This document shows, piece by piece, positions 1-64,000 of a DNA stretch of 64,000 nt. The notes below the pieces were generated by a model. The model saw nothing but the letters and a program-made list of their open reading frames with translations, made no database searches and was not told where the DNA came from. The stretch covers positions 1 through 64,000 of the forward strand of contig JAADDS010000074.1 in NCBI GenBank assembly GCA_013153845.1, read 5' to 3'. Within the stretch, counting starts at the first letter, position 1. Every line of letters begins with the position of its first letter. The position numbers and the translations under genes were made by a program. Source of the stretch: Methanococci archaeon. GTDB taxonomy: Archaea; AGJL01; Methanococci; Methanococcales; Methanocaldococcaceae.

Positions 1-49
1 ATCAACAGTATTTAATAATTTAATATTTAATATAAATTTGGTGGAGATA

Positions 50-517
50 ATGATCTCAAAAACCGCAAAGATTGCAAGAGGAGCAGTAGTCGTTGGAGAT
101 GTTAGTATTGGAGATTACTCGTCAGTTTGGTATAATGCAGTTGTTAGAGGAGACGTGGATAAAATAATAGTTGGAAATTATTCAAATATACAGGATTGCT
201 GTGTTGTTCATTGCTCTAAGGGCTATCCTACTATAATCAAGGATTATGTTAGTATAGGGCATGGAGCGGTTATCCACGGTTGTAAAATTGAAGATAACGT
301 TTTAGTTGGGATGAATGCAACGATATTGAACGGGGCTAAGATTGGAGAGAACTGTATAATTGGAGCTAATGCATTGATAACTCAGAACAAAGAGATCCCT
401 CCAAATAGTTTGGTTTTAGGCATTCCTGGAAAAGTTGTTAGGGAATTAACAGAGGAGGAAATCAAAAGTATAAAAGAGAATGCAATAAGATATGTTAAAT
501 TATCTGAGATACTATAA
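50..517 (+). CDS. Gamma-class carbonic anhydrase-like left-handed beta-helix protein
   Basis: 155 residues made of hexapeptide repeats (for example IGDYSSVWYNAVVRGD, then a series of I-G-x-x-x-x turns), the left-handed beta-helix of the gamma carbonic anhydrase / ferripyochelin-binding family. The family's metal-binding histidines are visible as VVHCS, SIGHGAVIHG. In methanogens such proteins are thought to hydrate CO2 in the cytoplasm, but enzyme activity cannot be read from the sequence. I chose ATG 50 over the in-frame TTG at 38 because GGTGG at 40-44 is the ribosome binding site. The gene stands alone ahead of the riboflavin gene. Confidence 0.85.
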   Translation: MISKTAKIARGAVVVGDVSIGDYSSVWYNAVVRGDVDKIIVGNYSNIQDCCVVHCSKGYPTIIKDYVSIGHGAVIHGCKIEDNVLVGMNATILNGAKIGENCIIGANALITQNKEIPPNSLVLGIPGKVVRELTEEEIKSIKENAIRYVKLSEIL

Positions 518-661
518 AGGTTATAGAGGAATATTTTTGTAGGATCATATTAAATTAAAACAAAATATCTATATGACACAAAATAATACACAAATAATAT
601 GAATGGTATAAATATAAAAAATTGAAAAATATTTGCAAATAAATTTTCGAGGTGAATTAAA

Positions 662-1078
662 ATGGTAAATCTTGGATTTGTTATTGCTGAATTCAACAGG
701 GATATAACCTACATGATGGAGAAAGTAGCAGAAGAGCATGCAGAATTTTTAGGGGCTAATGTGAAATACAAAATTATCGTTCCCGGGGTCTTTGATATGC
801 CATTAGCAGTTAAAAAGTTGTTAGAGAAAGATGATGTTGATGCTGTTGTAACAATTGGATGTGTTATTGAAGGAGAGACAGAGCATGATGAAATTGTAGT
901 GCATAACGCAGCGAGAAAGATAGCAGATCTATCTTTACAGTATGATAAGCCCGTTGCCCTTGGAATATCAGGGCCGGGAATGACTCGACTACAAGCAGAG
1001 GAGAGAGTTGATTATGGTAAGAGAGCAGTTGAAGCAGCTGTTAAAATGGTTAAGAGATTGAAGGCGTTAGATGAGTAA
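662..1078 (+). CDS. ribH: 6,7-dimethyl-8-ribityllumazine synthase (riboflavin biosynthesis)
   Basis: 138 residues, the usual length for archaeal RibH. It condenses 5-amino-6-ribitylamino-uracil with 3,4-dihydroxy-2-butanone 4-phosphate, the penultimate step of riboflavin synthesis. Visible signature stretches are [11 protein letters not shown] near the N-terminus (substrate ring pocket), [10 protein letters not shown], and [14 protein letters not shown] with the phosphate-binding and catalytic His region. An AGGTGA site lies 7 nt before the ATG. Riboflavin feeds FAD and the deazaflavin F420, both needed by the hydrogenase genes at 53-57 kb. Confidence 0.95.
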
Positions 1079-1099
1079 AAGAGAATAAAAAGGGAAATT

Positions 1100-1387
1100 A
1101 TGATATTGGAAGAGGTTTATGAAACTATAAAACAAAGAATAAAAGAAAAGCCAGAAGGTTCTTATGTGGCAAAGCTAACAACCGATGATAAAAAGTCAGC
1201 AATAAATAAGATATGTGAGAAGATTGGAGAGGAGGCGACTGAACTAATCTTAGCAGCCAAGGATAACAAAAAGGATGAGATTATTTATGAGGCAGCTGAT
1301 TTAATATTTCATACTATGGTTTTACTGGCTTATAGGGGCATAGAGTTTGAAGACCTATTAAAGGAGTTTGAACAGAGGAGAAAATAA
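1100..1387 (+). CDS. hisE: Phosphoribosyl-ATP pyrophosphatase (histidine biosynthesis)
   Basis: 95 residues, a stand-alone HisE of the MazG-like alpha-helical pyrophosphatase fold. It hydrolyses phosphoribosyl-ATP to phosphoribosyl-AMP and PPi. The metal-binding EExxE..ExxD pattern is visible in [14 protein letters not shown] and then [12 protein letters not shown]. It follows ribH by 21 bp on the same strand and is probably co-transcribed. HisI is not in this window, so the two activities are encoded separately, as in other Methanococcales. Confidence 0.93.
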
Positions 1388-1615
1388 CATATCCATGGTA
1401 ATCTTAAAATTTTAAATGTTTATAGTTTTTATGCATCTTTTTGCTTTTATTTACCTTTTAATTAAATAATTAATTTTTATTTTAATTGTATTTGATATTA
1501 CTTTGTTAATATTACCTTGCTAATTTCATTGTTATCAAGTTTGGTTGAATTAGTTTGATTTTTCATTATTATTTATTTTTATTATTTTTATTTATTATTT
1601 TATTAGGTGGAGAAG

Positions 1616-3008
<1,393 letters not shown>

Positions 3009-3154
3009 AAATAATAAATAAAATAACAAATAAAGCGATATACGAATTTAATGGTAAAAATCCCAACATATAACGAATTTAAAACAGAAATATATAAAAC
3101 TTAAATTACAAATATAAATTAGTAAAATGGTAAAAATAATAAAAGGGAGTGTAA

Positions 3155-3415
3155 ATGAAAGAAAAGATCATAGATATGGAAAATCCCAAAGATATTATTG
3201 ATTATTTAAACAGTGTGGACTTGGATGAGTATGTTGAAATTTACTTTGGAAGAGTGCATGTAGAAGGAAGATTAATGCAGTATAGCGAAGGATTTGTAAG
3301 ATTAGTTCATGAAAAATATGGAATCATTGAAGTAGAACTTGAAAATATATTAAACGACCTCTTAGAAGTTGTTCACAGCGATGGAGAACGAAGAGTGGTA
3401 ATAAGATTTTATTAA
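3155..3415 (+). CDS. Conserved small acidic protein, function unknown
   Basis: 86 residues, not recognised with confidence. The sequence is acidic and predicted mixed alpha/beta: a helical start (ENPKDIIDYLNSVDL) followed by alternating hydrophobic strands (VEIYFGRVHVEGRLM, RLVHEKYGIIEVEL), which might be a small beta-barrel domain. No membrane segment or cysteine is present. GGGAGTG precedes the ATG at 3155. It sits between nadM and the lysyl-tRNA synthetase on the same strand. I assign no function. Confidence 0.7.
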   Translation: MKEKIIDMENPKDIIDYLNSVDLDEYVEIYFGRVHVEGRLMQYSEGFVRLVHEKYGIIEVELENILNDLLEVVHSDGERRVVIRFY

Positions 3416-3641
3416 CGTTAAATATTTATCAACCAAATTGATTATTATAACTATTAAGAAGTAAAATTATTTATAGTATTTTTGTCTATTTTAAAGATAA
3501 ACTTCTCCAAACCATAAACCTTGCTAATTATCTTCTACAATTTAAATTTAATTTTAGATTTTAATTTTTTTAATAACAAGCCGAACTTTAAATCACTAAT
3601 TTTTAAATCAAAAAATTATTCACAGTTTTGAGGTAGAAAAC

Positions 3642-5231
3642 ATGCATTGGTCGGATATAATTGCAGAGAAATTAATAAACGAAAGAAAAGAAGAAAAATA
3701 TGTTGTAGCAAGTGGTATTACCCCATCTGGTCATATTCATGTCGGAAATGCAAGGGAAACACTAACCGCGGATGCAATATATAAAGCATTAATCCATAAG
3801 GGAGTTGATGCAGAACTGATCTTTATAGCAGATACTTACGATCCACTTAGAAAACTCTACCCTTTTTTACCCGAAGATTTTAAAGAATACATAGGTATGC
3901 CTATAAGTGAAATCCCCTGCCCAGAAGGTTGTTGTAAAAGTTATGCAGATCACTTTTTAAACCCCTACTTAGAAAGTTTAAACGATTTAGGGATTGAGTT
4001 AACAACTTATAAAGCAGATGAAAATTACAAAAAAGGTTTATACGATGAAAAAATAAAAATTGCATTAGAAAACAAAGAAAAAATTAGGGACATATTAAAC
4101 AAATTTAGATCAAACCCTCTACCAGAGGACTGGTTTCCGATAAACGTTGTCTGTGAAAACTGCGGAAGATTAAAAACAAAAGTTTTGAATTACGATAAAG
4201 AAAAAGAAAAAGTTATTTATAGATGCGAGTTTTGTGGACATGAAGGAGAGGTAAAGCCATACAAGGGAAGGGCTAAACTTCCATGGAGAGTGGACTGGCC
4301 AGCAAGATGGTCAATATTCAACGTATCTATTGAGCCAATGGGTAAGGATCATGCAGCAGCGGGAGGAAGTTATGATACAGGAGTTTTAATTGCAAGGGAG
4401 GTTTACAACTATACTCCACCTAAAAAGGTTGTTTATGAATGGATTCAGTTGAAGGTTGGGGATAAAGCAGTCCCAATGAGTTCATCAAAAGGGGTTGTCT
4501 TCGCAGTAAAAGATTGGACACACATTGCTCATCCAGAAATTTTAAGATTTTTACTATTAAGAAGTAAACCAACAAAACACATTGATTTTGATTTAAAGAA
4601 AATTCCCGACTTGGTAGATGAATACGATAGATTGGAAGATCAGTTCTTTGAAATTAAGGGGAAAGAAGAGTTGAGTGATGATGAAAAAGAAAAAATAAGA
4701 ATATATGAACTTTCAACTCCAAAAATCCCTGAGAAAAAACCGTTCATCATACCATATCGATTTTGTTCAATCATCGGGCAATTAACATATGATGAGAGCA
4801 AAAAAGATGTGGATATGAACAAAGTGTTTGAAATATTAAAGAGGAACAATTATGTGGTTAAAGATATAGATGAATTTAGTATTAAAAAATTAAGAGATCG
4901 GTTGATCATGGCAAGAAACTGGGCTTTGAAATATGGAGAGAAACTTATAATAATTGATGAAGAAGAAGCGAAAAAGATCTATGAAAATCTAAAAGATAAG
5001 CAAAAAGAATGGATAAAATACTTTGCAGAGAAACTAAAATCTGTTAATTTTGATGCCCTAACTTTGCATGAGTTAATATATCAAACAGCAAAAGAACTCG
5101 GTTTAAATCCAAGAGAGGCATTTCAGGCATCATATATGATACTCTTAGGTAAAAAGTATGGGCCAAAGTTGGGGGCATTCTTAGCAACACTTGGGAAGGA
5201 CTTTGTTATTAGGAGATACTCCTCACTCTAA
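3642..5231 (+). CDS. lysS: Lysyl-tRNA synthetase, class I
   Basis: 529 residues with Rossmann-fold class I signatures: [10 protein letters not shown] (the HIGH equivalent, about residues 28-37) and PMSSSKG (the KMSKS equivalent, about residue 284). A zinc ribbon is visible as CENCGR...CEFCGHEG near residues 177-203. The class I form is the archaeal alternative to class II LysRS and charges tRNA-Lys in the cytoplasm. The AGGT site is a little distant from the ATG. The gene is monocistronic in appearance, with about 225 bp of AT-rich DNA upstream. Confidence 0.97.
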
Positions 5232-5321
5232 TTAACATTTCACTCTAAAATATTTTGTTATCAAAATAATTGATCTCTACCTAATTATTTTTGAAATCCC
5301 TATTTATTTTTGGTGATAATA

Positions 5322-6098
5322 ATGATAAGAATCCATGCATTGGAAGAAGTCAAAGGAAATCACAAAGGCATTGTGGAAAAAGAATTCGAACAACTTGTTG
5401 AAGAGTTAAAAAATAAATATAATGCAAAACTTAGATATGTAGATGAAGACATTGAGGAAGATGAACATCTAAAATTTTACACAAAAATAGGAGAGTTTGA
5501 AATTGATTTCAATAATTTTAAGGATTATATAAATTTCTGCTTGAAATATGGCGCAGATATTGAAGTTATAAAACCAGAAAAAATAAAACTTAAAGCCGAA
5601 GAGATAAATGAGACACTTGGGGTAGTGATAAATGCTTTTAAGTCATTTGTAGATAGGTATAAGATAGGATTTAATATCTACCTCAAAGAAAAAAAAGACA
5701 TTGATATAGAAGAATTCAAAAAAGGAAAGTATGATGAAGAAGAGATTGTAGAATTTGAAGAAGACGGATACATAAGAGTAAAAGCAGTTTTTGAAGGAAT
5801 CGGAAAGAGCGAAGAGGAAGTTATAAGAAATTTAATAACATCACTTGATCGAGAAGAGATCGTAATAAACAAAATCTTAACCAAAAACTTTGATGAAAAG
5901 AACTTTAATGGTTTAATAGCGATAGATCTATTATGCTTACCTTTTGAAATGTTCGAAATTGCATATAAATACTTACCAGTTGCATTATCAGTTCAAAGAG
6001 AAGAGATCGAGTTAACCTTATCTGACATTCAAGATATTGGAAATGAAATCTCAGGGGCAATGTTTGAGCTTAGCCATGCAGTTGTAATGAGAAGATGA
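5322..6098 (+). CDS. Conserved archaeal protein, function unknown
   Basis: 258 residues, highly charged and rich in Glu and Lys, without a membrane segment or cysteine cluster. I do not recognise the family. A charged N-terminal half is followed by EEDGYIRVKAVFEGIG and a C-terminal helical part (FEIAYKYLPVALSVQ, IGNEISGAMFELSHAV) that could form a helical bundle. ATG 5322 was chosen because GGTGAT lies at 5312-5317. It lies between LysRS and the 2-oxoglutarate oxidoreductase genes on the same strand. Confidence 0.75.
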   Translation: MIRIHALEEVKGNHKGIVEKEFEQLVEELKNKYNAKLRYVDEDIEEDEHLKFYTKIGEFEIDFNNFKDYINFCLKYGADIEVIKPEKIKLKAEEINETLGVVINAFKSFVDRYKIGFNIYLKEKKDIDIEEFKKGKYDEEEIVEFEEDGYIRVKAVFEGIGKSEEEVIRNLITSLDREEIVINKILTKNFDEKNFNGLIAIDLLCLPFEMFEIAYKYLPVALSVQREEIELTLSDIQDIGNEISGAMFELSHAVVMRR

Positions 6099-6205
6099 GT
6101 TCTCTGATCATTTAAAAGTTAGATTAAATATCCATTGCTTTATAGAAAGCATCACCAAGCATAGCGAGGGTTAAGCTTTTTCTAAAAGATTTTAGAGGTG
6201 ATAAA

Positions 6206-7015
6206 TTGCATCCTGCTTTAAAATATATGAGGAGAGATAGATTACCACATATTTTTTGTTCTGGATGTGGAAATGGAATTGTTATTAACTGCTTTTTAAA
6301 GGCAATCGAAGACCTAAATATAAAGCCAGAGGACTATATAGCTGTTTCAGGAATTGGATGTTCTTCGAGAATTCCTGGATATTTATATTGTGATTCCTTA
6401 CACACAACCCACGGAAGGCCTATTGCATTTGCAACCGGAATTAAGATAGCAAGAGCAGATAAACACGTTGTTGTATTTACCGGAGATGGGGACTTGGCAG
6501 CCATAGGTGGAAATCACTTTATACACGGATGTAGGAGGAATATAGATTTAACTGTCATCTGTATAAACAATAACATCTATGGAATGACTGGAGGGCAGGT
6601 TTCTCCAACAACCCCCTACGGAAAAAAGGCAACAACTGCTCCTTATGGTAGTATAGAGAACTCTATGGATCTTTGCAAATTGGCGATCTCTGCGGGGGCA
6701 AGTTATGTTGCAAGATGGACAACAGCCCATCCAATTCAACTCGTTAATTCAATAAAAAAGGGCATTCAGAAGAAGGGTTTTGCATTTATTGAAGTTATCT
6801 CACAGTGTCCAACATACTACGGACGATTTAATGTATCAAGAAAACCAGCCGATATGATTAAATTTCTAAAAGAAAACTCCATATATATAAGTAAAGCTAA
6901 AAATATGAGTGAGGAAGAGTTAAATGGAAAAATTGTTGTTGGAGAGTTTTTAGATATAGAAAAACCCGAGTTTGTTGAGGAACTGCATAAGTTAATTGAG
7001 AAGTTAAAAAATTAA
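6206..7015 (+). CDS. korB: 2-oxoglutarate:ferredoxin oxidoreductase, beta subunit
   Basis: 269 residues. This is the thiamine pyrophosphate-binding subunit of a 2-oxoacid:ferredoxin oxidoreductase, which in methanogens makes 2-oxoglutarate by reductive carboxylation of succinyl-CoA in the incomplete reductive TCA cycle. Seen: CSGCGNG near residue 18 (cluster ligand region), the TPP motif GDGDLAAIGGNH...INNNIYGMTGGQ at about 97-131, and QCPTYYGR later. TTG 6206 is the likely start, with AGGTGA just upstream. korG follows; korA and korD are not in the window. Confidence 0.9.
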   Translation: MHPALKYMRRDRLPHIFCSGCGNGIVINCFLKAIEDLNIKPEDYIAVSGIGCSSRIPGYLYCDSLHTTHGRPIAFATGIKIARADKHVVVFTGDGDLAAIGGNHFIHGCRRNIDLTVICINNNIYGMTGGQVSPTTPYGKKATTAPYGSIENSMDLCKLAISAGASYVARWTTAHPIQLVNSIKKGIQKKGFAFIEVISQCPTYYGRFNVSRKPADMIKFLKENSIYISKAKNMSEEELNGKIVVGEFLDIEKPEFVEELHKLIEKLKN

Positions 7016-7067
7016 AGAGATAAAAATATTATAATTAAAAACCTTTACTCGTTTTTATGGTGAAATA

Positions 7068-7610
7068 ATGAGAAAAGAGATAAGATTATCTGGTTTTGGT
7101 GGTCAAGGAATTATTTTAGCAGGAGTTATTTTAGGAAGGGCAGCAGCGTTGTATGATAAAAAAGAGGCAGTTCAAACACAGTCCTATGGGCCAGAGGCAA
7201 GAGGAGGGGCAAGCAAGTCAGAAGTGGTTATTAGTGATGAGCCAATTGACTTCCCAAAAGTAATAAAACCAGATATATTGGTTTGTTTATCACAGCAAGC
7301 TTATGATAAGTATAAAGATGATATTAAAGATGGAGGGATCTTGCTGATTGATGAAGATCTGGTTTCAATAGAGCAAAAACCAAAAGCAGATGTAAAAATT
7401 TATAAAATACCATTTACCAGAATCGCTTCAGAAGATATAAAGCTTCCAATAGTTGCCAATATCGTTATGTTGGGATCTTTAACAAAATTGACAGGGATAG
7501 TGTCAGAAGAGAGTATGAAGAAATCAATACTGGATAGTGTTCCAAAAGGAACTGAGGAAAAAAATTTATTGGCTTTTAATAAGGGCTATGAGTTTGCAGA
7601 AAACCTTTAA
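7068..7610 (+). CDS. korG: 2-oxoglutarate:ferredoxin oxidoreductase, gamma subunit
   Basis: 180 residues of the 2-oxoacid:acceptor oxidoreductase gamma domain. The N-terminal GFGGQGIILAG is the family signature, followed by QSYGPEARGGASKSEVVIS. It lies 52 bp behind korB on the same strand with a GGTGAAATA spacing before the ATG, so the two are likely co-transcribed. The gamma domain binds the CoA substrate side of the complex. No oddities in length. Confidence 0.9.
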   Translation: MRKEIRLSGFGGQGIILAGVILGRAAALYDKKEAVQTQSYGPEARGGASKSEVVISDEPIDFPKVIKPDILVCLSQQAYDKYKDDIKDGGILLIDEDLVSIEQKPKADVKIYKIPFTRIASEDIKLPIVANIVMLGSLTKLTGIVSEESMKKSILDSVPKGTEEKNLLAFNKGYEFAENL

Positions 7611-7790
7611 TTCATATCAATTGATGTATAATGAGAAAATTGGTATTAAAAACGTTAAATGATATTGAAAAATCTAATAATTACTTTTTTATATCTCTTT
7701 TGTTAATTTTAGATAAAATTTTAGAAAGTTGGGGACTTTTAATAAGATTGGGTATACAAATATTAAATATATGGATGTTTGGTTGATAGC

Positions 7791-8240
7791 ATGATCATCT
7801 TGTTGGATTTAAATGGAACAATAGCTACCGATGGAAGGATAAAAGAAGGAGTTAAAGAAAGATTGGCTATTTTAAAGGAAAGAGCAGAGATTTACATCTT
7901 ATCAGCAGATACTTTTGGAACTTTGGAAGATATTTCAAAACACTTGAATGTAAAAGGTTTAAAGGTTGAAAAAGAGAAATACGGTAGTGAAAAATTAGCA
8001 AAGTTAAAAATTTTAGAAGAAATAAAAAAACAAAACTCCAATAAAAAGATCATTGCCATAGGAAATGGAAACAACGACGAACTATTATTAAAAAATGCAG
8101 ATTTGGGAATATGTGTTATTGGAGATGAAGGAGCTTATAGTAAAACAATAATAAACTCAGATATTGTTGTAAAAGACATAAAAGATGCTCTCGACCTAAT
8201 TATAAAAGAAAATCGACTAAAAGCCACAATAAGGGACTAA
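7791..8240 (+). CDS. HAD-superfamily hydrolase (soluble P-type ATPase-like)
   Basis: 149 residues of the compact HAD fold without a cap. Motif I is DLNGTIA near residue 5 (Asn replaces the common second Asp). Motif II falls at LSAD. Motif III/IV is GNGNNDELLLKNADLGI near residue 87. This matches the small group related to the phosphatase domain of P-type ATPases (COG4087-like). The substrate is unknown. ATG 7791 is preferred over TTG 7779. Its 3' end overlaps the convergent PIN gene by 4 bp. Confidence 0.75.
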   Translation: MIILLDLNGTIATDGRIKEGVKERLAILKERAEIYILSADTFGTLEDISKHLNVKGLKVEKEKYGSEKLAKLKILEEIKKQNSNKKIIAIGNGNNDELLLKNADLGICVIGDEGAYSKTIINSDIVVKDIKDALDLIIKENRLKATIRD

Positions 8241-8635
8241 ACCATCCCAAAAACTTCAAAATATTTCTTTTGCCTTACTACCATAACAGGAATGTTATTC
8301 TCCATTAGTTTAGTTTTTAACTCCTTGTCATTAGTTGCCACAATTACATTATCCTTTTTTAGAGCATAATTCAATATCGCATCATCCGCATAGCCCTTAC
8401 ACTCAACAATATCATAATTTTTTATCTTAGATAGAGCTAAACTAACTGCTAATCTCTCTTTTCCTTTAAGATCTTTATTTTTTAATAACTCTTCTAACTC
8501 TCTCTTAACCGGAGATAGGATAATAATCCTAAATTTTGTATTTAAAGCCCTCTCTATTTCATAATCGAAATTTATCTTATGCTTAAAAACATAAATCAGA
8601 AAATTTGTATCTGGAACAATTTCGTATATCTGCAT
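8237..8635 (-). CDS. PIN-domain protein (FCF1/Utp24-like predicted ribonuclease)
   Basis: 132 residues from ATG 8635, which has GGTG upstream; an in-frame extension to 8701 is possible but would overlap the next gene. Acidic PIN residues are visible in VPDTNFLIYVF (residue ~8), ELEELL, YADDAILNYAL and VATNDKEL. The arrangement resembles the stand-alone archaeal FCF1/Utp24 type linked to rRNA processing rather than VapC toxins, and no antitoxin lies beside it. Function is inferred. Confidence 0.75.
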   Translation of the reverse strand: MQIYEIVPDTNFLIYVFKHKINFDYEIERALNTKFRIIILSPVKRELEELLKNKDLKGKERLAVSLALSKIKNYDIVECKGYADDAILNYALKKDNVIVATNDKELKTKLMENNIPVMVVRQKKYFEVFGMV

Positions 8636-8661
8636 CACCCTTACACCATTTCTCAAACTTT

Positions 8662-8931
8662 TTATTTTGAAAAACTCTGAATCGCTATAAAGAACATCCA
8701 AACGACCATTAGGATTGCAATTAGCACAGAAAGGATCATCAATCCTGGAGAATTACCAAATACAATGGGAATAGGGCCGATCATTATCACTCCCGAGTAT
8801 TCAACATCCTCTTCTTCTGTTTCTGCATTTTTATAACTGCCCTGAGAACTTGGAAGGATCATTCCCAATGTTATCATAAAAAATCCAATAAACATTAAAA
8901 TTATGCCCAAAAATATTAAACTTGGCTTCAT
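8662..8931 (-). CDS. Small membrane protein, DUF131-like (TIGR00304 type)
   Basis: 89 residues with two hydrophobic helices: one at the N-terminus (LIFLGIILMFIGFFMITLGM) and one near the C-terminus (LMILSVLIAILMVVWMFFI). Between them is an acidic loop and the conserved-looking GPIPIVFG segment, typical of the archaeal DUF131 family. Function is unknown. ATG 8931 was chosen because GGGGATT precedes it. It lies 26 bp upstream of the PIN gene on the same strand and probably shares its transcript. Confidence 0.75.
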   Translation of the reverse strand: MKPSLIFLGIILMFIGFFMITLGMILPSSQGSYKNAETEEEDVEYSGVIMIGPIPIVFGNSPGLMILSVLIAILMVVWMFFIAIQSFSK

Positions 8932-9077
8932 AATAATCCCCAATTTTTTAATTTTTTAGAAGTAATGTCAAATGATTATGAAATAAAACTACAATGAACT
9001 TTAACTTTAATATAAAAAATAATAAGTAAAATTCCCAAATCAATGTACTTTAAAGGAAATATAAAAATGTTTTGTGA

Positions 9078-11195
<2,118 letters not shown>

Positions 11196-11951
11196 ATGAT
11201 CCTCAGTGTAGATGGAGTTGAATTTCACTATAAAAGTAGAAAAATATTAAATGGAATAAAATTTAGTGTTAATAGAGGGGAAATTGTATCTATTTTAGGA
11301 ATTAACGGGGCTGGAAAATCAACTCTTTTAAAGTGTATAAATAAAATATTAAAGCCGCGAAGAGGAACAATATTAATTGATAATTTTGATATAAATAATT
11401 TAAATAGTTATGAATTAGCGAAGAGAGTTGGTTATGTTCCACAAAGAGCAAGCGGAAACTATATGACGGTCTTTGATATGATCTTACTCGGAAGAAAACC
11501 CCATATAAAATGGGATGTATCTGAGAGAGATATTGAAATAACATATAAAATATTAAAACTCTTAAATTTGGAGGACTATGCGTTAAGATATACTAACGAA
11601 CTTAGCGGTGGAGAGTTGCAAAAAGCAGTTATTGCGAGAGCATTAGTTCAAGAGCCCCAAGTGCTACTTTTAGATGAACCAACAAACAACTTAGATCCAA
11701 AAAACCAGTTGGAAGTTATGAGAACCATTAGAGATATTTCCAAATCAGAAAATATTGCATCTATTGTAGTTATGCACGATTTAAATTTAGCTTTAAGATA
11801 TTCCGATAAATTTATAATGTTAAAAGAGGGTAAGATATATGCAGAAGGAGATCACAATATAATAACCCCTGAAAACATTAAAGCAGTTTATGGAATAGAT
11901 GTTTACGTTGAAGAAGTTAGAGGGATTAAAGTAGTTGTCCCCGTAGATTAA
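11196..11951 (+). CDS. ABC transporter ATP-binding protein (FecE/BtuD type, metal or cofactor uptake)
   Basis: 251 residues, a single nucleotide-binding domain. Walker A GINGAGKST is at about residue 36, the Q-loop at VGYVPQRA, the signature LSGGELQKAVIARAL near 139, Walker B VLLLDEPTNNLDP near 158, and the switch His in VVMHDLN. The sequence type fits the iron-siderophore/cobalamin importer family (FecE/BtuD). No permease or binding protein lies beside it, so its partners must be elsewhere. GGTGTAGAT precedes the ATG. Confidence 0.88.
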   Translation: MILSVDGVEFHYKSRKILNGIKFSVNRGEIVSILGINGAGKSTLLKCINKILKPRRGTILIDNFDINNLNSYELAKRVGYVPQRASGNYMTVFDMILLGRKPHIKWDVSERDIEITYKILKLLNLEDYALRYTNELSGGELQKAVIARALVQEPQVLLLDEPTNNLDPKNQLEVMRTIRDISKSENIASIVVMHDLNLALRYSDKFIMLKEGKIYAEGDHNIITPENIKAVYGIDVYVEEVRGIKVVVPVD

Positions 11952-12024
11952 TTATCTCTTAATTACAAAAAAGATCAAAACTTTTTTCCACATATCAGAA
12001 AAAACAAAGATTTAAGTGATAATT

Positions 12025-13236
12025 ATGGTAGAACTTTTATCCCCTGCTAATAATTTAGCATGTTTAAAAACGGCCATTGATTATGGAGCAGATGCGGTTT
12101 ATTGTGGATTAAAGGAATTAAATATGAGAGCAACTGCAAAAAACTTCACGAGAGAAGAGTTAGTTGAAGGAATTAAATATGCTCACGATAACAACAAGAA
12201 GGTATACCTCTGCACGAATACAGTTGTTTATGAAAATGAGTTAAAAAAAGTTGAAGAAATTTTGGACTTTGCAAACTTTGCTGAGGTAGATGCAGTTATA
12301 GTTAGCGATTTAGGAACTATGCAGTTGGCTAATGAGTTGGGATTGAGAGTTCATGCAAGCGTTCAATGCAACATAACAAACTCTTTAACAGCCAAATTTT
12401 ACTCAAAATTTGCAAAGAGAGCTATATTATCAAGAGAATTAACTTTAAACCAAATAAAAAAAATTAGAGAAAATTTAAAGAAAGAGAAGGTAGATTTAGA
12501 GTTAGAGGGATTTGTTCATGGTGCTTTATGTGTCGCTATAAGTGGAAGATGCTTTTTAAGCTCCTATTTATTTGGAAGGCATGCCAACTGCGGAGATTGC
12601 TTACAACCGTGTAGAAGAAAGTGGAAGTTGATTAATGAGCATCATGATGGCACTTATGAGATCGTTTGTGAAGGAAAATATCTACTGTCTCCAAAAGATC
12701 TATGTATGATAGAGTATATCCTAGAATTAATGGGGGTGTTTGATTCATTTAAAATTGAAGGAAGAGCTAAAAATGCCGATTACGTGATGAGAACAACAAA
12801 AATTTATAGAGAAGCAATAGATAGCGTTTTAGATGGCAGTTATTACGATAAACTCCCATATTTCAAAAAAGAGCTTCAGAAGGTTTATAATAGGAACTAT
12901 GAGACAGGATTTTACTTTAAAGATGTTAATAAAAATCATGACTTCCAGTATGAAATTGAAGGAAATGCATCAAAGTATAGAAAGGTTGAAATTGGGAGAG
13001 TTGTCAATTTTTACAGAAAGGTTAGTGTGGCAGAGATTGAGTTATGGAACGATTTAAAAGTTGGAGATACAATATTAATAATTGGAAAGACAACTGGCTG
13101 TGTTGAAGAAATTGTTAAATCAATGCAAATAAATCATAAAGATGTTAAACTTGCTAAAAAAGGAGATAGAGTTGGAGTGAAGTTGAATCATATAGTTAGA
13201 GAGGGAGATAGAGTTTATCTATTAAAGGAAAAATAA
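12025..13236 (+). CDS. Peptidase U32 family protein (RNA-modification/collagenase-like)
   Basis: 403 residues of the U32 family. Seen: ELLSPANNLACLKTAIDYGADAVYCG (family N-terminus, split here as ELLSPANN and DYGADAVYCG), the signature region ELEGFVHGALCVAISGRC, and the cysteine-rich HANCGDCLQPCRRKW. Bacterial relatives (TrhP, RlhA, UbiU/V) are Fe-S proteins acting in RNA or quinone hydroxylation, so protease function is doubtful. ATG 12025 is preferred over GTG 12016, which overlaps the ribosome binding site. A broken methyltransferase gene starts 5 bp downstream. Confidence 0.85.
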   Translation: MVELLSPANNLACLKTAIDYGADAVYCGLKELNMRATAKNFTREELVEGIKYAHDNNKKVYLCTNTVVYENELKKVEEILDFANFAEVDAVIVSDLGTMQLANELGLRVHASVQCNITNSLTAKFYSKFAKRAILSRELTLNQIKKIRENLKKEKVDLELEGFVHGALCVAISGRCFLSSYLFGRHANCGDCLQPCRRKWKLINEHHDGTYEIVCEGKYLLSPKDLCMIEYILELMGVFDSFKIEGRAKNADYVMRTTKIYREAIDSVLDGSYYDKLPYFKKELQKVYNRNYETGFYFKDVNKNHDFQYEIEGNASKYRKVEIGRVVNFYRKVSVAEIELWNDLKVGDTILIIGKTTGCVEEIVKSMQINHKDVKLAKKGDRVGVKLNHIVREGDRVYLLKEK

Positions 13237-13241
13237 AATTT

Positions 13242-13597
13242 ATGGTATTAGAGGAATTCTTATATATGCTTAAATATTGGAGAGAATGAAGATGTTCTTG
13301 ATTTAGGATATGGAGTTGGAAATCTGACAAAGAAGATCAGGGAATGATCGAGAGGGCAAAAAATTTAAACTGTAAAGGGCTAAATATAATTTTTGAAGTT
13401 AAGAGTACTGAGGAGATGGATTATACAAGATGAATTTGATGTAATCTTTTGCAATAAGAGTTGTTAATTGCTACAATGCTTTAAGAGATGTTGGTTGAAA
13501 GAATAAGAGTTTTTAAAGAATCATGGTTTTTTGTGGATAATAAAGAGGAATATAAAGATTTATTTGAAAGGCAGGATTGGAGTTAATTTTTATATAA
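13242..13597 (+). pseudogene. Decayed class I SAM-dependent methyltransferase
   Basis: Fragments of a methyltransferase in different frames. ATG 13242 opens MVLEEFLYMLKY. SAM motif I (VLDLGYGVGNLT) is read from 13279 in the next frame. EMIERAKNLNC-like residues follow from ATG 13344 in another frame, and EFDVIFCN at 13432-13455 returns to the motif I frame. A C-terminal KAGLELIF is readable near 13570. Stops and frameshifts separate all of these, and about 15 residues seem missing after motif I. No intact protein can be made. Confidence 0.8.
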
Positions 13598-13692
13598 ACT
13601 ATTTTTTTAATAGCAGTTAAGGAATAATGATTTTTACTTAATGTTTAAATATTATTGAAAAGAATATCAAAAACAAACGTAAATTTGTAGGG

Positions 13693-14613
13693 ATGATAAT
13701 GCTAATTTTAGGAATAGGTTATTTTCTACTTGGGCTCATTTTGTTATATTATGGAAGCGATTGGTTTGTGTTAGGAGGAGAGAGGATAGCAAAGCATTTT
13801 AATGTTTCAAATTTTGTTATTGGAGCCACGATTATGGCTATTGGAACCTCCCTACCTGAGATATTAACATCTGCTTATGCTTCTTATATGCACGCTCCAG
13901 GAATCTCTGTAGGAAATGCTATTGGATCGTGTATCTGTAATCTTGGATTAGTTCTTGGTGTTAGTGCAATTATCTCTCCTATTGTTGTAGATAACCACTT
14001 GAAAAAAAATGTTCTCGTATATCTTCTGTTTGTTATCTTCACTGCAATTATAGGATACGATGGATTCTCCCCTATTGATGGAATATTATTGTTGATATTG
14101 TTTATTCTTTATCTAAAATGGACAATTAAGAACGGATCGATCGGAATTGAATTAGAAGAAAAAAATGTAAAAGAAGACACATCAATAGCATTTTCATTGG
14201 TTTTACTTATAATAGGGCTGGTTGGTGTTTTGGTTGGAGCAGAGTTTTTTGTTGAAGGAGCTAAAAAAATAGCCATATCCTTAAATATCTCTGATAAGAT
14301 CATTGGATTTACACTGGTTGCGTTTGGAACATCTCTTCCTGAGTTAATGGTCTCCTTGGCAGCAGCAAAGAGAAATCTTGGTAGTATGGTTTTAGGGAAT
14401 GTGGTTGGAAGTAATATTGCAGATATTGGAGGAGCTCTTGCAATGGGAAGTTTATTTATGTATCTTCCAGCAGAAAATTTACAGATGCTTATTTTATTAA
14501 TAATGAGCTTACTTCTCTACCTATTTGCAAGATATTCAAAAATCGGCAGATGGCAGGGAATATTATTTATTATCCTCTATATGATAGCAATAGCGTCTTT
14601 GGGGATGGGATGA
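13693..14613 (+). CDS. Na+/Ca2+ exchanger (NCX_Mj family)
   Basis: 306 residues, about ten membrane helices in two inverted halves. The alpha repeats with ion-binding residues are GATIMAIGTSLPEI (about residues 47-60) and GFTLVAFGTSLPEL (about 206-219). It closely resembles the crystallised M. jannaschii exchanger, which extrudes Ca2+ in exchange for Na+ across the cytoplasmic membrane. Start 13693 matches the M. jannaschii form; ATG 13699 has better spacing to the GGGATGAT site and is a real alternative. The stop overlaps tfrB. Confidence 0.93.
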   Translation: MIMLILGIGYFLLGLILLYYGSDWFVLGGERIAKHFNVSNFVIGATIMAIGTSLPEILTSAYASYMHAPGISVGNAIGSCICNLGLVLGVSAIISPIVVDNHLKKNVLVYLLFVIFTAIIGYDGFSPIDGILLLILFILYLKWTIKNGSIGIELEEKNVKEDTSIAFSLVLLIIGLVGVLVGAEFFVEGAKKIAISLNISDKIIGFTLVAFGTSLPELMVSLAAAKRNLGSMVLGNVVGSNIADIGGALAMGSLFMYLPAENLQMLILLIMSLLLYLFARYSKIGRWQGILFIILYMIAIASLGMG

Positions 14614-16085
14614 TGGTAAAAATAACAATTAAAAGATTTGATGGAATAAAAAGCTACTTCGAAAGTTATAACGTTCCAGAGAATATAACTGTATTGGAGG
14701 CATTAGATTACATCAATAAAAAATTTGGGGCAAATATCTTATTTAGATACTCCTGTAGAAATGGACAGTGTGGAAGTTGTGCACTAACTATAAACGGAGA
14801 GCCAAAGTTGGCATGTGAAACAAAAGTAGAGGAGGGAATGATAATAGAGCCGTTGAAAGGTTTTAATGTAGTTAAAGATCTTGTTGTCGATAGAGAGCAG
14901 TATTACAAAAAATTAACAGGTATAAAAAACCATCTTATAAGGGAAAAGTTTCCAGAGAACCTCGAACGTATACCTCAAGAGGTGGTAGAAAAAAACAAAG
15001 ATCTGAGGGGATGTATCGATTGTTTATCCTGCCTCTCTCTATGTCCATCGAGAGATGTTAGCGAATATCCCGGAGCAACGTTTATGAGGCAGTTGGCAAG
15101 GTTTGCCTTTGACGTTAGAGATGAGGAAGATAGGGAGAGGATTGCATTTTTTGAGAATATTTATAACTGCACAACTTGTGCTAAGTGTGTTGAAGTTTGT
15201 CCAAAAGAGATCGATATAGTTCACAGGGCTATCGAGCAGTTGAGACATTTAGCGTTTAGTAAAGGATATAGGTTAGATAGTCATTTAAAAGTTAGAGAGA
15301 ATGTTTTAAAATATAATAGGAGTGTTGTTGAAGAAAAACTCCCCCTCTTGAAACAGGTATCTGATTTTTATCCTGCTGAAGATGAGAAATTAAAAGTTGC
15401 ATTTTTTACTGGATGTTTGGTTGATTTTCGACTTCAAGATGTTGGAAAAGAGGCAATTAAAGTATTAAACGCTCATGGTATTTCTGTGGTTATTCCCAAA
15501 ACTCAAGTTTGTTGTGGATCTCCGTTTTTTAGAACTGGTCAGAGGGATGTTGCAGAAAAACTAAAAGAGAAGAATTTAAAAATATTCGATAATTTAGATG
15601 TAGATTATGTTATAACGATCTGTGCTGGCTGCGGAAGCACGTTAAAAAACGATTATAAGGAGAGAAATTTTGAGGTTAGGGATATAACAGAGGTATTAAC
15701 AGAAGTTGGACTTTTAAATTATAAGCCCATAAAGATGAGGATAACTTACCACGATCCATGCCATTTGAAAAGAGGGCAGGGTATATGGAAAGAACCGAGA
15801 GAGATTTTAAAATCAATTCCTGAACTTGAATTTATAGATATGGAGGCAAGATGTTGCGGAGCTGGAGGTGGAGTTAGAAGTGGAAAACCCGAGATCGCTG
15901 ATTTAATTGGAAAGAGAAGGGCAAAAATGATATATGATTTAAAGGTTGATACAGTTATTACCGTCTGTCCTTTTTGTGAATATCATATAAGAGATTGTTT
16001 AGATAAATTTAGAGTAGAAACAGGAGATGTTAAAAAAAGTGTTGATGTTATGAATATTGTCTCTCTGCTTTCAAAGGTTATCTAA
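14610..16085 (+). CDS. tfrB: Thiol:fumarate reductase subunit B
   Basis: 491 residues. An N-terminal 2Fe-2S ferredoxin domain (CRNGQCGSC, then C in KLACET) is followed by two 4Fe-4S motifs (CIDCLSCLSLCP, CTTCAKCVEVCP). The C-terminal half is HdrB-like with two CCG repeats (CCGSPFF and CCGAGGGVRSG, with CAGCGS and CPFCEYH). TfrAB reduces fumarate with coenzymes M and B, giving succinate and the heterodisulfide. ATG 14610 overlaps the exchanger stop; longer readings inside the exchanger are unlikely. tfrA lies separately at 56994. Confidence 0.95.
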   Translation: MMVKITIKRFDGIKSYFESYNVPENITVLEALDYINKKFGANILFRYSCRNGQCGSCALTINGEPKLACETKVEEGMIIEPLKGFNVVKDLVVDREQYYKKLTGIKNHLIREKFPENLERIPQEVVEKNKDLRGCIDCLSCLSLCPSRDVSEYPGATFMRQLARFAFDVRDEEDRERIAFFENIYNCTTCAKCVEVCPKEIDIVHRAIEQLRHLAFSKGYRLDSHLKVRENVLKYNRSVVEEKLPLLKQVSDFYPAEDEKLKVAFFTGCLVDFRLQDVGKEAIKVLNAHGISVVIPKTQVCCGSPFFRTGQRDVAEKLKEKNLKIFDNLDVDYVITICAGCGSTLKNDYKERNFEVRDITEVLTEVGLLNYKPIKMRITYHDPCHLKRGQGIWKEPREILKSIPELEFIDMEARCCGAGGGVRSGKPEIADLIGKRRAKMIYDLKVDTVITVCPFCEYHIRDCLDKFRVETGDVKKSVDVMNIVSLLSKVI

Positions 16086-16087
16086 CT

Positions 16088-16513
16088 TTAAACTCCAACA
16101 TATATTTTTTTATCCGCTACATTTACCACTTCGCTATCTTCTGGCTTTTCCTCAACGATCTCAATAAAGTTTCTATTTGCAATGTCATTTTTTAATTCAT
16201 TCAATATATATCTCAAATTCTCATCTTCTGCATATACCTTTGCCTTTATGTTGTATTTTCTTGCTAATCTTGCAATATCTCTAAGGGCTAATTTTGCCTC
16301 TGTAATTAATTGTAAATACTTTTTAGCTTCTTCCAGATCCTTTTCTTTTCCTATCAATACAGGATATTTTACATTATACAACTCATCTTCTCTAACATCA
16401 AATTTTACATTGCAGATCTCTACCAATCTCGCGATAACTGATTGAGGCAACCCCGGAGGAATTATAATCTCTTTCTCATCAATATCATAACACTTAAAGT
16501 CAAAATCATTCAT
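16088..16513 (-). CDS. Probable methanogenesis marker protein 5 (DUF2102-like)
   Basis: 141 residues, no cysteine clusters or membrane segment. Its position overlapping the marker-7 gene by 8 bp, its size, and the sequence PPGLPQSVIARLVEICNV followed by a Glu/Lys-rich helical part fit the methanogen-restricted DUF2102 (marker 5) family; I am only moderately sure of the family number. Function is unknown. The two genes are clearly one transcription unit read on the minus strand, convergent with tfrB. Confidence 0.6.
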   Translation of the reverse strand: MNDFDFKCYDIDEKEIIIPPGLPQSVIARLVEICNVKFDVREDELYNVKYPVLIGKEKDLEEAKKYLQLITEAKLALRDIARLARKYNIKAKVYAEDENLRYILNELKNDIANRNFIEIVEEKPEDSEVVNVADKKIYVGV

Positions 16514-17426
16514 TTTTCTCCCTCATTTCAAATTCTACTTCTGATTTTGGTTTTATCTTTATTAAAATATAGTTTTTCATTTCACTTCTTTTGATCTCTG
16601 CTATATCGCTCAATTTATAGTTTTTAACCTTGACATTGGCTATCTTTTCAGCGTATTTATCATAGTCCAACTTAACTCTCAAACCATCAAGTTGAGTTAC
16701 TATTGGCATAGGGGAGAGTATTGAATAAACTTCATCAACCTGTTTCTCTATCTCATCCTTAACAACAACCGGAGGAACTATTGGTGGATCGTAAGAGAGT
16801 TCTCTTCTTCTTTCGTTTATCAGTTCGGTTATAACTTCAACCATCTTTCTCAGAGCCCTTATCTCTTCTCCATGCCTTAACCTATGGCTCCTTCTTCCAA
16901 GATCTCCAACATATGGATAAGGAATGTCGAGTGTTTGTGGCCCTCCTGTTATCACAACAGGTATATCTACATCAAATAGGTGGGTCTTATTTTTAATACA
17001 ATCCTCAAAATTACCCATAACATAAACAGCTAAATCATGTTCCTCAATTAATCTCCTTTCTTTTTCTCTAAGTTGTGCTATATCCCTTCCAACTCCTCTC
17101 GCTAATCCGATCATGTTTGGTTTTGCTCCAAATCTTCTTAGGTATTCTGAAATATCGCATGCGGTATGGGGTAGATGATGTCTTGATAAACTTGGAGCTA
17201 CAACAGCTATTTCAGTCCCTGCGAGTGGTGTTTCGATAATTTTTCCTTTATATTTTTTTGCCTCTTCTCTTAGATTTTCGAGTTCGTTTTGAGGAACTGC
17301 TAAGGTCATATAAACATCTAACTGCATTATGTGCTCTTGAATTATAAATCCCCCAATATCCTCGATCCATTCTTTAAAGATGTTGTTTTTATAAACTCCT
17401 CCTTCGTATCTAACGATCTCATACAT
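16506..17426 (-). CDS. Methanogenesis marker protein 7 (MCR activation complex component)
   Basis: 306 residues of the methanogen-specific TIGR03274 family. Recognisable stretches are YEGGVYKNNIFKEWIEDIGG, LSRHHLPHTACDISEYLRR and PVVITGGPQTLDIPYPYVG. Marker 7 proteins have been reported as subunits of the ATP-dependent complex that activates methyl-coenzyme M reductase; that is knowledge of the family, not visible here. A GGTGATTT site precedes ATG 17426. The downstream gene overlaps it by 8 bp. Confidence 0.85.
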   Translation of the reverse strand: MYEIVRYEGGVYKNNIFKEWIEDIGGFIIQEHIMQLDVYMTLAVPQNELENLREEAKKYKGKIIETPLAGTEIAVVAPSLSRHHLPHTACDISEYLRRFGAKPNMIGLARGVGRDIAQLREKERRLIEEHDLAVYVMGNFEDCIKNKTHLFDVDIPVVITGGPQTLDIPYPYVGDLGRRSHRLRHGEEIRALRKMVEVITELINERRRELSYDPPIVPPVVVKDEIEKQVDEVYSILSPMPIVTQLDGLRVKLDYDKYAEKIANVKVKNYKLSDIAEIKRSEMKNYILIKIKPKSEVEFEMREKNE

Positions 17427-17596
17427 TTGAAATCACCAACTCAATAATTTTTAGCGGTTAATTATTATCTATTTAATGTTTTAATAATTTTTATTCTTAA
17501 CCTCTCTCCCATTATTAATTATGGTATTTGATTTCTAATATTAAATTTTAAATATTATATAATCTGCTTTTATTTTTATTTTTGTTTTTTTGTTTT

Positions 17597-17980
17597 TTAT
17601 TTTCTTTTCATCAACAGTTTTCTTACAGAGTAAGAGACATGATGAGCTATGTTTATTGCCTCTAACTCTCCTCTTGTTTTTGGAAATATGACATCTTTTT
17701 TTAGTATTGCTGAGACCGACTCATTGGGTAGGTTAAAAAATTCTCCTTTTTCACATAGGATATAGTCAAACTCATAGCCCATTTTATCAATAAACTCTTT
17801 AAATTCTTTTACAATATCTCTCAGTTTTTGACTTTTTCCTTCTTTAATCATAACATCTATTTTTTCAACGTGAACAATTCGATCTGCTTTTATTTCTAAT
17901 ATAACTCCTGCATAGACCCTAAAAAAAGTTCCTTCCTCTTTATGCCTTCCTGAAACATCGATCGCTAATACTTTAATCAC
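17597..17980 (-). CDS. Uncharacterised DUF2209-like archaeal protein
   Basis: 127 residues, resembling the archaeal DUF2209 family. The N-terminus KVLAIDVSGRHKE is an RNase H-like or actin-like first strand with Asp. GEFFNLPNESVSAILKKD and a helical C-terminus follow. Function is unknown; a nuclease-like RNase H fold is a speculation from the first strand alone. GTG 17980 is the best start because AGGTGAT lies just upstream; the GTG at 17984-17986 is part of that site. Confidence 0.65.
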   Translation of the reverse strand: MIKVLAIDVSGRHKEEGTFFRVYAGVILEIKADRIVHVEKIDVMIKEGKSQKLRDIVKEFKEFIDKMGYEFDYILCEKGEFFNLPNESVSAILKKDVIFPKTRGELEAINIAHHVSYSVRKLLMKRK

Positions 17981-18054
17981 GATCACCTCTTTAAAAACAC
18001 AGATAAAATACTAAAAGATAAGATTAATTGGTTTAATTAATATACTTATTTATT

Positions 18055-18828
18055 TTAGATGTGGGATACAATATAGATGATAAGATGTTTATATGCAGTT
18101 ATAAACGCGTATGTTAATGGATAATTATTTACTCTTGCATATTCAAATATATACCAGTCAATTGGCTCCAAAAATCCTGCAATTGATATAAATATAAATG
18201 ATGCCAAAACAAGTAAAGCGAGTTTTTTATAAGAGAGAGATCTTTTAACAATTGGAAAGATTTTATTTGCCAATTCCACTCCCGCAACAACAGAAATTGC
18301 AAATCCCATAAATTCAAAAGTTCCGTGAGGGATGACTGCAACTAAATCATGATAATCTAAATTAATTCCAATTAAACCAGTTAACGGATTTATGACGGTA
18401 AAGATGAACAATATAAATAGGTATTTTTGATAGTTTCTGATTACTTCTTCTTTCTCTTCTGGTGTTTTCGCATTTTCCATATCTTTTTTATATAGGTAAG
18501 CAAGGGCTCCGAGAGCAGAGATTATTATTAAACACCCTAAAAAGTTAGATATTATATATGAGAGTGAATAGGTTAAATATGCGTTTTTTGCACCCACGGT
18601 TGTAGATACTGCTGAGGATACTGCTTTAAATTTTGCAGTTCCAACAGTTTGGGCTACTTTGGCCGGCTCAGTTATAACTTTGGATTTAAAAATAGAAGAA
18701 ATATATAATAAAAGTTTTCCAATAGAAAAAGAAAATAAAAATCCTGCCCAACATAAAAAATAGGTAATAATTATTTTTTTAGGAACGCTTAGTGAAACAT
18801 ATTTTTTAAAAGATTCAAGGCCTTTCAT
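18055..18828 (-). CDS. SpoIIM/DUF95-family integral membrane protein
   Basis: 257 residues with about five or six membrane helices. The family signature VIPHGTFEF lies in the second half, flanked by INPLTGLIGINL and GFAISVVAGVELANKIF. Archaeal SpoIIM relatives are of unknown function; spore formation is not implied. A GGGAGA site lies 6-10 bases before ATG 18828, so the longer reading to 18879, which overlaps the aIF2-beta stop, is rejected. It follows aIF2-beta by 8 bp in the same operon. Confidence 0.8.
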   Translation of the reverse strand: MKGLESFKKYVSLSVPKKIIITYFLCWAGFLFSFSIGKLLLYISSIFKSKVITEPAKVAQTVGTAKFKAVSSAVSTTVGAKNAYLTYSLSYIISNFLGCLIIISALGALAYLYKKDMENAKTPEEKEEVIRNYQKYLFILFIFTVINPLTGLIGINLDYHDLVAVIPHGTFEFMGFAISVVAGVELANKIFPIVKRSLSYKKLALLVLASFIFISIAGFLEPIDWYIFEYARVNNYPLTYAFITAYKHLIIYIVSHI

Positions 18829-18836
18829 TTTCTCCC

Positions 18837-19268
18837 TTAGATCATTCTTATTGGCCTTATAGCCCCACAAGCCATACATTTAAGCATGTGTACTCTTCCT
18901 TCTTTAATGATTTTGGTATCTGGTTTTCCACATTCTCTACATATAACATACTCTTTCAAGAAGTCGTTAATTCTTGATTTTAATAATTCTGGGTTTATTC
19001 TTCTTTGTAGGATTAATCTTCCTCCTTCTAAGTTTCCAGCACTACCTGTCTCTTTCAATAGATACTTTGCGAAAAATTCTTCTTCTCTGTTTACCGCCTT
19101 TGCCAACTCTCTAAAATTCCTGATTATTGTCCTATTTCCTTCAATAAGTATTTCAATTTCTGGAAGCTCAAATCTATCTTTTTGAAATACATACTCGGGG
19201 ATTTGGCTCCTTGCTCTCTTTAATAATGCCTTATAATCATAGTAATCGATATTTTCAAGGTCGTTCAT
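18837..19268 (-). CDS. eif2b: Translation initiation factor aIF2 beta subunit
   Basis: 143 residues, the usual length. The core fold carries EGNRTIIRNFRELAKAVNREE and the C-terminal zinc ribbon is CRECGKPDTKI...LKCMACGA. The beta subunit joins the gamma subunit that carries initiator Met-tRNA to the small ribosomal subunit. GGTGATAAA precedes the ATG. Downstream it is linked to the SpoIIM-like gene, upstream by about 270 bp to L37e on the same strand. Confidence 0.96.
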   Translation of the reverse strand: MNDLENIDYYDYKALLKRARSQIPEYVFQKDRFELPEIEILIEGNRTIIRNFRELAKAVNREEEFFAKYLLKETGSAGNLEGGRLILQRRINPELLKSRINDFLKEYVICRECGKPDTKIIKEGRVHMLKCMACGAIRPIRMI

Positions 19269-19539
19269 TTTATCACCGTGATTATATGTTAAATATTTAT
19301 CTTATAAAAAACTAACTTTTTAGCAATTTTTATTTTTATTTTTTTATTTTACATTATTTTCTTTTATTATCTCCTACTTTCACTTTTTCTCTTTTCTTTA
19401 AATTTTTTAATTTTTAATATTTTTAAAATAAAAGGATATTATTTATTTATAAAAATCATAAAAAGTCAAAAAATATTAAAAACAATTGCACTTATTTACC
19501 TATTATGCTAAGATTTCTTTTATTCTCTCTTATATCCAT

Positions 19540-19725
19540 TTATTTTATTCTCTTACCATTTACCTTTTTATTTTGCCATGAGTATTTTCTCATCCTCTTA
19601 TTTGGAAATCCACATGCAGCACATCTCTTTTTTCTTACGTGGTAAGCTCTTCTTCCGCATCTTCTACATCTTATATGTAATGATCCCTTGTTTCTTCTAC
19701 CCATTGATGGAGTTCCCTTTGACAT
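19540..19725 (-). CDS. rpl37e: 50S ribosomal protein L37e
   Basis: 61 residues, very basic. The zinc-finger motif is visible as [10 protein letters not shown]...CAACGFP, and the N-terminus [12 protein letters not shown] is typical. It binds 23S rRNA in the large subunit. AGGTGAAACA precedes the ATG. Confidence 0.97.
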
Positions 19726-20089
19726 TGTTTCACCTTTAAAAATTTTAGTATCTCATAAACCGTTTTAAACCTTTTAAAAGTTTAAGAGGTTTTTATTATT
19801 TTTAATGATTTATTAAGTTTTATAACTGTTTATTCTATTGATTATAAATTTTAACCAGTTTTTAGTTTGGGTTTTTATAAAATCGTGTTCCAATCCCTTT
19901 GATGGATAATAGCTTATTATGGTATTTAAAGTTTATCCTCAATTTCTTTTGATAATTTTTATTTAATGTTTCTCTTTATTAAAAATGTTTTTGTCTTAAA
20001 ACATACCAAACTAAAACTATATATACCGCTCTAACAGATATAACTCTCTAATCCTCAAAACTTTAAAAAATTTAGATTGTGGTGAGAGG
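19726..20089. other. 364-bp intergenic region between divergent L37e and a SpoU-like gene
   Basis: No ORF or stable RNA recognised. It is T-rich next to L37e. A TATA-box candidate CTATATATA lies at 20017-20025, about 65-73 bp before the rightward gene. Confidence 0.55.
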
Positions 20090-20518
20090 ATGTTTGTGTG
20101 TTTACACAACACATACAGTTCTAAGCAGGTTGAAGAGTTCGGAAGAATTGCTTATGGTTTTGATGTTAACACGGTTGTTATAACAAAAGCCACAGCATCT
20201 GCCGCTCAAAGTGGAATTCCAATCCTTCATAAATTGGCTTATAAATTAAAAAAGAACATATTGTTTTTTGAAGAGTTAGATGATGCAATTGAGGTTTTAA
20301 GACCAGAAAAAGTAATTTTAATCGGAAATAAAAGTATATGTGATGAGAAACTTGATTTCGATGAAGTTGGAGAAAACGACTTGGTTGTATTTTGTGGTGC
20401 ATCCACTGGATTTACAAAGTTAGAGTTAGAGAAGGGAATTGGGAGGTATATAGTTGAAAATGAGATTGGGGCTCTTGGAAATTTAGCAATATTTTTGTAT
20501 GAGATGAACAAAAAATAG
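20090..20518 (+). CDS. Predicted SpoU/SPOUT-like protein (COG4080 type), function unproven
   Basis: 142 residues. The body FGRIAYGFDVNTVVITKATASAAQSG followed by VILIGNKSICDEK and VVFCGASTGFT suggests an alpha/beta knot-like domain, which I associate with the archaeal COG4080 'SpoU rRNA methylase family' group. This is a family-level memory, not proof. A GGTGAGAGG site precedes the ATG. It stands ahead of the cobalamin gene cbiF by 170 bp of AT-rich DNA on the same strand. Confidence 0.55.
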   Translation: MFVCLHNTYSSKQVEEFGRIAYGFDVNTVVITKATASAAQSGIPILHKLAYKLKKNILFFEELDDAIEVLRPEKVILIGNKSICDEKLDFDEVGENDLVVFCGASTGFTKLELEKGIGRYIVENEIGALGNLAIFLYEMNKK

Positions 20519-20687
20519 GAGTTATTTCAAATAATTTCAAATTATCAATTTTTATATTTTTAATACTTATATTATTAATATTGATATTATTTTAATATTG
20601 ATATAATTTATTTTAAATATTATTTTAAATTTTTTATTATTTAATATATTGGTTGTTTTATAAGTTTTTATTAAGACGAGGGATAAT

Positions 20688-21458
20688 ATGGAAAAAAAAG
20701 TTATTATAGTTGGAGCAGGTCCAGGAGATCCTGAATTAATAACTATAAAAGGTAAGAAGGCATTAGAATCAGCAGATGTTGTTGTTTATGCAGGATCTCT
20801 TGTTAATGAAGAGCTTTTAAAATATTGTAAGGATGGAGTTGAAATATACAACAGTGCGAGTATGAATCTTGATGAGATCGTTAATATTATCGTTGAGGCA
20901 GTTAACAGTGGAAAGAATGTTGTAAGATTACACACTGGAGATCCTTCGATTTATGGGGCAATAAAGGAGCAAATTGATGAGTTATCAAAGAGAGGTATAG
21001 ATGTTGAAATAATTCCGGGAGTTAGTTCTCTGTTTGCAGCAACTGCCTCATTAAAAGTTGAATTAACTCTTCCTGATGTTTCTCAGACGGTTATAATAAC
21101 AAGACCGGAAGGGAGAACACCAAAACCAGAAAAAGAGAAAATTAGAGATTTAGCAAAACATAAAGCAACTATGGTTATTTTTTTAGGAGTTTCTATGATT
21201 GATAAAGTCGTTAAAGAACTTTTAAGTGGAGGATATAACGAAAACACTCCTGTGGCTGTGGTTTATCATGCATCGTGGAGTGATGAGAAGATCGTTAGAG
21301 GAACCCTGAAGGATATTTCTGAAAAGGTAAAAAGAGAAGAAATCAAAAAAACGGCTTTGATTATAGTGGGAGAGGTGCTAAATCCCAAGCATTATTCTTA
21401 TTCTAAACTTTATGATGGGAATTTTGAGCATGAATTTAGAAGAAAACAGAAAAAATAA
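20688..21458 (+). CDS. cbiF: Cobalt-precorrin-4 C11-methyltransferase
   Basis: 256 residues of the tetrapyrrole methylase fold. GAGPGDPELITIKG lies at residues 9-22, VVYAGSLVNEE at 32-42, RLHTGDPSIYGAI near 85, and IPGVSSLFAATASL near 108, all typical of CbiF/CobM. It methylates C11 of the corrin precursor using S-adenosylmethionine in anaerobic cobalamin biosynthesis. Methanogens need corrinoids for the Na+-translocating methyltransferase. Other cobalamin genes are not adjacent; CobN is at 33 kb. Confidence 0.94.
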   Translation: MEKKVIIVGAGPGDPELITIKGKKALESADVVVYAGSLVNEELLKYCKDGVEIYNSASMNLDEIVNIIVEAVNSGKNVVRLHTGDPSIYGAIKEQIDELSKRGIDVEIIPGVSSLFAATASLKVELTLPDVSQTVIITRPEGRTPKPEKEKIRDLAKHKATMVIFLGVSMIDKVVKELLSGGYNENTPVAVVYHASWSDEKIVRGTLKDISEKVKREEIKKTALIIVGEVLNPKHYSYSKLYDGNFEHEFRRKQKK

Positions 21459-21533
21459 AAAAAATCAAATAATAAAAACTTAAAAAGATTAAAGATAAAT
21501 AAAAAATATAAAAAATAAAACATAAAGGATAAA

Positions 21534-22463
21534 TTATGCCTCTTCCTCTAACATATCCTCTTCACTTAATCCCTCTAACTCAATCATAGTTTTTAATCGC
21601 TCAGTGATTATGTTTAAGCATTTTTCTACTGTTTCACTAATTTTTATATTCTCAACCACTGGAACGCCTCGTTTTTTTGCAGTTTCTACTAAGTAATCAT
21701 TTATTAATCGAATTATTTTAAAATGTTTTAAATATCTCTCAGTTGGTCTACTCGAAACCCTTCCTCGTGCGTAAAATCTCATTTTGTGGAGTTTTTCGTT
21801 ATATATAGTAAGGATAATAAAAATGACATGTGCATTCTCTAAGTATTTATCTTTTAAGAGGGTTGGAACGAGGTGGGTTCCTTCTAAGATAACACTCTGC
21901 CCTTCAACCAAACATCTATCAATAACTCCCTCTACTCCTGTTAGAACTGCCTCAGAGTGCCTTTCAAATCCTTTTATGTATTTATTCTCTTCATCATCTC
22001 TTAGAACTCTCCATGCAGTATAACTTGACTCATAAAGAGTTGGTATAAGCTCCCTTGAGATAACTTTTCTCATAACTTCTCTTATTGAATCAGTTCCTAT
22101 AACGCTGGAAATTCCTAATCGAGAGGCAATTTCAAATGCAATAGTCGATGTTCCAACACCGCTCGCTCCTCCTATTAAAATCACAATTGGTCTTCTTCCA
22201 AGAACCATTCTCCAAAGTAGGTATTTTTTTGCAACTTCATCATAGTTTTTAGAGATTAGATAATAATAGACCCTTCTTCTTAGGTCTGTTTTGTCTATAA
22301 CTCTGACGTTTTCTTTTTTTAACATCTCATATATATCCCAAGCAATTCGATAAGCAATACTTGGCTTTAATCCAGCGGCAGTTAGTGATCTCGCTAAAAC
22401 TCCCTTGGAGAATGGCATTTCATAGGACTTCCCTCTCACTACTATATCGTTTTGTAAGTCCAT
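21534..22463 (-). CDS. pgk2: 2-phosphoglycerate kinase
   Basis: 309 residues. An N-terminal ATP-cone-like region ([24 protein letters not shown]) is followed by a P-loop kinase core with Walker [10 protein letters not shown] at about residue 98. Methanogen 2-phosphoglycerate kinase makes 2,3-bisphosphoglycerate, the precursor of the thermoprotectant cyclic 2,3-diphosphoglycerate in thermophilic methanogens. The last ~9 residues are acidic (EEDMLEEEA). GGTGGA precedes ATG 22463. The DUF2100-like gene lies just upstream in the same direction. Confidence 0.88.
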
Positions 22464-22480
22464 CTTTCCACCAAAAATAT

Positions 22481-23134
22481 TTAGTCCAGCAACTCATCTA
22501 CATCGATCTTTTCGGCATTATACAGTTCTTTCGCTCTAATATATAATAATTCATCTTTTTTATCCCCAATTACAACCAAAATTTTTTCAGGTTTATATTT
22601 TTCAATGAATTTTTCAATATTTTTCCTTGCAAGTTCTATTTTTTTCTTTAATCCAACCAATGCGTTTTCTGGAACCCCTATTTTTTTCATATCCTCAATA
22701 TCGAGCATTCCTTCCGTGCAAACAACTTTTAGGTTAGGATTTTTATTTTTAAGTTTTTTAAATAGTTTTTTATTTGAAACAATGTATAATGCATCTTCAT
22801 CTATCTCCTTCTCCTCAATTTCGAATCCAAAGTTTGATAAAACCCTGTTTAAGTGATCTTGGCATTTCATAATTAGTTTACAAAATTCTTTTGATTCTTT
22901 TTCATCTAACTCGTGTTTTGGGGCTTTTTTATATAGGAAATCGTCCGCTTCCAGTAGTAAATAAATTGCTTTTTTAAATTCATTTACATCTATTTTTCCG
23001 GGTTTTGCATCTTTATAAGATATTGTTTTTTTATCTGCCTTCTCAATTTTAATTTTCTCCTTCTTAGATCTTTTTAATCGAGTGATTGTTGATATTCCTT
23101 TCCTTATTAGTTCTTTTGATTGTTCCTCTCTCAT
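22481..23134 (-). CDS. DUF2100-like methanogen protein, function unknown
   Basis: 217 residues, strongly charged (Lys/Glu). It resembles the methanogen-restricted DUF2100 family; no function is known. The last third, [22 protein letters not shown], looks like a Rossmann-type strand and loop, and [20 protein letters not shown] looks like another. It ends 17 bp before the 2-phosphoglycerate kinase start, so the pair is probably one operon. Confidence 0.7.
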
Positions 23135-23242
23135 TCTCTCACTTCGTTTTACTTTAACGTTTTTTACAGTTTTAACGTTTCTTTCTTTTTTTATTTTTTC
23201 TATTTTTATTCTTATAAATTTTAGATTTTTTAAATTTTTAAG

Positions 23243-24514
23243 TTAATTTTTGGATTTTTTAGCGATTTCTTTCTCTTTTTCGAGTTTTTCCAATTCTTCG
23301 ATTAGCATTGGTAGAAAGACACCAACATCGGTAACTATTCCAAGGGCTTGAGATGTTCCTCTATCCATCAACTTCGTTACAACTGCCGGATTTATATCCA
23401 CGCAGATGGTTTTAACCCATGAGGGGAGGAGATTACCTGTTGCTATTGAGTGTAGCATTGTGGAGAGCATTAAAACCATGTCTTTTCCTTTTAATGTTTC
23501 TCTCATCATTTCTTGGGCTTTAACAACATCTGTAATAACATCTGGTAGTGGGCCATCATCTCTTATACTTCCTGCTAAGACGTAGGGGATGTTGTTTTTT
23601 ACACATTCATACATAACGCCCCTATCAAGTATCCCATCTTCAACCGCCTTTTTTATACTCCCTGCTCTCATAATTGTGTTTATGGCTCTTAAATGATGAC
23701 TATGTCCTCCTGGAACGCTTCGTCCTGTTTTTAAATCCACCCCTAATGATGTTCCATATAGAACACTCTCTATATCGTGTGTCGCTAAGGCATTTCCAGC
23801 AAATAATGCCTGAACATAACCCATTTTTATGAGTTTGGCTAACGCCCAACCAGCTCCTGTATGTATTATTGCTGGGCCGGCAACAACAACGATTCCTCCT
23901 TTTCCTGTTTTTTTATATTTTTCTTTTATTTCATACATCTCTTTTGCAATTTTTCTGATTATGGTTTCTTTTGGTTTTTCTGAGGAGGCGTCTGATTTCA
24001 TAAATTCAAATAGTCCTCCTCCTTCTCTTGGTTTCTCTGGAGGGATAACTCTAACCCCCTTATGACCAACAACTATTAAGTCCCCTTTCTTAACGTTTCT
24101 GATTGTTTTTACCTCAGCTCTCATCTCTTCTGGATAAACAACAATTCCTCCATCCATTTTTTGATTTTCAACTTCTATCCATTTTCCTTTATACCTGATA
24201 AAGGTTTTATGGTTTGTTGTGGAGTAAAATCCTTCTGGAAATACCATATCCTTCTCAGCTGGTTTTAATTCTACATCTTCGATCTCTGGAATTTCAGCCC
24301 CTAAATCCCTCAACTCACTTAATATCTCATCAACATGTCTCTCATCTCTACCTATCACGAGTATTTTTGCATAACTTGGATCTGTTTTTCTCTTTCCGAT
24401 TTCGAATTCTAAGACCTTGTAATCCCCTCCCATGTCTAAGATCTTATCGAAGACCTTTGGAAGTATTAAGCTATCAATTATATGCCCTCTTAATTCGATT
24501 TCTCTCATAAACAT
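23243..24514 (-). CDS. LOR/SDH-family protein (TIGR00300), probable ornithine cyclodeaminase
   Basis: 423 residues. The N-terminal part ([17 protein letters not shown], then [16 protein letters not shown]) is the LOR/SDH conserved domain. The C-terminal part carries the Rossmann-like [20 protein letters not shown] and [19 protein letters not shown]. Archaeal members have been linked to ornithine cyclodeaminase activity, giving proline from ornithine, in methanococci that lack the standard enzyme. The ATG at 24514 has GAGGGAT at the right distance, so the second Met (three codons in) is not used. Confidence 0.75.
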
Positions 24515-24743
24515 TAATGATCCCTCTCAAAAAAGTTTTAAGATTTCTGATTTTGTTGTTGTTGGATTTATTTTGTGGAGTTAAAAATGTTAAAAATGGA
24601 TAAAAAGAATCAATAAATACCTTAATGATTTGGTAATATTTAACGATTGTTGTCAAAATCTTTATATAGTATTGTGGTAGTTTTTTATCATTATCTTTGT
24701 TTCAATGACATCCACTAAATCACATGTATAGATAATTAATAAT

Positions 24744-25100
24744 ATGGAAACACAAATATTAATAGTGAAGAGGGATAGTTTGCATACTTTGAAATTCAAA
24801 AAGGATAAGGCAGTAAAAATAAGCGAAGAATTATTTCCTGATGATTTATGTGAGAGATGCGGTAGATGTTGTATTTTACATGCTTACAAAACCGAGGATG
24901 GTGTTAAAGTAATTCACTGTGAACATTTAGATCCTGAAACAAAGCTGTGTAAAGTTTATAAGGATAGGTTTAAACATGGATGTTTAACAGTGATGGAGGG
25001 AATTTTAGCTGGTGTTTTTCCAAAGGACTGTCCTTATGTCAAAAATCTAAAAAATTATGAGGAACCATGGTTTTATAGGCATTTAAGAGATGAAGAATAA
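24744..25100 (+). CDS. YkgJ/UPF0153-type cysteine-cluster protein
   Basis: 118 residues with CERCGRCCILH at about residues 36-46, then CEHLDPETKLCKVY, GCLTV and DCPYV. This is the putative metal- or Fe-S-binding pattern of the YkgJ family. Function is unknown. No good ribosome binding site lies before ATG 24744. A TATA-like TTTATATAG near 24660 makes a short leader plausible. The gene is convergent with the aminotransferase downstream. Confidence 0.75.
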   Translation: METQILIVKRDSLHTLKFKKDKAVKISEELFPDDLCERCGRCCILHAYKTEDGVKVIHCEHLDPETKLCKVYKDRFKHGCLTVMEGILAGVFPKDCPYVKNLKNYEEPWFYRHLRDEE

Positions 25101-25131
25101 GAGAATTAAAAAATAAAAAATAAGATTTTAT

Positions 25132-26427
25132 CTATAATATAAATTCTTCTATTTTTTCAGCTAAGGTATCAAATATCCAGTTGAATTTTTTATCGTCCCT
25201 TTCTAAGAGTGTTATCCTAAATCCGTTGAGTTGAGAGCAGAAAGATGTTAATGGAACTACACAAATTCCCGTTGAGGCCAATAGATAATAAACAAACTTC
25301 TTATCGATGGAAGCGTCTTTTACTTGACTCTCCATAAACTCCTTCAATCTTTTATCATTTATTTTGATTGAATTATCTCCATTTAAATACTTATCTTCAA
25401 ACACAACCGACATGTAGAAAGCTCCATTTGTCTTATTTGCTATAACTCCTTCTAAGTCCTTTAATTTTTTATAAGCTGTGTTTGACCTTTTTTCAAAAAA
25501 CTTATTTCTCTCATTTAGATATTTTTTATAGTTTTTATGCCCCATAATTCTTGGAATAGCCATCTGTGGCAGTGTGGTAGAGCAAACCTCTATTAACTTG
25601 GCTTTGTATATACTGTTTATATATTTTTTAAATTCTTCATCTTTATCAGCATTGTAAACCTCAATCCATCCACATCTTGCCCCCGGCCATGGAATTTCCT
25701 TAGATATTCCTTTTAAGGATAAACCACAAACATCATCTATAACTTCACACAGCAAATGCTGTTTTTTTCCATTATATATTAGATTACAATAAATTTCATC
25801 GCAAATTATGAATAAATCATATTCATTTGCAAGATCTACGATTTCATTAAGTATTTTTTTTGGATAGACAGCTCCTGTCGGATTGTCAGGATTTATAACG
25901 AGAATTCCACTAACTGCTGGGTTATATTTGATCCTCTTTTCTAAATCATCAATATCTGGATACCAGTAGTTTTTAGGGTCTAAGAAGTAAGTTATGGGTG
26001 GAGAACCTGCGTGGGATGCTTCTGCTGAGGAGTGGGTTGAATATGAAGGAGAGGGATTTATCACTCTAACTTGCCTCTTTAATAATCCGTAGATCTTTGC
26101 TATTGCATCTCCTAATCCGTTAAAGAATATAATATCTTCGGCAGTTATTTGAACTCCTCCTCGTTCATTTACCCTCTCTGATAAAAATTCTCTTGTTTCT
26201 GGCAAACCTTTGGTCGGACAGTAAGCGTAGGAATTGTTGTCTCTAACAATCTCTGCTATTATTTCTTTTATCCATTCTGGAATCTCTTCTCCTTTTGCTA
26301 TTGGATCTCCAATGTTTTCCCAAGTTATATTAATCCCAAACTTCTCTACTTTTTTTGCAATATCAACGATCTCTCTTATTTCATAACTCAACTCTTTTGC
26401 TCCTACATCGATTATTGGATTTCTCAT
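25132..26427 (-). CDS. Aspartate/alanine-type aminotransferase (PLP, fold type I)
   Basis: 431 residues of class I/II aminotransferase. Seen: NIGDP-like N-terminal ENIGDPIAKG, SYAYCPTKGLPETREFL, the PLP-binding NPDNPTGAVY and the CDEIYCNLIY segment. The lysine/arginine region is KGISKEIPWPGARCGWIEV. Closest family by memory is the alanine aminotransferase-like group of Methanococcales; the amino donor cannot be told from sequence. Residue stretch near 325-365 is a charged insert before the C-terminal small domain. Confidence 0.82.
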   Translation of the reverse strand: MRNPIIDVGAKELSYEIREIVDIAKKVEKFGINITWENIGDPIAKGEEIPEWIKEIIAEIVRDNNSYAYCPTKGLPETREFLSERVNERGGVQITAEDIIFFNGLGDAIAKIYGLLKRQVRVINPSPSYSTHSSAEASHAGSPPITYFLDPKNYWYPDIDDLEKRIKYNPAVSGILVINPDNPTGAVYPKKILNEIVDLANEYDLFIICDEIYCNLIYNGKKQHLLCEVIDDVCGLSLKGISKEIPWPGARCGWIEVYNADKDEEFKKYINSIYKAKLIEVCSTTLPQMAIPRIMGHKNYKKYLNERNKFFEKRSNTAYKKLKDLEGVIANKTNGAFYMSVVFEDKYLNGDNSIKINDKRLKEFMESQVKDASIDKKFVYYLLASTGICVVPLTSFCSQLNGFRITLLERDDKKFNWIFDTLAEKIEEFIL

Positions 26428-26655
26428 AATTTCATCCCATAAATAGAACTCTATTATTTCAATACTATTAAGTAATTTAGCATATCGTTTGGTAGTATAT
26501 AAAACTTATCATAAAAATAGAACTCTATTTCAGTATTAAAAGCAGGAAATTAAAAATAAACTTAAAAAATAAAAATTAAAAACATCTAAAACAAAAACAT
26601 AAAAATCTTTAAAATAAATGAGATCCGTTAAAAATTATAACTTTAAGGTGAAAAA

Positions 26656-27570
26656 ATGAAGTGTAGGTTTTGCAATAGTCCTTCTTATGTAGAAATCCGT
26701 TATCCCAAAAAAATAAATCTCTGCAAAGAGCATTTTATTGAATATTTTGAAGATAGAGTAAAAAAATCAATAGAAAAATATAAAATGTTAAATAAGGATG
26801 AAAAAATTTTGGTTGCGGTGTCTGGTGGAAAAGATGGACATGTGGCTGCCTGGATCTTAAAGAAACTTGGATATAACATTGAATTGTTTCATATAAATTT
26901 AGGAATTAGAGGATTTTCTGATGAGTCGTTAAGGGCTGTTAAAGCGTTAGCAGAGAAATTAAACACTCCTCTTCACGTTGTTGATTTGAAAGAAATTACT
27001 GGAAAAACAATTGAAGATATTAAAGGAAAAAAATGCTCCATCTGTGGAATAACAAAAAGATATTTGATGAATAAGTTTGGATATGAAAGAGGTTTTGATG
27101 TTATCATTACAGGACATAATTTAGATGATGAGGTCTCTTTTATCTTAAATAACGTTTTAAATTGGAATATAAGGTATTTAGCAAAACATGAGCCAGTTCT
27201 TCCTGCACATGATAAATTTTTAAAGAAGGTTAAAATATTTTTTGAGATAGATGAGTATTTGATTTTAAAATATGCAGAAGCTGAAGAAATTCCTTTTACA
27301 ACTGCAAAATGTAAATTTGCAGAGGGGGCGATAACTTTAAAGCATAGGGCTTACTTAAATGAATTAGAAAAAGAGAGAGCTGGAATAAAATTGCAATTTC
27401 TGTATGGATATATGAAGAATAGGCATTTATTTAAAGTTGAGGAGGAAGATTTTCAATTTAGAGAATGTGAAGTTTGTGGTATGACTTCCGCCGGAAAAAT
27501 TTGCTCATTTTGCAGGGTTTGGAAACTTTACAAGAAAAAAAGAAGAAAGGAAGATAATAAAGTGGAATAA
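26656..27570 (+). CDS. tRNA 2-thiolation enzyme of the TtuA/Ncs6 family
   Basis: 304 residues. An N-terminal zinc finger (CRFC...CKEH), PP-loop [11 protein letters not shown] at about residue 56, [13 protein letters not shown] (cluster cysteines), [10 protein letters not shown] and a C-terminal zinc finger [16 protein letters not shown] define the TIGR00269 group. The enzymes adenylate and thiolate tRNA uridines (U54 in thermophiles, U34 for Ncs6); which one is not decidable here. Several Cys are in the pattern of a 4Fe-4S-dependent thiolase. GGTGAAAAA precedes the ATG. Confidence 0.85.
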
Positions 27571-27693
27571 AAAATACAAAAATAAAAATACAGATAAGAA
27601 TAAATAAAAAATACAAGAATGGAGTATAATAATGGATTATTAAGATTTTATTTTATTAAGATTGTAATAAAAACCCTGATGATTTGCTGTTTT

Positions 27694-28377
27694 TCATTTA
27701 AATGCACTCATTAAAGTCCACGCCTCCTTTCCACTTATAAATGCCCTATTAACGAGTCGTTTAAAGATTATCTTGCATAATTCCTTTTTATGTTCTGGAA
27801 TTTTTTCATTTCTATCGATAAATTCATTAAATTTGTTTATTAATAGGTCTTTATCCTTTCTTGATGCCTCTCTCATGTTAATATCTAAAAACGTGTTTCC
27901 AACTCTTGCAGAATAGATCTCGTATAAAATAACAGCAACAGCGTGAGATAAGTTCATTATAGGATAAAGATTAGATGTAGGGATTGAAACAAGGAGATCG
28001 CATTTTTCTAACTCCTCGTTTGTTAGTCCATCATCTTCTCTACCAAAAACAATTCCTACATTACCTTTAACTGTTAATAACTGTGAAGCCAAGTCCTTTG
28101 GAGTTATTGGAACTCTTTTTAGATTTCTATCCCCGCCTCTTGCTCCTGAGGTGGCAACAACAAAATCAAGGTCTTTTATTGCCTCCTCAAAGGTATTATA
28201 AAATTTTGCATTATTTAAAATATCTTTTGCATGAACAGCCATCATATATGCCTCTTTATTTAAAATTTCTTTACTTCCTACAATTCTAAGCTCTTTAAAA
28301 TCAAAATTCATCATAACTCTTGCAATACTTCCTACGTTTCCTCCATACTTGGGATTTACTAACACAACTGAGATCAT
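27694..28377 (-). CDS. trmJ: TrmJ-like tRNA 2'-O-ribose methyltransferase (SpoU class)
   Basis: 227 residues of the SPOUT knot. Signature pieces: LVNPKYGGNVGSIARVMMNF at the N-terminus, GIVFGREDDGLTNEEL (SpoU motif 2) and PTSNLYPIMNLSHAVAVILYEI (motif 3). TrmJ-type enzymes methylate the ribose of nucleotide 32 in tRNA. ATG 28377 is chosen because GGTG stands before it; GTG 28386 and 28383 are part of that site. Confidence 0.88.
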   Translation of the reverse strand: MISVVLVNPKYGGNVGSIARVMMNFDFKELRIVGSKEILNKEAYMMAVHAKDILNNAKFYNTFEEAIKDLDFVVATSGARGGDRNLKRVPITPKDLASQLLTVKGNVGIVFGREDDGLTNEELEKCDLLVSIPTSNLYPIMNLSHAVAVILYEIYSARVGNTFLDINMREASRKDKDLLINKFNEFIDRNEKIPEHKKELCKIIFKRLVNRAFISGKEAWTLMSAFK

Positions 28378-28509
28378 AAACACCACTACTTCTCAATGCA
28401 TCTCTTTATTTTTTATTTAGTTTTATTATTTTTTATCTTAATTTTTTTAATAATTTTTTAATTTTTATAACTTTTCACTAACTTTTAACGTTAATATCCA
28501 TTTTATTAC

Positions 28510-31500
28510 CTATTCTATGCTTAAAATCTCTTCGTGTAGGGCTTTTAACACTTCCAAGTAGTCCACTTCTCCTCTTTCAATTTTATCCATTATCTCTTCT
28601 AAATCCCTTGTCCTCTCTTCAGAAATCAGATGTGGATAATTCTCTATTAGGAAGTTATAGACCTCAATTCCGAGTTTTGTAGGGATTAATTTATTTTTAT
28701 CCTTACTCTTTATTACATATTTTCTATCCAGTAGTTTTTTGATTATTTGAGCATATGTCGATGGTCTTCCAATGCCTCTCTCTTTCATCAGTTTGATAAC
28801 TTCTCCTTCATCATACAGTGGAACTTTTGGAACTTTTATAAGTTTTTTCTCTAACACTTTTAAACTGTTTTTTTCAATTTTTGGAAGTTTTTTCAATTTT
28901 AAAGGATAGAATCTACTCCATCCATCAAACTTTACATCCACATATCCTTCTATTTTTTCATCTAAATCTTTTATATAAATTTCTTCATACTCCAAAATTG
29001 CCTCCCTTGTTTGAGAAGCGATAAATCGTCTAAATATCAAGTCGTATATTTTTATATGGTTTTTTGTTAATTTTATATTATTTTCTCTTAAAAATTCGAT
29101 TAACTCATCAGTGTCCATCGGTTTAGTGGGTCTTATACACTCGTGAGCCCCCTCCATAAAGTAGTCCCTATTTTTAATATAATCTTCTAAGTTGTTAAGC
29201 TTCAAATACTCTCTTGCAACCTTCATCCCATCGATTGAGACCCTTGTAGATGATGTTCGATGATACGTGCAGTTATGTGAGATAATTCCATTAGATATAA
29301 AGTTTTCATTGCATTTAATGCTTAAATCATACACATAACCATCGTAGAAGAGATCTTCCACTTTTTTAACTTTAATGAATATCACGTCGTTGTATATTTT
29401 GACATTTTTATTTTTATTCTTATTTTCAATCACAGTTCTGCAAAATTCCTTTAAATTTTTGGTTTTTGTATATCTAACTATTTTTTCAGTGAAGGTAGTT
29501 AAGAACTCGTTGTCTATAACTAAAAAATATCCATTATGCTCTTGGATCATGGTTAGGATCCCTATTGAGTGAAGATAAATTCCGATCTTCTCTAATATGG
29601 ATTTATTTTTTGAAAATATGGTAATATTAATTTCTTTTCCTCTCCTTAAAAATGTCCCAACTGCATCCAAATAACCGGCAATAAATGCGTTTATATAGTC
29701 CTCTTTTAAAGAGAACAACTCCTCTACTAAATGCTCTTTTTCTGAACCTTGTAAACTTAATCTATCGTTTCCAAATAACAATCCAACATTATACCAAAAT
29801 TCAGGTTCTCTAACATCGTTGAAGTTATCTATCTCAACTATTTTTTTAATTTTTTCAAATATCTTAGAAGGGGAATGTGATCTTCTAATTTTATAGTTAT
29901 AATTAAATGGCATAACAACATAATCCCCTTCTTTTATATTTTTTGCAGGAATCCATTTTAATCTGCCATCTTTTAATGTTAATATATGGTGATCTGGCGT
30001 TGCTTTTATTTCATAATTATTTTGCAGTGTTATCCTTTTAAGATTTCCAGAGAATTTTATTTTCCACAAGCCAATAATCTTATCTTCTGCTATTAACTCC
30101 CTATCAAGATCTAATGATAGCACTTCCCCCTTTTCTCTATTTTTTACTATTTCCTCAATGGTTTTGATCCTTCCATCTCCCAATACAATGTGTGTATCAG
30201 GAGTTAAGCAAAGACCCAACTCGAACAGATCTTGGGCTATGGACATTATTTCATCAGTTCCTATGTGGTATCGTTTTGTTGCTTCTTCCAATAGAGTGTC
30301 TGTTGTAAATGGGGGCATTGGGGGCAGTTCTTTTTCGTAGGTTGTTGTTTCTACGCTGACTTCCTCTTTGTCAAACTCTCCTTCCCATATTTTTCCTATG
30401 TATATATCTCCTTCAAGTTTTAGCGATAAGTATGGAACTTTTATTTTATGTTCGTTATATCTCTCTATTATCCATCCTAAGACAGGTGTTTGAACCCTAC
30501 CGGCTGAGAGGTAGTTTTTGTTAAACACTTCCCAAAGTTTTTGACTTAATCTGAATCCTATCCATCTATCTTCGATTCTTCTGACAATTTGACCTTTAAC
30601 TTTGTTCTCATCCAAAGATAACTCTTCTCCTTTTTTAAATGACTCCACTGCTCGTAATATTGCTCTTTTAGTAATTTCATTAAATCCAACTCGATATATT
30701 TCGCTGTTAAACGGAAGGGCGTTTAATGCAATATCATAACCTATTTTTTCTCCTTCAGTATCAATATCTGTGGCTATAAATAAAGCGTCAACTTCATCTG
30801 CTATTTCCCTAATTATTTCTATATTATCTTTTGCATCGATTATATTTGTTATTTTTTCTCCTTTTTCCATTAATTGTTTTATAACATCCTCTAAATCTTT
30901 TTGATCAGTGAATTGCTCTCCATTCACTTTCTTTATTGATGTATATATTGGAATATATATATTATCTTCTATCTTAACTCCGTAGAATCCTTCTTTCGTA
31001 ACGAGGTCGAATACATGCCCTCCGCTTGCAGTGATTAATAGGTTTAAATCCCCAACACAAACTTCATAAATGTTTCTATTTTTTATTTTTCTAACAGAGG
31101 GTTTTCCGAAAAAGTTTGCAATAGTTCTTGCTTTATTTGGACTTTCAACAACCATAAGCACTGATTTAAGCAGATCTGGGGTCTTTCCAGAACTTCTTCC
31201 AGATTTTATTTTTTTTCTATCTTCATCTATTTTTTTAATTAACTCCCTTATGTCAACTTCATCGATCTTTTTAAACTCACTTTCATACATAAATAACATA
31301 TATTTTCTTAGATATTCAAATATCTCTTTATCATCTACTAAAACTATACTTGCTCCCTTAGTTAATCCGAATTCAGTCATTCTCGAAGTTCTTCCAGAAG
31401 CTTGAATATATGTTTTTACATCAGGAATTAGGATAAAATATTCCCCATTTTCAAGTTTAATTGAGAAATTTTTCATTTTTAACTTTTCTTTTACTATATG

Positions 31501-32811
31501 TCTTATTTCATCTTCTGATTTATTCTCAATATCGATATTTTCTTTCAAAACTCCTTTTTCAATTAATTTGTTAATATATTCTTTTAATTTAATCTTAAAT
31601 TTTGGAATTCCGTAAAACACTGCGTATCTAACTCTTTCAGGCATATCTAAGCCCCTAACTAAAACACCATAGTATGAAGCAACCCCAATTAATATATCTA
31701 CTTCTCCTTTTCTAAACTCTTCAAATCCTTTTTTATCTTTTGAGTAAATCAATTTTGCCTTTATATCATTTTCTAACAAATATTTCTCTATCTCTTCAGC
31801 TTTCTCTACTCCGTAATCGATTGGAACGAACACTAAACCTCCTGAACCAAATATTCTTATATACTCTAAAACCTTCTCTTTCTTAAATTCCTCGTCATAA
31901 ATATCCTCTACATCTCTAAGTTTATTCATTCCAAACCCAATTTCAAAATCTAACAACTCCCTATAAAGTTTAACCTTATCTCCATAACTCTTCCCCGTTG
32001 CTGAGGCAATAATCAAACATCCATGATTTATATTCGAGACCTTTCTTTTTAATTCTTCTCTTTTTTTCAGTGCCTCTTCTATCTTCCCAATTTTTATTAG
32101 ATATATGATTTTGTATGCTTCTTTTATCAGTTCTTCATTAAATCCCAATAATTTCAATGTTTTATCAATATTTTTTGATGCTTTTAACAGTGAATCAACA
32201 TCATCAACAAATACAAAGTCGAATTTATTGTTTATATCATTTTTAGCCAAGTAATTTGATGTAGTTATTAGTAAATTATAATCTCCATTCTCTATTTTCT
32301 CTTTTGCTTCTTTTTTTTCTTTTGTAGACAGATCTGAATGATAAGAGACCACTTTTATATCTAATTTGCATTTTTCAATTAGAGAAAGAATCCGATCATG
32401 GGTTTGTTTCACTAAAAGAGTTGTTGGCAATATAATGTAGCATTTTTTTCCTTTATTGGATAAATATAAACTCATTATTATTCCAAAAAAGCTCTTCCCC
32501 ACACCTGTTGGTGCCACTATTGAAAAACTCTTATTTTTTAACACCCGCTTTGCCCACATCTTTTGAATGCTTAAAAGCTCAAATCCTAAGTTTTTTACAA
32601 ATTCTTCAAATTTTTTGAACTCGTTCCATACTGAACAATATCTATTCAAATTTTTTAAGGTTTTCTCTTTTTTTAAGTTTTTGCATAGTTCTAACTTCTC
32701 TAATTTTTCGTCAATTGGCAGACACTTTTCACAAACCCCAACTTCCAATCTCTCACTTCTTATCTCGTCTTCACAGTTTGGACACATGCCCTTGTAGATT
32801 ATCGGAATCAT
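28510..32811 (-). CDS. rgy: Reverse gyrase precursor with in-frame intein
   Basis: 1433 residues including a 313-residue intein (868-1180), so the extein is 1120 residues, standard for the family. An N-terminal zinc finger (CPNC...CEKC, residues 10-30) leads into a helicase-like half with Walker A APTGVGKS at 100-107, FVDDVDS, and SATGKS. The topoisomerase IA half has the Toprim motifs VVESPNKA (~552) and ATDIDTEGE (~680). The catalytic tyrosine is in TYHRTSSTR at ~1183, one residue past the intein-adjacent Cys. It positively supercoils DNA at high temperature. ATG 32811 has GGTG upstream; the longer start at 32841 lacks one. Confidence 0.97.
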   Translation of the reverse strand: MIPIIYKGMCPNCEDEIRSERLEVGVCEKCLPIDEKLEKLELCKNLKKEKTLKNLNRYCSVWNEFKKFEEFVKNLGFELLSIQKMWAKRVLKNKSFSIVAPTGVGKSFFGIIMSLYLSNKGKKCYIILPTTLLVKQTHDRILSLIEKCKLDIKVVSYHSDLSTKEKKEAKEKIENGDYNLLITTSNYLAKNDINNKFDFVFVDDVDSLLKASKNIDKTLKLLGFNEELIKEAYKIIYLIKIGKIEEALKKREELKRKVSNINHGCLIIASATGKSYGDKVKLYRELLDFEIGFGMNKLRDVEDIYDEEFKKEKVLEYIRIFGSGGLVFVPIDYGVEKAEEIEKYLLENDIKAKLIYSKDKKGFEEFRKGEVDILIGVASYYGVLVRGLDMPERVRYAVFYGIPKFKIKLKEYINKLIEKGVLKENIDIENKSEDEIRHIVKEKLKMKNFSIKLENGEYFILIPDVKTYIQASGRTSRMTEFGLTKGASIVLVDDKEIFEYLRKYMLFMYESEFKKIDEVDIRELIKKIDEDRKKIKSGRSSGKTPDLLKSVLMVVESPNKARTIANFFGKPSVRKIKNRNIYEVCVGDLNLLITASGGHVFDLVTKEGFYGVKIEDNIYIPIYTSIKKVNGEQFTDQKDLEDVIKQLMEKGEKITNIIDAKDNIEIIREIADEVDALFIATDIDTEGEKIGYDIALNALPFNSEIYRVGFNEITKRAILRAVESFKKGEELSLDENKVKGQIVRRIEDRWIGFRLSQKLWEVFNKNYLSAGRVQTPVLGWIIERYNEHKIKVPYLSLKLEGDIYIGKIWEGEFDKEEVSVETTTYEKELPPMPPFTTDTLLEEATKRYHIGTDEIMSIAQDLFELGLCLTPDTHIVLGDGRIKTIEEIVKNREKGEVLSLDLDRELIAEDKIIGLWKIKFSGNLKRITLQNNYEIKATPDHHILTLKDGRLKWIPAKNIKEGDYVVMPFNYNYKIRRSHSPSKIFEKIKKIVEIDNFNDVREPEFWYNVGLLFGNDRLSLQGSEKEHLVEELFSLKEDYINAFIAGYLDAVGTFLRRGKEINITIFSKNKSILEKIGIYLHSIGILTMIQEHNGYFLVIDNEFLTTFTEKIVRYTKTKNLKEFCRTVIENKNKNKNVKIYNDVIFIKVKKVEDLFYDGYVYDLSIKCNENFISNGIISHNCTYHRTSSTRVSIDGMKVAREYLKLNNLEDYIKNRDYFMEGAHECIRPTKPMDTDELIEFLRENNIKLTKNHIKIYDLIFRRFIASQTREAILEYEEIYIKDLDEKIEGYVDVKFDGWSRFYPLKLKKLPKIEKNSLKVLEKKLIKVPKVPLYDEGEVIKLMKERGIGRPSTYAQIIKKLLDRKYVIKSKDKNKLIPTKLGIEVYNFLIENYPHLISEERTRDLEEIMDKIERGEVDYLEVLKALHEEILSIE
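29272..30210 (-). other. Intein in reverse gyrase with degenerate LAGLIDADG endonuclease
   Basis: Begins with Cys in CLTPDTHIVLGDG (splicing block A). It continues with block B TPDHHILTLKDG, an endonuclease remnant, and ends with NGIISHN followed by extein Cys (29269-29271). N-terminal Cys, penultimate His, terminal Asn and +1 Cys are all present, so protein splicing should work. The two endonuclease motifs read VGLLFGND (intein residue ~141) and IAGYLDAVG (~177). The position-8 acids are Asn and Val, and the motifs are only about 35 residues apart. The endonuclease is probably dead and shortened. Insertion site is directly before the catalytic Tyr region. Confidence 0.93.
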
Positions 32812-33146
32812 ACTTAACACCAAAAATATTATTTTAATCATTCTATTTGGTTTATTTGGGTTTAAAAACTTTATTGGTATTTATGGCTGATTAGATCTCG
32901 TTGATTTTTAGCAATATCCGATTCATCAATAAAACTGTATAAAATAATATTTTAAGATATTCATTTCCTTATTTTATTTTTCTTTTTTATTTTTATTTTT
33001 ATATCTTTTTGTGAATCCACTTCATTTTTATCTTTATCATGCTGTTTTTATCATGATCGTTAATGACAAATTATTTATATTATTAACTTGTAAAAAAAAT
33101 TAACATCATAGTAAGTATTATTTTTATTAAATATTACGGTGGTAAT
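32812..33146. other. 335-bp AT-rich region between divergent reverse gyrase and CobN-like genes
   Basis: No ORF or structured RNA recognised. AT-rich TATA-like sequence ATTATTTATATTA near 33070 may serve the CobN-like gene. Otherwise T-rich filler. Confidence 0.55.
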
Positions 33147-36100
33147 ATGAAAATCACATTTTATATGTGGGCATCATACTGCTCTATTTTAAAAAGGGCA
33201 GTAGAAGAGCTTAAAAAAGAAGGCGTTTCTTTAAATTACAAGATATACTCAAACAGATCTCCAATAAATGAAAAATTTTTTGAAGATGTGGTAAATTCTG
33301 ACGTGGTTTTAATTTACAAGACATCCTCAGATGATATTGACTTAAATAAACTAAAAAAACTAAATAAAAATATCATAGTTGTTTCTCAAGATGTAAACGT
33401 TTGGAACTCAGAAAAATCGCATAAATGTTATCTATACATGACCTACGGAGGGCTTGAAAACTTTAAAAATATGGTTTTATATTTAATGGGAGAAGAAAAA
33501 GATGTTAAGAAACAGCCACTTCAAGGAATATACTACGATGGAAAAATTTACGATGAATTAACCGAATTTTTAAATGATATTGAATTTAAGAAAAAATACA
33601 CCGTAGGAATTTTATTTTCAAGACATTACTTAATAAATGAAGATATGGATGTTATCCTTAAATTAATAGAAAAATTGAAACAGCATTTTAATGTAATTCC
33701 TGTCTTTACCTACGGAGCAAAGTGTGAAGAACTGAATGCACTTGGAGGGGGAGAGAGTGTTTTAAAATATTTCTTTAAAGATGGAAAACCAATCATCGAT
33801 GCGTTAATAAACATGTTATCATTCCCTCTTGGCACCGTTAAAGATGGCTCACGCCTAAACAAATTAAACGGGGTTGATCTATTAAAAAAATTAAATGTTC
33901 CTGTCTTTCATCCAATAATAAGTTATTATAAAAGTTATAAGGACTGGAAAGAAGATAAACAAGGTCTATCTGCAGATATTGGGTGGACTATTGCTTTACC
34001 AGAATTTGAGGGAGTAATTGAGCCAATAATTATAGGAACCACGGAAAATGAGGAATTTATAGAGAGGAAATTTGGAATTGATGAGAGAATAGAAAAATTT
34101 GTTGAGAGAGTAAAAAGATGGATAGATCTAAAATATAAGCCAAAAAAAGATAGAAAAATTGTGTTTATACTTCATACTAGTGCCTGTTCATCGGTTGAAG
34201 CAACAATCGGAAGTGCTGCACACTTAGACACTCTTCAAAGTGTTGTAAATATTATGAAAAAGTTAAAAGAAGAAGGATATTTTGTTGAAGAAATTCCAGA
34301 AGATGGAGAGGGGCTAATAAAACATATACTTCAAAAGAAAGCAATATCTGAATTTAGATGGACAACTGTAAACGAAATCGTGGCCAAAGGAGGATATTTA
34401 TACCTAATGGATGAAGAAGAATATCTGAAATATTTTAACTCTCTTCCAAAAAGTGTAAAAGAGAAGATAATAAAAACTTGGGGAGAGTTAAACGGAAATA
34501 ACTCCCAAGGTATGATCTATAAAGTTAATGAAAAAGATAAAATAAGAAACAAAATAGTAATTACTGGTTTAAAGTTTGGGAATATTTACGTTTGTGTTCA
34601 GCCAAAAAGAGGATGTATCGGAGCGAGATGCGATGGAAAAGTGTGTAAAATACTTCACGATCCACACTGTCCTCCAACACACCACTACATTGCCACATAT
34701 AAGTATTTCAATGATATTGCAGATGTTATAATTCATGTTGGAACCCATGGTTCATTAGAATTTCTACCTGGAAAAAACGTTGGCCTTTCAAACGAATGTT
34801 ATCCAGATATTTGCATTGGAACAATTCCGCATCTATACATCTACAACTCTGATAACCCAGCAGAGGGGACTATTGCAAAAAGAAGAAGTTATGCTACGAT
34901 AATTGATCATATGCAAACGGTTATGAAAGAAGCGTTTTATGATGATTTAGAGACCCTTGATAGTTATATCTCAGAATATTTAAAAGATATGGATGCCTCA
35001 AGAAGGCATCAATTAGAGCACCTTATCTCAGAAGAGATAAAACGTCTTAATATCCCTAAAATTAAAGGGAAAATAGAGGAATATGAAAAAGAAGGAAAAC
35101 TCCATAAAAAATTCGAAGAAATCTTTAAAGAAATAAGGGAAATTATCGAATTACTAAAATCTTCGCAATACAATGATGGAATGCACGTCTTTGGAGAATT
35201 ACCAGAAGGAGAGAGAAGAGCAGAATTTATAAAATGCATATTAAAAAATCTACTCGCAGATGAAGATTTAAAAGATGAACTTACTACAAAAACCGTATTA
35301 AAAGTAATATCGGGAGAGAAAATTAAAAATAAAAAATTAGAAAGTAAAATAAAGGAGATTAACGAAAGAATAGAAAGATCGGATGAGATTAGATCTCTAA
35401 TCAAGGGATTAAATGCTGAATACATAGAACCAGGACCCTCCGGATTAATAACAAAAGGAAACTACGAGATATTGCCAACCGGAAGAAACTTCTACTCCAT
35501 AGACCCCTACAACATTCCCACAAAATCCGCTTATAAAGTTGGTGTCTTACTGGCTGAGAAATTACTTGAAAAATACTTAAAAGAGGAGGGAAAATACCCT
35601 GAAAGTATTGCGATCTACTGGATGGCCTCTGATATAATGTGGGCAGATGGAGAAGGGATGGGAATGATACTCCATCTCCTTGGCGTTAAACCCATATATA
35701 AAGGAGGAAAGGTTGTTGATTTAGAAGTTATCCCCTTGGAAGAGTTAGGAAGGCCAAGGATCGATATAACTATAAGAGTTAGTGGAATAATAAGAGATAT
35801 GTTCTTTAACTGTGTTGAAATTGTAGATAAAGCAATAAATATGGTTGCTAACTTAGATGAGCCCGATGAGATGAATTATGTAAAAAAACATGTCTTTCAA
35901 AATTTAAAAGAGGGGTTGTCTTTTAGAGAGGCAACTTTTAGAATTTTTAGCTCTCCTCCTGGAACCTATGGAAATGGGGTTAAATATGCGATATACGCAA
36001 GTGCTTGGAAAACCGAAGAAGATCTAAAAGATGCTTTTATCCATTGGAACGCATATGCCTATGGAAAAAATACCTATGGTAAAAAAGCTACATATTCATT

Positions 36101-36725
36101 TAAAAATATGTTAAAAACTGTGGATCTAACTTTTAATAAGACAATAACTGACGAATACGACCTACTTGGATGTTGTTGTTATTTTGGGACACATGGAGGA
36201 TTGATAAATGCTGTAAAAGTTTTAAAAGGTAGAGATGTGAAAAACTACTATGGAGATACAAGAGATCCAAATAAATTGGAAGTTAGAACGCTAAAAGAAG
36301 AAATAGAGAGAATTACTTTATCCAAACTACTTAATCCAAAGTGGATCGAGGGTTTAAAGAGACATGGCTACAAGGGAGCAGGAGATATTTCAAAAAGAGT
36401 AGGAAGAGTTTATGGTTGGAGTGCTACGACAGGAGAGGTTGAAGATTGGATATTTGAGGAGATATTCAACACCTACATAAAAAATGAAGACAATAGAAAC
36501 TTCTTTAAAGAGCATAATATATACGCGTTAGAGGAGATGACACGACGACTGTTAGAAGCGATAGAGAGAGGGTTATGGAAAGCAGATAAAAAGATAATAG
36601 ACGAACTAAAAAGAGTTTATATGGAGATCGAAGGAGAAATTGAAGATGAATATGAAAACTTAGATATTGGAGCATTTCAAGGTGGAAGTATAGATATAGA
36701 TCTAAGCTGGAAAGAAAAGATCTAA
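33147..36725 (+). CDS. cobN: CobN/Mg-chelatase subunit H-type metal chelatase large subunit
   Basis: 1192 residues, the large subunit of the class I tetrapyrrole metal chelatases. Recognisable family parts are GGGESVLKYFF, VFHPIISYY, KRGCIGARCDGKVCKILHD, HHYIATYKYF with THGSLEFLPGKNVGLS, EPGPSGLITKGNYEILPTGRNFYSIDPY (broken here as EPGPSGL and PTGRNFYSIDP), and PPGTYGNGV. With small subunits it inserts Co2+ into the corrin ring. The small subunits are not adjacent. GGTGGTAAT lies upstream of the ATG. The Lys/Glu-rich stretch at about residues 620-760 is an expected insertion before the EPGPSG motif. Confidence 0.9.
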   Translation: MKITFYMWASYCSILKRAVEELKKEGVSLNYKIYSNRSPINEKFFEDVVNSDVVLIYKTSSDDIDLNKLKKLNKNIIVVSQDVNVWNSEKSHKCYLYMTYGGLENFKNMVLYLMGEEKDVKKQPLQGIYYDGKIYDELTEFLNDIEFKKKYTVGILFSRHYLINEDMDVILKLIEKLKQHFNVIPVFTYGAKCEELNALGGGESVLKYFFKDGKPIIDALINMLSFPLGTVKDGSRLNKLNGVDLLKKLNVPVFHPIISYYKSYKDWKEDKQGLSADIGWTIALPEFEGVIEPIIIGTTENEEFIERKFGIDERIEKFVERVKRWIDLKYKPKKDRKIVFILHTSACSSVEATIGSAAHLDTLQSVVNIMKKLKEEGYFVEEIPEDGEGLIKHILQKKAISEFRWTTVNEIVAKGGYLYLMDEEEYLKYFNSLPKSVKEKIIKTWGELNGNNSQGMIYKVNEKDKIRNKIVITGLKFGNIYVCVQPKRGCIGARCDGKVCKILHDPHCPPTHHYIATYKYFNDIADVIIHVGTHGSLEFLPGKNVGLSNECYPDICIGTIPHLYIYNSDNPAEGTIAKRRSYATIIDHMQTVMKEAFYDDLETLDSYISEYLKDMDASRRHQLEHLISEEIKRLNIPKIKGKIEEYEKEGKLHKKFEEIFKEIREIIELLKSSQYNDGMHVFGELPEGERRAEFIKCILKNLLADEDLKDELTTKTVLKVISGEKIKNKKLESKIKEINERIERSDEIRSLIKGLNAEYIEPGPSGLITKGNYEILPTGRNFYSIDPYNIPTKSAYKVGVLLAEKLLEKYLKEEGKYPESIAIYWMASDIMWADGEGMGMILHLLGVKPIYKGGKVVDLEVIPLEELGRPRIDITIRVSGIIRDMFFNCVEIVDKAINMVANLDEPDEMNYVKKHVFQNLKEGLSFREATFRIFSSPPGTYGNGVKYAIYASAWKTEEDLKDAFIHWNAYAYGKNTYGKKATYSFKNMLKTVDLTFNKTITDEYDLLGCCCYFGTHGGLINAVKVLKGRDVKNYYGDTRDPNKLEVRTLKEEIERITLSKLLNPKWIEGLKRHGYKGAGDISKRVGRVYGWSATTGEVEDWIFEEIFNTYIKNEDNRNFFKEHNIYALEEMTRRLLEAIERGLWKADKKIIDELKRVYMEIEGEIEDEYENLDIGAFQGGSIDIDLSWKEKI

Positions 36726-36765
36726 AAAATGAATAAAATTAAAAATATAAAATTTGTGCAGGATT

Positions 36766-38070
36766 TTAAGGCGTTAACCTCTGTCTATCTCTTGGGAATA
36801 ATACACACTCTCTAATATTTTCTTGCTGAGTTAGAATCATCGTAAATCTATCAGCTCCTAATCCCCAACCAGCGTGAGGAGGCATTCCATACTTAAACGC
36901 CTCTAAGTAATATGTAAATCCATCAGGATTTAATCCTTTCTTCTTAATATTTTCAACTAACAGATCATAGAGATGGATCCTTTGAGCTCCAGAGGAGATC
37001 TCCAAGTCCTTATACATCAGATCAAATGCCTTACAGATGTTTGGATTATCCTCGCGAGGCATTGTGTAAAACGGCCTGATCTCAGAAGGCCAGTCAGTTA
37101 TAAAGTAAAGACCACCCATCTCCTCTCCAATTGCCTTCTCCGCCTCCCTACTTAGATCTTCTCCCCAACTGATCTCAACTCCTTTTGCATTTGCAATATC
37201 GATCGCTTCATCGTAGGTAATTCTATCAAACTTTTTTGAAGGAAGTTCAAACTCTATACCTAAAACGTCTATCTCTCTTTTTCTATTTTCATAAACATCT
37301 AAAAACGCGTTATATACAACTTTTTCTAATATATCCATAGCATCCTTATCATCTGCAAACGCCATCTCAATATCTATTGATGTTGCCTCATTCAAATGTC
37401 TTCTTGTGTTATGCTCCTCAGCCCTGAATATTGGGGCTATTTCAAAGACCCTGTCTAAACCGCTTGCCATCAACATCTGCTTATACAACTGAGGACTCTG
37501 CCCCAAAAATGCCTCTTTTTCAAAGTAAGATATTGGAAAGAGTTCAGTTCCTCCTTCTGTGCATGAAGCCACTAATTTTGGAGTATTTACCTCAATAAAA
37601 CCCTCATTATAGAGCGTGTTTCTTACTGATTTTAACATCTCACTTCTGATTTTAAATACTGCCTGAACTTTTGGTCTCCTTAAATCTAAAAATCTATTCT
37701 CTAATCTTGTATCCAATTCTGCTGGAACCTTTTCAGCAGGATCTAATGGAAGAGGTCTTTGTGCAGTGTTTAAAACTTCTAACTCTAAAGGAAGGATTTC
37801 AAAACCATTCGGAGCTTTTTCATTTGCAATAACTTTTCCTTTAATTGCCACAACATCCTCTGCTCCAAGTTTTTTTATTTGTTTAAATAGTTCTTCTCCA
37901 ACCTTCTGTTTTGGTGCTACAATTTGCACTGTTCCTTCTCTATCTCTTAATATAACAAATATGATCTTTCCTAATGCTCTAATTGAATGCACCCAACCCA
38001 TTATAACAACTTCTTGCCCATCCATTTCTGGTTTAATCTCTGCTGAATAGTGTGTTCTTCTCCATTTCAT
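36766..38070 (-). CDS. aspS: Aspartyl-tRNA synthetase, archaeal type
   Basis: 434 residues of class II synthetase. An N-terminal OB fold ([23 protein letters not shown]; shown as [14 protein letters not shown]) binds the anticodon. Motif 2 is visible as [20 protein letters not shown]-type sequence and motif 3 as [12 protein letters not shown] near the C-terminus. It charges tRNA-Asp; archaeal forms are often non-discriminating and also charge tRNA-Asn. That property is not decidable here. AGGTGATTAA precedes the ATG. Confidence 0.97.
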
Positions 38071-38273
38071 TTAATCACCTTCTAAGTTTAAAGTGTTTCT
38101 TTCCACTAAAAATTCTTAGGTTTATTAATATTTTAATGATTTTTATAGTTTCCTAAGCTCCTATATTATTCATATATTCAAGTTCATTATGTTAATTGTC
38201 AAAAATAAAAAATAATAAAAAACAACACAACTATTAAAAATTTAAAAAATTTAAATTAAAATATTAAAATTGT

Positions 38274-40142
38274 TTATTTAACCCTATAATCATAAGGCAG
38301 ATAGTTTTCAAACTCAATTTTTTTAATCAATTGCCAGTTATTTTCATCTAAAATGTGCATCTCTGAAAGTGAGAACGTATAAAGGTAGTTATTTATAAAC
38401 AAAGCCCGTAAAACGTTTGTTTTATGCTCATCGTCCTTAACCATCTTTATCTTATTGTCCTCAATTTTAAATACATAAGCATGATTATAAGCAGGTAGAA
38501 AGAAGATTTTATACTTCTCATCCCATAAGAATGCATGATAGTCCCTCAATGCTGGACTCCACCACACATTTAATTTATATTTATCAACTTCTTTCGGATT
38601 ATTCAAATCAGAAATATTAAATAGTGAGATTTTTAATTTTCCATCCTTATCTTTACCAATGCCGATAAATAAATTATTGCCTATCGGATGTAAGTAAGTT
38701 GAATATCCTGGGATTTTTAACTCTCCCAAAACCTTTGGCTCTTTCGGATCTTTCAAATCAATAACCAACAATGGATCTGTCTCTTTATAGGTTATTATAT
38801 ATGCCTTATCTCCTAAAAATCTTACCGCATAAATTCTTTCTCCTTTTTCTAATCCAGTTAATTTTCCTATAACATTTAAGTTCTTATCTAAGATGTAGAT
38901 GTTATTTGTCATCTTATCCCTAAATCTCCAGTCCCCTATTGTAGTTGCCACTCTTAAATAGCCCTTATACTCGTCCATAGCAAAGTTATTTAGTAAATGT
39001 CCACTAACTTCTCCACTTTTAACGTTAAAGGTTTTTAAATCAATTTTAGCAATTCCAGTACATTCTAATTCTTCCCAATGTTTTTCCAAATAATTTTCAA
39101 AATCATTCTCCAATATCTTCACAATATTATGCTTTTTTTCGGAGGGAAGGGTATTTAAATATCTCTCAATAGTTTCAGTGATCTCAACGAACTTGGCATC
39201 GTCTCCAAAATTCTTATCATTAATAACAACCCTTATTTTCTCCGCCACTTCTTTTGGGAAATATTTGTCTGCACTTTCATTTAAAAATTTTAGCATTAAT
39301 TTTTTCTCATTAATTTTTAGATTATAAGCAAAATATATGTTATTCTTTGACATATATAAAGTTGTTTTATAATTTCCAACGATTGCAATTGAATTTTCAA
39401 TTTTTCCAGTTTTTATATTTATTTTACTAATGATATAAGTTGTATCAAAATCCCTACCATATATTGGAGGAATTATAGGGATGTAATATTTATTATAGTT
39501 AATCTTATAGCCATTCCACACAATTGGACAGTAAATATGGTTTTTTCTAACTATCAAATATAGTGATCCATTATACAGCCGTGAATCAACATAACTTCCA
39601 TTTAGGTTTATTTGCCAAGTTATTTTTGGTTTTTTTGGATTTGAGATGTTGTAGGAGGTTATTTCATCCCAACTTATAACTATTAGAGTGTTGTTTATTA
39701 GGTAGAGATAACCGCTTTGAGATAAGTTTTTTAATATCGTGGAATTTTTCGGAGGTAGGGGCTTTATTAAATAAATTTTATTTTGAGAAAAAGCGATTAT
39801 CTTCCCATTTGTTTTTAATATATCGGCCTCATCAATCCCCTTAACTTGAACGTTGGTTTTTGAAAATCTTTCCTGATTAATAGTCATACCTACATTAGTG
39901 GACTTAACTATTGTTATTGTTGATGATAATCCATACAAATAACTCTGTGTAAAGAAAATGGGATTATTTAAAGGATTTTCAATAGTATTTTTGAAATTTT
40001 CAAACGTTGATTTAGAATTGACAGGAATTAATTTAAAACCCTCCTCGTGTATTTTTGTTGTTTTTTCATTCTCAACACATCCAGAAAATAACGATACAAC
40101 CATTAATAATGATAAAAATATTGCAACTGCCTTAATTTTCAT
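38274..40142 (-). CDS. Secreted lipoprotein with C-terminal beta-propeller domain
   Basis: 622 residues. The signal peptide IFLSLLMVVSLFSGC is followed by the lipobox LFSGC, so Cys about 22 would be lipidated. The rest is the archaeal Beta_propel family: repeats such as ADILKTNGKIIAFSQNKIYLI, SGYLYLINNTLIVISWDE, GYLRVATTIGDWRF, KAYIITYKETDPLLVIDLKDP, YNHAYVFKIEDN. It should face outside the cell membrane. Ligand is unknown. It follows the membrane HTH gene by about 80 bp on the same strand and may be its target or sensor partner. Confidence 0.8.
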   Translation of the reverse strand: MKIKAVAIFLSLLMVVSLFSGCVENEKTTKIHEEGFKLIPVNSKSTFENFKNTIENPLNNPIFFTQSYLYGLSSTITIVKSTNVGMTINQERFSKTNVQVKGIDEADILKTNGKIIAFSQNKIYLIKPLPPKNSTILKNLSQSGYLYLINNTLIVISWDEITSYNISNPKKPKITWQINLNGSYVDSRLYNGSLYLIVRKNHIYCPIVWNGYKINYNKYYIPIIPPIYGRDFDTTYIISKINIKTGKIENSIAIVGNYKTTLYMSKNNIYFAYNLKINEKKLMLKFLNESADKYFPKEVAEKIRVVINDKNFGDDAKFVEITETIERYLNTLPSEKKHNIVKILENDFENYLEKHWEELECTGIAKIDLKTFNVKSGEVSGHLLNNFAMDEYKGYLRVATTIGDWRFRDKMTNNIYILDKNLNVIGKLTGLEKGERIYAVRFLGDKAYIITYKETDPLLVIDLKDPKEPKVLGELKIPGYSTYLHPIGNNLFIGIGKDKDGKLKISLFNISDLNNPKEVDKYKLNVWWSPALRDYHAFLWDEKYKIFFLPAYNHAYVFKIEDNKIKMVKDDEHKTNVLRALFINNYLYTFSLSEMHILDENNWQLIKKIEFENYLPYDYRVK

Positions 40143-40224
40143 TTTATCACCTAAGAATATTTAAAAAGCTAATTCATTTATATATCTAAAAAAGATACCA
40201 TATAATGATTTCTAAATCGTTCGA

Positions 40225-40692
40225 TTACCTCCGAATAATTTTATAAACTAAATAAACTATAAAGATTATTAAAAAAGTAGAGATAATTAAAAAAATTAAA
40301 AATAGCGGCTCTTTCTGAAAAGTTGTCGAACCTTTGTAAGTTGTATAAATACTCCTCTCAACAACTGTTTTTGATAAAACAACTTCTCTTGCTTGGTATT
40401 TTATTTGTTTGAATATATAGTAGATCCACAAACCAATTAGTGCAAAAACACTGCCCATTATTAAAATCAACGCCTCTAAGTTCTCTAAAGCTTTTTTTCC
40501 TTTGTTTGTTATTTTATAATAAACCCACTTGCTATGTCTTTCTTTATCAACCAAACCCATTTTATATAAAGCGTTTAAATGCTCACTTATCGTTGATTTT
40601 GATTTTCCTAAAATTTTTGATAATTCGGAGGTAGTATAATTTCTTTCATTCAATTTTTTTAAAATTTCAATCTTTGTCTTTGAGAACATCAT
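40225..40692 (-). CDS. Membrane-anchored ArsR-type winged-helix regulator
   Basis: 155 residues. The N-terminal 65 residues are a winged helix ([27 protein letters not shown], recognition helix [12 protein letters not shown]). Two membrane helices follow: [20 protein letters not shown] (~75-94) and [20 protein letters not shown] (~130-149). About 35 hydrophilic residues between them would be outside. Starts at ATG 40692, overlapping the upstream stop as ATGA; ATG 40689 is also possible. A one-component membrane regulator, presumably of the lipoprotein gene, is an inference. Confidence 0.75.
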
Positions 40693-41159
40693 TTCCCCTT
40701 GTAGATTCCATCATAACATCCTCTCACATCCTTACATTCAACAAAAACTATCTGAGCTATTCTCGCGTATTTGTAAATAGTTATTGGATTAAATACGTGC
40801 ATCAAATACTCTGGTCTTCCCTCATAACCGGGATCGTGAACTGCTGAATAGAGCGTAGATCCCATTCTTAATAAAGAACTTCTTGGATATGCAAAAGCGG
40901 CTGTGTTTTCTGGCACTTTTATATAATCAGCCACCTTCACAACATAAACCCCTCTATCTAACTCCACACATTCGTCTTTTTCAGAGTTAAATATTTCTAT
41001 ATATTTCGGCAGTTCTCTCTTCTCATTTGAAAAATCAATGATTCCCTTTCCTTCCAATTTAAATATTTTCCAAACCCTTAAATCTACCCCACACTGTTGA
41101 ATTTGCTCTTCTTTTAAATCGTTAAAAAAATTTTTCGATGTTTCAGCACCTATAATCAT
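40689..41159 (-). CDS. dUTPase/dCTP deaminase-family protein
   Basis: 156 residues of the trimeric Dcd/Dut fold. Visible motifs are [29 protein letters not shown] and [13 protein letters not shown]. The family removes dUTP (or deaminates dCTP); this short form is likely a stand-alone dUTPase in Methanocaldococcus, but the substrate is not proven by sequence. The acidic residue and Arg in [10 protein letters not shown] are in place. The stop codon overlaps the HTH gene start, so the three minus-strand genes 41159-38274 look like one operon. Confidence 0.82.
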
Positions 41160-41357
41160 CTAATCACCTCAGAATTATTTAATCAATTATTTAATTAATT
41201 ATCAACTTACCTCTTCATTCGTTCATTTCATTTAATAATCTAATCATTTAATATTATTCAATATTTAAGATTTTATTCAAATCATCTAATTTTCAACCGT
41301 AAAAAATTCAGAGATAAATAGCCACATATAAAATCCATGCAAAAACGCTTAAAATAA

Positions 41358-41432
41358 CGCCCCGAGGGGGATTTGAACCCCCGATCCCGGCATCCGCAGT
41401 GCCGTGTGTTATCCGGGCTACACCATCGGGGC
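41358..41432 (-). tRNA. trnR: tRNA-Arg (anticodon GCG)
   Basis: 75 nt on the minus strand, GC-rich in an AT-rich flank. The acceptor stem pairs GCCCCGA with TCGGGGC, discriminator G. The anticodon stem is CGGCA/TGCCG around loop CTGCGGA, giving anticodon GCG (codon CGC, arginine). The T arm is GGGGGTTCAAATCCCCC with the T loop TTCAAAT. CCA is not encoded. No intron is seen. Confidence 0.95.
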
Positions 41433-41450
41433 ATTCTTATAAAAAATAAA

Positions 41451-41459
41451 TTTATAAAT
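41451..41459 (-). promoter_or_regulatory. TATA-box candidate for tRNA-Arg
   Basis: ATTTATAAA on the minus strand about 20-27 bases upstream of the tRNA 5' end at 41432, the normal position for an archaeal box A. Confidence 0.6.
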
Positions 41460-41568
41460 CAAAAAAATCAATACTAACTGTCAAAGTGAAAAACATAAAT
41501 TATTTAACAGCCAATTAAAAACTCTAAAAAGATTAGTCAATTAATTATTTTAATCTTATTTAAGTCCT

Positions 41569-42273
41569 TTATACGAGTTCTTTCAGTTCTTTAACCAAAT
41601 TCCTATCGATTCTTCCTTTATTTCTATCTCCACCCTTACAAACCGCTCCTCTAACACCAACTATATCAGTTCCAATCTCCTTTAATATTGGAATATGCTC
41701 TTTTTTTATTGAGCCAGCTAAGGCACATTTCAATCCATAACTATGGGTCTCCTCAACAAACTCCTCTAAAATCTCTCTGCTCTGGAAATCGAACAGTGTT
41801 TTTCCGTCTTTTATTGCAGTGTCCAACATTGCCACATCACAATCAGCATCTCTTGCAATTTTTGGGATAATAAGAGGATCTACTGCTCCAACTCTATGTG
41901 CATCGGCATATCCTGCTGCTACAACGATCTTATCTTCATTAACATCTTTAACTGCTCTAACAACATTTTTCATTAACTCCACTGCTTCGTAGTAATTTTT
42001 AACACCATACAATCCAACTTTTATATAATCAGCTCCACTCATAGCCGCTCCAACAGAGGCAAGAGAGATCGTTCCAGGTTTATAAGGAACATCCCCAACT
42101 GTCGCACTAACCAATAATTCCTTCGGTGTGATCTCTCTAATTGCCTTTATCATCCATGGAAAATTAGCCCCTAAAGATCCCTCTTTAGGATTTTTGACAT
42201 CTATAATATCAGCTCCTCCTGCTATTGCTTCTTTTGCTTCATCTACATCGATAGGGCTTACTAATAGGATCAT
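41569..42273 (-). CDS. mfnB: (5-formylfuran-3-yl)methyl phosphate synthase (methanofuran biosynthesis)
   Basis: 234 residues, a TIM-barrel enzyme that makes the furan ring of methanofuran from two glyceraldehyde-3-phosphate molecules. The Schiff-base lysine region is [20 protein letters not shown], and the second lysine is in [33 protein letters not shown] is at the C-terminus. Methanofuran is the CO2 acceptor in the first step of methanogenesis. The start has AGGTGTAATCC spacing. Monocistronic in appearance. Confidence 0.93.
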
Positions 42274-42463
42274 GGATTACACCTACAAGATCGATTTTAA
42301 TGAAATTAACATCACAATGCATATAAAAAGTTAATGTTAATCTATACATGATACCTCTTTAAATTTATCAATAATCACATTTCACAACATCATGCAATAA
42401 ATAAATAATAAATTTAAATTAATATTAACAAATCACATATTTAAGATGGCTTGGTGAAAGGTT

Positions 42464-43813
42464 ATGAAGCGACTGTTTGGAACCTCAGGAATAAGGATGA
42501 AAAACCTATCCCCAAAAATTGCCTATAAAGTTGGACTTGCGATAGCAAAAAAATATAAAAGTGCAGTTGTTGGCAGAGACACTCGAACAACTGGAAAATT
42601 AATTGAGACCGCGTTAATAGCAGGTATTTTAAATGGAGGGGGAGAGATAACTACAATAAACATAGTTCCAACACCTGTTTTAGGTTTTAATGCAAGAAAT
42701 TACGATGTTGGAGTTATGATCACCGCCTCACATAACCCTCCCGACTACAACGGAATAAAGCTATTTAATAAAAATGGACTGGCATTCAATAGGAAAGAAG
42801 AAGAGGAAATTGAAGAAATTATATTCAAAAACAAATTTACAGAAGTTGAGTGGCATAATGTTGGAGAGATCTGGGAAGATAGCAGAGCAGTGAAAAACTA
42901 TATGGATCATATCTTAAAAAACGTAGAGATAACTGATAAATTTAATGTAGTTGTGGATTGTGCAAACGCCTCTGCATGTTTAGTTTCTCCATATCTTTTT
43001 ACAGACCTTGGATGTCATGTAATTTCAATTAACAGCCATATGGATGGGAGATTCATTGGAAGATTACCCGAGCCAAACGAAAAAAATTTAAAAAAGACCA
43101 TGGAAATGATTAAAGGATTAAATACGTGTGGAGATAATTACATAGGCATTGCTCATGATGGAGATGCAGATAGAATGGTTGCAATAGATGAAAAGGGTAG
43201 ATTGGCAGATTTTGACAAATTATTAGCTGCCTTTTCAAAATATATTGTCGAAAAAACAGGATGTAAAAAGATCGTAACTACCGTCGACGCATCAATGATA
43301 ATTGATGAATACTTAAAGGAGTTAGATGTAGAGGTTATAAGAACAAAAGTTGGAGATGTTGCAGTTGCTGAGGAGATGATCAAAAATTCTGCGATTTTCG
43401 GAGGAGAACCGAGTGGGACTTGGATACATGCAGATGTTCACTTAACCCCTGATGGTATATTAAGTGGTTTAAGAGTTTTAGAGATGTTAGAGTTTTATGG
43501 GAAAAGATTATGTGATATACTGGATGAAATACCGTCATATATTAATTTAAGAGAGAAAATCCCATGTATTGATGAGCATAAGGATAAAGTTATGAAGTAT
43601 ATTATTGAAAATGGAGAAAAAGTGTTTAAAACCCTACCTGAAACTGTCGATGGAGCAAGATTTAATTTAGAGGAAGGATGGATTTTGATAAGACCCTCCG
43701 GAACTGAACCATACATAAGAATTAGAGTTGAAGCGAAAAATAATTATCAGGCAAAAAATATACTTGAAAATGGAATTAAATTAGTAAAAGAGGCATTAAA
43801 TTATGTAAACTAA
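42464..43813 (+). CDS. glmM: Phosphoglucosamine mutase
   Basis: 449 residues of the alpha-D-phosphohexomutase family. FGTSGIR at the N-terminus, phosphoserine loop TASHNPPDYNGIK near residue 90, the metal loop DGDADRMVA near 230, sugar loop GGEPSGTW near 312, and the phosphate-binding RPSGTEPYIRIR near the C-terminus are all present. It interconverts glucosamine-6-P and glucosamine-1-P. The GlmU-like gene follows by 55 bp in the same direction, giving a UDP-amino-sugar pathway pair. Confidence 0.94.
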   Translation: MKRLFGTSGIRMKNLSPKIAYKVGLAIAKKYKSAVVGRDTRTTGKLIETALIAGILNGGGEITTINIVPTPVLGFNARNYDVGVMITASHNPPDYNGIKLFNKNGLAFNRKEEEEIEEIIFKNKFTEVEWHNVGEIWEDSRAVKNYMDHILKNVEITDKFNVVVDCANASACLVSPYLFTDLGCHVISINSHMDGRFIGRLPEPNEKNLKKTMEMIKGLNTCGDNYIGIAHDGDADRMVAIDEKGRLADFDKLLAAFSKYIVEKTGCKKIVTTVDASMIIDEYLKELDVEVIRTKVGDVAVAEEMIKNSAIFGGEPSGTWIHADVHLTPDGILSGLRVLEMLEFYGKRLCDILDEIPSYINLREKIPCIDEHKDKVMKYIIENGEKVFKTLPETVDGARFNLEEGWILIRPSGTEPYIRIRVEAKNNYQAKNILENGIKLVKEALNYVN

Positions 43814-43868
43814 ACAAAAATATCTTTTATTTGACCATTTGTTTTTTATTGTTTTTAGGGGTGAGCTT

Positions 43869-45098
43869 ATGGACGCATTGATACTATGTGCCGGAAAGGG
43901 AGAGCGATTAAAACCTTTAACCGAAAATAGGCCAAAACCAATGATTCCCATAGCTGGAAAGCCAATTTTACAGCATATTATTGATAAAATTGAGGATTTA
44001 GTAGATAACATTTATCTCATCGTTAAATATCAAAAAGAAAATATAATTGAACACTTTAAAGATCATCCAAAAGTTAAATTTTTAGAGCAGGGAAAGATAG
44101 ATGGAACTGGAGAGGCAGTTTTAACGGCTAAAAATCATGTAAAAGATGAGTTTTTAGTCATAAATGGAGATATTGTATTTGAAGACACCTTAGAGCAATT
44201 TTTAAAATATAAATATGCTATCGCTGTTAAAGAGGTAAGCGATCCAAAAAATTTCGGTGTTGTTGTATTGGATGATAAAAACAATGTAATAGAAATCCAA
44301 GAAAAACCAGAAAATCCAAAATCAAACTTAATAAATGCTGGAATTTATAAATTTGATAGAAAGATTTTTGAACTCATCGAAAAAACAGAAATTTCTAAAC
44401 GCGGAGAGAGAGAACTAACCGATGCAATAAAACTTCTAATTAAAGAGGAAAACGTTAAAGGGATCAAACTAAATGGCTATTGGAATGATGTTGGAAGACC
44501 ATGGGATATTTTAGATGCAAATAAATATTTTTTAGATAAAATAAAAACAGACATTAAAGGAAAAATTGAAGAAAATGTAGTTATCAAAGGAAATGTAATA
44601 ATAGAAAAAGATGCAGTTGTTAAAGCAAATTCAGTTATTGAAGGTCCTGCAATTATTAAAAAAGGGACTGTTGTAGGGCCATTAGCTTATATAAGACCTT
44701 ATACTGTTTTAATGGAAAATACTTTTGTTGGTAATTCTTCGGAAATAAAATCCAGTATAATAATGAAAAATACTAAAATACCTCATCTTTCTTACGTTGG
44801 AGACAGCATAATAGGAGAAAACTGCAATTTTGGATGCAATACAATAACTGCCAATTTAAGATTCGATGATAAGCCAGTAAAGGTTAATATAAAGGGCAAA
44901 AGAGTTGAAAGTGTTAGAAAACTCGGAGTTATAATGGGAGATAATGTTAAGACAGGCATTCAGGTCTCTTTTATGCCCGGAGTTAAAGTTGGATGCAACT
45001 GCTGGATAGGAGCAAGTTGTTTAATAGATAGAGATATAGAAAGCGATATGTTTGTGTATAAAAAAGACAGTTTGGTATTTAAAAAATTAAAAGAATAA
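43869..45098 (+). CDS. Bifunctional sugar-1-P nucleotidyltransferase / acetyltransferase (GlmU-like)
   Basis: 409 residues. The nucleotidyltransferase half starts ALILCAGKGERLKPLTENRPKPM and has VINGDIVF and WNDVGRPWDIL. The C-terminal third is a left-handed beta helix with repeated I-x-x-x-x-V and PHLSYVGDSIIGENCNFG, GIQVSFMPGVKVG, the acetyltransferase part. With glmM next door, UDP-N-acetylglucosamine synthesis is most likely, though such archaeal enzymes may use dTTP/UTP. Start 43869 (ATG) has GGGGTGAG before it; the upstream ATG at 43839 lacks a site. Confidence 0.9.
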   Translation: MDALILCAGKGERLKPLTENRPKPMIPIAGKPILQHIIDKIEDLVDNIYLIVKYQKENIIEHFKDHPKVKFLEQGKIDGTGEAVLTAKNHVKDEFLVINGDIVFEDTLEQFLKYKYAIAVKEVSDPKNFGVVVLDDKNNVIEIQEKPENPKSNLINAGIYKFDRKIFELIEKTEISKRGERELTDAIKLLIKEENVKGIKLNGYWNDVGRPWDILDANKYFLDKIKTDIKGKIEENVVIKGNVIIEKDAVVKANSVIEGPAIIKKGTVVGPLAYIRPYTVLMENTFVGNSSEIKSSIIMKNTKIPHLSYVGDSIIGENCNFGCNTITANLRFDDKPVKVNIKGKRVESVRKLGVIMGDNVKTGIQVSFMPGVKVGCNCWIGASCLIDRDIESDMFVYKKDSLVFKKLKE

Positions 45099-45291
45099 AA
45101 AATAAAATAAATGAACAAAATAAATAAAAGCAAGGATTTAAATAAAAACTAAAATATAAAATGAAAATTAAAATAAAAATTAATAAAAATTACATAATGA
45201 TATGAAGTTATAAAAACTATAAATTCAAAAATTTATAACTCAAAAATTGAAGGGACTAAATAAAGCAGATTGATTAAAACAAGATGAGACC

Positions 45292-46017
45292 ATGAGCCCT
45301 CATAAGAAATATATAATAAGCTTAGGTGTGGATATATCAAACAACGATGTTAGAACCAATCCTAAAATAAACAGAATAGTTGATTCAGAAGTTAAAAGGC
45401 GATTATCAAAGTTAGGGATAAAATCCTGTATATCCAATATAACCGGAGATGACATAGTTATAACATCCCTTGTTCCAGAAAACTTAATAGAGGAAAACAA
45501 TAGAATAGTATTTGAAATTCTAAAAGAGTATGCGGAAGGGTTTAGTGATTTGAATGGGATTTCAGATACAGCAGAAGGGGCAGGGGAGGGTATATCATAT
45601 GCAATAGCAGAAGCAATCTCTGAGTATGGTGATGCGTTAATAGTGGCATTTGATACTTATGGAGGAGAATCCTTTGTTGATGAAATTGCACTATTCGTTA
45701 AAGAAATTGGGGAAAAGTTTGGATATGATGTTGGATGCTCTGTTTCAAACACTGCTCGAAAGATCCCTGGGGTTGGATATACCGGAGCTGAGAGTGATGA
45801 TCCTGTTGTAATTATCACCACAAAAAACTTAGAAGATATTTCAAAGATTGCCTGTTTAATATATGGCGGACTATTAAACTACGATCGGCTGTATTTTGTT
45901 AAAAGAGGAGAAGGAGCGGATATTCTACCCCCGGGGGTTGTGTATACAATCTCTGCCTTCTTAAATGGGAATGTTATAGATCTCTATGAAGGAATTAAAA
46001 AAAGAGTAAAATTTTAA
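45292..46017 (+). CDS. Conserved methanogen protein, function unknown
   Basis: 241 residues, not recognised. Features: IISLGVDISNNDVRTNPKI at the start, GISDTAEGAGEGISYAIAEA in the middle (small-residue-rich loop), SVSNTARKIPGVGYTGAES and VKRGEGADILPPGVVYTISAFLNG near the end. The many conserved-looking Gly/Ser loops suggest an alpha/beta enzyme. Cysteines occur at four positions, not in a cluster. It stands between the GlmU-like and MarC genes, all on the plus strand, each with its own AT-rich spacer. No function is assigned. Confidence 0.7.
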   Translation: MSPHKKYIISLGVDISNNDVRTNPKINRIVDSEVKRRLSKLGIKSCISNITGDDIVITSLVPENLIEENNRIVFEILKEYAEGFSDLNGISDTAEGAGEGISYAIAEAISEYGDALIVAFDTYGGESFVDEIALFVKEIGEKFGYDVGCSVSNTARKIPGVGYTGAESDDPVVIITTKNLEDISKIACLIYGGLLNYDRLYFVKRGEGADILPPGVVYTISAFLNGNVIDLYEGIKKRVKF

Positions 46018-46070
46018 TTATTTACATAAAACCATATAATCAAACGAAAAGACAACAAAACAGGGGTAGT

Positions 46071-46688
46071 ATGGATATACAATATTTTATATTAGCATTT
46101 TCCTCGATATTTTCAATTTTAAACCCATTTGGAGCTGTTCCAGTATTTATAACGTTGACAGAATCGTATCCAAAGAAAGAGAGAAATCTTGTGGCTAAAA
46201 AAACAGTAATATATGCTCTTGCCATCTTACTCTCGTTTGCATTATTCGGAAGTTTAATACTCAAATTTTTTGGAATCTCGTTAGATGCTTTTAAAATTGC
46301 TGGAGGAATTTTACTGCTATTAATTTCCTTAGACATGGTTAGGGGGCATCAAGAAGCAAAACTTCATAGAAAAGAGATAGAAGCTGCTTATGAAATCGAC
46401 GAGATCGCGTTAATGCCTCTTGCAACCCCGCTATTGGCTGGTCCGGGCTCTATAACTGCGTGTATGGTTGCAATGGCAGAAGCTCCAGATATTGGAGATA
46501 AATTTTTAGTTATAGTTGCGATATTAATATCTCTTGGAATAACCTATATAACATTGTTATTTGCTGAAAAACTGCTTGATAAGATTGGAAAATTAGGAAT
46601 TAGGATATTAACGAGAATGATGGGGTTGATCTTAACTGCAATTGCAGTGCAAATGATCGTTAGTGGAATTAAAGGGGCGTTATTATAA
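46071..46688 (+). CDS. MarC-family integral membrane protein (UPF0056)
   Basis: 205 residues with about six hydrophobic helices. Family pieces: SILNPFGAVPVFITLTESY near the N-terminus, KIAGGILLLLISLDMVRG, ALMPLATPLLAGPGSITACM and the C-terminal MMGLILTAIAVQMIVSGI. Cytoplasmic membrane protein of unknown function; a drug-resistance role, despite the name, is not supported. Starts at ATG 46071 with GGGGTAGT upstream. Confidence 0.88.
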   Translation: MDIQYFILAFSSIFSILNPFGAVPVFITLTESYPKKERNLVAKKTVIYALAILLSFALFGSLILKFFGISLDAFKIAGGILLLLISLDMVRGHQEAKLHRKEIEAAYEIDEIALMPLATPLLAGPGSITACMVAMAEAPDIGDKFLVIVAILISLGITYITLLFAEKLLDKIGKLGIRILTRMMGLILTAIAVQMIVSGIKGALL

Positions 46689-46851
46689 AAATAATTAAAA
46701 AATATGTCATATAAAATCTTTTTTGTTTAAATAAAAAAGTAAATAGAAAATTAAAAATAAATTATAAAAATAAATCAGAAGAAAAGCTTATAATTATGAA
46801 TTATTGAATAAATAAGTTGAATTGATAAACATTAAATTATGAATAGCAAAA

Positions 46852-46861
46852 CCATATATAA
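46852..46861 (+). promoter_or_regulatory. TATA-box candidate for pscS
   Basis: CCATATATAA about 78-87 bases before the TTG start of pscS, in an otherwise featureless AT-rich spacer. Predicts a leader of roughly 50 nt. Confidence 0.5.
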
Positions 46862-46938
46862 CCCAAACATCTCCTAACAAATTTACCTACCCCACAATCT
46901 TCTGATCATTAAATCCAATATTTTAAGAGGTGATTTTT

Positions 46939-48084
46939 TTGAATATAAACGTTGACAAATATAAAAACTTATCAAGAAGTTTATCAAGGGAGTTTATTAA
47001 CTTAAACCCCATACAAAGAGGAGGGATCTTACCAAAAGAAGCAAAAAAAGCTGTTTATGAATATTGGGATGGATACAGTGTTTGTGATTACTGTCATGGA
47101 AGATTGGATGAAATAACCTATCCACCAATAAAGGACTTTCTTGAGGATATTGCCCAATTTTTAAATATGGATCTTGCAAGACCAACACATGGAGCGAGGG
47201 AAGGAAAGTTTATAGTTATGCATGCCATCTGTAAGGAAGGGGATTACGTTGTTTTAGATAAAAATGCACACTACACAAGTTATGTCTCTGCCGAGAGAGC
47301 AAAGTTGAATGTTGCAGAAGTTGGCTATGAAGAAGAATACCCAACATTTAAGATAAATTTAGAAGGATATGAAGAAGTTGTCGATAATTTAGAAGATAAA
47401 GGAAAAAATGTTGGATTGATTCTCTTAACTCACGTAGATGGAGAATATGGAAATCTAAACAATGCCGAAAAAGTCGGAAAAATTGCTAAAAAAAGAGGAA
47501 TTCCTTTCCTGTTAAACTGTGCATATACAGTTGGACGAATGCCCGTTGATGGAAAAAAACTTAAAGCTGATTTTATTGTAGCTTCAGGACATAAGAGTAT
47601 GGCATCTTCAGCTCCATGTGGCATTTTAGCTTTTAGTGAAGAATTTTCAGATAAAATAACAAAAACATCAGAAAAATTTCCAGTAAAAGAAATAGAAATG
47701 CTCGGATGCACAAGTAGAGGCCTACCAATAATAACACTTATGGCAAGCTTTCCTTATATTGTTGAAAGAGTTAAAAAATGGGATGAAGAACTTAAAAAAA
47801 CAAGATACGTTGTTGATGAACTTGAAAAGATTGGATTTAAACAGTTAGGAATTAAACCAAAAGAACATGATTTAATTAAATTCGAAACTCCTATATTAGA
47901 TGAAATTGCAAAAAAAGATAAAAGAAAAGGATTTTTCTTTTATGATGAATTGAAAAAGAGAGGAATTGGAGGAATTAGAGCAGGTGTAAGTAAAGAAGTA
48001 AAAATGAGCGTTTATGGATTAGAATGGGACCAAGTAAAATATGTAGTCGACTCGATAAAACAGATTATATCCCTAAACAAATGA
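46939..48084 (+). CDS. pscS: Sep-tRNA:Cys-tRNA synthase (SepCysS)
   Basis: 381 residues from TTG 46939 (AGGTGAT at 46928-46934 is the ribosome binding site). PLP-dependent enzyme that turns O-phosphoseryl-tRNA-Cys into Cys-tRNA-Cys in methanogens lacking a CysRS. Functional cysteines are visible at 49 and 52 (CDYCHGR) and 257 (LGCTSRG), equal to C64, C67 and C272 in the longer M. jannaschii numbering. PLP lysine is in ASGHKSMASSAP. The upstream in-frame GTG 46930 is a weaker start. Confidence 0.96.
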   Translation: MNINVDKYKNLSRSLSREFINLNPIQRGGILPKEAKKAVYEYWDGYSVCDYCHGRLDEITYPPIKDFLEDIAQFLNMDLARPTHGAREGKFIVMHAICKEGDYVVLDKNAHYTSYVSAERAKLNVAEVGYEEEYPTFKINLEGYEEVVDNLEDKGKNVGLILLTHVDGEYGNLNNAEKVGKIAKKRGIPFLLNCAYTVGRMPVDGKKLKADFIVASGHKSMASSAPCGILAFSEEFSDKITKTSEKFPVKEIEMLGCTSRGLPIITLMASFPYIVERVKKWDEELKKTRYVVDELEKIGFKQLGIKPKEHDLIKFETPILDEIAKKDKRKGFFFYDELKKRGIGGIRAGVSKEVKMSVYGLEWDQVKYVVDSIKQIISLNK

Positions 48085-48154
48085 ATTAAATTATAGAAAG
48101 TAAATGGAACTTTTTAATAATTTTTTTAGTTTTTTTGTTTAATTATTTATTTAA

Positions 48155-48640
48155 TTATTTTTTAATCTTTATAAAGTCCCCTAATGTAAAGCCCTCATCG
48201 CTTTCTCCTGAGTAAAATTGACTATCTTCCCCTGCATTTTCAGTTAGAGATATTTTTAACCATTTTTCTAATATTTTAATCTCTTTTTCGTTTGGTTCTA
48301 ACTCGTATCTTTCAAATTTTTGTAAAGTGGAAGATTTCATTTTAAGTTTTTTAGCAAGTTCCTCTATCGAAAGCCCCATCTTCTCTCTCGCTTCTCTAAT
48401 TAAATCTCCGTAATCCTCCCTTAAAATTGGAAGTGAATCAAACAGATCTCTTCTTCTTTTAACTGGTTTTTTAGTTGTGGTTTTTCCGGATGTTGGAATA
48501 GGTTTCTTTCCAAGTCGAGAGTAGGTCTTTGGGCTTTTTCCAAATTTAGCACACTCCTTGCAGACATTCATTTCAGAACCTTCAATAACAACCTTATAAA
48601 GTTTTTCAGTTAATTTTCCGCATAACTCACACATTTGCAT
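48155..48640 (-). CDS. mbf1: Archaeal MBF1-like transcription factor
   Basis: 161 residues. The N-terminal zinc ribbon is [13 protein letters not shown]...CKECAKFG, followed by a basic linker (KKPVKRRRD) and a HTH_3 domain near residues 81-134 ([19 protein letters not shown], recognition helix STLQKFE). It matches the archaeal multiprotein bridging factor 1 type (TIGR00270), a TBP-linked coactivator. ATG 48640 is used because GAGGGA lies 7 nt before it; the in-frame TTG at 48655 is less likely. Confidence 0.9.
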
Positions 48641-48665
48641 AATACAATCCCTCAAAAATTTAATA

Positions 48666-48678
48666 ACATATATATAGA
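48666..48678 (-). promoter_or_regulatory. TATA-box candidate for mbf1
   Basis: ACATATATATAGA (plus-strand reading), 26-38 bases upstream of the mbf1 ATG. Suggests a very short leader. It lies in the divergent promoter region shared with the small gene at 48794. Confidence 0.5.
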
Positions 48679-48753
48679 TAGAGTGTAGAAGTATAATTTA
48701 TGATATTTATAATTAATCCAACTAACCAATAACTATAACTGTAAAGTGTTTGG

Positions 48754-48761
48754 GTATAAAT
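48754..48761 (+). promoter_or_regulatory. TATA-box candidate for the 58-residue gene
   Basis: GTATAAAT inside GGGTATAAATAG, about 33-40 bases before ATG 48794. Together with GGTGAG it supports expression of the small ORF. Confidence 0.55.
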
Positions 48762-48793
48762 AGTTTGAGTATTAACATAACCATGGTGAGATT

Positions 48794-48970
48794 ATGGAAA
48801 AAGAGAAACTTATAAAAAAGCTAATTCATACTCTAAATCATACAGAAGAGCATTTCGAAGCAATTATCTCCCAACTAAAAGACCTTGGAATGGATACAAA
48901 TGAGTATGAAAAACTCTTCTTAAAATTAAAAGAACTAAATGAAACTGTGAAAAAGAAGCTAGATTATTAA
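48794..48970 (+). CDS. Small charged helical protein (58 aa), function unknown
   Basis: 58 residues, below common ORF size cut-offs. It starts at ATG 48794 with GGTGAG at 48785-48790 and a TATA-like box at 48754. Composition is Lys/Glu/Leu-rich with heptad-like spacing (KLIKKLIHTLNHTEEHFEAI), suggesting a helical hairpin or coiled coil. No cysteine or membrane segment. Promoter, ribosome site and good codon use favour a real gene. It is divergent from mbf1. No function assigned. Confidence 0.75.
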   Translation: MEKEKLIKKLIHTLNHTEEHFEAIISQLKDLGMDTNEYEKLFLKLKELNETVKKKLDY

Positions 48971-49171
48971 ATACTTTTTAATAATTTTTATTTCAGAACT
49001 TAATGCTCTAATCAGTTCTGACAACTTTAAAACCATTGATCGCTCTTTTCGATACCTTACTCTTATAAGTTCATATCTGCAAATTATTTTGATAGATCTA
49101 TCTTAAAATAAAAAATAAAAAATTAAGGAATAACTTTATTATTAGTTCTGTCTCTCTGAGAAAACTTCTAT

Positions 49172-49945
49172 TTAAATCTTTTCACATAGAACATTTAACG
49201 CCTCCTCCTCCATAAAATGAAGCTTTCCTGGAACTACAATACAGTGAAGGGGCTTTCCAAAATCATAGTTTATTAAATTCCCAATCTGCCCATATACAAG
49301 TTTTGGATTTAAAGATCCTGCCCGTGCAACAACAACAACCCATGTATCTTCAGATATTATTCCAAGTCCCTTCCTTTCCTCCAATTTTAGCAAAATTTCT
49401 AACGCTTCATTAGCCGTCATAAATCTTTTCTCATCATTCTCTATCTTAATGTCTAAAAGGCATAACGTATGCAAACCCCTTTCTAAATTCTCTTTAATAA
49501 CGTTATAAGGTGTCTCTGGGAAATAATTTTCTTCTGGAAAGACAATTGATGTAGTTTTTCCAAATTTATAAAGTTGAAGGCCAGTTATTCCAACAGCAGA
49601 GTAGATAGAAGGAGCATTTATTATTTTTACATCCACCCCCTTCTTTTTTGCTTCAACAGCAAGATCAACATGAGTAGTTGCAACCATCGGATCTCCCGCA
49701 GTTAGAAAAACAACATTCTTTGTTTTTGCCTCTTCTATTATCTTATATCCCTCATACTCAACATCCTTCCTACCTAAGAGATTTATCTTTCTACCAATGA
49801 CTTCCTCTATTCTTTCAATAGTTGTTCCTGTTAATACAGCAGTATAGAACTCTGCATAAACAATATCTGCCTCTCTTGCAAATTTTAAGGCCTTTAAGGT
49901 TATATCGTTTTCATCATAAAGTCCCAAACCTGCTAAAATCAGCAT
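49172..49945 (-). CDS. dphB: Diphthine synthase
   Basis: 257 residues of the tetrapyrrole-methylase fold. LILAGLGLYDENDITLKAL at the N-terminus, FLTAGDPMVATTHVDL near 81 and INAPSIYSAVGITGLQLYKFG near 110 are diagnostic of archaeal DphB. It methylates the modified histidine of translation factor aEF2 on the way to diphthamide. GGTGAG precedes the ATG, and a minus-strand TATA candidate lies at 50013-50027. Confidence 0.94.
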   Translation of the reverse strand: MLILAGLGLYDENDITLKALKFAREADIVYAEFYTAVLTGTTIERIEEVIGRKINLLGRKDVEYEGYKIIEEAKTKNVVFLTAGDPMVATTHVDLAVEAKKKGVDVKIINAPSIYSAVGITGLQLYKFGKTTSIVFPEENYFPETPYNVIKENLERGLHTLCLLDIKIENDEKRFMTANEALEILLKLEERKGLGIISEDTWVVVVARAGSLNPKLVYGQIGNLINYDFGKPLHCIVVPGKLHFMEEEALNVLCEKI

Positions 49946-50012
49946 TTAACTCACCCCCTCATCAAAAACTGAGATCAACATAAAATCACACTTTACCTAA
50001 AAACGCATCAAT

Positions 50013-50027
50013 AAGATTATATACCCC
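50013..50027 (-). promoter_or_regulatory. TATA-box candidate for dphB
   Basis: On the minus strand GGGGGGTATATAATC, about 68-82 bases before the dphB ATG. A run of G (possible BRE-like purine tract) precedes the TATATAA core. Confidence 0.5.
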
Positions 50028-50067
50028 CCTACCAAAATTTTAATAAAATTTGTATTGTGGTGGGGTA

Positions 50068-51237
50068 ATGGAAAGTTATTACTACGCATTTTTTATAATT
50101 TTGTCAATAATTTTCATAGTGCCAAATCTGCTGAAAAAGTTCAACATCCCAGCAATAACTTCAATAATGGTTGCAGGTATGATCATTGGGCCTTATGGTT
50201 TAAATATTCTTCAAGTTGATGAAACATTAAAAGTGCTCGCTGATTTCGGGGCTATAATGTTAATGTTTCTCGCAGGATTGGAGGTTGATAACGAAACACT
50301 GAAAAAAGAATTTAAAAACTCACTTATATTAAGTTTATTTTCGTTAATAATTCCAGGCATTGGGGGGTATATGATAGGAAATTATTTAGGACTGGGATTT
50401 ATAGGTAGTTTACTCTACTCAGTGATCTTTGCATCACACTCCGTAGCGATAGTTTATGCAATACTGGAAGAACTAAAAATGGTAAAAACACGACTGGGAA
50501 CTATAATTTTAAGTGCAACAATTACCGTTGATCTTTTTACCCTACTACTGCTATCTGTCGTTATAAAGTTAGGAGCAGGAGGAGGAGATATTGGCACCTT
50601 CCTCTTAGAAACATTTGTATATATAGCAGTTTTGCTTTTAGTAATTCCATCCCTATCAAAATACATTTTAAAACTATTTAGAAAACTTCACGCTCAAAGA
50701 ATACATTACGTTTTATTTATTATTTTTATAGCAATAGTTGTAGGGGAAGTTATAGGAATACATCCAATAGTTGGAGCGTTTATTTGTGGAGTTGCAGTTA
50801 GCGAAGCATTAACAAAAGAAGAGCACGACGAACTCTTAAACAAAAATTTAAACGCCATAGGTTATGGTTTTGTGATACCAATATTCTTTCTCGTTCTTGG
50901 AATGGAAACAAATATTGGGGTTATTCTCAACCTAAACAACTTAGAACTATTTCTCTTAACACTCATCTCAGCAGTTTTCTTAAAATTCATATCTGGATTT
51001 ATCGCTTTGGAGATACTTAAATTTGACACACTGAAAAAGATCATGGGAAGTTTATTGACAGTTCCCAAAATCTCAGCTTCACTGGTTGCGGCATCAATAG
51101 GAAAAGAACTTGGACTAATAGGAAATGAAATATTCGTTACAATAGTTGCTCTTTCAGTGATAACATCAACAGTAATTCCAATACTGGCAAAACACCTCTT
51201 TGTTTCTAAATGCAGCAAAAACTACAACAACAAATAA
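50068..51237 (+). CDS. Na+/H+ or K+/H+ antiporter, CPA2 family
   Basis: 389 residues with about 12-13 membrane helices. Family features: IPAITSIMVAGMIIGPYGL near residue 35, ADFGAIMLMFLAGLEVD near 65, SHSVAIVYAIL near 130 and IHPIVGAFICGVAVSEALT near 235. It would exchange Na+ or K+ for protons in the cytoplasmic membrane. The typical Asp-Asp pair is not obvious in helix 5, where ATITVDLF has a single Asp, as in other electroneutral members. ATG 50068 has GGTGGGG upstream. Confidence 0.88.
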   Translation: MESYYYAFFIILSIIFIVPNLLKKFNIPAITSIMVAGMIIGPYGLNILQVDETLKVLADFGAIMLMFLAGLEVDNETLKKEFKNSLILSLFSLIIPGIGGYMIGNYLGLGFIGSLLYSVIFASHSVAIVYAILEELKMVKTRLGTIILSATITVDLFTLLLLSVVIKLGAGGGDIGTFLLETFVYIAVLLLVIPSLSKYILKLFRKLHAQRIHYVLFIIFIAIVVGEVIGIHPIVGAFICGVAVSEALTKEEHDELLNKNLNAIGYGFVIPIFFLVLGMETNIGVILNLNNLELFLLTLISAVFLKFISGFIALEILKFDTLKKIMGSLLTVPKISASLVAASIGKELGLIGNEIFVTIVALSVITSTVIPILAKHLFVSKCSKNYNNK

Positions 51238-51286
51238 TAACAAATAATAACAAACGAAATAAGGCAACAATATTTAGGTGAAATCG

Positions 51287-52936
51287 ATGCTTTGCATAGG
51301 TCTCGAAGGAACCGCAGAAAAAACAGGAGTAGGAATCGTTGACTCAGAAGGAAACGTTCTCTTTAATAAAACAATAATTTACAAACCACCAAAACAAGGG
51401 ATCAATCCAAGAGAAGCAGCAGATCATCACGCTGAAACTTTTCCGAAACTATTAAAAGAGGCATTTGAAGTTGTAGATAAAAACGAAATAGATTTGGTAG
51501 CATTTTCACAAGGACCGGGATTAGGACCTAGTTTGAGGATCACCGCAACAGTTGCAAGAACTCTATCATTAACATTAAAAAAGCCAATAATTGGAGTTAA
51601 CCACTGTATAGCCCATATAGAAATTGGAAAATTAACAACAGATGCAGAAGATCCTCTAACACTATACGTTAGCGGAGGAAACACACAAGTAATCGCCTAC
51701 GTATCAAAAAGATACAGGGTCTTCGGAGAAACACTCGATATTGCAGTTGGAAACTGCCTTGATCAATTTGCAAGATATGTTAACCTACCCCATCCAGGAG
51801 GACCACAAATTGAAGAACTGGCAAAGAAAGGAAAAAAACTTCTTGATCTTCCCTATACAATAAAAGGTATGGATATTGCCTTTTCTGGATTGTTAACTGC
51901 GTGTATGAGACAGTATGATGCAGGAGAGAAACTTGAAGATATATGCTACTCTCTACAGGAGTATGCTTTTTCAATGCTTACTGAAATTACAGAGAGAGCT
52001 TTGGCTCATACAAACAAGGGAGAGGTTATGTTAGTTGGAGGAGTTGCTGCAAATACGCGATTAAGAGAAATGCTAAAAAATATGAGTGAAGGTCAAGGAG
52101 TTGAGTTTTATGTTCCACCAAAAGAATTTTGTGGAGATAACGGAGCAATGATTGCATGGCTCGGCTTGCTTATGTATCAAAACGGAACTAAACTAAAACT
52201 TGAAGATACAAAAGTAATTCCAAATTACAGAACTGATATGGTTGAAGTTAACTGGATAAAAAACATAAAAACCAAAAAAAGAAGAATTCCAAAGCATTTA
52301 ATTGGAAAAGGGGCAGAAGCAGATCTTAAAAAAGGATCTTATTTAGGTATGGACGTTGTAATAAAGAAGAGAATTAAAAAGCACTACCGAGATGAAAAAC
52401 TCGATGAAAAAATAAGAAAAAGTAGAACTGCAAGAGAGGCAAGATACTTATCCTTAGTCAAGGACTTTGGAATCCCAACCCCATACGTTTATGATGTAGA
52501 TCTTGAAGAGAAACAGATAACAATGAAACATATCAAAGGAAAAGTTGTTAAAGATATAATCGAAGATAATACTAAATTAGCATGGGAAATAGGAAAAATT
52601 GTTGGAACATTACATAAAAACGGAGTTATACACAACGATCTAACAACCTCAAACTTTATACTCGAAGAACATAAAGAGGGAAGTAAAATAAGTAAAATGG
52701 ATAAAGAAAGACAGATTTATTTAATAGATTTTGGACTTGGAAAGATCTCAGATATTGATGAAGATAAGGCAGTGGATTTAATTGTTTTTAAAAAAGCAGT
52801 ATCATCAACACATTATGAAAAATTTAGAGAGATATGGAAAGAATTTTTAGAAGGATATAAAGCCACATATAAAGAATGGAAAGTTGTGCTCAAATTAATG
52901 GAGGATGTTGAAAAAAGAGCAAGATATGTAGAATAA
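51287..52936 (+). CDS. kae1-bud32: Fused Kae1-Bud32 (KEOPS tRNA t6A synthase subunits)
   Basis: 549 residues. The N-terminal ~325 are Kae1/TsaD with metal ligands [10 protein letters not shown], phosphate loop YVSGGNTQ and [10 protein letters not shown]. The C-terminal part is the Bud32 kinase-like domain ([30 protein letters not shown]). Together with Pcc1 and Cgi121, KEOPS makes the t6A modification of tRNA. Compared with my memory of the M. jannaschii protein, the Bud32 part has roughly 15 extra residues between NDLTTSNF and the IDFG motif. ATG 51287; GTG 51278 overlaps the AGGTGA site. Confidence 0.95.
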
Positions 52937-53044
52937 ACCAATATTACTAAACAAAAAGATTTAAGCAAAAAGTAATACAAAATATCTTAAAAAGACATAT
53001 TCAAAAAACTAAATTCCAGTATTGGTATTTTTAAAGAGATATTT

Positions 53045-53064
53045 GCTTATATAAGCTTATATAA
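53045..53064 (+). promoter_or_regulatory. Tandem TATA boxes upstream of the fru operon
   Basis: The ten bases GCTTATATAA occur twice back to back, at 53045-53054 and 53055-53064. Both are good TATA elements, 82-101 bases before the GTG start of fruA. Either could place transcription start in 53075-53095, giving a 50-70 nt leader. Confidence 0.6.
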
Positions 53065-53145
53065 AACAAACTAATGAGGAACTCAATATAAATAACAAAT
53101 TATCTATGCTCTATTTTTAATTTTATTATTTTGGAGGTGAATTTT

Positions 53146-54378
53146 GTGAGCAATAGAATAGAGATCTCCCCAACTACACGACACGAGGGGCACGCAAAGT
53201 TAATATTAGAGGTAGATGACGAAGGGATAGTTAGTAAAGCATACTATCTCAACACTACTCCTGTTAGAGGATTTGAAACAATGTTAAAAGGAAAGCCAGC
53301 AGAGTTCGCACCAATTGCAGTGATGAGAATCTGCGGAATCTGTCAAACCACACACGGAATTGCATCATGTGAAGCAATAGAAAATGCTATCGACTGCGAA
53401 GTTCCCGAAGATGGACTTTTATTAAGAGAGTTAGTGGGGATTGGAAACAGATTACATTCACATCCACTACACCATCTTTTAACCGTTGACGATTTCTTAA
53501 AACCAGATGAAACAGAACTCAGAATAGAACTAATAAAACTAATACAAAGAATGAGAAAAGTTGGGCAATTAATCGTTGATATAGTAGGAGGAGAGGGAAT
53601 TCACCCTCCAAATATAGTAATTGGTGGAATGAGAACCAATATAACTGAAAGAGCAAAATCAAAAATTTACTACGCTTTAAGACAGTATGAAAAAGATGCA
53701 AACGAGTTATATGAGAAATATACATGGCTAATTGAAAGATTTTTGGATGAAATAGGAATTCCTGACTTAGGAGCTCATGAATATCCATACATTGCCTCAC
53801 ATACAACTTACGGAGATAGATACGCTATAAACTGGAACGATGTAACAGAGATCCCAGCTCAAAGATACTACGATGATGAAGAGGCAAAGCACACAACAAC
53901 CGTTCAAATTCCTCTTTATGGGGGAGTTCCAGCAGAAGGAGGGCCAAGGGCAAGAATGGTAAGATTTGGTAGTTTCAGAGAAGGAGGAAGTGCAATGGAT
54001 ATAAACATTGCAAGAGCACAAGAAAACTTAGGTGCAACATACAGGGCTTTTGAAATATTGGATGAACTCGATTTAAATGGAAAAACAAGAGCAGAAGTTG
54101 TTTACAAAGATGGATTTGGAATAGGAGTTCACGAAGCACCAAGAGCAACCAACACTCACATGGCAGAAGTTGGAAAAGATGGAAGAATTAAAAGTTATCG
54201 AATCATCGCAGCTTCCACGTGGAATTTCCCAATCGTTGAGAAAGCAATTGAGGGTTATCCACAGCAATACGCTGAGGTTATAATGAGAGCTTATGACATA
54301 TGAGCTTCGTGTGCAACACACCTCATCGTTAAAGATGAGGAGACAAAAGAAGTTATAGAAGTCAGAAAAATGTTATAA
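53146..54378 (+). CDS. fruA: F420-reducing [NiFe] hydrogenase large subunit, selenocysteine-containing
   Basis: 410 residues. A UGA at 54301-54303 (residue 386) is read as selenocysteine; the same frame continues to TAA 54376-54378. Proximal Ni ligands RICGICQTTH are at C63 and C66. Distal ligands are in the C-terminal D-I-U-A-S-C-A-T-H, where Sec386 and C389 take the usual two cysteines. About 18 residues after His392 would be removed by the protease during maturation. The GTG start has GGAGGTGA 5 bases upstream; the earlier TTG at 53131 is inside that region. It reduces the deazaflavin F420 with H2. Confidence 0.96.
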
Positions 54379-54379
54379 C

Positions 54380-54413
54380 GCCTCAAGGGGAACCCGAAAG
54401 GGACCCGCGAGGC
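54380..54413 (+). ncRNA. SECIS element in the 3' UTR of fruA
   Basis: Hairpin directly after the fruA stop. Lower stem GCCTC (54380-54384) pairs with GAGGC (54409-54413). An inner GGG/CCC stem is followed by the internal loop GAA opposite A, then CCC/GGG closed by a GAAA tetraloop. The asymmetric GAA/A loop above a GC-rich stem is the archaeal SECIS signature. Directs Sec insertion at the UGA 54301. It is GC-rich against the AT-rich surroundings. Confidence 0.93.
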
Positions 54414-54538
54414 ACATTCCTTAAAATCGCAAAAATCTTATTTCTCTCACTTATCTTCTTTAAATTCAGTTAAATGCATCATAAAAAGTATAACAATAAA
54501 AAAACAAAAATAAAATAAAAATTACAACGATTGAAAAC

Positions 54539-55057
54539 ATGACGATCGAGGAATTAGATTTAACTCCATCCTATTTAAAAAAAGAAATAATGATCTTAGC
54601 ATGCGGAAATATCCTCTTCGCAGATGATGGATTTAGCGTTCACGTTATCGAAAAACTCAATAAAATATTAACAGAACAGGAAAAAGAGAATATTGCGTTA
54701 GTTGATGCTGGGGCAGGGGCTCCACAACAAGTTTTAACACTAATAGATGAAAATTCTAAAACAAAAAAAATAATACTCGTTGATGTAATTGATTGGGGAT
54801 TAAAACCAGGAGAAATTAAGATAATAGAAAAAGAAGAGCTACCAGATGTTAAATATTGTAAATTTGACATACATAACCTCCCATTATCTCCTCTACTAAA
54901 AGAAGTAGCAGAAAAATACAATATAGAAGTTAAGGTAATTGGCTGTCAAGCAAAATACGTCTCTGAGCCAGATGTGCACATTGGTCTAAGTGAAGAAGTT
55001 GAAAAAGCTGTTGATAAAGCAGTAAATATAATACTTAGAGAATTAAGAGGTGATTAA
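54539..55057 (+). CDS. fruD: Hydrogenase maturation endopeptidase
   Basis: 172 residues of the HyaD/HycI-type peptidase family. [20 protein letters not shown] carries the conserved GNxLxxDDG motif with the metal-binding Asp, and [17 protein letters not shown] follows. It should remove the C-terminal extension of FruA after nickel insertion. It lies between fruA and fruG, matching the FrhADGB order. No strong ribosome site precedes ATG 54539. It ends 1 bp before fruG. Confidence 0.9.
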
Positions 55058-55058
55058 A

Positions 55059-55742
55059 GTGGTTAAAGTGGCTCACGTCCAACTATGCAGTTGTTGTGGC
55101 TGTTTAGTTTCATTAGCAGATACATACGAGAAACTCTTAGATGTGTTAAACTCCATCGAGTTAGTTTACTGTCAAACATTAGCAGATGCGAGAGAGATTC
55201 CTGAATGTGATATTGCATTAGTAGAAGGAAGCGTCTGTTTAGATGACCATCACTCATTAGAAGTTGCTCAGGAAGTCAGAAAAAAGGCAAAAATTGTTGT
55301 TGCGTTAGGGGCTTGTGCAGCAACCGGAGGAGTTACAAGATACAGCAAAGGAAACCAGTTATCAAAACCAGTTCACAGTTCGTTCTCTCCTTTAACCGAA
55401 GTGATCAAGGTAGATTTAGCAATACCCGGATGTCCACCATCTCCTGAAGCGATAGTAGATGTTATAACAGCAGCATTAAACGGAGATATGGAATACCTCC
55501 ACCCATTTGCAGAACTTGCAGAAAACGGAAGCGAAGCGTGTGGATGTGATGTTATCTACAAAGTAGTTAATAAATCCCTATGTATGGGTTGTGGAACTTG
55601 TGCCGCTGCATGTCCAACAAGAGCAATAGAAATGGAAGACGGAAGACCAAACATAATAAAAGAACTATGTATTAAATGCGGAGCATGTTCAGTTCAGTGT
55701 CCAAGAATTAGATTCCCCGAATTAATAGAAAAAATAGAATAA
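55059..55742 (+). CDS. fruG: F420-reducing hydrogenase small (gamma) subunit
   Basis: 227 residues. The N-terminal [NiFe] hydrogenase small-subunit part has [37 protein letters not shown] and [11 protein letters not shown] for the proximal cluster. A C-terminal double ferredoxin follows: [12 protein letters not shown] and [12 protein letters not shown]. It passes electrons from the nickel site to FruB. GTG 55059 fits the M. jannaschii N-terminus VVKVAHV; the GTG at 55050 belongs to the AGGTGAT ribosome site. Confidence 0.94.
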
Positions 55743-55838
55743 AAATGTAGAGAATAATAAGTAAAAATAAGTAAATAACAAGTAAAAGTTAAAATATAAC
55801 TAACGGTAGATAATTTAAGCTTAAAGAGGTGGAGAAGA

Positions 55839-56687
55839 ATGGATCCATTCGGAACATACAAAAAAGTTGTTTCAGCAAGGAGTACGTTAAAAGAGGTCTT
55901 AAAAAAAGCTCAGGATGGAGGAATTGTATCAACTGCCTTTATCTATGGGTTAGAAAACAACTTATTAGACGGAGTTATAGTTGCAGACAACGCTGGGGAG
56001 TTTAGGGCTATCCCTAAGGTTGCAACAACACCAGAAGAGGTTTTAGAAGCGGCAGGGACAAAATATACCGTCTGTCCAAATGTCTCTGTCTTAAAAAGTG
56101 CAGTAAGGGAATATGGATGTGAAAAAATAGGAGTCGTAGGAACTCCATGCCAAGTTAGAGCAGTAAGAAAACTAATGAAATATCCAATAGGATTTAGACA
56201 CATTCCTGACAAAATATCGTTAATAATAGGAATCTTTTGCATGGAAAACTTTCCATACTATGGTTTAAAATTAATAGTTGAAGAACACTGTGGAGTTAAG
56301 ATGGAAGATGTAGTTAAATTAGACATTGGAAAAGGTAAATTTTGGGTGTATACAAAGTGGGGAGAAACAAAAGCAGTTAAATTAAAAGAGACACACCCCT
56401 ACGAGCAAATTGCCTGCCACGTTTGCACCGACTATACAGCAGAGTTAGCAGATATATCAACTGGCTCAGTTGGAAGCCCAGATGGTTGGAGTACTGTATT
56501 TATAAGAACCACTAAGGGAGAAGAGATCTTCAATAAGATGGTTGAAGATGGCTATTTAGAAGTTAAACCAATAGAAGAAGTTAAACCTGGACTGGGATTA
56601 GTTGAAAAGTTAGCTTTAACTAAAAAAGAGAAAAATCTTAAAGAAATTGAACACAGAAAAGAACTTGGACTACCAGTTCCATACTAA
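55839..56687 (+). CDS. fruB: F420-reducing hydrogenase beta subunit (FrhB)
   Basis: 282 residues. The FAD- and F420-binding subunit: [27 protein letters not shown] and [16 protein letters not shown] are typical, with the Fe-S ligands in [21 protein letters not shown]. It transfers electrons from the [4Fe-4S] chain via FAD to F420. GGTGGAG lies 6 bases before the ATG; the 96-bp gap from fruG suggests the same operon or a weak secondary promoter. Confidence 0.94.
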
Positions 56688-56993
56688 AAGATTTTATCAT
56701 CCTTTTTTTATTTCGTTATTTTCATTTTTTATCATATCTATCGATTTTTTAATATATTTTTATTTTATTTATTTTATTTAGTTTTTATTATTCTATTTTA
56801 TTATTTTAATTGTCATTATTAAATTATTGAATCTAACTATTAAAATATTTAAATTTATATTAAAACGTGTAAGACAATAATATATTTAAAAAGGTATTTA
56901 AACCAACTTTAAAAATCAACAAAAGAACTAAAAATAAAGAACAAATAAACAAAAAATATCAGAAATTTAGAAATGAAATAGAGGGGTGAAAAA
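56688..56993. other. 306-bp AT-rich spacer between fruB and tfrA
   Basis: Very T-rich after fruB, then A-rich toward tfrA. No ORF or hairpin recognised. T-runs close to the fruB stop could terminate the fru transcript; I see no defined structure. Confidence 0.5.
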
Positions 56994-58589
56994 ATGGAAA
57001 CCGACATTTTAATTATTGGAGGAGGTGGAGCAGCTGCAAGAGCAGCTATTGAATGTAGAAACAAAAACGTTGTTATTGCAGTTAAAGGATTGTTTGGAAA
57101 AAGTGGATGCACGGTTATGGCAGAAGGAGGATATAACGCTGTTTTTAATCCAAAAGACAGCTTTGAAAAACACTTCTATGACACGCTTAAAGGAGGTGGC
57201 TATATAAACAATCCAAAATTAGTGGAGATTTTAGTTAAAAACGCACCAAAAGAACTCATAAACTTAGAAAAATTTGGAGCATTATTCGATAGAACAGAAG
57301 ATGGTTTTATAGCTCAAAGACCATTTGGTGGGCAGAGTTTTAATAGAACCTGCTACTGTGGAGACAGAACTGGCCATGAAATAATGAGAGGATTAATGGA
57401 ATATCTTTCTAAGTTTGAGAGAATTAAAATTTTAGAAGAAGTTATGGCTATAAAACTAATTGTTGAAGATAACAGATGCTACGGAGCGATATTTTTGGAC
57501 TTAATAACTGGAAACATCTTTCCAATATTTGCCAAAGCAACTATTTTGGCAACAGGAGGAGCAGGGCAACTCTACCCTATAACCTCAAATCCAATACAAA
57601 AAACAGGAGATGGTTTTGCAATCGCATATAACGAAGGAGCCGAACTTATAGATATGGAAATGGTTCAATTTCATCCAACTGGGATGGTTGGAACTGGAAT
57701 TTTAGTTACGGAGGCAGTTAGAGGAGAAGGGGGGATTTTATACAACAAAAACAAAGAAAGATTTATGGCAAGATATGATAAAGAAAAAATGGAATTATCA
57801 ACAAGAGATGTCGTTGCAAGAGCTATTTATAGAGAAATTAAAGAAGGTAGGGGGGTAAATGGTGGAGTTTATTTAGACGTATCTCATCTCCCAAAAGAAG
57901 TTATCGAAAAAAAGTTAGAAACCATGTATAAGCAGTTTTTAAGATTTGGGATTGATATAAGAAAAGAGCCAATGATCGTTTCTCCAACAGCCCACCATTT
58001 TATGGGAGGATTAAAAATTAATGAAAAATGCGAGACAAACATAAAAGGACTATTCGCATGTGGAGAAGTTGCAGGAGGAATTCATGGGGCTAACAGATTA
58101 GGAGGTAATGCATTAGCAGATACTCAGGTCTTTGGGGCAATTGCCGGGAGATCTGCAAAGGCGTTTGTTGAAGAACTATCAGAAAAAACAGTTCCAAATA
58201 TAGGAGAAGAGATCTTCAATATATGGGAAGAAATAGAAGGACTAAGCGGAAACTTAAACCCATATAATCTAATAGATGAGATAAAAAAGACCATGTGGGA
58301 GTATGTATCAATTATCAGAAATGAAAATGGATTAAAAAAAGCCCTTAAAAAATTCGACGAGATTGAAAAAAATCTTTCTGAAATTAAAATCCATGGGGTA
58401 GTTGATCTCAAAAACTACTTTGAATTAAAGAACATGCTTACCGTTGCTAAACTTATCACAAAATCCGCACTGTATAGAAAAGAAAGTAGAGGAGCACATT
58501 ATAGAGAGGATTTCCCAGAAACAAAAGACGAATGGAAAGGAAATATAATAATACAAAAAGATAAGATATATTTTAAGAAAATAATATAA
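56994..58589 (+). CDS. tfrA: Thiol:fumarate reductase subunit A (flavoprotein)
   Basis: 531 residues, homologous to fumarate reductase/succinate dehydrogenase flavoproteins. The FAD-binding IIGGGGAAARAA is at the N-terminus. RPFGGQSFNRTCYCGDRTGH, MVQFHPTGM, TRDVVARAIYREIKEG and AHHFMGGLKI contain the active-site His and Arg. GEVAGGIHGANRLGGNALAD is the second FAD-binding region. It partners with TfrB at 14.6 kb to reduce fumarate with CoM-SH and CoB-SH. GAGGGGTGA precedes ATG 56994. Confidence 0.94.
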   Translation: METDILIIGGGGAAARAAIECRNKNVVIAVKGLFGKSGCTVMAEGGYNAVFNPKDSFEKHFYDTLKGGGYINNPKLVEILVKNAPKELINLEKFGALFDRTEDGFIAQRPFGGQSFNRTCYCGDRTGHEIMRGLMEYLSKFERIKILEEVMAIKLIVEDNRCYGAIFLDLITGNIFPIFAKATILATGGAGQLYPITSNPIQKTGDGFAIAYNEGAELIDMEMVQFHPTGMVGTGILVTEAVRGEGGILYNKNKERFMARYDKEKMELSTRDVVARAIYREIKEGRGVNGGVYLDVSHLPKEVIEKKLETMYKQFLRFGIDIRKEPMIVSPTAHHFMGGLKINEKCETNIKGLFACGEVAGGIHGANRLGGNALADTQVFGAIAGRSAKAFVEELSEKTVPNIGEEIFNIWEEIEGLSGNLNPYNLIDEIKKTMWEYVSIIRNENGLKKALKKFDEIEKNLSEIKIHGVVDLKNYFELKNMLTVAKLITKSALYRKESRGAHYREDFPETKDEWKGNIIIQKDKIYFKKII

Positions 58590-58711
58590 TTAGTATATAA
58601 ATATTCAATTTAATGAACTATAATACCAAATATTTTGCATTATTTAATAATATAAATTTAAGTAATAATATGATATATTAAATTAAATTATTAAATAATG
58701 TAGGGGATAAG

Positions 58712-61690
58712 ATGGAAAGATTTATAGAAAATCCAAAGTTTCCGATAAGAGAGATTAACGAGAAGAGTGGGAAGGAGAAAGGGGCAGCAAGACCTCCATA
58801 CTGGGAGATGGTATTTTATTGGACGAGAAAGCCATTGATTGGAGCAAGAGGGGTTATTGCCGGCTCTCTATTGCCTTATGATATTGATTTAGAGAGGTTT
58901 AAAAATGCAATATGCCTTGATGAAAAAACTCCCCACAGAGTAAATCCAAGAATTCCAAGTGATTGGAAGAAGTATTTTGAAGGAAAAAAGTTATTAGATC
59001 CGTTTGCTGGCTTTGGCTCTATACCTTTGGAGGGCTTGAGGTTGGGCTTAGATGTTACAGCAGTTGAGTTATTGCCTACAAGTAATGTATTTTTAAAGGC
59101 AGTTTTAGAGTATCCTAAAGAGTTTGGCAGGATTTTAGTTAAAGATGTTGAGAAGTGGGGGAATTGGATAACTGAACGTCTTAAAGAGGATGAAGATATT
59201 AGAGAGCTTTATGAGGATGATGTTGCTGTGTATATTGGAACTTGGGAGATAAAATGCCCTCACTGTGGTAAGTGGATTCCTTTAATAGGTAATTATTGGT
59301 TAGCGAGAGTTAAGGATAATAAAAAGGGATATAAAAGATTGGCTTTTATGAAGGCAGTTAAAACAGAGGATGGCATTGATATAGAGGTTGTTGATGTTAA
59401 TAAAATAGCTAAGGAGAATAATTTAAGCTTAGAAAATGCAAAGGTTGATAAGAATAAAATAAAGATTGATAAGTTAGAGTTTGAAGTGCCAAATGCCAAT
59501 ATTGAATCAAGGAAGAGCCAAGTAACTTGTTTGTTTTGTGGGAATTTAATAAAATTTGCAGATGAAGAAGGAAATCATTATTTAAATAAGGTTAAAGGCA
59601 AGGACTTAGAGTTCTATGTAAAATTTGCTTTAAAGAAATATCATGAAGGAGATGAGAGATTTGCAAGGCAGAGATTGTTGGTTAAAGTTAAAATTGAAGA
59701 TGGAGATTTGATTTTTGAAAAAGCTACCTTAGAAGATAATAAAAAATTGGAGATTGCTAAGGAGAAGGTTAAAAAGCTTATAGAAAGTGGAGATGTTGAT
59801 GTGCCAAATGAACCAATACCTCCTTATGGAAATATGGGAGGAGGAGGGCATTTTTTACCTTTAAATTATGGGATGGATAAGTGGTATATGCTTTTTAACC
59901 CAAGGCAGTTATTAACTTTGATAAAAATTACAAGATTGATTAGAGAAGTTGGAAAAAAGGTTGAAGAGGAGAAACTTAAAGAGGACTGGAGTGAGGAGAA
60001 AGCTTTTAAGTATTCAGAGGCAATTGCTACTTATTTGAGTATTGCTTTGTGTAAATTTGCTGATTATAACTCTTGTGTCTCTGTTTGGAATCAATCATTA
60101 ATTATGGGGCATACTCTAAATTTCAGAGGAATTTCAATGGTTTGGAATTTTTGGGAATCTAATCCCTTTACAAAATGGACTGGTTCTTGGACACAAGGAT
60201 ATACTTACACTCTTCCAAAATCATTGGAATATCTAACCTCTGCACTTTCAAATAAACCAAATAACTTAGATGATTATTTCAATAAAATCAATAATAACTC
60301 CTCAAACATAAAAATCATTCAAGGAGATGCAACCTCGTTAAACTTAGGAGAACAGTTTGATATTATCGTTACCGACCCTCCCTATGCCGATGATGTCCCT
60401 TACACAGAATTATCTGACTTTTATTATGTTTGGCTTAGAAGGGCTTTATCTGATGTTGAAAACAATAAATTAATCCCAAGATACCATAAAGATGCATTCT
60501 TTAAAAGAATTGGTAAGAAATACAAAGAGATAAAAACCCAATGGCAGGACTTTGCTAAAAAAGAGGTTTCTGAAAAATATGGTAGATTTATGGATTTAGA
60601 GAACAAAAAAGAAATAGCAAAGCAACACTTTGAAAATCTCTTCTCACAGGCATTCATATCTATGAAAAACCACTTAAAAGATGATGGTTTGTTAGTTACC
60701 TACTATGCACACACAAACCCAGAATCATGGGCAAATCTCTTAGAAGCGGGATGGAAGAGGGCAAAACTGACCATAACAAGAGCATTACCATTAACAACAG
60801 AATCAAAAACAAACGTTATATCAAGAGGCAAACTCTCCTTAGACACTTCAATAATTGCTGTCTGGAAAAAGAAAACTCTAAAAGATAAGGCGTTAATCTC
60901 AACATTAATACCAAAATTAAGAGATAAAGGAAAACAAACAGCAGAACTATTAATAAAACACGGACAGCATGATTTAGATTTACTGTATGGAGTAATGGCT
61001 GGTATCTTAGAAGAGATAACCCAATACAATGAAATTGTAAGTCCAGAAGGAAAATTAACAACAAAAGACATCCTCGATAAGTATGTCTATCCATTAACAA
61101 TATACAGCATCATAGATGCCATTTCAAAAGAAAAAGAAGGAACTTTAAAAATCACTTCAAAACCAGCCCTATTCTATACAACTTATAAAATCCTATTTGG
61201 AAATAAAACCTTAGGTAGTGGTGATTTAATATTGCTAAATATCTCAACTGGTATTGATGCAAAAACAGCAGTTGAATACAAACTAATAAAAGAAGATGGT
61301 AAAGGATTTACCTTAAACTCTCCAGACCTAATAAAAGAACTCAACAACAAACATCTACAGCAGTTTTTAATTGAAAAGAACATAAACCCAACAAATCCAG
61401 AAATAAAAACATCAATAGACATCCTCCACTTACTTGAATACTATGCCTTTGCTTATCCAATAGATGCCTTTAAATCAAAACTTGATGAGTTAAAAGATAA
61501 ACACCCAACAGAAACCGAAGAGGCAATAAATATTGCCAAACTAATAAACAAATACTATGAAAGCGTATTTAAGGAAATATATGCAGGCAAAAAAGATAGT
61601 GAAATAGATAAAATCCTACAAAAAAATAAACTATACGAAATCTATCTAATAAGAAGATTAGTAAGGTTCTTAGAGGGGAAAGCATTTTAA
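58712..61690 (+). CDS. DUF1156-type DNA methyltransferase (adenine or cytosine amino group)
   Basis: 992 residues. An N-terminal DUF1156-like region (PPYWEMVFYWTRKPLIGARGV) leads into SAM motif I LLDPFAGFGSIPLEG at residues 94-108. Two CxxC pairs follow (CPHCGKW near 180, CLFCGN near 271). The catalytic DPPYADDVPY is near 555, so the target-recognition part is inserted between motifs I and IV. The exact methylated base is not decidable. Lys codons shift from mostly AAG in the first half to mostly AAA in the second. It starts the accessory locus with a separate promoter region. Confidence 0.85.
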   Translation: MERFIENPKFPIREINEKSGKEKGAARPPYWEMVFYWTRKPLIGARGVIAGSLLPYDIDLERFKNAICLDEKTPHRVNPRIPSDWKKYFEGKKLLDPFAGFGSIPLEGLRLGLDVTAVELLPTSNVFLKAVLEYPKEFGRILVKDVEKWGNWITERLKEDEDIRELYEDDVAVYIGTWEIKCPHCGKWIPLIGNYWLARVKDNKKGYKRLAFMKAVKTEDGIDIEVVDVNKIAKENNLSLENAKVDKNKIKIDKLEFEVPNANIESRKSQVTCLFCGNLIKFADEEGNHYLNKVKGKDLEFYVKFALKKYHEGDERFARQRLLVKVKIEDGDLIFEKATLEDNKKLEIAKEKVKKLIESGDVDVPNEPIPPYGNMGGGGHFLPLNYGMDKWYMLFNPRQLLTLIKITRLIREVGKKVEEEKLKEDWSEEKAFKYSEAIATYLSIALCKFADYNSCVSVWNQSLIMGHTLNFRGISMVWNFWESNPFTKWTGSWTQGYTYTLPKSLEYLTSALSNKPNNLDDYFNKINNNSSNIKIIQGDATSLNLGEQFDIIVTDPPYADDVPYTELSDFYYVWLRRALSDVENNKLIPRYHKDAFFKRIGKKYKEIKTQWQDFAKKEVSEKYGRFMDLENKKEIAKQHFENLFSQAFISMKNHLKDDGLLVTYYAHTNPESWANLLEAGWKRAKLTITRALPLTTESKTNVISRGKLSLDTSIIAVWKKKTLKDKALISTLIPKLRDKGKQTAELLIKHGQHDLDLLYGVMAGILEEITQYNEIVSPEGKLTTKDILDKYVYPLTIYSIIDAISKEKEGTLKITSKPALFYTTYKILFGNKTLGSGDLILLNISTGIDAKTAVEYKLIKEDGKGFTLNSPDLIKELNNKHLQQFLIEKNINPTNPEIKTSIDILHLLEYYAFAYPIDAFKSKLDELKDKHPTETEEAINIAKLINKYYESVFKEIYAGKKDSEIDKILQKNKLYEIYLIRRLVRFLEGKAF

Positions 61691-61726
61691 ATAGGACTTT
61701 CGCAGAAATAAATGTTTTAAGGAAAT

Positions 61727-61742
61727 GATACTTTAAAGTATC
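61727..61742. promoter_or_regulatory. 16-bp perfect palindrome, candidate operator
   Basis: GATACTTTAAAGTATC, a perfect inverted repeat, in the 118-bp gap between the methyltransferase and the antitoxin candidate, 67 bp before ATG 61809. Position and symmetry fit an autoregulation operator for a dimeric DNA-binding protein such as the following gene's product. Function is inferred. Confidence 0.45.
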
Positions 61743-61808
61743 TAAATGCTTTATTGAATATACAAACTGCAAAAGTTCTATTAAATTTATTTTTTTTGAG
61801 GGATAAAA

Positions 61809-62396
61809 ATGTCAAATTATCTAAAGAAAATATTTGAGGACTTAGAACCAGAAGAAAAAATCATTCTCTACGCATTGGGAGCATTAAACAACACCCCCTT
61901 AAATAGCAAAATAAAACTTCATAAATTGTTATTCTTAGTTTCTAATGTATTTCCACAACTGAATAAATTACTTGAATTTGAAGAACACTTTTTAGGCCCT
62001 TACAGTGAAAAAATAAACTACATCCTTGATGATTTAATTAGTTTGGGATTGGTAGAGAAAAAAGGTGGCAAATACAAACTCACTGAAAAAGGAATGGAAA
62101 TATATAAACGATTAAAACCAAAACCAGAATTAAAAGAGGTTTTAGAAGATTTTAAAGAATTCATACATGATTTAACTGATGATGAAATATTGGCGTTTAT
62201 CTATGTTTCATACCCAAAATACACTAAAGAATCTATAAAGTGGGATGAATTGAAAAAACGAAGAGTTGATTTAGCTATCTCTCTATTAAAAAAACAAAAA
62301 GTTAGCTTTGGAAAAGCCGCACAAATAGCTGGACTATCTCCTATAGAATTTGAAGAGTTGCTTTTAAAAAGAGGGATAAAGTGGAGAGAAATATAA
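61809..62396 (+). CDS. Fused SocA/Panacea-like and UPF0175-like protein, antitoxin candidate
   Basis: 195 residues. The first ~100 (LGALNNTPLNSKIKLHKLLF, EEHFLGPYSEKINYILDDL) look like the SocA/Panacea (DUF4065-like) antitoxin module with a winged-helix part. The last ~35 (VSFGKAAQIAGLSPIEFEEL) match the UPF0175 type of HTH antitoxin. The domain fusion is inferred from motifs only. GAGGGATAAA precedes ATG 61809. Its 3' end overlaps the next gene by 16 bp, typical of a toxin-antitoxin pair. Confidence 0.65.
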   Translation: MSNYLKKIFEDLEPEEKIILYALGALNNTPLNSKIKLHKLLFLVSNVFPQLNKLLEFEEHFLGPYSEKINYILDDLISLGLVEKKGGKYKLTEKGMEIYKRLKPKPELKEVLEDFKEFIHDLTDDEILAFIYVSYPKYTKESIKWDELKKRRVDLAISLLKKQKVSFGKAAQIAGLSPIEFEELLLKRGIKWREI

Positions 62397-62959
62397 CCAC
62401 CAAAGTTCTTGATAATACAGTAATAAGTGCAGGATTAAAAGAAATAAAAACCATAAACCTCATTGAAAGATGCATAAAAAGATATAAATTAGTTACATCA
62501 AAACATGTATTTGAAGAGACATTAAAAGGTTTTTCAAATCCCATAATCAAAAATTGTTATTCAGAAATTGAAGTCCATGAAATTAATGAAGAAACGTTTA
62601 ATTTTCTTTTGGATTACTTAGAAAGGAGATTTCCATATTTACACCGAGGAGAGCTATCATCCTTCTTAGTGGCTTTATTAAAATATGCTGAAAATGGAAA
62701 ACCATATTACTATGTAACAGATGACAATAAAATGAGAAACAAAATCCCTAAAATCCTAAACGACCCAGTATTAAAATCAAAATTAAAGAATCCAATAACT
62801 CCAGAAAATTTTAACCTAACAGGGACGATTGGGCTTATTTTAAGATTAAAATATAGAGGATTAATATCAAAAGAGGAAGCCAAAAAGATTGCTGATGATT
62901 TAGAAAACAGTTCTTTTAGAGTAACTCCTGAATTACTAAAAAAATTAAGAGAGGATTGA
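62381..62959 (+). CDS. DUF3368-like PIN-domain protein, toxin candidate
   Basis: 192 residues from GTG 62381 with GAGGGA 4 bases upstream, inside the 3' end of the preceding gene. PIN-like acids are visible: VLDNTVISAG (residue ~10), HRGELSSFLVALL (~87), YVTDDNKMRNKI (~112). The C-terminal GTIGLILRLKYRGLISKEEA and SFRVTPELLKKL resemble DUF3368 proteins, which usually pair with UPF0175 antitoxins. That is exactly the neighbour here. Ribonuclease toxicity is inferred. Confidence 0.7.
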   Translation: MERNITTKVLDNTVISAGLKEIKTINLIERCIKRYKLVTSKHVFEETLKGFSNPIIKNCYSEIEVHEINEETFNFLLDYLERRFPYLHRGELSSFLVALLKYAENGKPYYYVTDDNKMRNKIPKILNDPVLKSKLKNPITPENFNLTGTIGLILRLKYRGLISKEEAKKIADDLENSSFRVTPELLKKLRED

Positions 62960-62960
62960 T

Positions 62961-64000
62961 ATGGGAAAGTTAAAAGTTCATATAAACTCTATAGATGAGA
63001 ATTTGATGTTTAGAAGCTTGGATATAAAGGTAGGTCCTAAAACAATGGCATCCACGCCAATAAAGGTTAGCCCTCCAGAATACCCAATAAGTCCTATAAA
63101 TGAGGTATATAAAAAATTTTCTATCGATAAATTGGAAAAATGCAATATTGACACATCTATAGAAACAAAGACAAACCAGGAAATAAAAAAATGCTTAGTA
63201 GCAGATAAGCTAAATATGGTGATTGTTGATTATACTTCCGATATTTTACCTAAAAAAGAACACTTAGAGGTTTTGATGGATTTACAGTATAATGGAAACG
63301 TTGTTATAACTCCAATTTTCTCTAAACTTGTAAAAACCCTCAAAGAAGAAAAGCTAAAAGATACATTCATTAAATTAACAAATCAATGCATAGAAATAGC
63401 AAATACCTTAAATAATAAAACTATTATTGGAATAATTCCTGCAAAGATGCCGAGACAATTCATTGATGATGTTATTAAAAACTATATTGATAATAATATT
63501 ATCCATTATATTATAGACCTTGATAGAAGAACTATTTCAGCAAATACTTCCTGGATTAGAAAATTATTTAGAACAATTCATGATAATGGGATTCTTAATG
63601 AAACATTGTTATATTGTGTTAATGGTGGCGAGGGTAAATTCTTAAAAAATGCTGAAGTAATTCCTGCACACGATTTTATAAATTCTGGTTTTGGAGTTGA
63701 TGTGTTAGGTTTAAAACATGTCCCTCCCCCGTTACCTCCAGAAACTTGGGCAAAATTAAAAAATATAAAGAAAGGAGAAATTTACAGAATATTTAACGAA
63801 AATACTTATGGTTATCATAGAGTAGATAAAGATTCTCTCCAAAATTTGGAATTACCACCCAACCAAAATATAATAAAACTCTATAATATAGGGAAGCAGT
63901 TTAATGAAGCTAATTATTTACAAAATCTTCTTAAAGAGGAATCAACAGTTGAGCAATATGTATCAACAAAATCACAAATGAAAGGCATAATTCCAAAAAT
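62961..64000 (+). CDS. Unrecognised protein, partial (runs off the window)
   Basis: Open frame from ATG 62961 to the window end, at least 346 residues with no stop; AGGATTGAT lies just upstream and the PIN gene ends 1 bp before. Alternating hydrophobic strands and helices, such as LNMVIVDYTSDILP, NGNVVITPIFSKL, NKTIIGIIPAKMP, HYIIDLDRRTIS, TLLYCVNGGEGKF and GFGVDVLGLKHVPPPLPPETW, suggest a TIM-barrel-like or other alpha/beta domain. I do not recognise a family. Its tight link to the PIN gene makes it part of the same locus. Confidence 0.75.
   Translation, partial: MGKLKVHINSIDENLMFRSLDIKVGPKTMASTPIKVSPPEYPISPINEVYKKFSIDKLEKCNIDTSIETKTNQEIKKCLVADKLNMVIVDYTSDILPKKEHLEVLMDLQYNGNVVITPIFSKLVKTLKEEKLKDTFIKLTNQCIEIANTLNNKTIIGIIPAKMPRQFIDDVIKNYIDNNIIHYIIDLDRRTISANTSWIRKLFRTIHDNGILNETLLYCVNGGEGKFLKNAEVIPAHDFINSGFGVDVLGLKHVPPPLPPETWAKLKNIKKGEIYRIFNENTYGYHRVDKDSLQNLELPPNQNIIKLYNIGKQFNEANYLQNLLKEESTVEQYVSTKSQMKGIIPK

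Follow-up and report, generated by a model that had tools for sequence, protein, structure and literature searches.

The homing-cycle model of inteins predicts stages that lie between a mobile intein and a mini-intein (PMC1654191). Degenerate endonucleases have been studied in two described inteins: that of PhoVMA neither binds nor cuts its own site (PMC8966425), and that of MjaTFIIB aids splicing (PMC6801210).

Here we describe a reverse gyrase intein found in a window of 64,000 nucleotides, the whole stretch of DNA that was analysed. It is clearly an in-between stage of the known intein life cycle and not a new kind of element. Like PhoVMA (PDB 7qst), it has lost the active-site Asp residues and kept the splicing fold, but PhoVMA retains its endonuclease architecture, whereas one repeat is mostly deleted here. 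It also resembles the TFIIB inteins of M. jannaschii and M. vulcanius, members of the same genus, in which a degenerate endonuclease sits within an otherwise working intein. Those inteins, however, occupy another gene and site, and the role of their remnant in splicing has been tested, whereas the window intein is known by sequence and model. The closest described system is the 494-residue Mja r-Gyr intein, which shares the site, the clade and the splicing blocks (splicing domain 67% identical). It differs in having both catalytic acids, the full motif spacing and 351 endonuclease residues, against 169 residues and no acids in the window. We interpret the window intein as a formerly mobile element that, judging from its sequence, is splicing-competent and has lost homing (probability about 0.9).

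The intein and its host gene

The genome that contains the window is an incomplete 1.43-Mb draft in 74 contigs. Its host is presumably a Methanocaldococcus, as judged from a genus-mate that we take to be M. jannaschii. The intein comprises residues 878-1190 of the reverse gyrase ORF, between ..DLFELGL and CTYHRTSS.., and its extent and length agree with the initial annotation (Table 1). Translation may in fact begin at the Met of codon 11 (MIPIIYKG..). Tyr+3 (29263-29265) is the predicted topoisomerase IA catalytic tyrosine, as expected for the family, and the intein is inserted two residues ahead of it. Because reverse gyrase can work only if this neighbouring active-site tyrosine is linked to the N-terminal portion of the enzyme, we infer that the intein excises itself. 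Excision would proceed by ordinary class 1 splicing through Cys1, the TxxH block, the His-Asn pair and Cys+1, the predicted splicing nucleophile of the C-extein. Splicing would restore reverse gyrase across Tyr+3, without homing.

The initial annotation placed the intein next to the catalytic tyrosine of an essential enzyme. The position stands, but "essential" is overstated: T. kodakarensis still grows when reverse gyrase is deleted, although growth becomes temperature-sensitive and its limit drops from about 95 °C to about 90 °C (PMC12713403), so the enzyme is not strictly required.

Table 1. Coordinates of the reverse gyrase locus in the window and of topoisomerase I mini-inteins in other genomes (the latter as locus:positions)
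Feature	Position	Strand	Remarks
Reverse gyrase gene, exteins and intein	28510..32841	-	1443 codons; DEAD, Toprim, Topoisom_bac and zf_Rg matches; orthologues across the order
N-extein, ending ..AQDLFELGL	30211..32841	-	
Intein, 313 aa, CLTPDT...ISNGIISHN	29272..30210	-	
HINT splicing domain, N-terminal part, residues 1-104, with Cys1 and TxxH block	29899..30210	-	Intein_splicing, model
TxxH block, T71 to H74	29989-30000	-	T71 and H74 invariant over 19 inteins
Endonuclease remnant, residues 105-273 (169 residues; 351-352 in full-length relatives)	29392..29898	-	
LAGLIDADG motif 1, VGLLFGND, residues 142-149	29764..29787	-	aligned to GLVLGDG of four relatives
Motif 1 acid position, N148, AAC	29767-29769	-	GAT (Asp) in full-length relatives
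Retained second LAGLIDADG repeat, residues 171-244	29479..29700	-	
LAGLIDADG motif 2, IAGYLDAVG, residues 177-185	29656..29682	-	aligned to four full-length relatives
Motif 2 acid position, V184, GTT	29659-29661	-	CGT (Arg) in G013; GAT (Asp) in full-length relatives
30-nt in-frame deletion, 10 residues (KSNKKIKVGN), relative to G013	29397..29398	-	A-rich stretch
Splicing domain, C-terminal part, residues 274-313, with VYDLSI, His312 and Asn313	29272..29391	-	
C-extein with stop, beginning C+1 T Y+3 H R T	28510..29271	-	
Topoisomerase I mini-intein	L118:1501-2151	-	
Topoisomerase I mini-intein	L117:1501-2151	-	
Topoisomerase I mini-intein	L032:1360-1908	-	
Topoisomerase I mini-intein	L031:1216-1767		
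Topoisomerase I mini-intein	L121:1201-1650		
Topoisomerase I mini-intein	L064:2254-2805	-	
Topoisomerase I mini-intein	L124:1207-1677		

The splicing domain

The Pfam Intein_splicing profile matches residues 8-313 of the intein (E 4.7e-38). All of the class 1 residues (C1, T71, H74, H312, N313 and C+1) are present, as first claimed, and they are invariant in 19/19 inteins aligned. We modelled the intein with AlphaFold using an alignment of 19 inteins, which replaced a six-sequence alignment that gave a poor model (pLDDT 55). The resulting model (pLDDT 88.3, pTM 0.89) contains a complete splicing fold with a compact insert, and its closest PDB structures are PI-PfuI, PI-PkoII, TliVMA and PhoVMA. 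Both the profile match and the HINT fold, in which the model matches solved inteins, place the intein in class 1. These features are best explained by a 313-residue intein that is competent to splice.

Differences from the intein of the sister species described below (genome G013) are unevenly distributed. Eleven of 19 amino-acid changes fall in residues 24-59 (window 30034-30141), a segment flanked by splicing blocks one and two. The cluster may be either a rapidly evolving loop or a tract of recombination.

Decay of the endonuclease

When aligned with four full-length inteins from the same site, the window motifs fall exactly on FWYFAGLVLGDG and IAGYFDTDG. This alignment rules out a wrong motif assignment and upholds the motifs originally proposed. 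As proposed, neither has its catalytic acid: the full-length relatives show the changes to be D to N in VGLLFGND and D to V in IAGYLDAVG. Motif 1 reads G-N-D-R, leaving an Asp one position after the dead acid, and in the alignment with the four intact relatives there is no alternative motif with intact acids. The spacing between motifs, measured from G to G, is 36 in the window and G013 and 82 in the full-length forms. Thus, the early estimate of about 35 was sound, but the 90-130 regarded as usual does not describe this same-site family.

Relative to the 494-residue form, the window intein has lost 181 residues (494-313), close to the 180 or so estimated from the sequence. The missing residues are spread over about seven long blocks (about 20, 23, 22, 46, 24, 16 and 23 residues), with some small gaps besides; the exact edges of all the gaps are uncertain, and the number of blocks does not equal the number of deletion events. 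Only the 46-residue block lies between the motifs, and all of it comes from repeat 1. Overall, the deletions have removed the greater part of repeat 1 between the motifs, and of the accessory stretches as well.

What remains is still recognisable. The LAGLIDADG_3 profile matches residues 171-244 (E 4.3e-8), and the modelled endonuclease region forms a compact remnant with both LAGLIDADG helices (136-147 and 170-184), a beta-beta-alpha-beta-beta-alpha unit (185-243) and a last helix (251-262). Of the two original LAGLIDADG repeats, the model shows only the second. This repeat and the first interface helix probably pack on the splicing domain, and they may persist by helping to orient it.

An active LAGLIDADG endonuclease has two motifs with catalytic acids and two full alpha-beta-beta-alpha-beta-beta-alpha repeats; here, N148 and V184 occupy the acid positions and only repeat 2 can be recognised. 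A mini-intein has no endonuclease sequence and spans about 130-200 residues; here, a 169-residue remnant still matches LAGLIDADG_3. The initial annotation saw an intermediate between a mobile intein and a mini-intein, and the full-length relatives, the shared deletions and the continuing change agree with it, with loss of cleavage predicted from the replaced residues. The 313-residue intein would be unable to cut an empty allele and would pass on vertically. The remnant is basic (pI 9.2), and this charge, together with the Asp after the first dead acid, makes residual DNA binding possible.

Same-site inteins and their inheritance

We searched 36 genomes of the phylum, 22 of which have a near-complete reverse gyrase gene. 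Six of these 22 carry an intein at the site: the window genome (313 aa), G013 (323), G004 (494), G006 (495), G009 (495) and G034 (494), the last belonging to a different family from G004. The other 16 give an uninterrupted match across the site. Position +1 is Cys in 6/6 carriers; at those uninterrupted sites for which this residue was extracted, it is Ser, Thr or Cys. In a tree with other inteins of the order, the six group as a single clade (bootstrap 100 / SH-aLRT 99), which rules out a different intein at the same site. Their shared site and monophyly place them in the Mja r-Gyr allele (GL/CTYHRT, the slash marking the insertion point). All four full-length forms contain GLVLGDG and IAGYFDTDG, and G013 contains GLLFGND and IAGYLDARG. 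One of the genomes with a 494-residue intein is presumably that of M. jannaschii, in keeping with the length of about 494 initially given for that species, and we take G013 to be M. vulcanius.

The reverse gyrase of G013 is 97% identical to that of the window, and the inteins themselves are 94% identical, with the long deletions in common and GND in motif 1. The G013 intein differs in its length, in having Arg rather than Val at the second acid position, and in keeping KSNKKIKVGN within the last missing block, a segment lost only in the window. Sequence is present there in the full-length forms as well, so the simplest reading of the 30-nt deletion makes the window allele derived. The best explanation of these sequences is that endonuclease decay began before the species split from its nearest relative and has continued since. 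A single site in a single genus offers a series: empty, occupied by a full-length intein that looks mobile, half-deleted (323 aa) and deleted further (313 aa). This series makes the homing cycle, and the question of whether the remnant is debris or scaffold, directly testable.

Two alternatives would undercut this account. It is very improbable that the endonuclease is still active, either as a single-repeat dimer or with acids supplied from elsewhere. Single-repeat LAGLIDADG enzymes generally dimerise, and this, like the basic character of the remnant, speaks for activity; however, both acids are replaced, the four intact relatives leave no other candidate motif, and the second acid position differs between the sister species. 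An assembly or sequencing artefact can practically be dismissed. Although the host genome is a 74-contig draft, the frame is open throughout and the long deletions recur in G013, a separate genome of 3 contigs. Since G013 shares these deletions and yet differs at 10 residues and at the second acid, the decay is inherited and has gone on since the two species parted.

The full-length forms behave differently from the short ones. The G004 and G034 inteins are 90% identical (dS 0.40), although dS in the surrounding exteins reaches about 2.3. The reverse gyrase site is empty in G035, to which G034 is most closely related. From these comparisons, the full-length forms look recently mobile, with signs of transfer between families. 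Immediately 3' of the site (L022, L030), G034 is 88% like G004 vs 80% like G035 over 60 nt only, a possible co-conversion tract. The short forms occur only in the two sister species and show no excess similarity to the full-length forms: their splicing domains are 64-67% identical to the full forms, compared with about 78-83% identity for the host proteins across the genus. This is the pattern expected if the short intein is now inherited vertically after the loss of homing. The window's incomplete genome showed no additional copy of full length.

Possible selection on the remnant

We compared codon models for the window and G013 genes, split into exteins, splicing domain and remnant. With one shared rate, omega was 0.087 for the exteins, 0.37 for the splicing domain and 0.19 for the remnant, and neutrality of the remnant was rejected (p 1.5e-8). 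When each part was given its own rate, omega for the remnant was 0.51 and neutrality was not rejected (p 0.23). The free-rate model was itself favoured over the shared rate (p 0.017). Taken together, the codon models hint at constraint on the remnant. A conditional simulation of neutrality for the remnant gave P 0.17. The open reading frame does not count as evidence of such selection: the host protein would be disrupted by any frameshift.

That the remnant is unselected debris, shrinking towards the state of a mini-intein with some 150 residues, falls a little short of an even bet. The dead acid has changed differently in two species (GTT, CGT), a further deletion has occurred, neutrality is not rejected when the local rate is free, and inteins at the equivalent topoisomerase I site in the order are already 150-217 residues long. 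Decay of this kind fits less well with a remnant that differs at only 15/507 nt against an extein dS of 0.16, that has changed less at the protein level (8/169) than the splicing domain has (11/144), and whose modelled domain is compact and confidently positioned. The remnant may instead be a retained scaffold, since the sequence allows purifying selection and the modelled domain is compact. We hold this mutualism, in which the remnant is kept for splicing, only tentatively, at somewhat under even chances. It draws on the compact model (pTM 0.89), the omega of 0.19 under the shared rate and the precedent of MjaTFIIB and MvuTFIIB in the same genus (PMC6801210), but the local dS of the remnant is low too, and the apparent constraint may reflect a recombination tract or chance. 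A bolder version, that half an endonuclease has been domesticated as an obligate splicing scaffold controlling topoisomerase maturation at the active-site tyrosine, is rather doubtful. If the scaffold reading is true, the domesticated endonucleases of Methanocaldococcus gain one more example.

Other inteins in the genome and order

In at least seven genomes from Methanocaldococcus and its relatives, topoisomerase I carries a mini-intein of 150-217 aa at GL/C SYPRT. This site is equivalent to that in reverse gyrase, two residues ahead of the catalytic tyrosine. The topoisomerase I inteins fall in a clade of their own, apart from those of reverse gyrase, and this separation rules out cross-homing between the two equivalent sites. 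In the window genome, topoisomerase I (L107, G000:C74:1-4500) has an empty catalytic-tyrosine site (ALISYPRS) and a 162-aa mini-intein at another site, K/CLAAN...VVHN/STRA. This genome is intein-rich overall, with 28 intein splicing profile matches on 13 contigs, and it contains full, degenerate and mini forms.

Follow-up and report, generated by a model that had tools for sequence, protein, structure and literature searches.

The three genes that follow a DUF1156 methyltransferase gene at the right end of a 64,000-nucleotide stretch of DNA from a methanogenic archaeon (the window) form a trio that recurs across archaea and that, from comparison with sister genomes, appears as a module inserted into a methylation defence operon of the Hma or DUF499-centred, BREX-related type. 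We consider it probable that the trio is a self-contained, three-part toxin-antitoxin-like module, in which the third gene, T3, would act as regulator or sensor. Toxin-antitoxin modules usually consist of two genes, and conserved third genes are seldom seen. The DUF1156 system is already known; no description of the T3 trio was found.

Locus layout and insertion into the host operon

The four genes at positions 58712-64000 are all open and all encoded on the plus strand (Table 1). A 118-bp spacer separates the methyltransferase gene from the antitoxin-like fusion gene, which overlaps the PIN gene by 16 bp, and 1 bp lies between the PIN gene and T3, confirming the co-directional order and close downstream spacing of the original prediction. 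Extension to the right, which that prediction had advised, located the end of T3 on the contig (64179 bp) beyond the window; the next gene, encoding an ATPase, starts at 64098, and the contig runs out inside it.

Table 1. Features of the methyltransferase–trio locus (window coordinates, continued on the contig where stated)
Feature	Position	Strand	Description
DUF1156 methyltransferase	58712..61690	+	992 aa; Pfam DUF1156 34.7 bits; PADLOC MTase_II PDLC03352 1317.8 bits, HmaB 169.6 bits
Antitoxin-like fusion	61809..62396	+	195 aa; Pfam UPF0175 and HTH_45; PADLOC PDC-M19A and DarG; PDB 7yk3 profile match
PIN nuclease (DUF3368 C-terminus), predicted toxin	62381..62959	+	192 aa; Pfam DUF3368
T3	62961..64000 in the window; stop codon at contig position 64058	+	365 aa; undescribed family
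Inserted stretch with the trio	61691..64000 (to ~64088 on the contig)	no strand	blastn against sister G013
Perfect 16-bp palindrome GATACTTTAAAGTATC	61727..61742	no strand	5' of the antitoxin-like gene

The methyltransferase is probably a DNA methyltransferase of the adenine type. Its matches to DUF1156 (Pfam cut-off 24 bits) and to HmaB, the DUF1156-type N6-methyltransferase of the Hma system, together with the sister operons, identify it as the predicted first gene of a known Hma or DUF499-centred operon, which supports the DNA-modification defence context originally suggested. In the sister genomes G013 and G011, the orthologous gene adjoins a DUF499 ATPase (HmaC-like), and the sister operon continues from the methyltransferase through the DUF499 ATPase and a 151-aa gene to a helicase (994 aa, HmaA/DrmD-like). 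The combination of a DUF1156 methyltransferase, an HmaC-like DUF499 ATPase and an SNF2-type helicase is shared with the described Hma and DUF499-centred BREX-related systems, for which PIN endoRNases are reported as rare backup effectors (PMC12839542). However, the sister helicase differs in bearing NOV_C and in being preceded by the 151-aa gene, whose family is unrecognised, and the window shows only the methyltransferase before the contig ends. DUF499 was not found in the assembly of the window's genome, which is 86.9% complete and whose contig ends in the ATPase preceding DUF499; the remaining operon genes, including the helicase, would sit past the contig end. The T3 trio is absent from the text of PMC12839542, in which SocA, Panacea and UPF0175 have zero occurrences.

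The borders of the insertion are sharp. In the blastn comparison, homology to G013 breaks 2 bp past the methyltransferase stop codon and restarts, at 98.9% identity, 9 bp before the ATG of the ATPase gene, the trio being cleanly missing in between, and this places the right edge of the insert some 10 bp before the ATPase start. The operon likewise lacks the trio in G011. In a further genome, G012, each gene of the trio bears a frameshift but the methyltransferase gene is intact, so the trio is dispensable there. One of the two perfect palindromes of at least 16 bp in the window lies within the insert (Table 1) and could conceivably be an operator; a conserved operator was rejected, as other T3 loci lack it.

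The trio and its companions across archaea

The fusion protein ends in a UPF0175 domain (45.2 bits; Pfam cut-off 27.9 bits), which is matched in six of eight relatives, and contains an HTH_45 winged helix (27.4 bits; cut-off 25.5 bits). In profile comparison, its N-terminal half comes closest, among solved structures, to the antitoxin domain of DarG (PDB 7yk3, E=0.001); a profile match to 5h7c (DHR14) was discarded as a designed repeat protein. These matches point to a protein composed of a DarG-antitoxin/SocA-like N-terminal half with a winged helix and a UPF0175 (COG2886-type HTH) C-terminus. The original prediction of UPF0175 fused to a SocA/Panacea-like domain thus stands for its first part; for the second part, PF13274 (DUF4065/SocA) did not exceed its cut-off, one of eight relatives matched it at E=0.05, and DarG is nearer. 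The neighbouring PIN protein matches DUF3368 (39.6 bits; cut-off 27.3 bits), and retains the catalytic acids D11, E46, E91, D114 and D115, which are conserved in 39 relatives. An adjacent PIN protein with an intact acidic active site is what characterises a UPF0175-PIN pair, and with both domains above their cut-offs the proposed toxin-antitoxin pairing of UPF0175 and DUF3368 is borne out at the sequence level.

UPF0175 (COG2886)-PIN is an established toxin-antitoxin pair, common in archaea (PMC2701414). The window's pair has the same HTH antitoxin domain and a PIN toxin but differs in that UPF0175 forms the end of a longer antitoxin whose other half is DarG/SocA-like, and in having a conserved third gene downstream. 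Panacea (DUF4065/SocA) is a promiscuous antitoxin domain that partners many toxin types, and its third genes each occur in a small fraction of genomes (PMC8832971). The fusion protein approaches this group through its DarG-like profile and departs from it in the subthreshold PF13274 match, the fused UPF0175 domain and the steadiness of its third gene.

Searches of Pfam, NCBIfam, PHROGs, PADLOC and PDB sequences with T3 gave no match, and T3 appears to found a protein family absent from these libraries. Among genomes sampled around that of the window, 10 of 394 carried T3; the corresponding counts were 32 of 394 in the phylum of genome G124 and 18 of 398 in that of G158, giving frequencies near 5-8% in these two archaeal phyla. 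A pattern-based search of genome contigs found none, though profile searches of genomes gave many. Viral origin was rejected: viral contigs yielded no relatives with T3 or T3 alignments as queries, nor with the PIN protein, and phage records searched by tblastn with two T3 proteins gave none either; these searches together produced nothing apart from a marginal hit, to a tape-measure protein. Single-sequence structure models of T3 and the fusion protein (mean pLDDT 40.5 and 54.9, respectively) were too low in confidence for a fold search.

The supposition that the third gene truly belongs with the toxin-antitoxin pair, and that the grouping exceeds chance, is upheld by the recurrence of the arrangement in dozens of archaeal genomes. 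Even in two distant archaea (G351 and G182), a standalone trio occurs in the same order, with T3 45-48% identical. An antitoxin-like gene lies within 1.5 kb of T3 in 49 of 57 T3 loci and a DUF3368-type PIN gene at 39 of the 57; these loci were gathered via T3, so its constancy is partly built in. The one test free of this bias is reciprocal and within a genus: a full-length antitoxin-like protein occurs in four genomes, with T3 alongside in all four. Near T3 loci there are also some antitoxin-like genes that lack a T3 partner. The three proteins share a history, their distances being correlated across 35 complete loci (Mantel r 0.86-0.89, P 0.0005). The toxin position is exchangeable, with a VapC-like PIN in L131 and a ParE toxin replacing PIN at L224 and L228. 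Because the partner that persists across T3 loci is the antitoxin-like gene and the toxin varies, T3 looks like a regulator or sensor, and the "unknown effector" of the original prediction is not favoured.

Docking beside methylation systems and alternative explanations

DUF1156 genes stand beside T3 in eight loci from six genera (the window's lineage and five others), on the same strand in all, and in five of these loci T3 ends closely upstream of the DUF1156 gene, with gaps of 5, 28, 7, 7 and 7 bp. Mapped on the T3 tree, this association must have changed six times or more. Other modification systems are also neighbours: in L134 an antitoxin-like gene and T3, without PIN, sit between hsdM and hsdS, and in L118 a trio follows a DISARM-like helicase-methylase pair. 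Most T3 loci and trio copies have no DUF1156 neighbour, and most trios are standalone.

This last observation is what would be expected if an ordinary archaeal PIN/UPF0175 addiction module had come to lie in a defence island by drift, T3 being a passenger or accessory and the methyltransferase functionally unconnected to the module. We regard this explanation as rather unlikely. It draws on the prior existence of the UPF0175-PIN pair (PMC2701414), on the sister operon that lacks the trio and on the decay of the trio in G012. However, T3 has been kept with the antitoxin over many archaeal families, co-diverging with it, and passive drift is a poor predictor of the repeated, close placement upstream of the methyltransferase gene.

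In a second explanation, T3 would be a relative of tRNA-guanine transglycosylase (TGT) or DpdA that is active in base exchange and marks self tRNA or DNA, with PIN cutting what is unmarked and the fusion protein regulating, in a small modification-restriction system. T3 is similar in length to TGT and, in the best alignment sets, colinear with archaeal TGT over ~320 columns (hhalign, E=2e-5), with a common N-terminal G-K-x-I-x-TP hairpin and C-terminal N-x-E-AI-EG region. The E-value nevertheless ranges from 2e-5 to 9e-3 depending on the alignments, and the best shuffled controls reach 0.006-0.03. Because the signal weakens to ~1e-3 with widened alignments, we keep T3 as a TGT/DpdA enzyme as a mere suggestion. 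In weak profile alignments, T3 does not conserve TGT's catalytic Asp (DSGG), nucleophile Asp (FD) or zinc cysteines, none of nine T3 members matched Pfam TGT (PF01702), and DpdA of phage 9g did not match T3. T3 may be a degenerate TGT relative, as these similarities suggest, but an active base-exchange role is improbable, and a toxin-antitoxin module better fits an antitoxin-like HTH with exchangeable toxins.

That the four genes together constitute a single dedicated methyltransferase-guard system was originally proposed from their tight, co-directional packing, and the recurrence beside DUF1156 genes also speaks for it. The refuting observation named with that prediction, methyltransferase and downstream genes that never co-occur, is contradicted by the six lineages in which DUF1156 lies beside the trio. 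A single system is nevertheless very unlikely and was rejected because methyltransferase and trio have separate distributions, the former occurring with DUF499 and helicase genes but no trio in G013 and G011 and the latter without the methyltransferase in most genomes.

Proposed mode of action and significance

Our best reading is that a three-part module with an exchangeable toxin would have been recruited as a suicide backup by methylation-based defence. We propose that (i) the PIN nuclease would be the toxin, a predicted RNA cutter; (ii) the fusion protein would be the antitoxin, predicted to neutralise the toxin by binding it and to bind the module's own promoter; and (iii) T3 would be a regulator or sensor that most likely controls the antitoxin, because it accompanies the antitoxin whatever the toxin. 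The module has inserted into the Hma or DUF499-centred operon, as in several other archaeal lineages. The sequences show the gene content, the insertion, the recurrence, the common history of the parts, the exchange of toxins and the repeated docking beside DUF1156; toxicity, its neutralisation, sensing and coupling to the methyltransferase are inferred.

In tripartite toxin-antitoxin-chaperone (TAC) modules, which also comprise three genes, the third protein controls the antitoxin. The T3 trio may work alike, although T3 resembles no chaperone in the libraries searched and its control of the antitoxin is a prediction. More speculatively, T3 could found a new class of control proteins for toxin-antitoxin modules and might itself be a relative of transglycosylases that has lost catalysis and reads the modification state of nucleic acids. 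T3 and the antitoxin would then form a fixed control unit into which toxins (PIN, VapC-like, ParE) are swapped and which is plugged into DNA-methylation defence operons, giving these operons a suicidal response to the subversion of modification or restriction; we hold this extended version to be possible and put it forward tentatively.

Kept across many archaeal families, outside the libraries searched and repeatedly located just ahead of a defence methyltransferase gene, at a distance of a few bases, T3 is a concrete candidate for the wiring of suicide effectors to restriction-like immunity in archaea, and a gene family found in two archaeal phyla thereby gains a testable annotation.

The methyltransferase and its operon

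The window's DUF1156 methyltransferase, METHYLTRANSFERASE, which the original prediction had grouped with the genes behind it in one unnamed defence arrangement, belongs to a known system, Hma, lately reclassified as DUF499-centred BREX-related (BR) systems (PMC12839542). The locus lies on contig C17 (64179 bp) of an assembly of 86.9% completeness, and the genes 5' of it, for a Kae1-Bud32 fusion, an F420-type hydrogenase and a fumarate-reductase-like flavoprotein, point to a methanogen of the Methanocaldococcus kind as host. The contig ends within an ATPase gene whose family is represented by near-identical copies at the equivalent position in sister genomes, the probable reason why the assembly stopped there.

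Genes of the locus, from the methyltransferase to the contig break
Product	Position	Length	Remark
DUF1156 methyltransferase	58712-61690	992 aa	
Antitoxin-like protein	61809-62396	195 aa	winged helix + UPF0175 C-terminus
PIN/DUF3368 protein	62381-62959	192 aa	
T3	62961 to contig position 64058	365 aa	unrecognised
PF01637-type ATPase	starts 64098		gene interrupted by contig break

The sister genome G013 shares the upstream genes and has a methyltransferase 93% identical to that of the window, followed by the ATPase as in the window, a DUF499 ATPase (989.7 bits), a 151-aa gene and an SNF2 helicase carrying a NOV_C domain. In sister G011 the row consists of methyltransferase, DUF499, 151-aa gene and helicase, and PADLOC labels the operon genes HmaB, HmaC and HmaA/DrmD. 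A type III-B (Cmr) CRISPR operon lies immediately 3' of the Hma-type operon in G013 (L025:16431-19001, L049). The window's genome also encodes a second, shorter DUF1156-like methyltransferase (G000:C6:1863-3980, locus L004; 705 aa, 24.6 bits). It seems to stand alone in a housekeeping neighbourhood; G013 has a counterpart, and G011 matches it in part.

The trio of antitoxin-like protein, PIN and T3 is not present in the sister operons of G013 and G011. The alignment of the window with G013 ends 2 bp past the methyltransferase stop and restarts 9 bp before the ATPase start; judged from this alignment, the two differ by some 2.4 kb, cleanly inserted (or lost). The G013 gap between methyltransferase and ATPase (L025:8031-8404) holds a truncated ATPase start and several short inverted repeats, resembling mobile-element remnants, exactly where the window has the trio. 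In G012 (L024, L047) the methyltransferase is intact and all three adjoining trio genes are decayed by several frameshifts; some 96 kb away, a fragmentary ATPase gene is followed by the DUF499-helicase half, a layout suggesting that an ATPase copy was the point at which the operon broke in two. The part of the methyltransferase at window positions 60049-60315 fails to align with the G012 orthologue, between flanks that do align, a pattern suggestive of a swapped target-recognition region.

Partners and recurrence of T3

T3 matches nothing in Pfam, NCBIfam, PHROGs, PADLOC or the PDB sequences. Of 394 genomes in a sample around the window's own, 10 have relatives (three-sequence profile); a nine-sequence profile found them in 32/394 genomes of the phylum of G124 and 18/398 of that of G158. 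We retrieved the neighbourhoods of 57 T3 loci and typed their genes with profiles: 49 have an antitoxin-like protein no more than 1.5 kb from T3 (same strand in 31, divergent in 18) and 39 a DUF3368-type PIN, several loci without partners being contig ends or broken genes. In the 35 loci that are complete, pairwise distances for the three proteins correlate strongly (Mantel r 0.86-0.89, P 0.0005), as expected for genes travelling together, with shared host phylogeny contributing to the correlation. When the genus was searched from the antitoxin side, T3 adjoined the full-length or near-full-length match in all four genomes that have one (G000, G012, G001, G002). The trio is a separate module in its own right.

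The toxin slot is occupied by ParE in L224 (E=2e-7) and L228 (E=5e-10), and by a VapC-like PIN in L131 (E=0.0035, under Pfam's cut-off). Toxin swapping around a constant antitoxin typifies toxin-antitoxin modules and puts T3 with the control side. Conservation of the PIN acids makes an active nuclease probable. In the halophile-like loci (L055:9221-9685, L117:8506-8976, L120:8260-8727), without antitoxin-like gene and PIN, T3 faces a conserved ~155-aa protein with no Pfam match, a possible alternative partner. In locus L056 (G019), apparently on an integrated element, T3 and the antitoxin-like gene occur without a PIN and are accompanied by a serine recombinase and a distinct SocA/Panacea-like gene.

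T3 has docked repeatedly beside METHYLTRANSFERASES: a DUF1156 gene lies within 5 kb, always on the same strand, in eight loci from six genera (window, G012, G001, G124, G752, G511, G525, G557). T3 is upstream of the methyltransferase by 5 bp in G001, 28 bp in G124 and 7 bp in each of G752, G511 and G525, the methyltransferase frame being broken up in the last two; in G557 and G752 the complete trio stands within a helicase-methyltransferase-DUF499 operon. Well-supported branches of the T3 tree force a minimum of six changes in this adjacency. As a rough estimate, chance would produce it well under once per 57 loci, assuming roughly one DUF1156 gene in fewer than half of genomes, an expectation that defence islands raise. 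T3 is also found flanked by hsdM and hsdS of a type I system (L134) and, in L118, following a helicase and a methylase of DISARM-like type.

Nature of T3 and proposed mechanism

T3 conserves a G-x-K-x(3-4)-TP motif near the N-terminus, an A-x-D and G-x-D-x-x-G region, Y-x-Y and a C-terminal N...E...Y...K region. In profile comparison it is colinear with archaeal tRNA-guanine transglycosylase (TGT) over ~320 columns, the best sets giving E=2e-5 against 0.02 or higher in controls (36 proteins of the window, unrelated families, and profiles reversed or block-shuffled); with wider alignments E weakens to ~1e-3 and shuffles reach 0.006. Bacterial-type TGTs alone gave no signal against the T3 profile, and the TGT catalytic aspartates and zinc ligands are not conserved in the T3-TGT alignments. 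Single-sequence structure models were of poor quality and uninformative on the fold. We lean slightly towards a TGT-derived, probably non-catalytic fold.

The Hma/BR operon, the UPF0175-PIN pair (PMC2701414) and promiscuous SocA/DarG-type antitoxins (PMC8832971) are already known. Neither the T3 family, nor the combination of fused antitoxin and T3, nor the repeated docking beside DUF1156 was found in the libraries and the largely open-access journal papers searched.

Alongside the observed gene content, insertion, recurrence and toxin exchange, we infer regulatory and defensive steps, for which the following scheme is the most likely: (i) the antitoxin-like fusion would bind PIN and repress the operon; (ii) T3 would stabilise or gate the antitoxin and sense a nucleic-acid state or infection signal; (iii) loss of this control would free the nuclease, which would cut RNA and stop the cell. 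Within a methylation defence operon, the trio would serve as a backup once a virus has defeated restriction.
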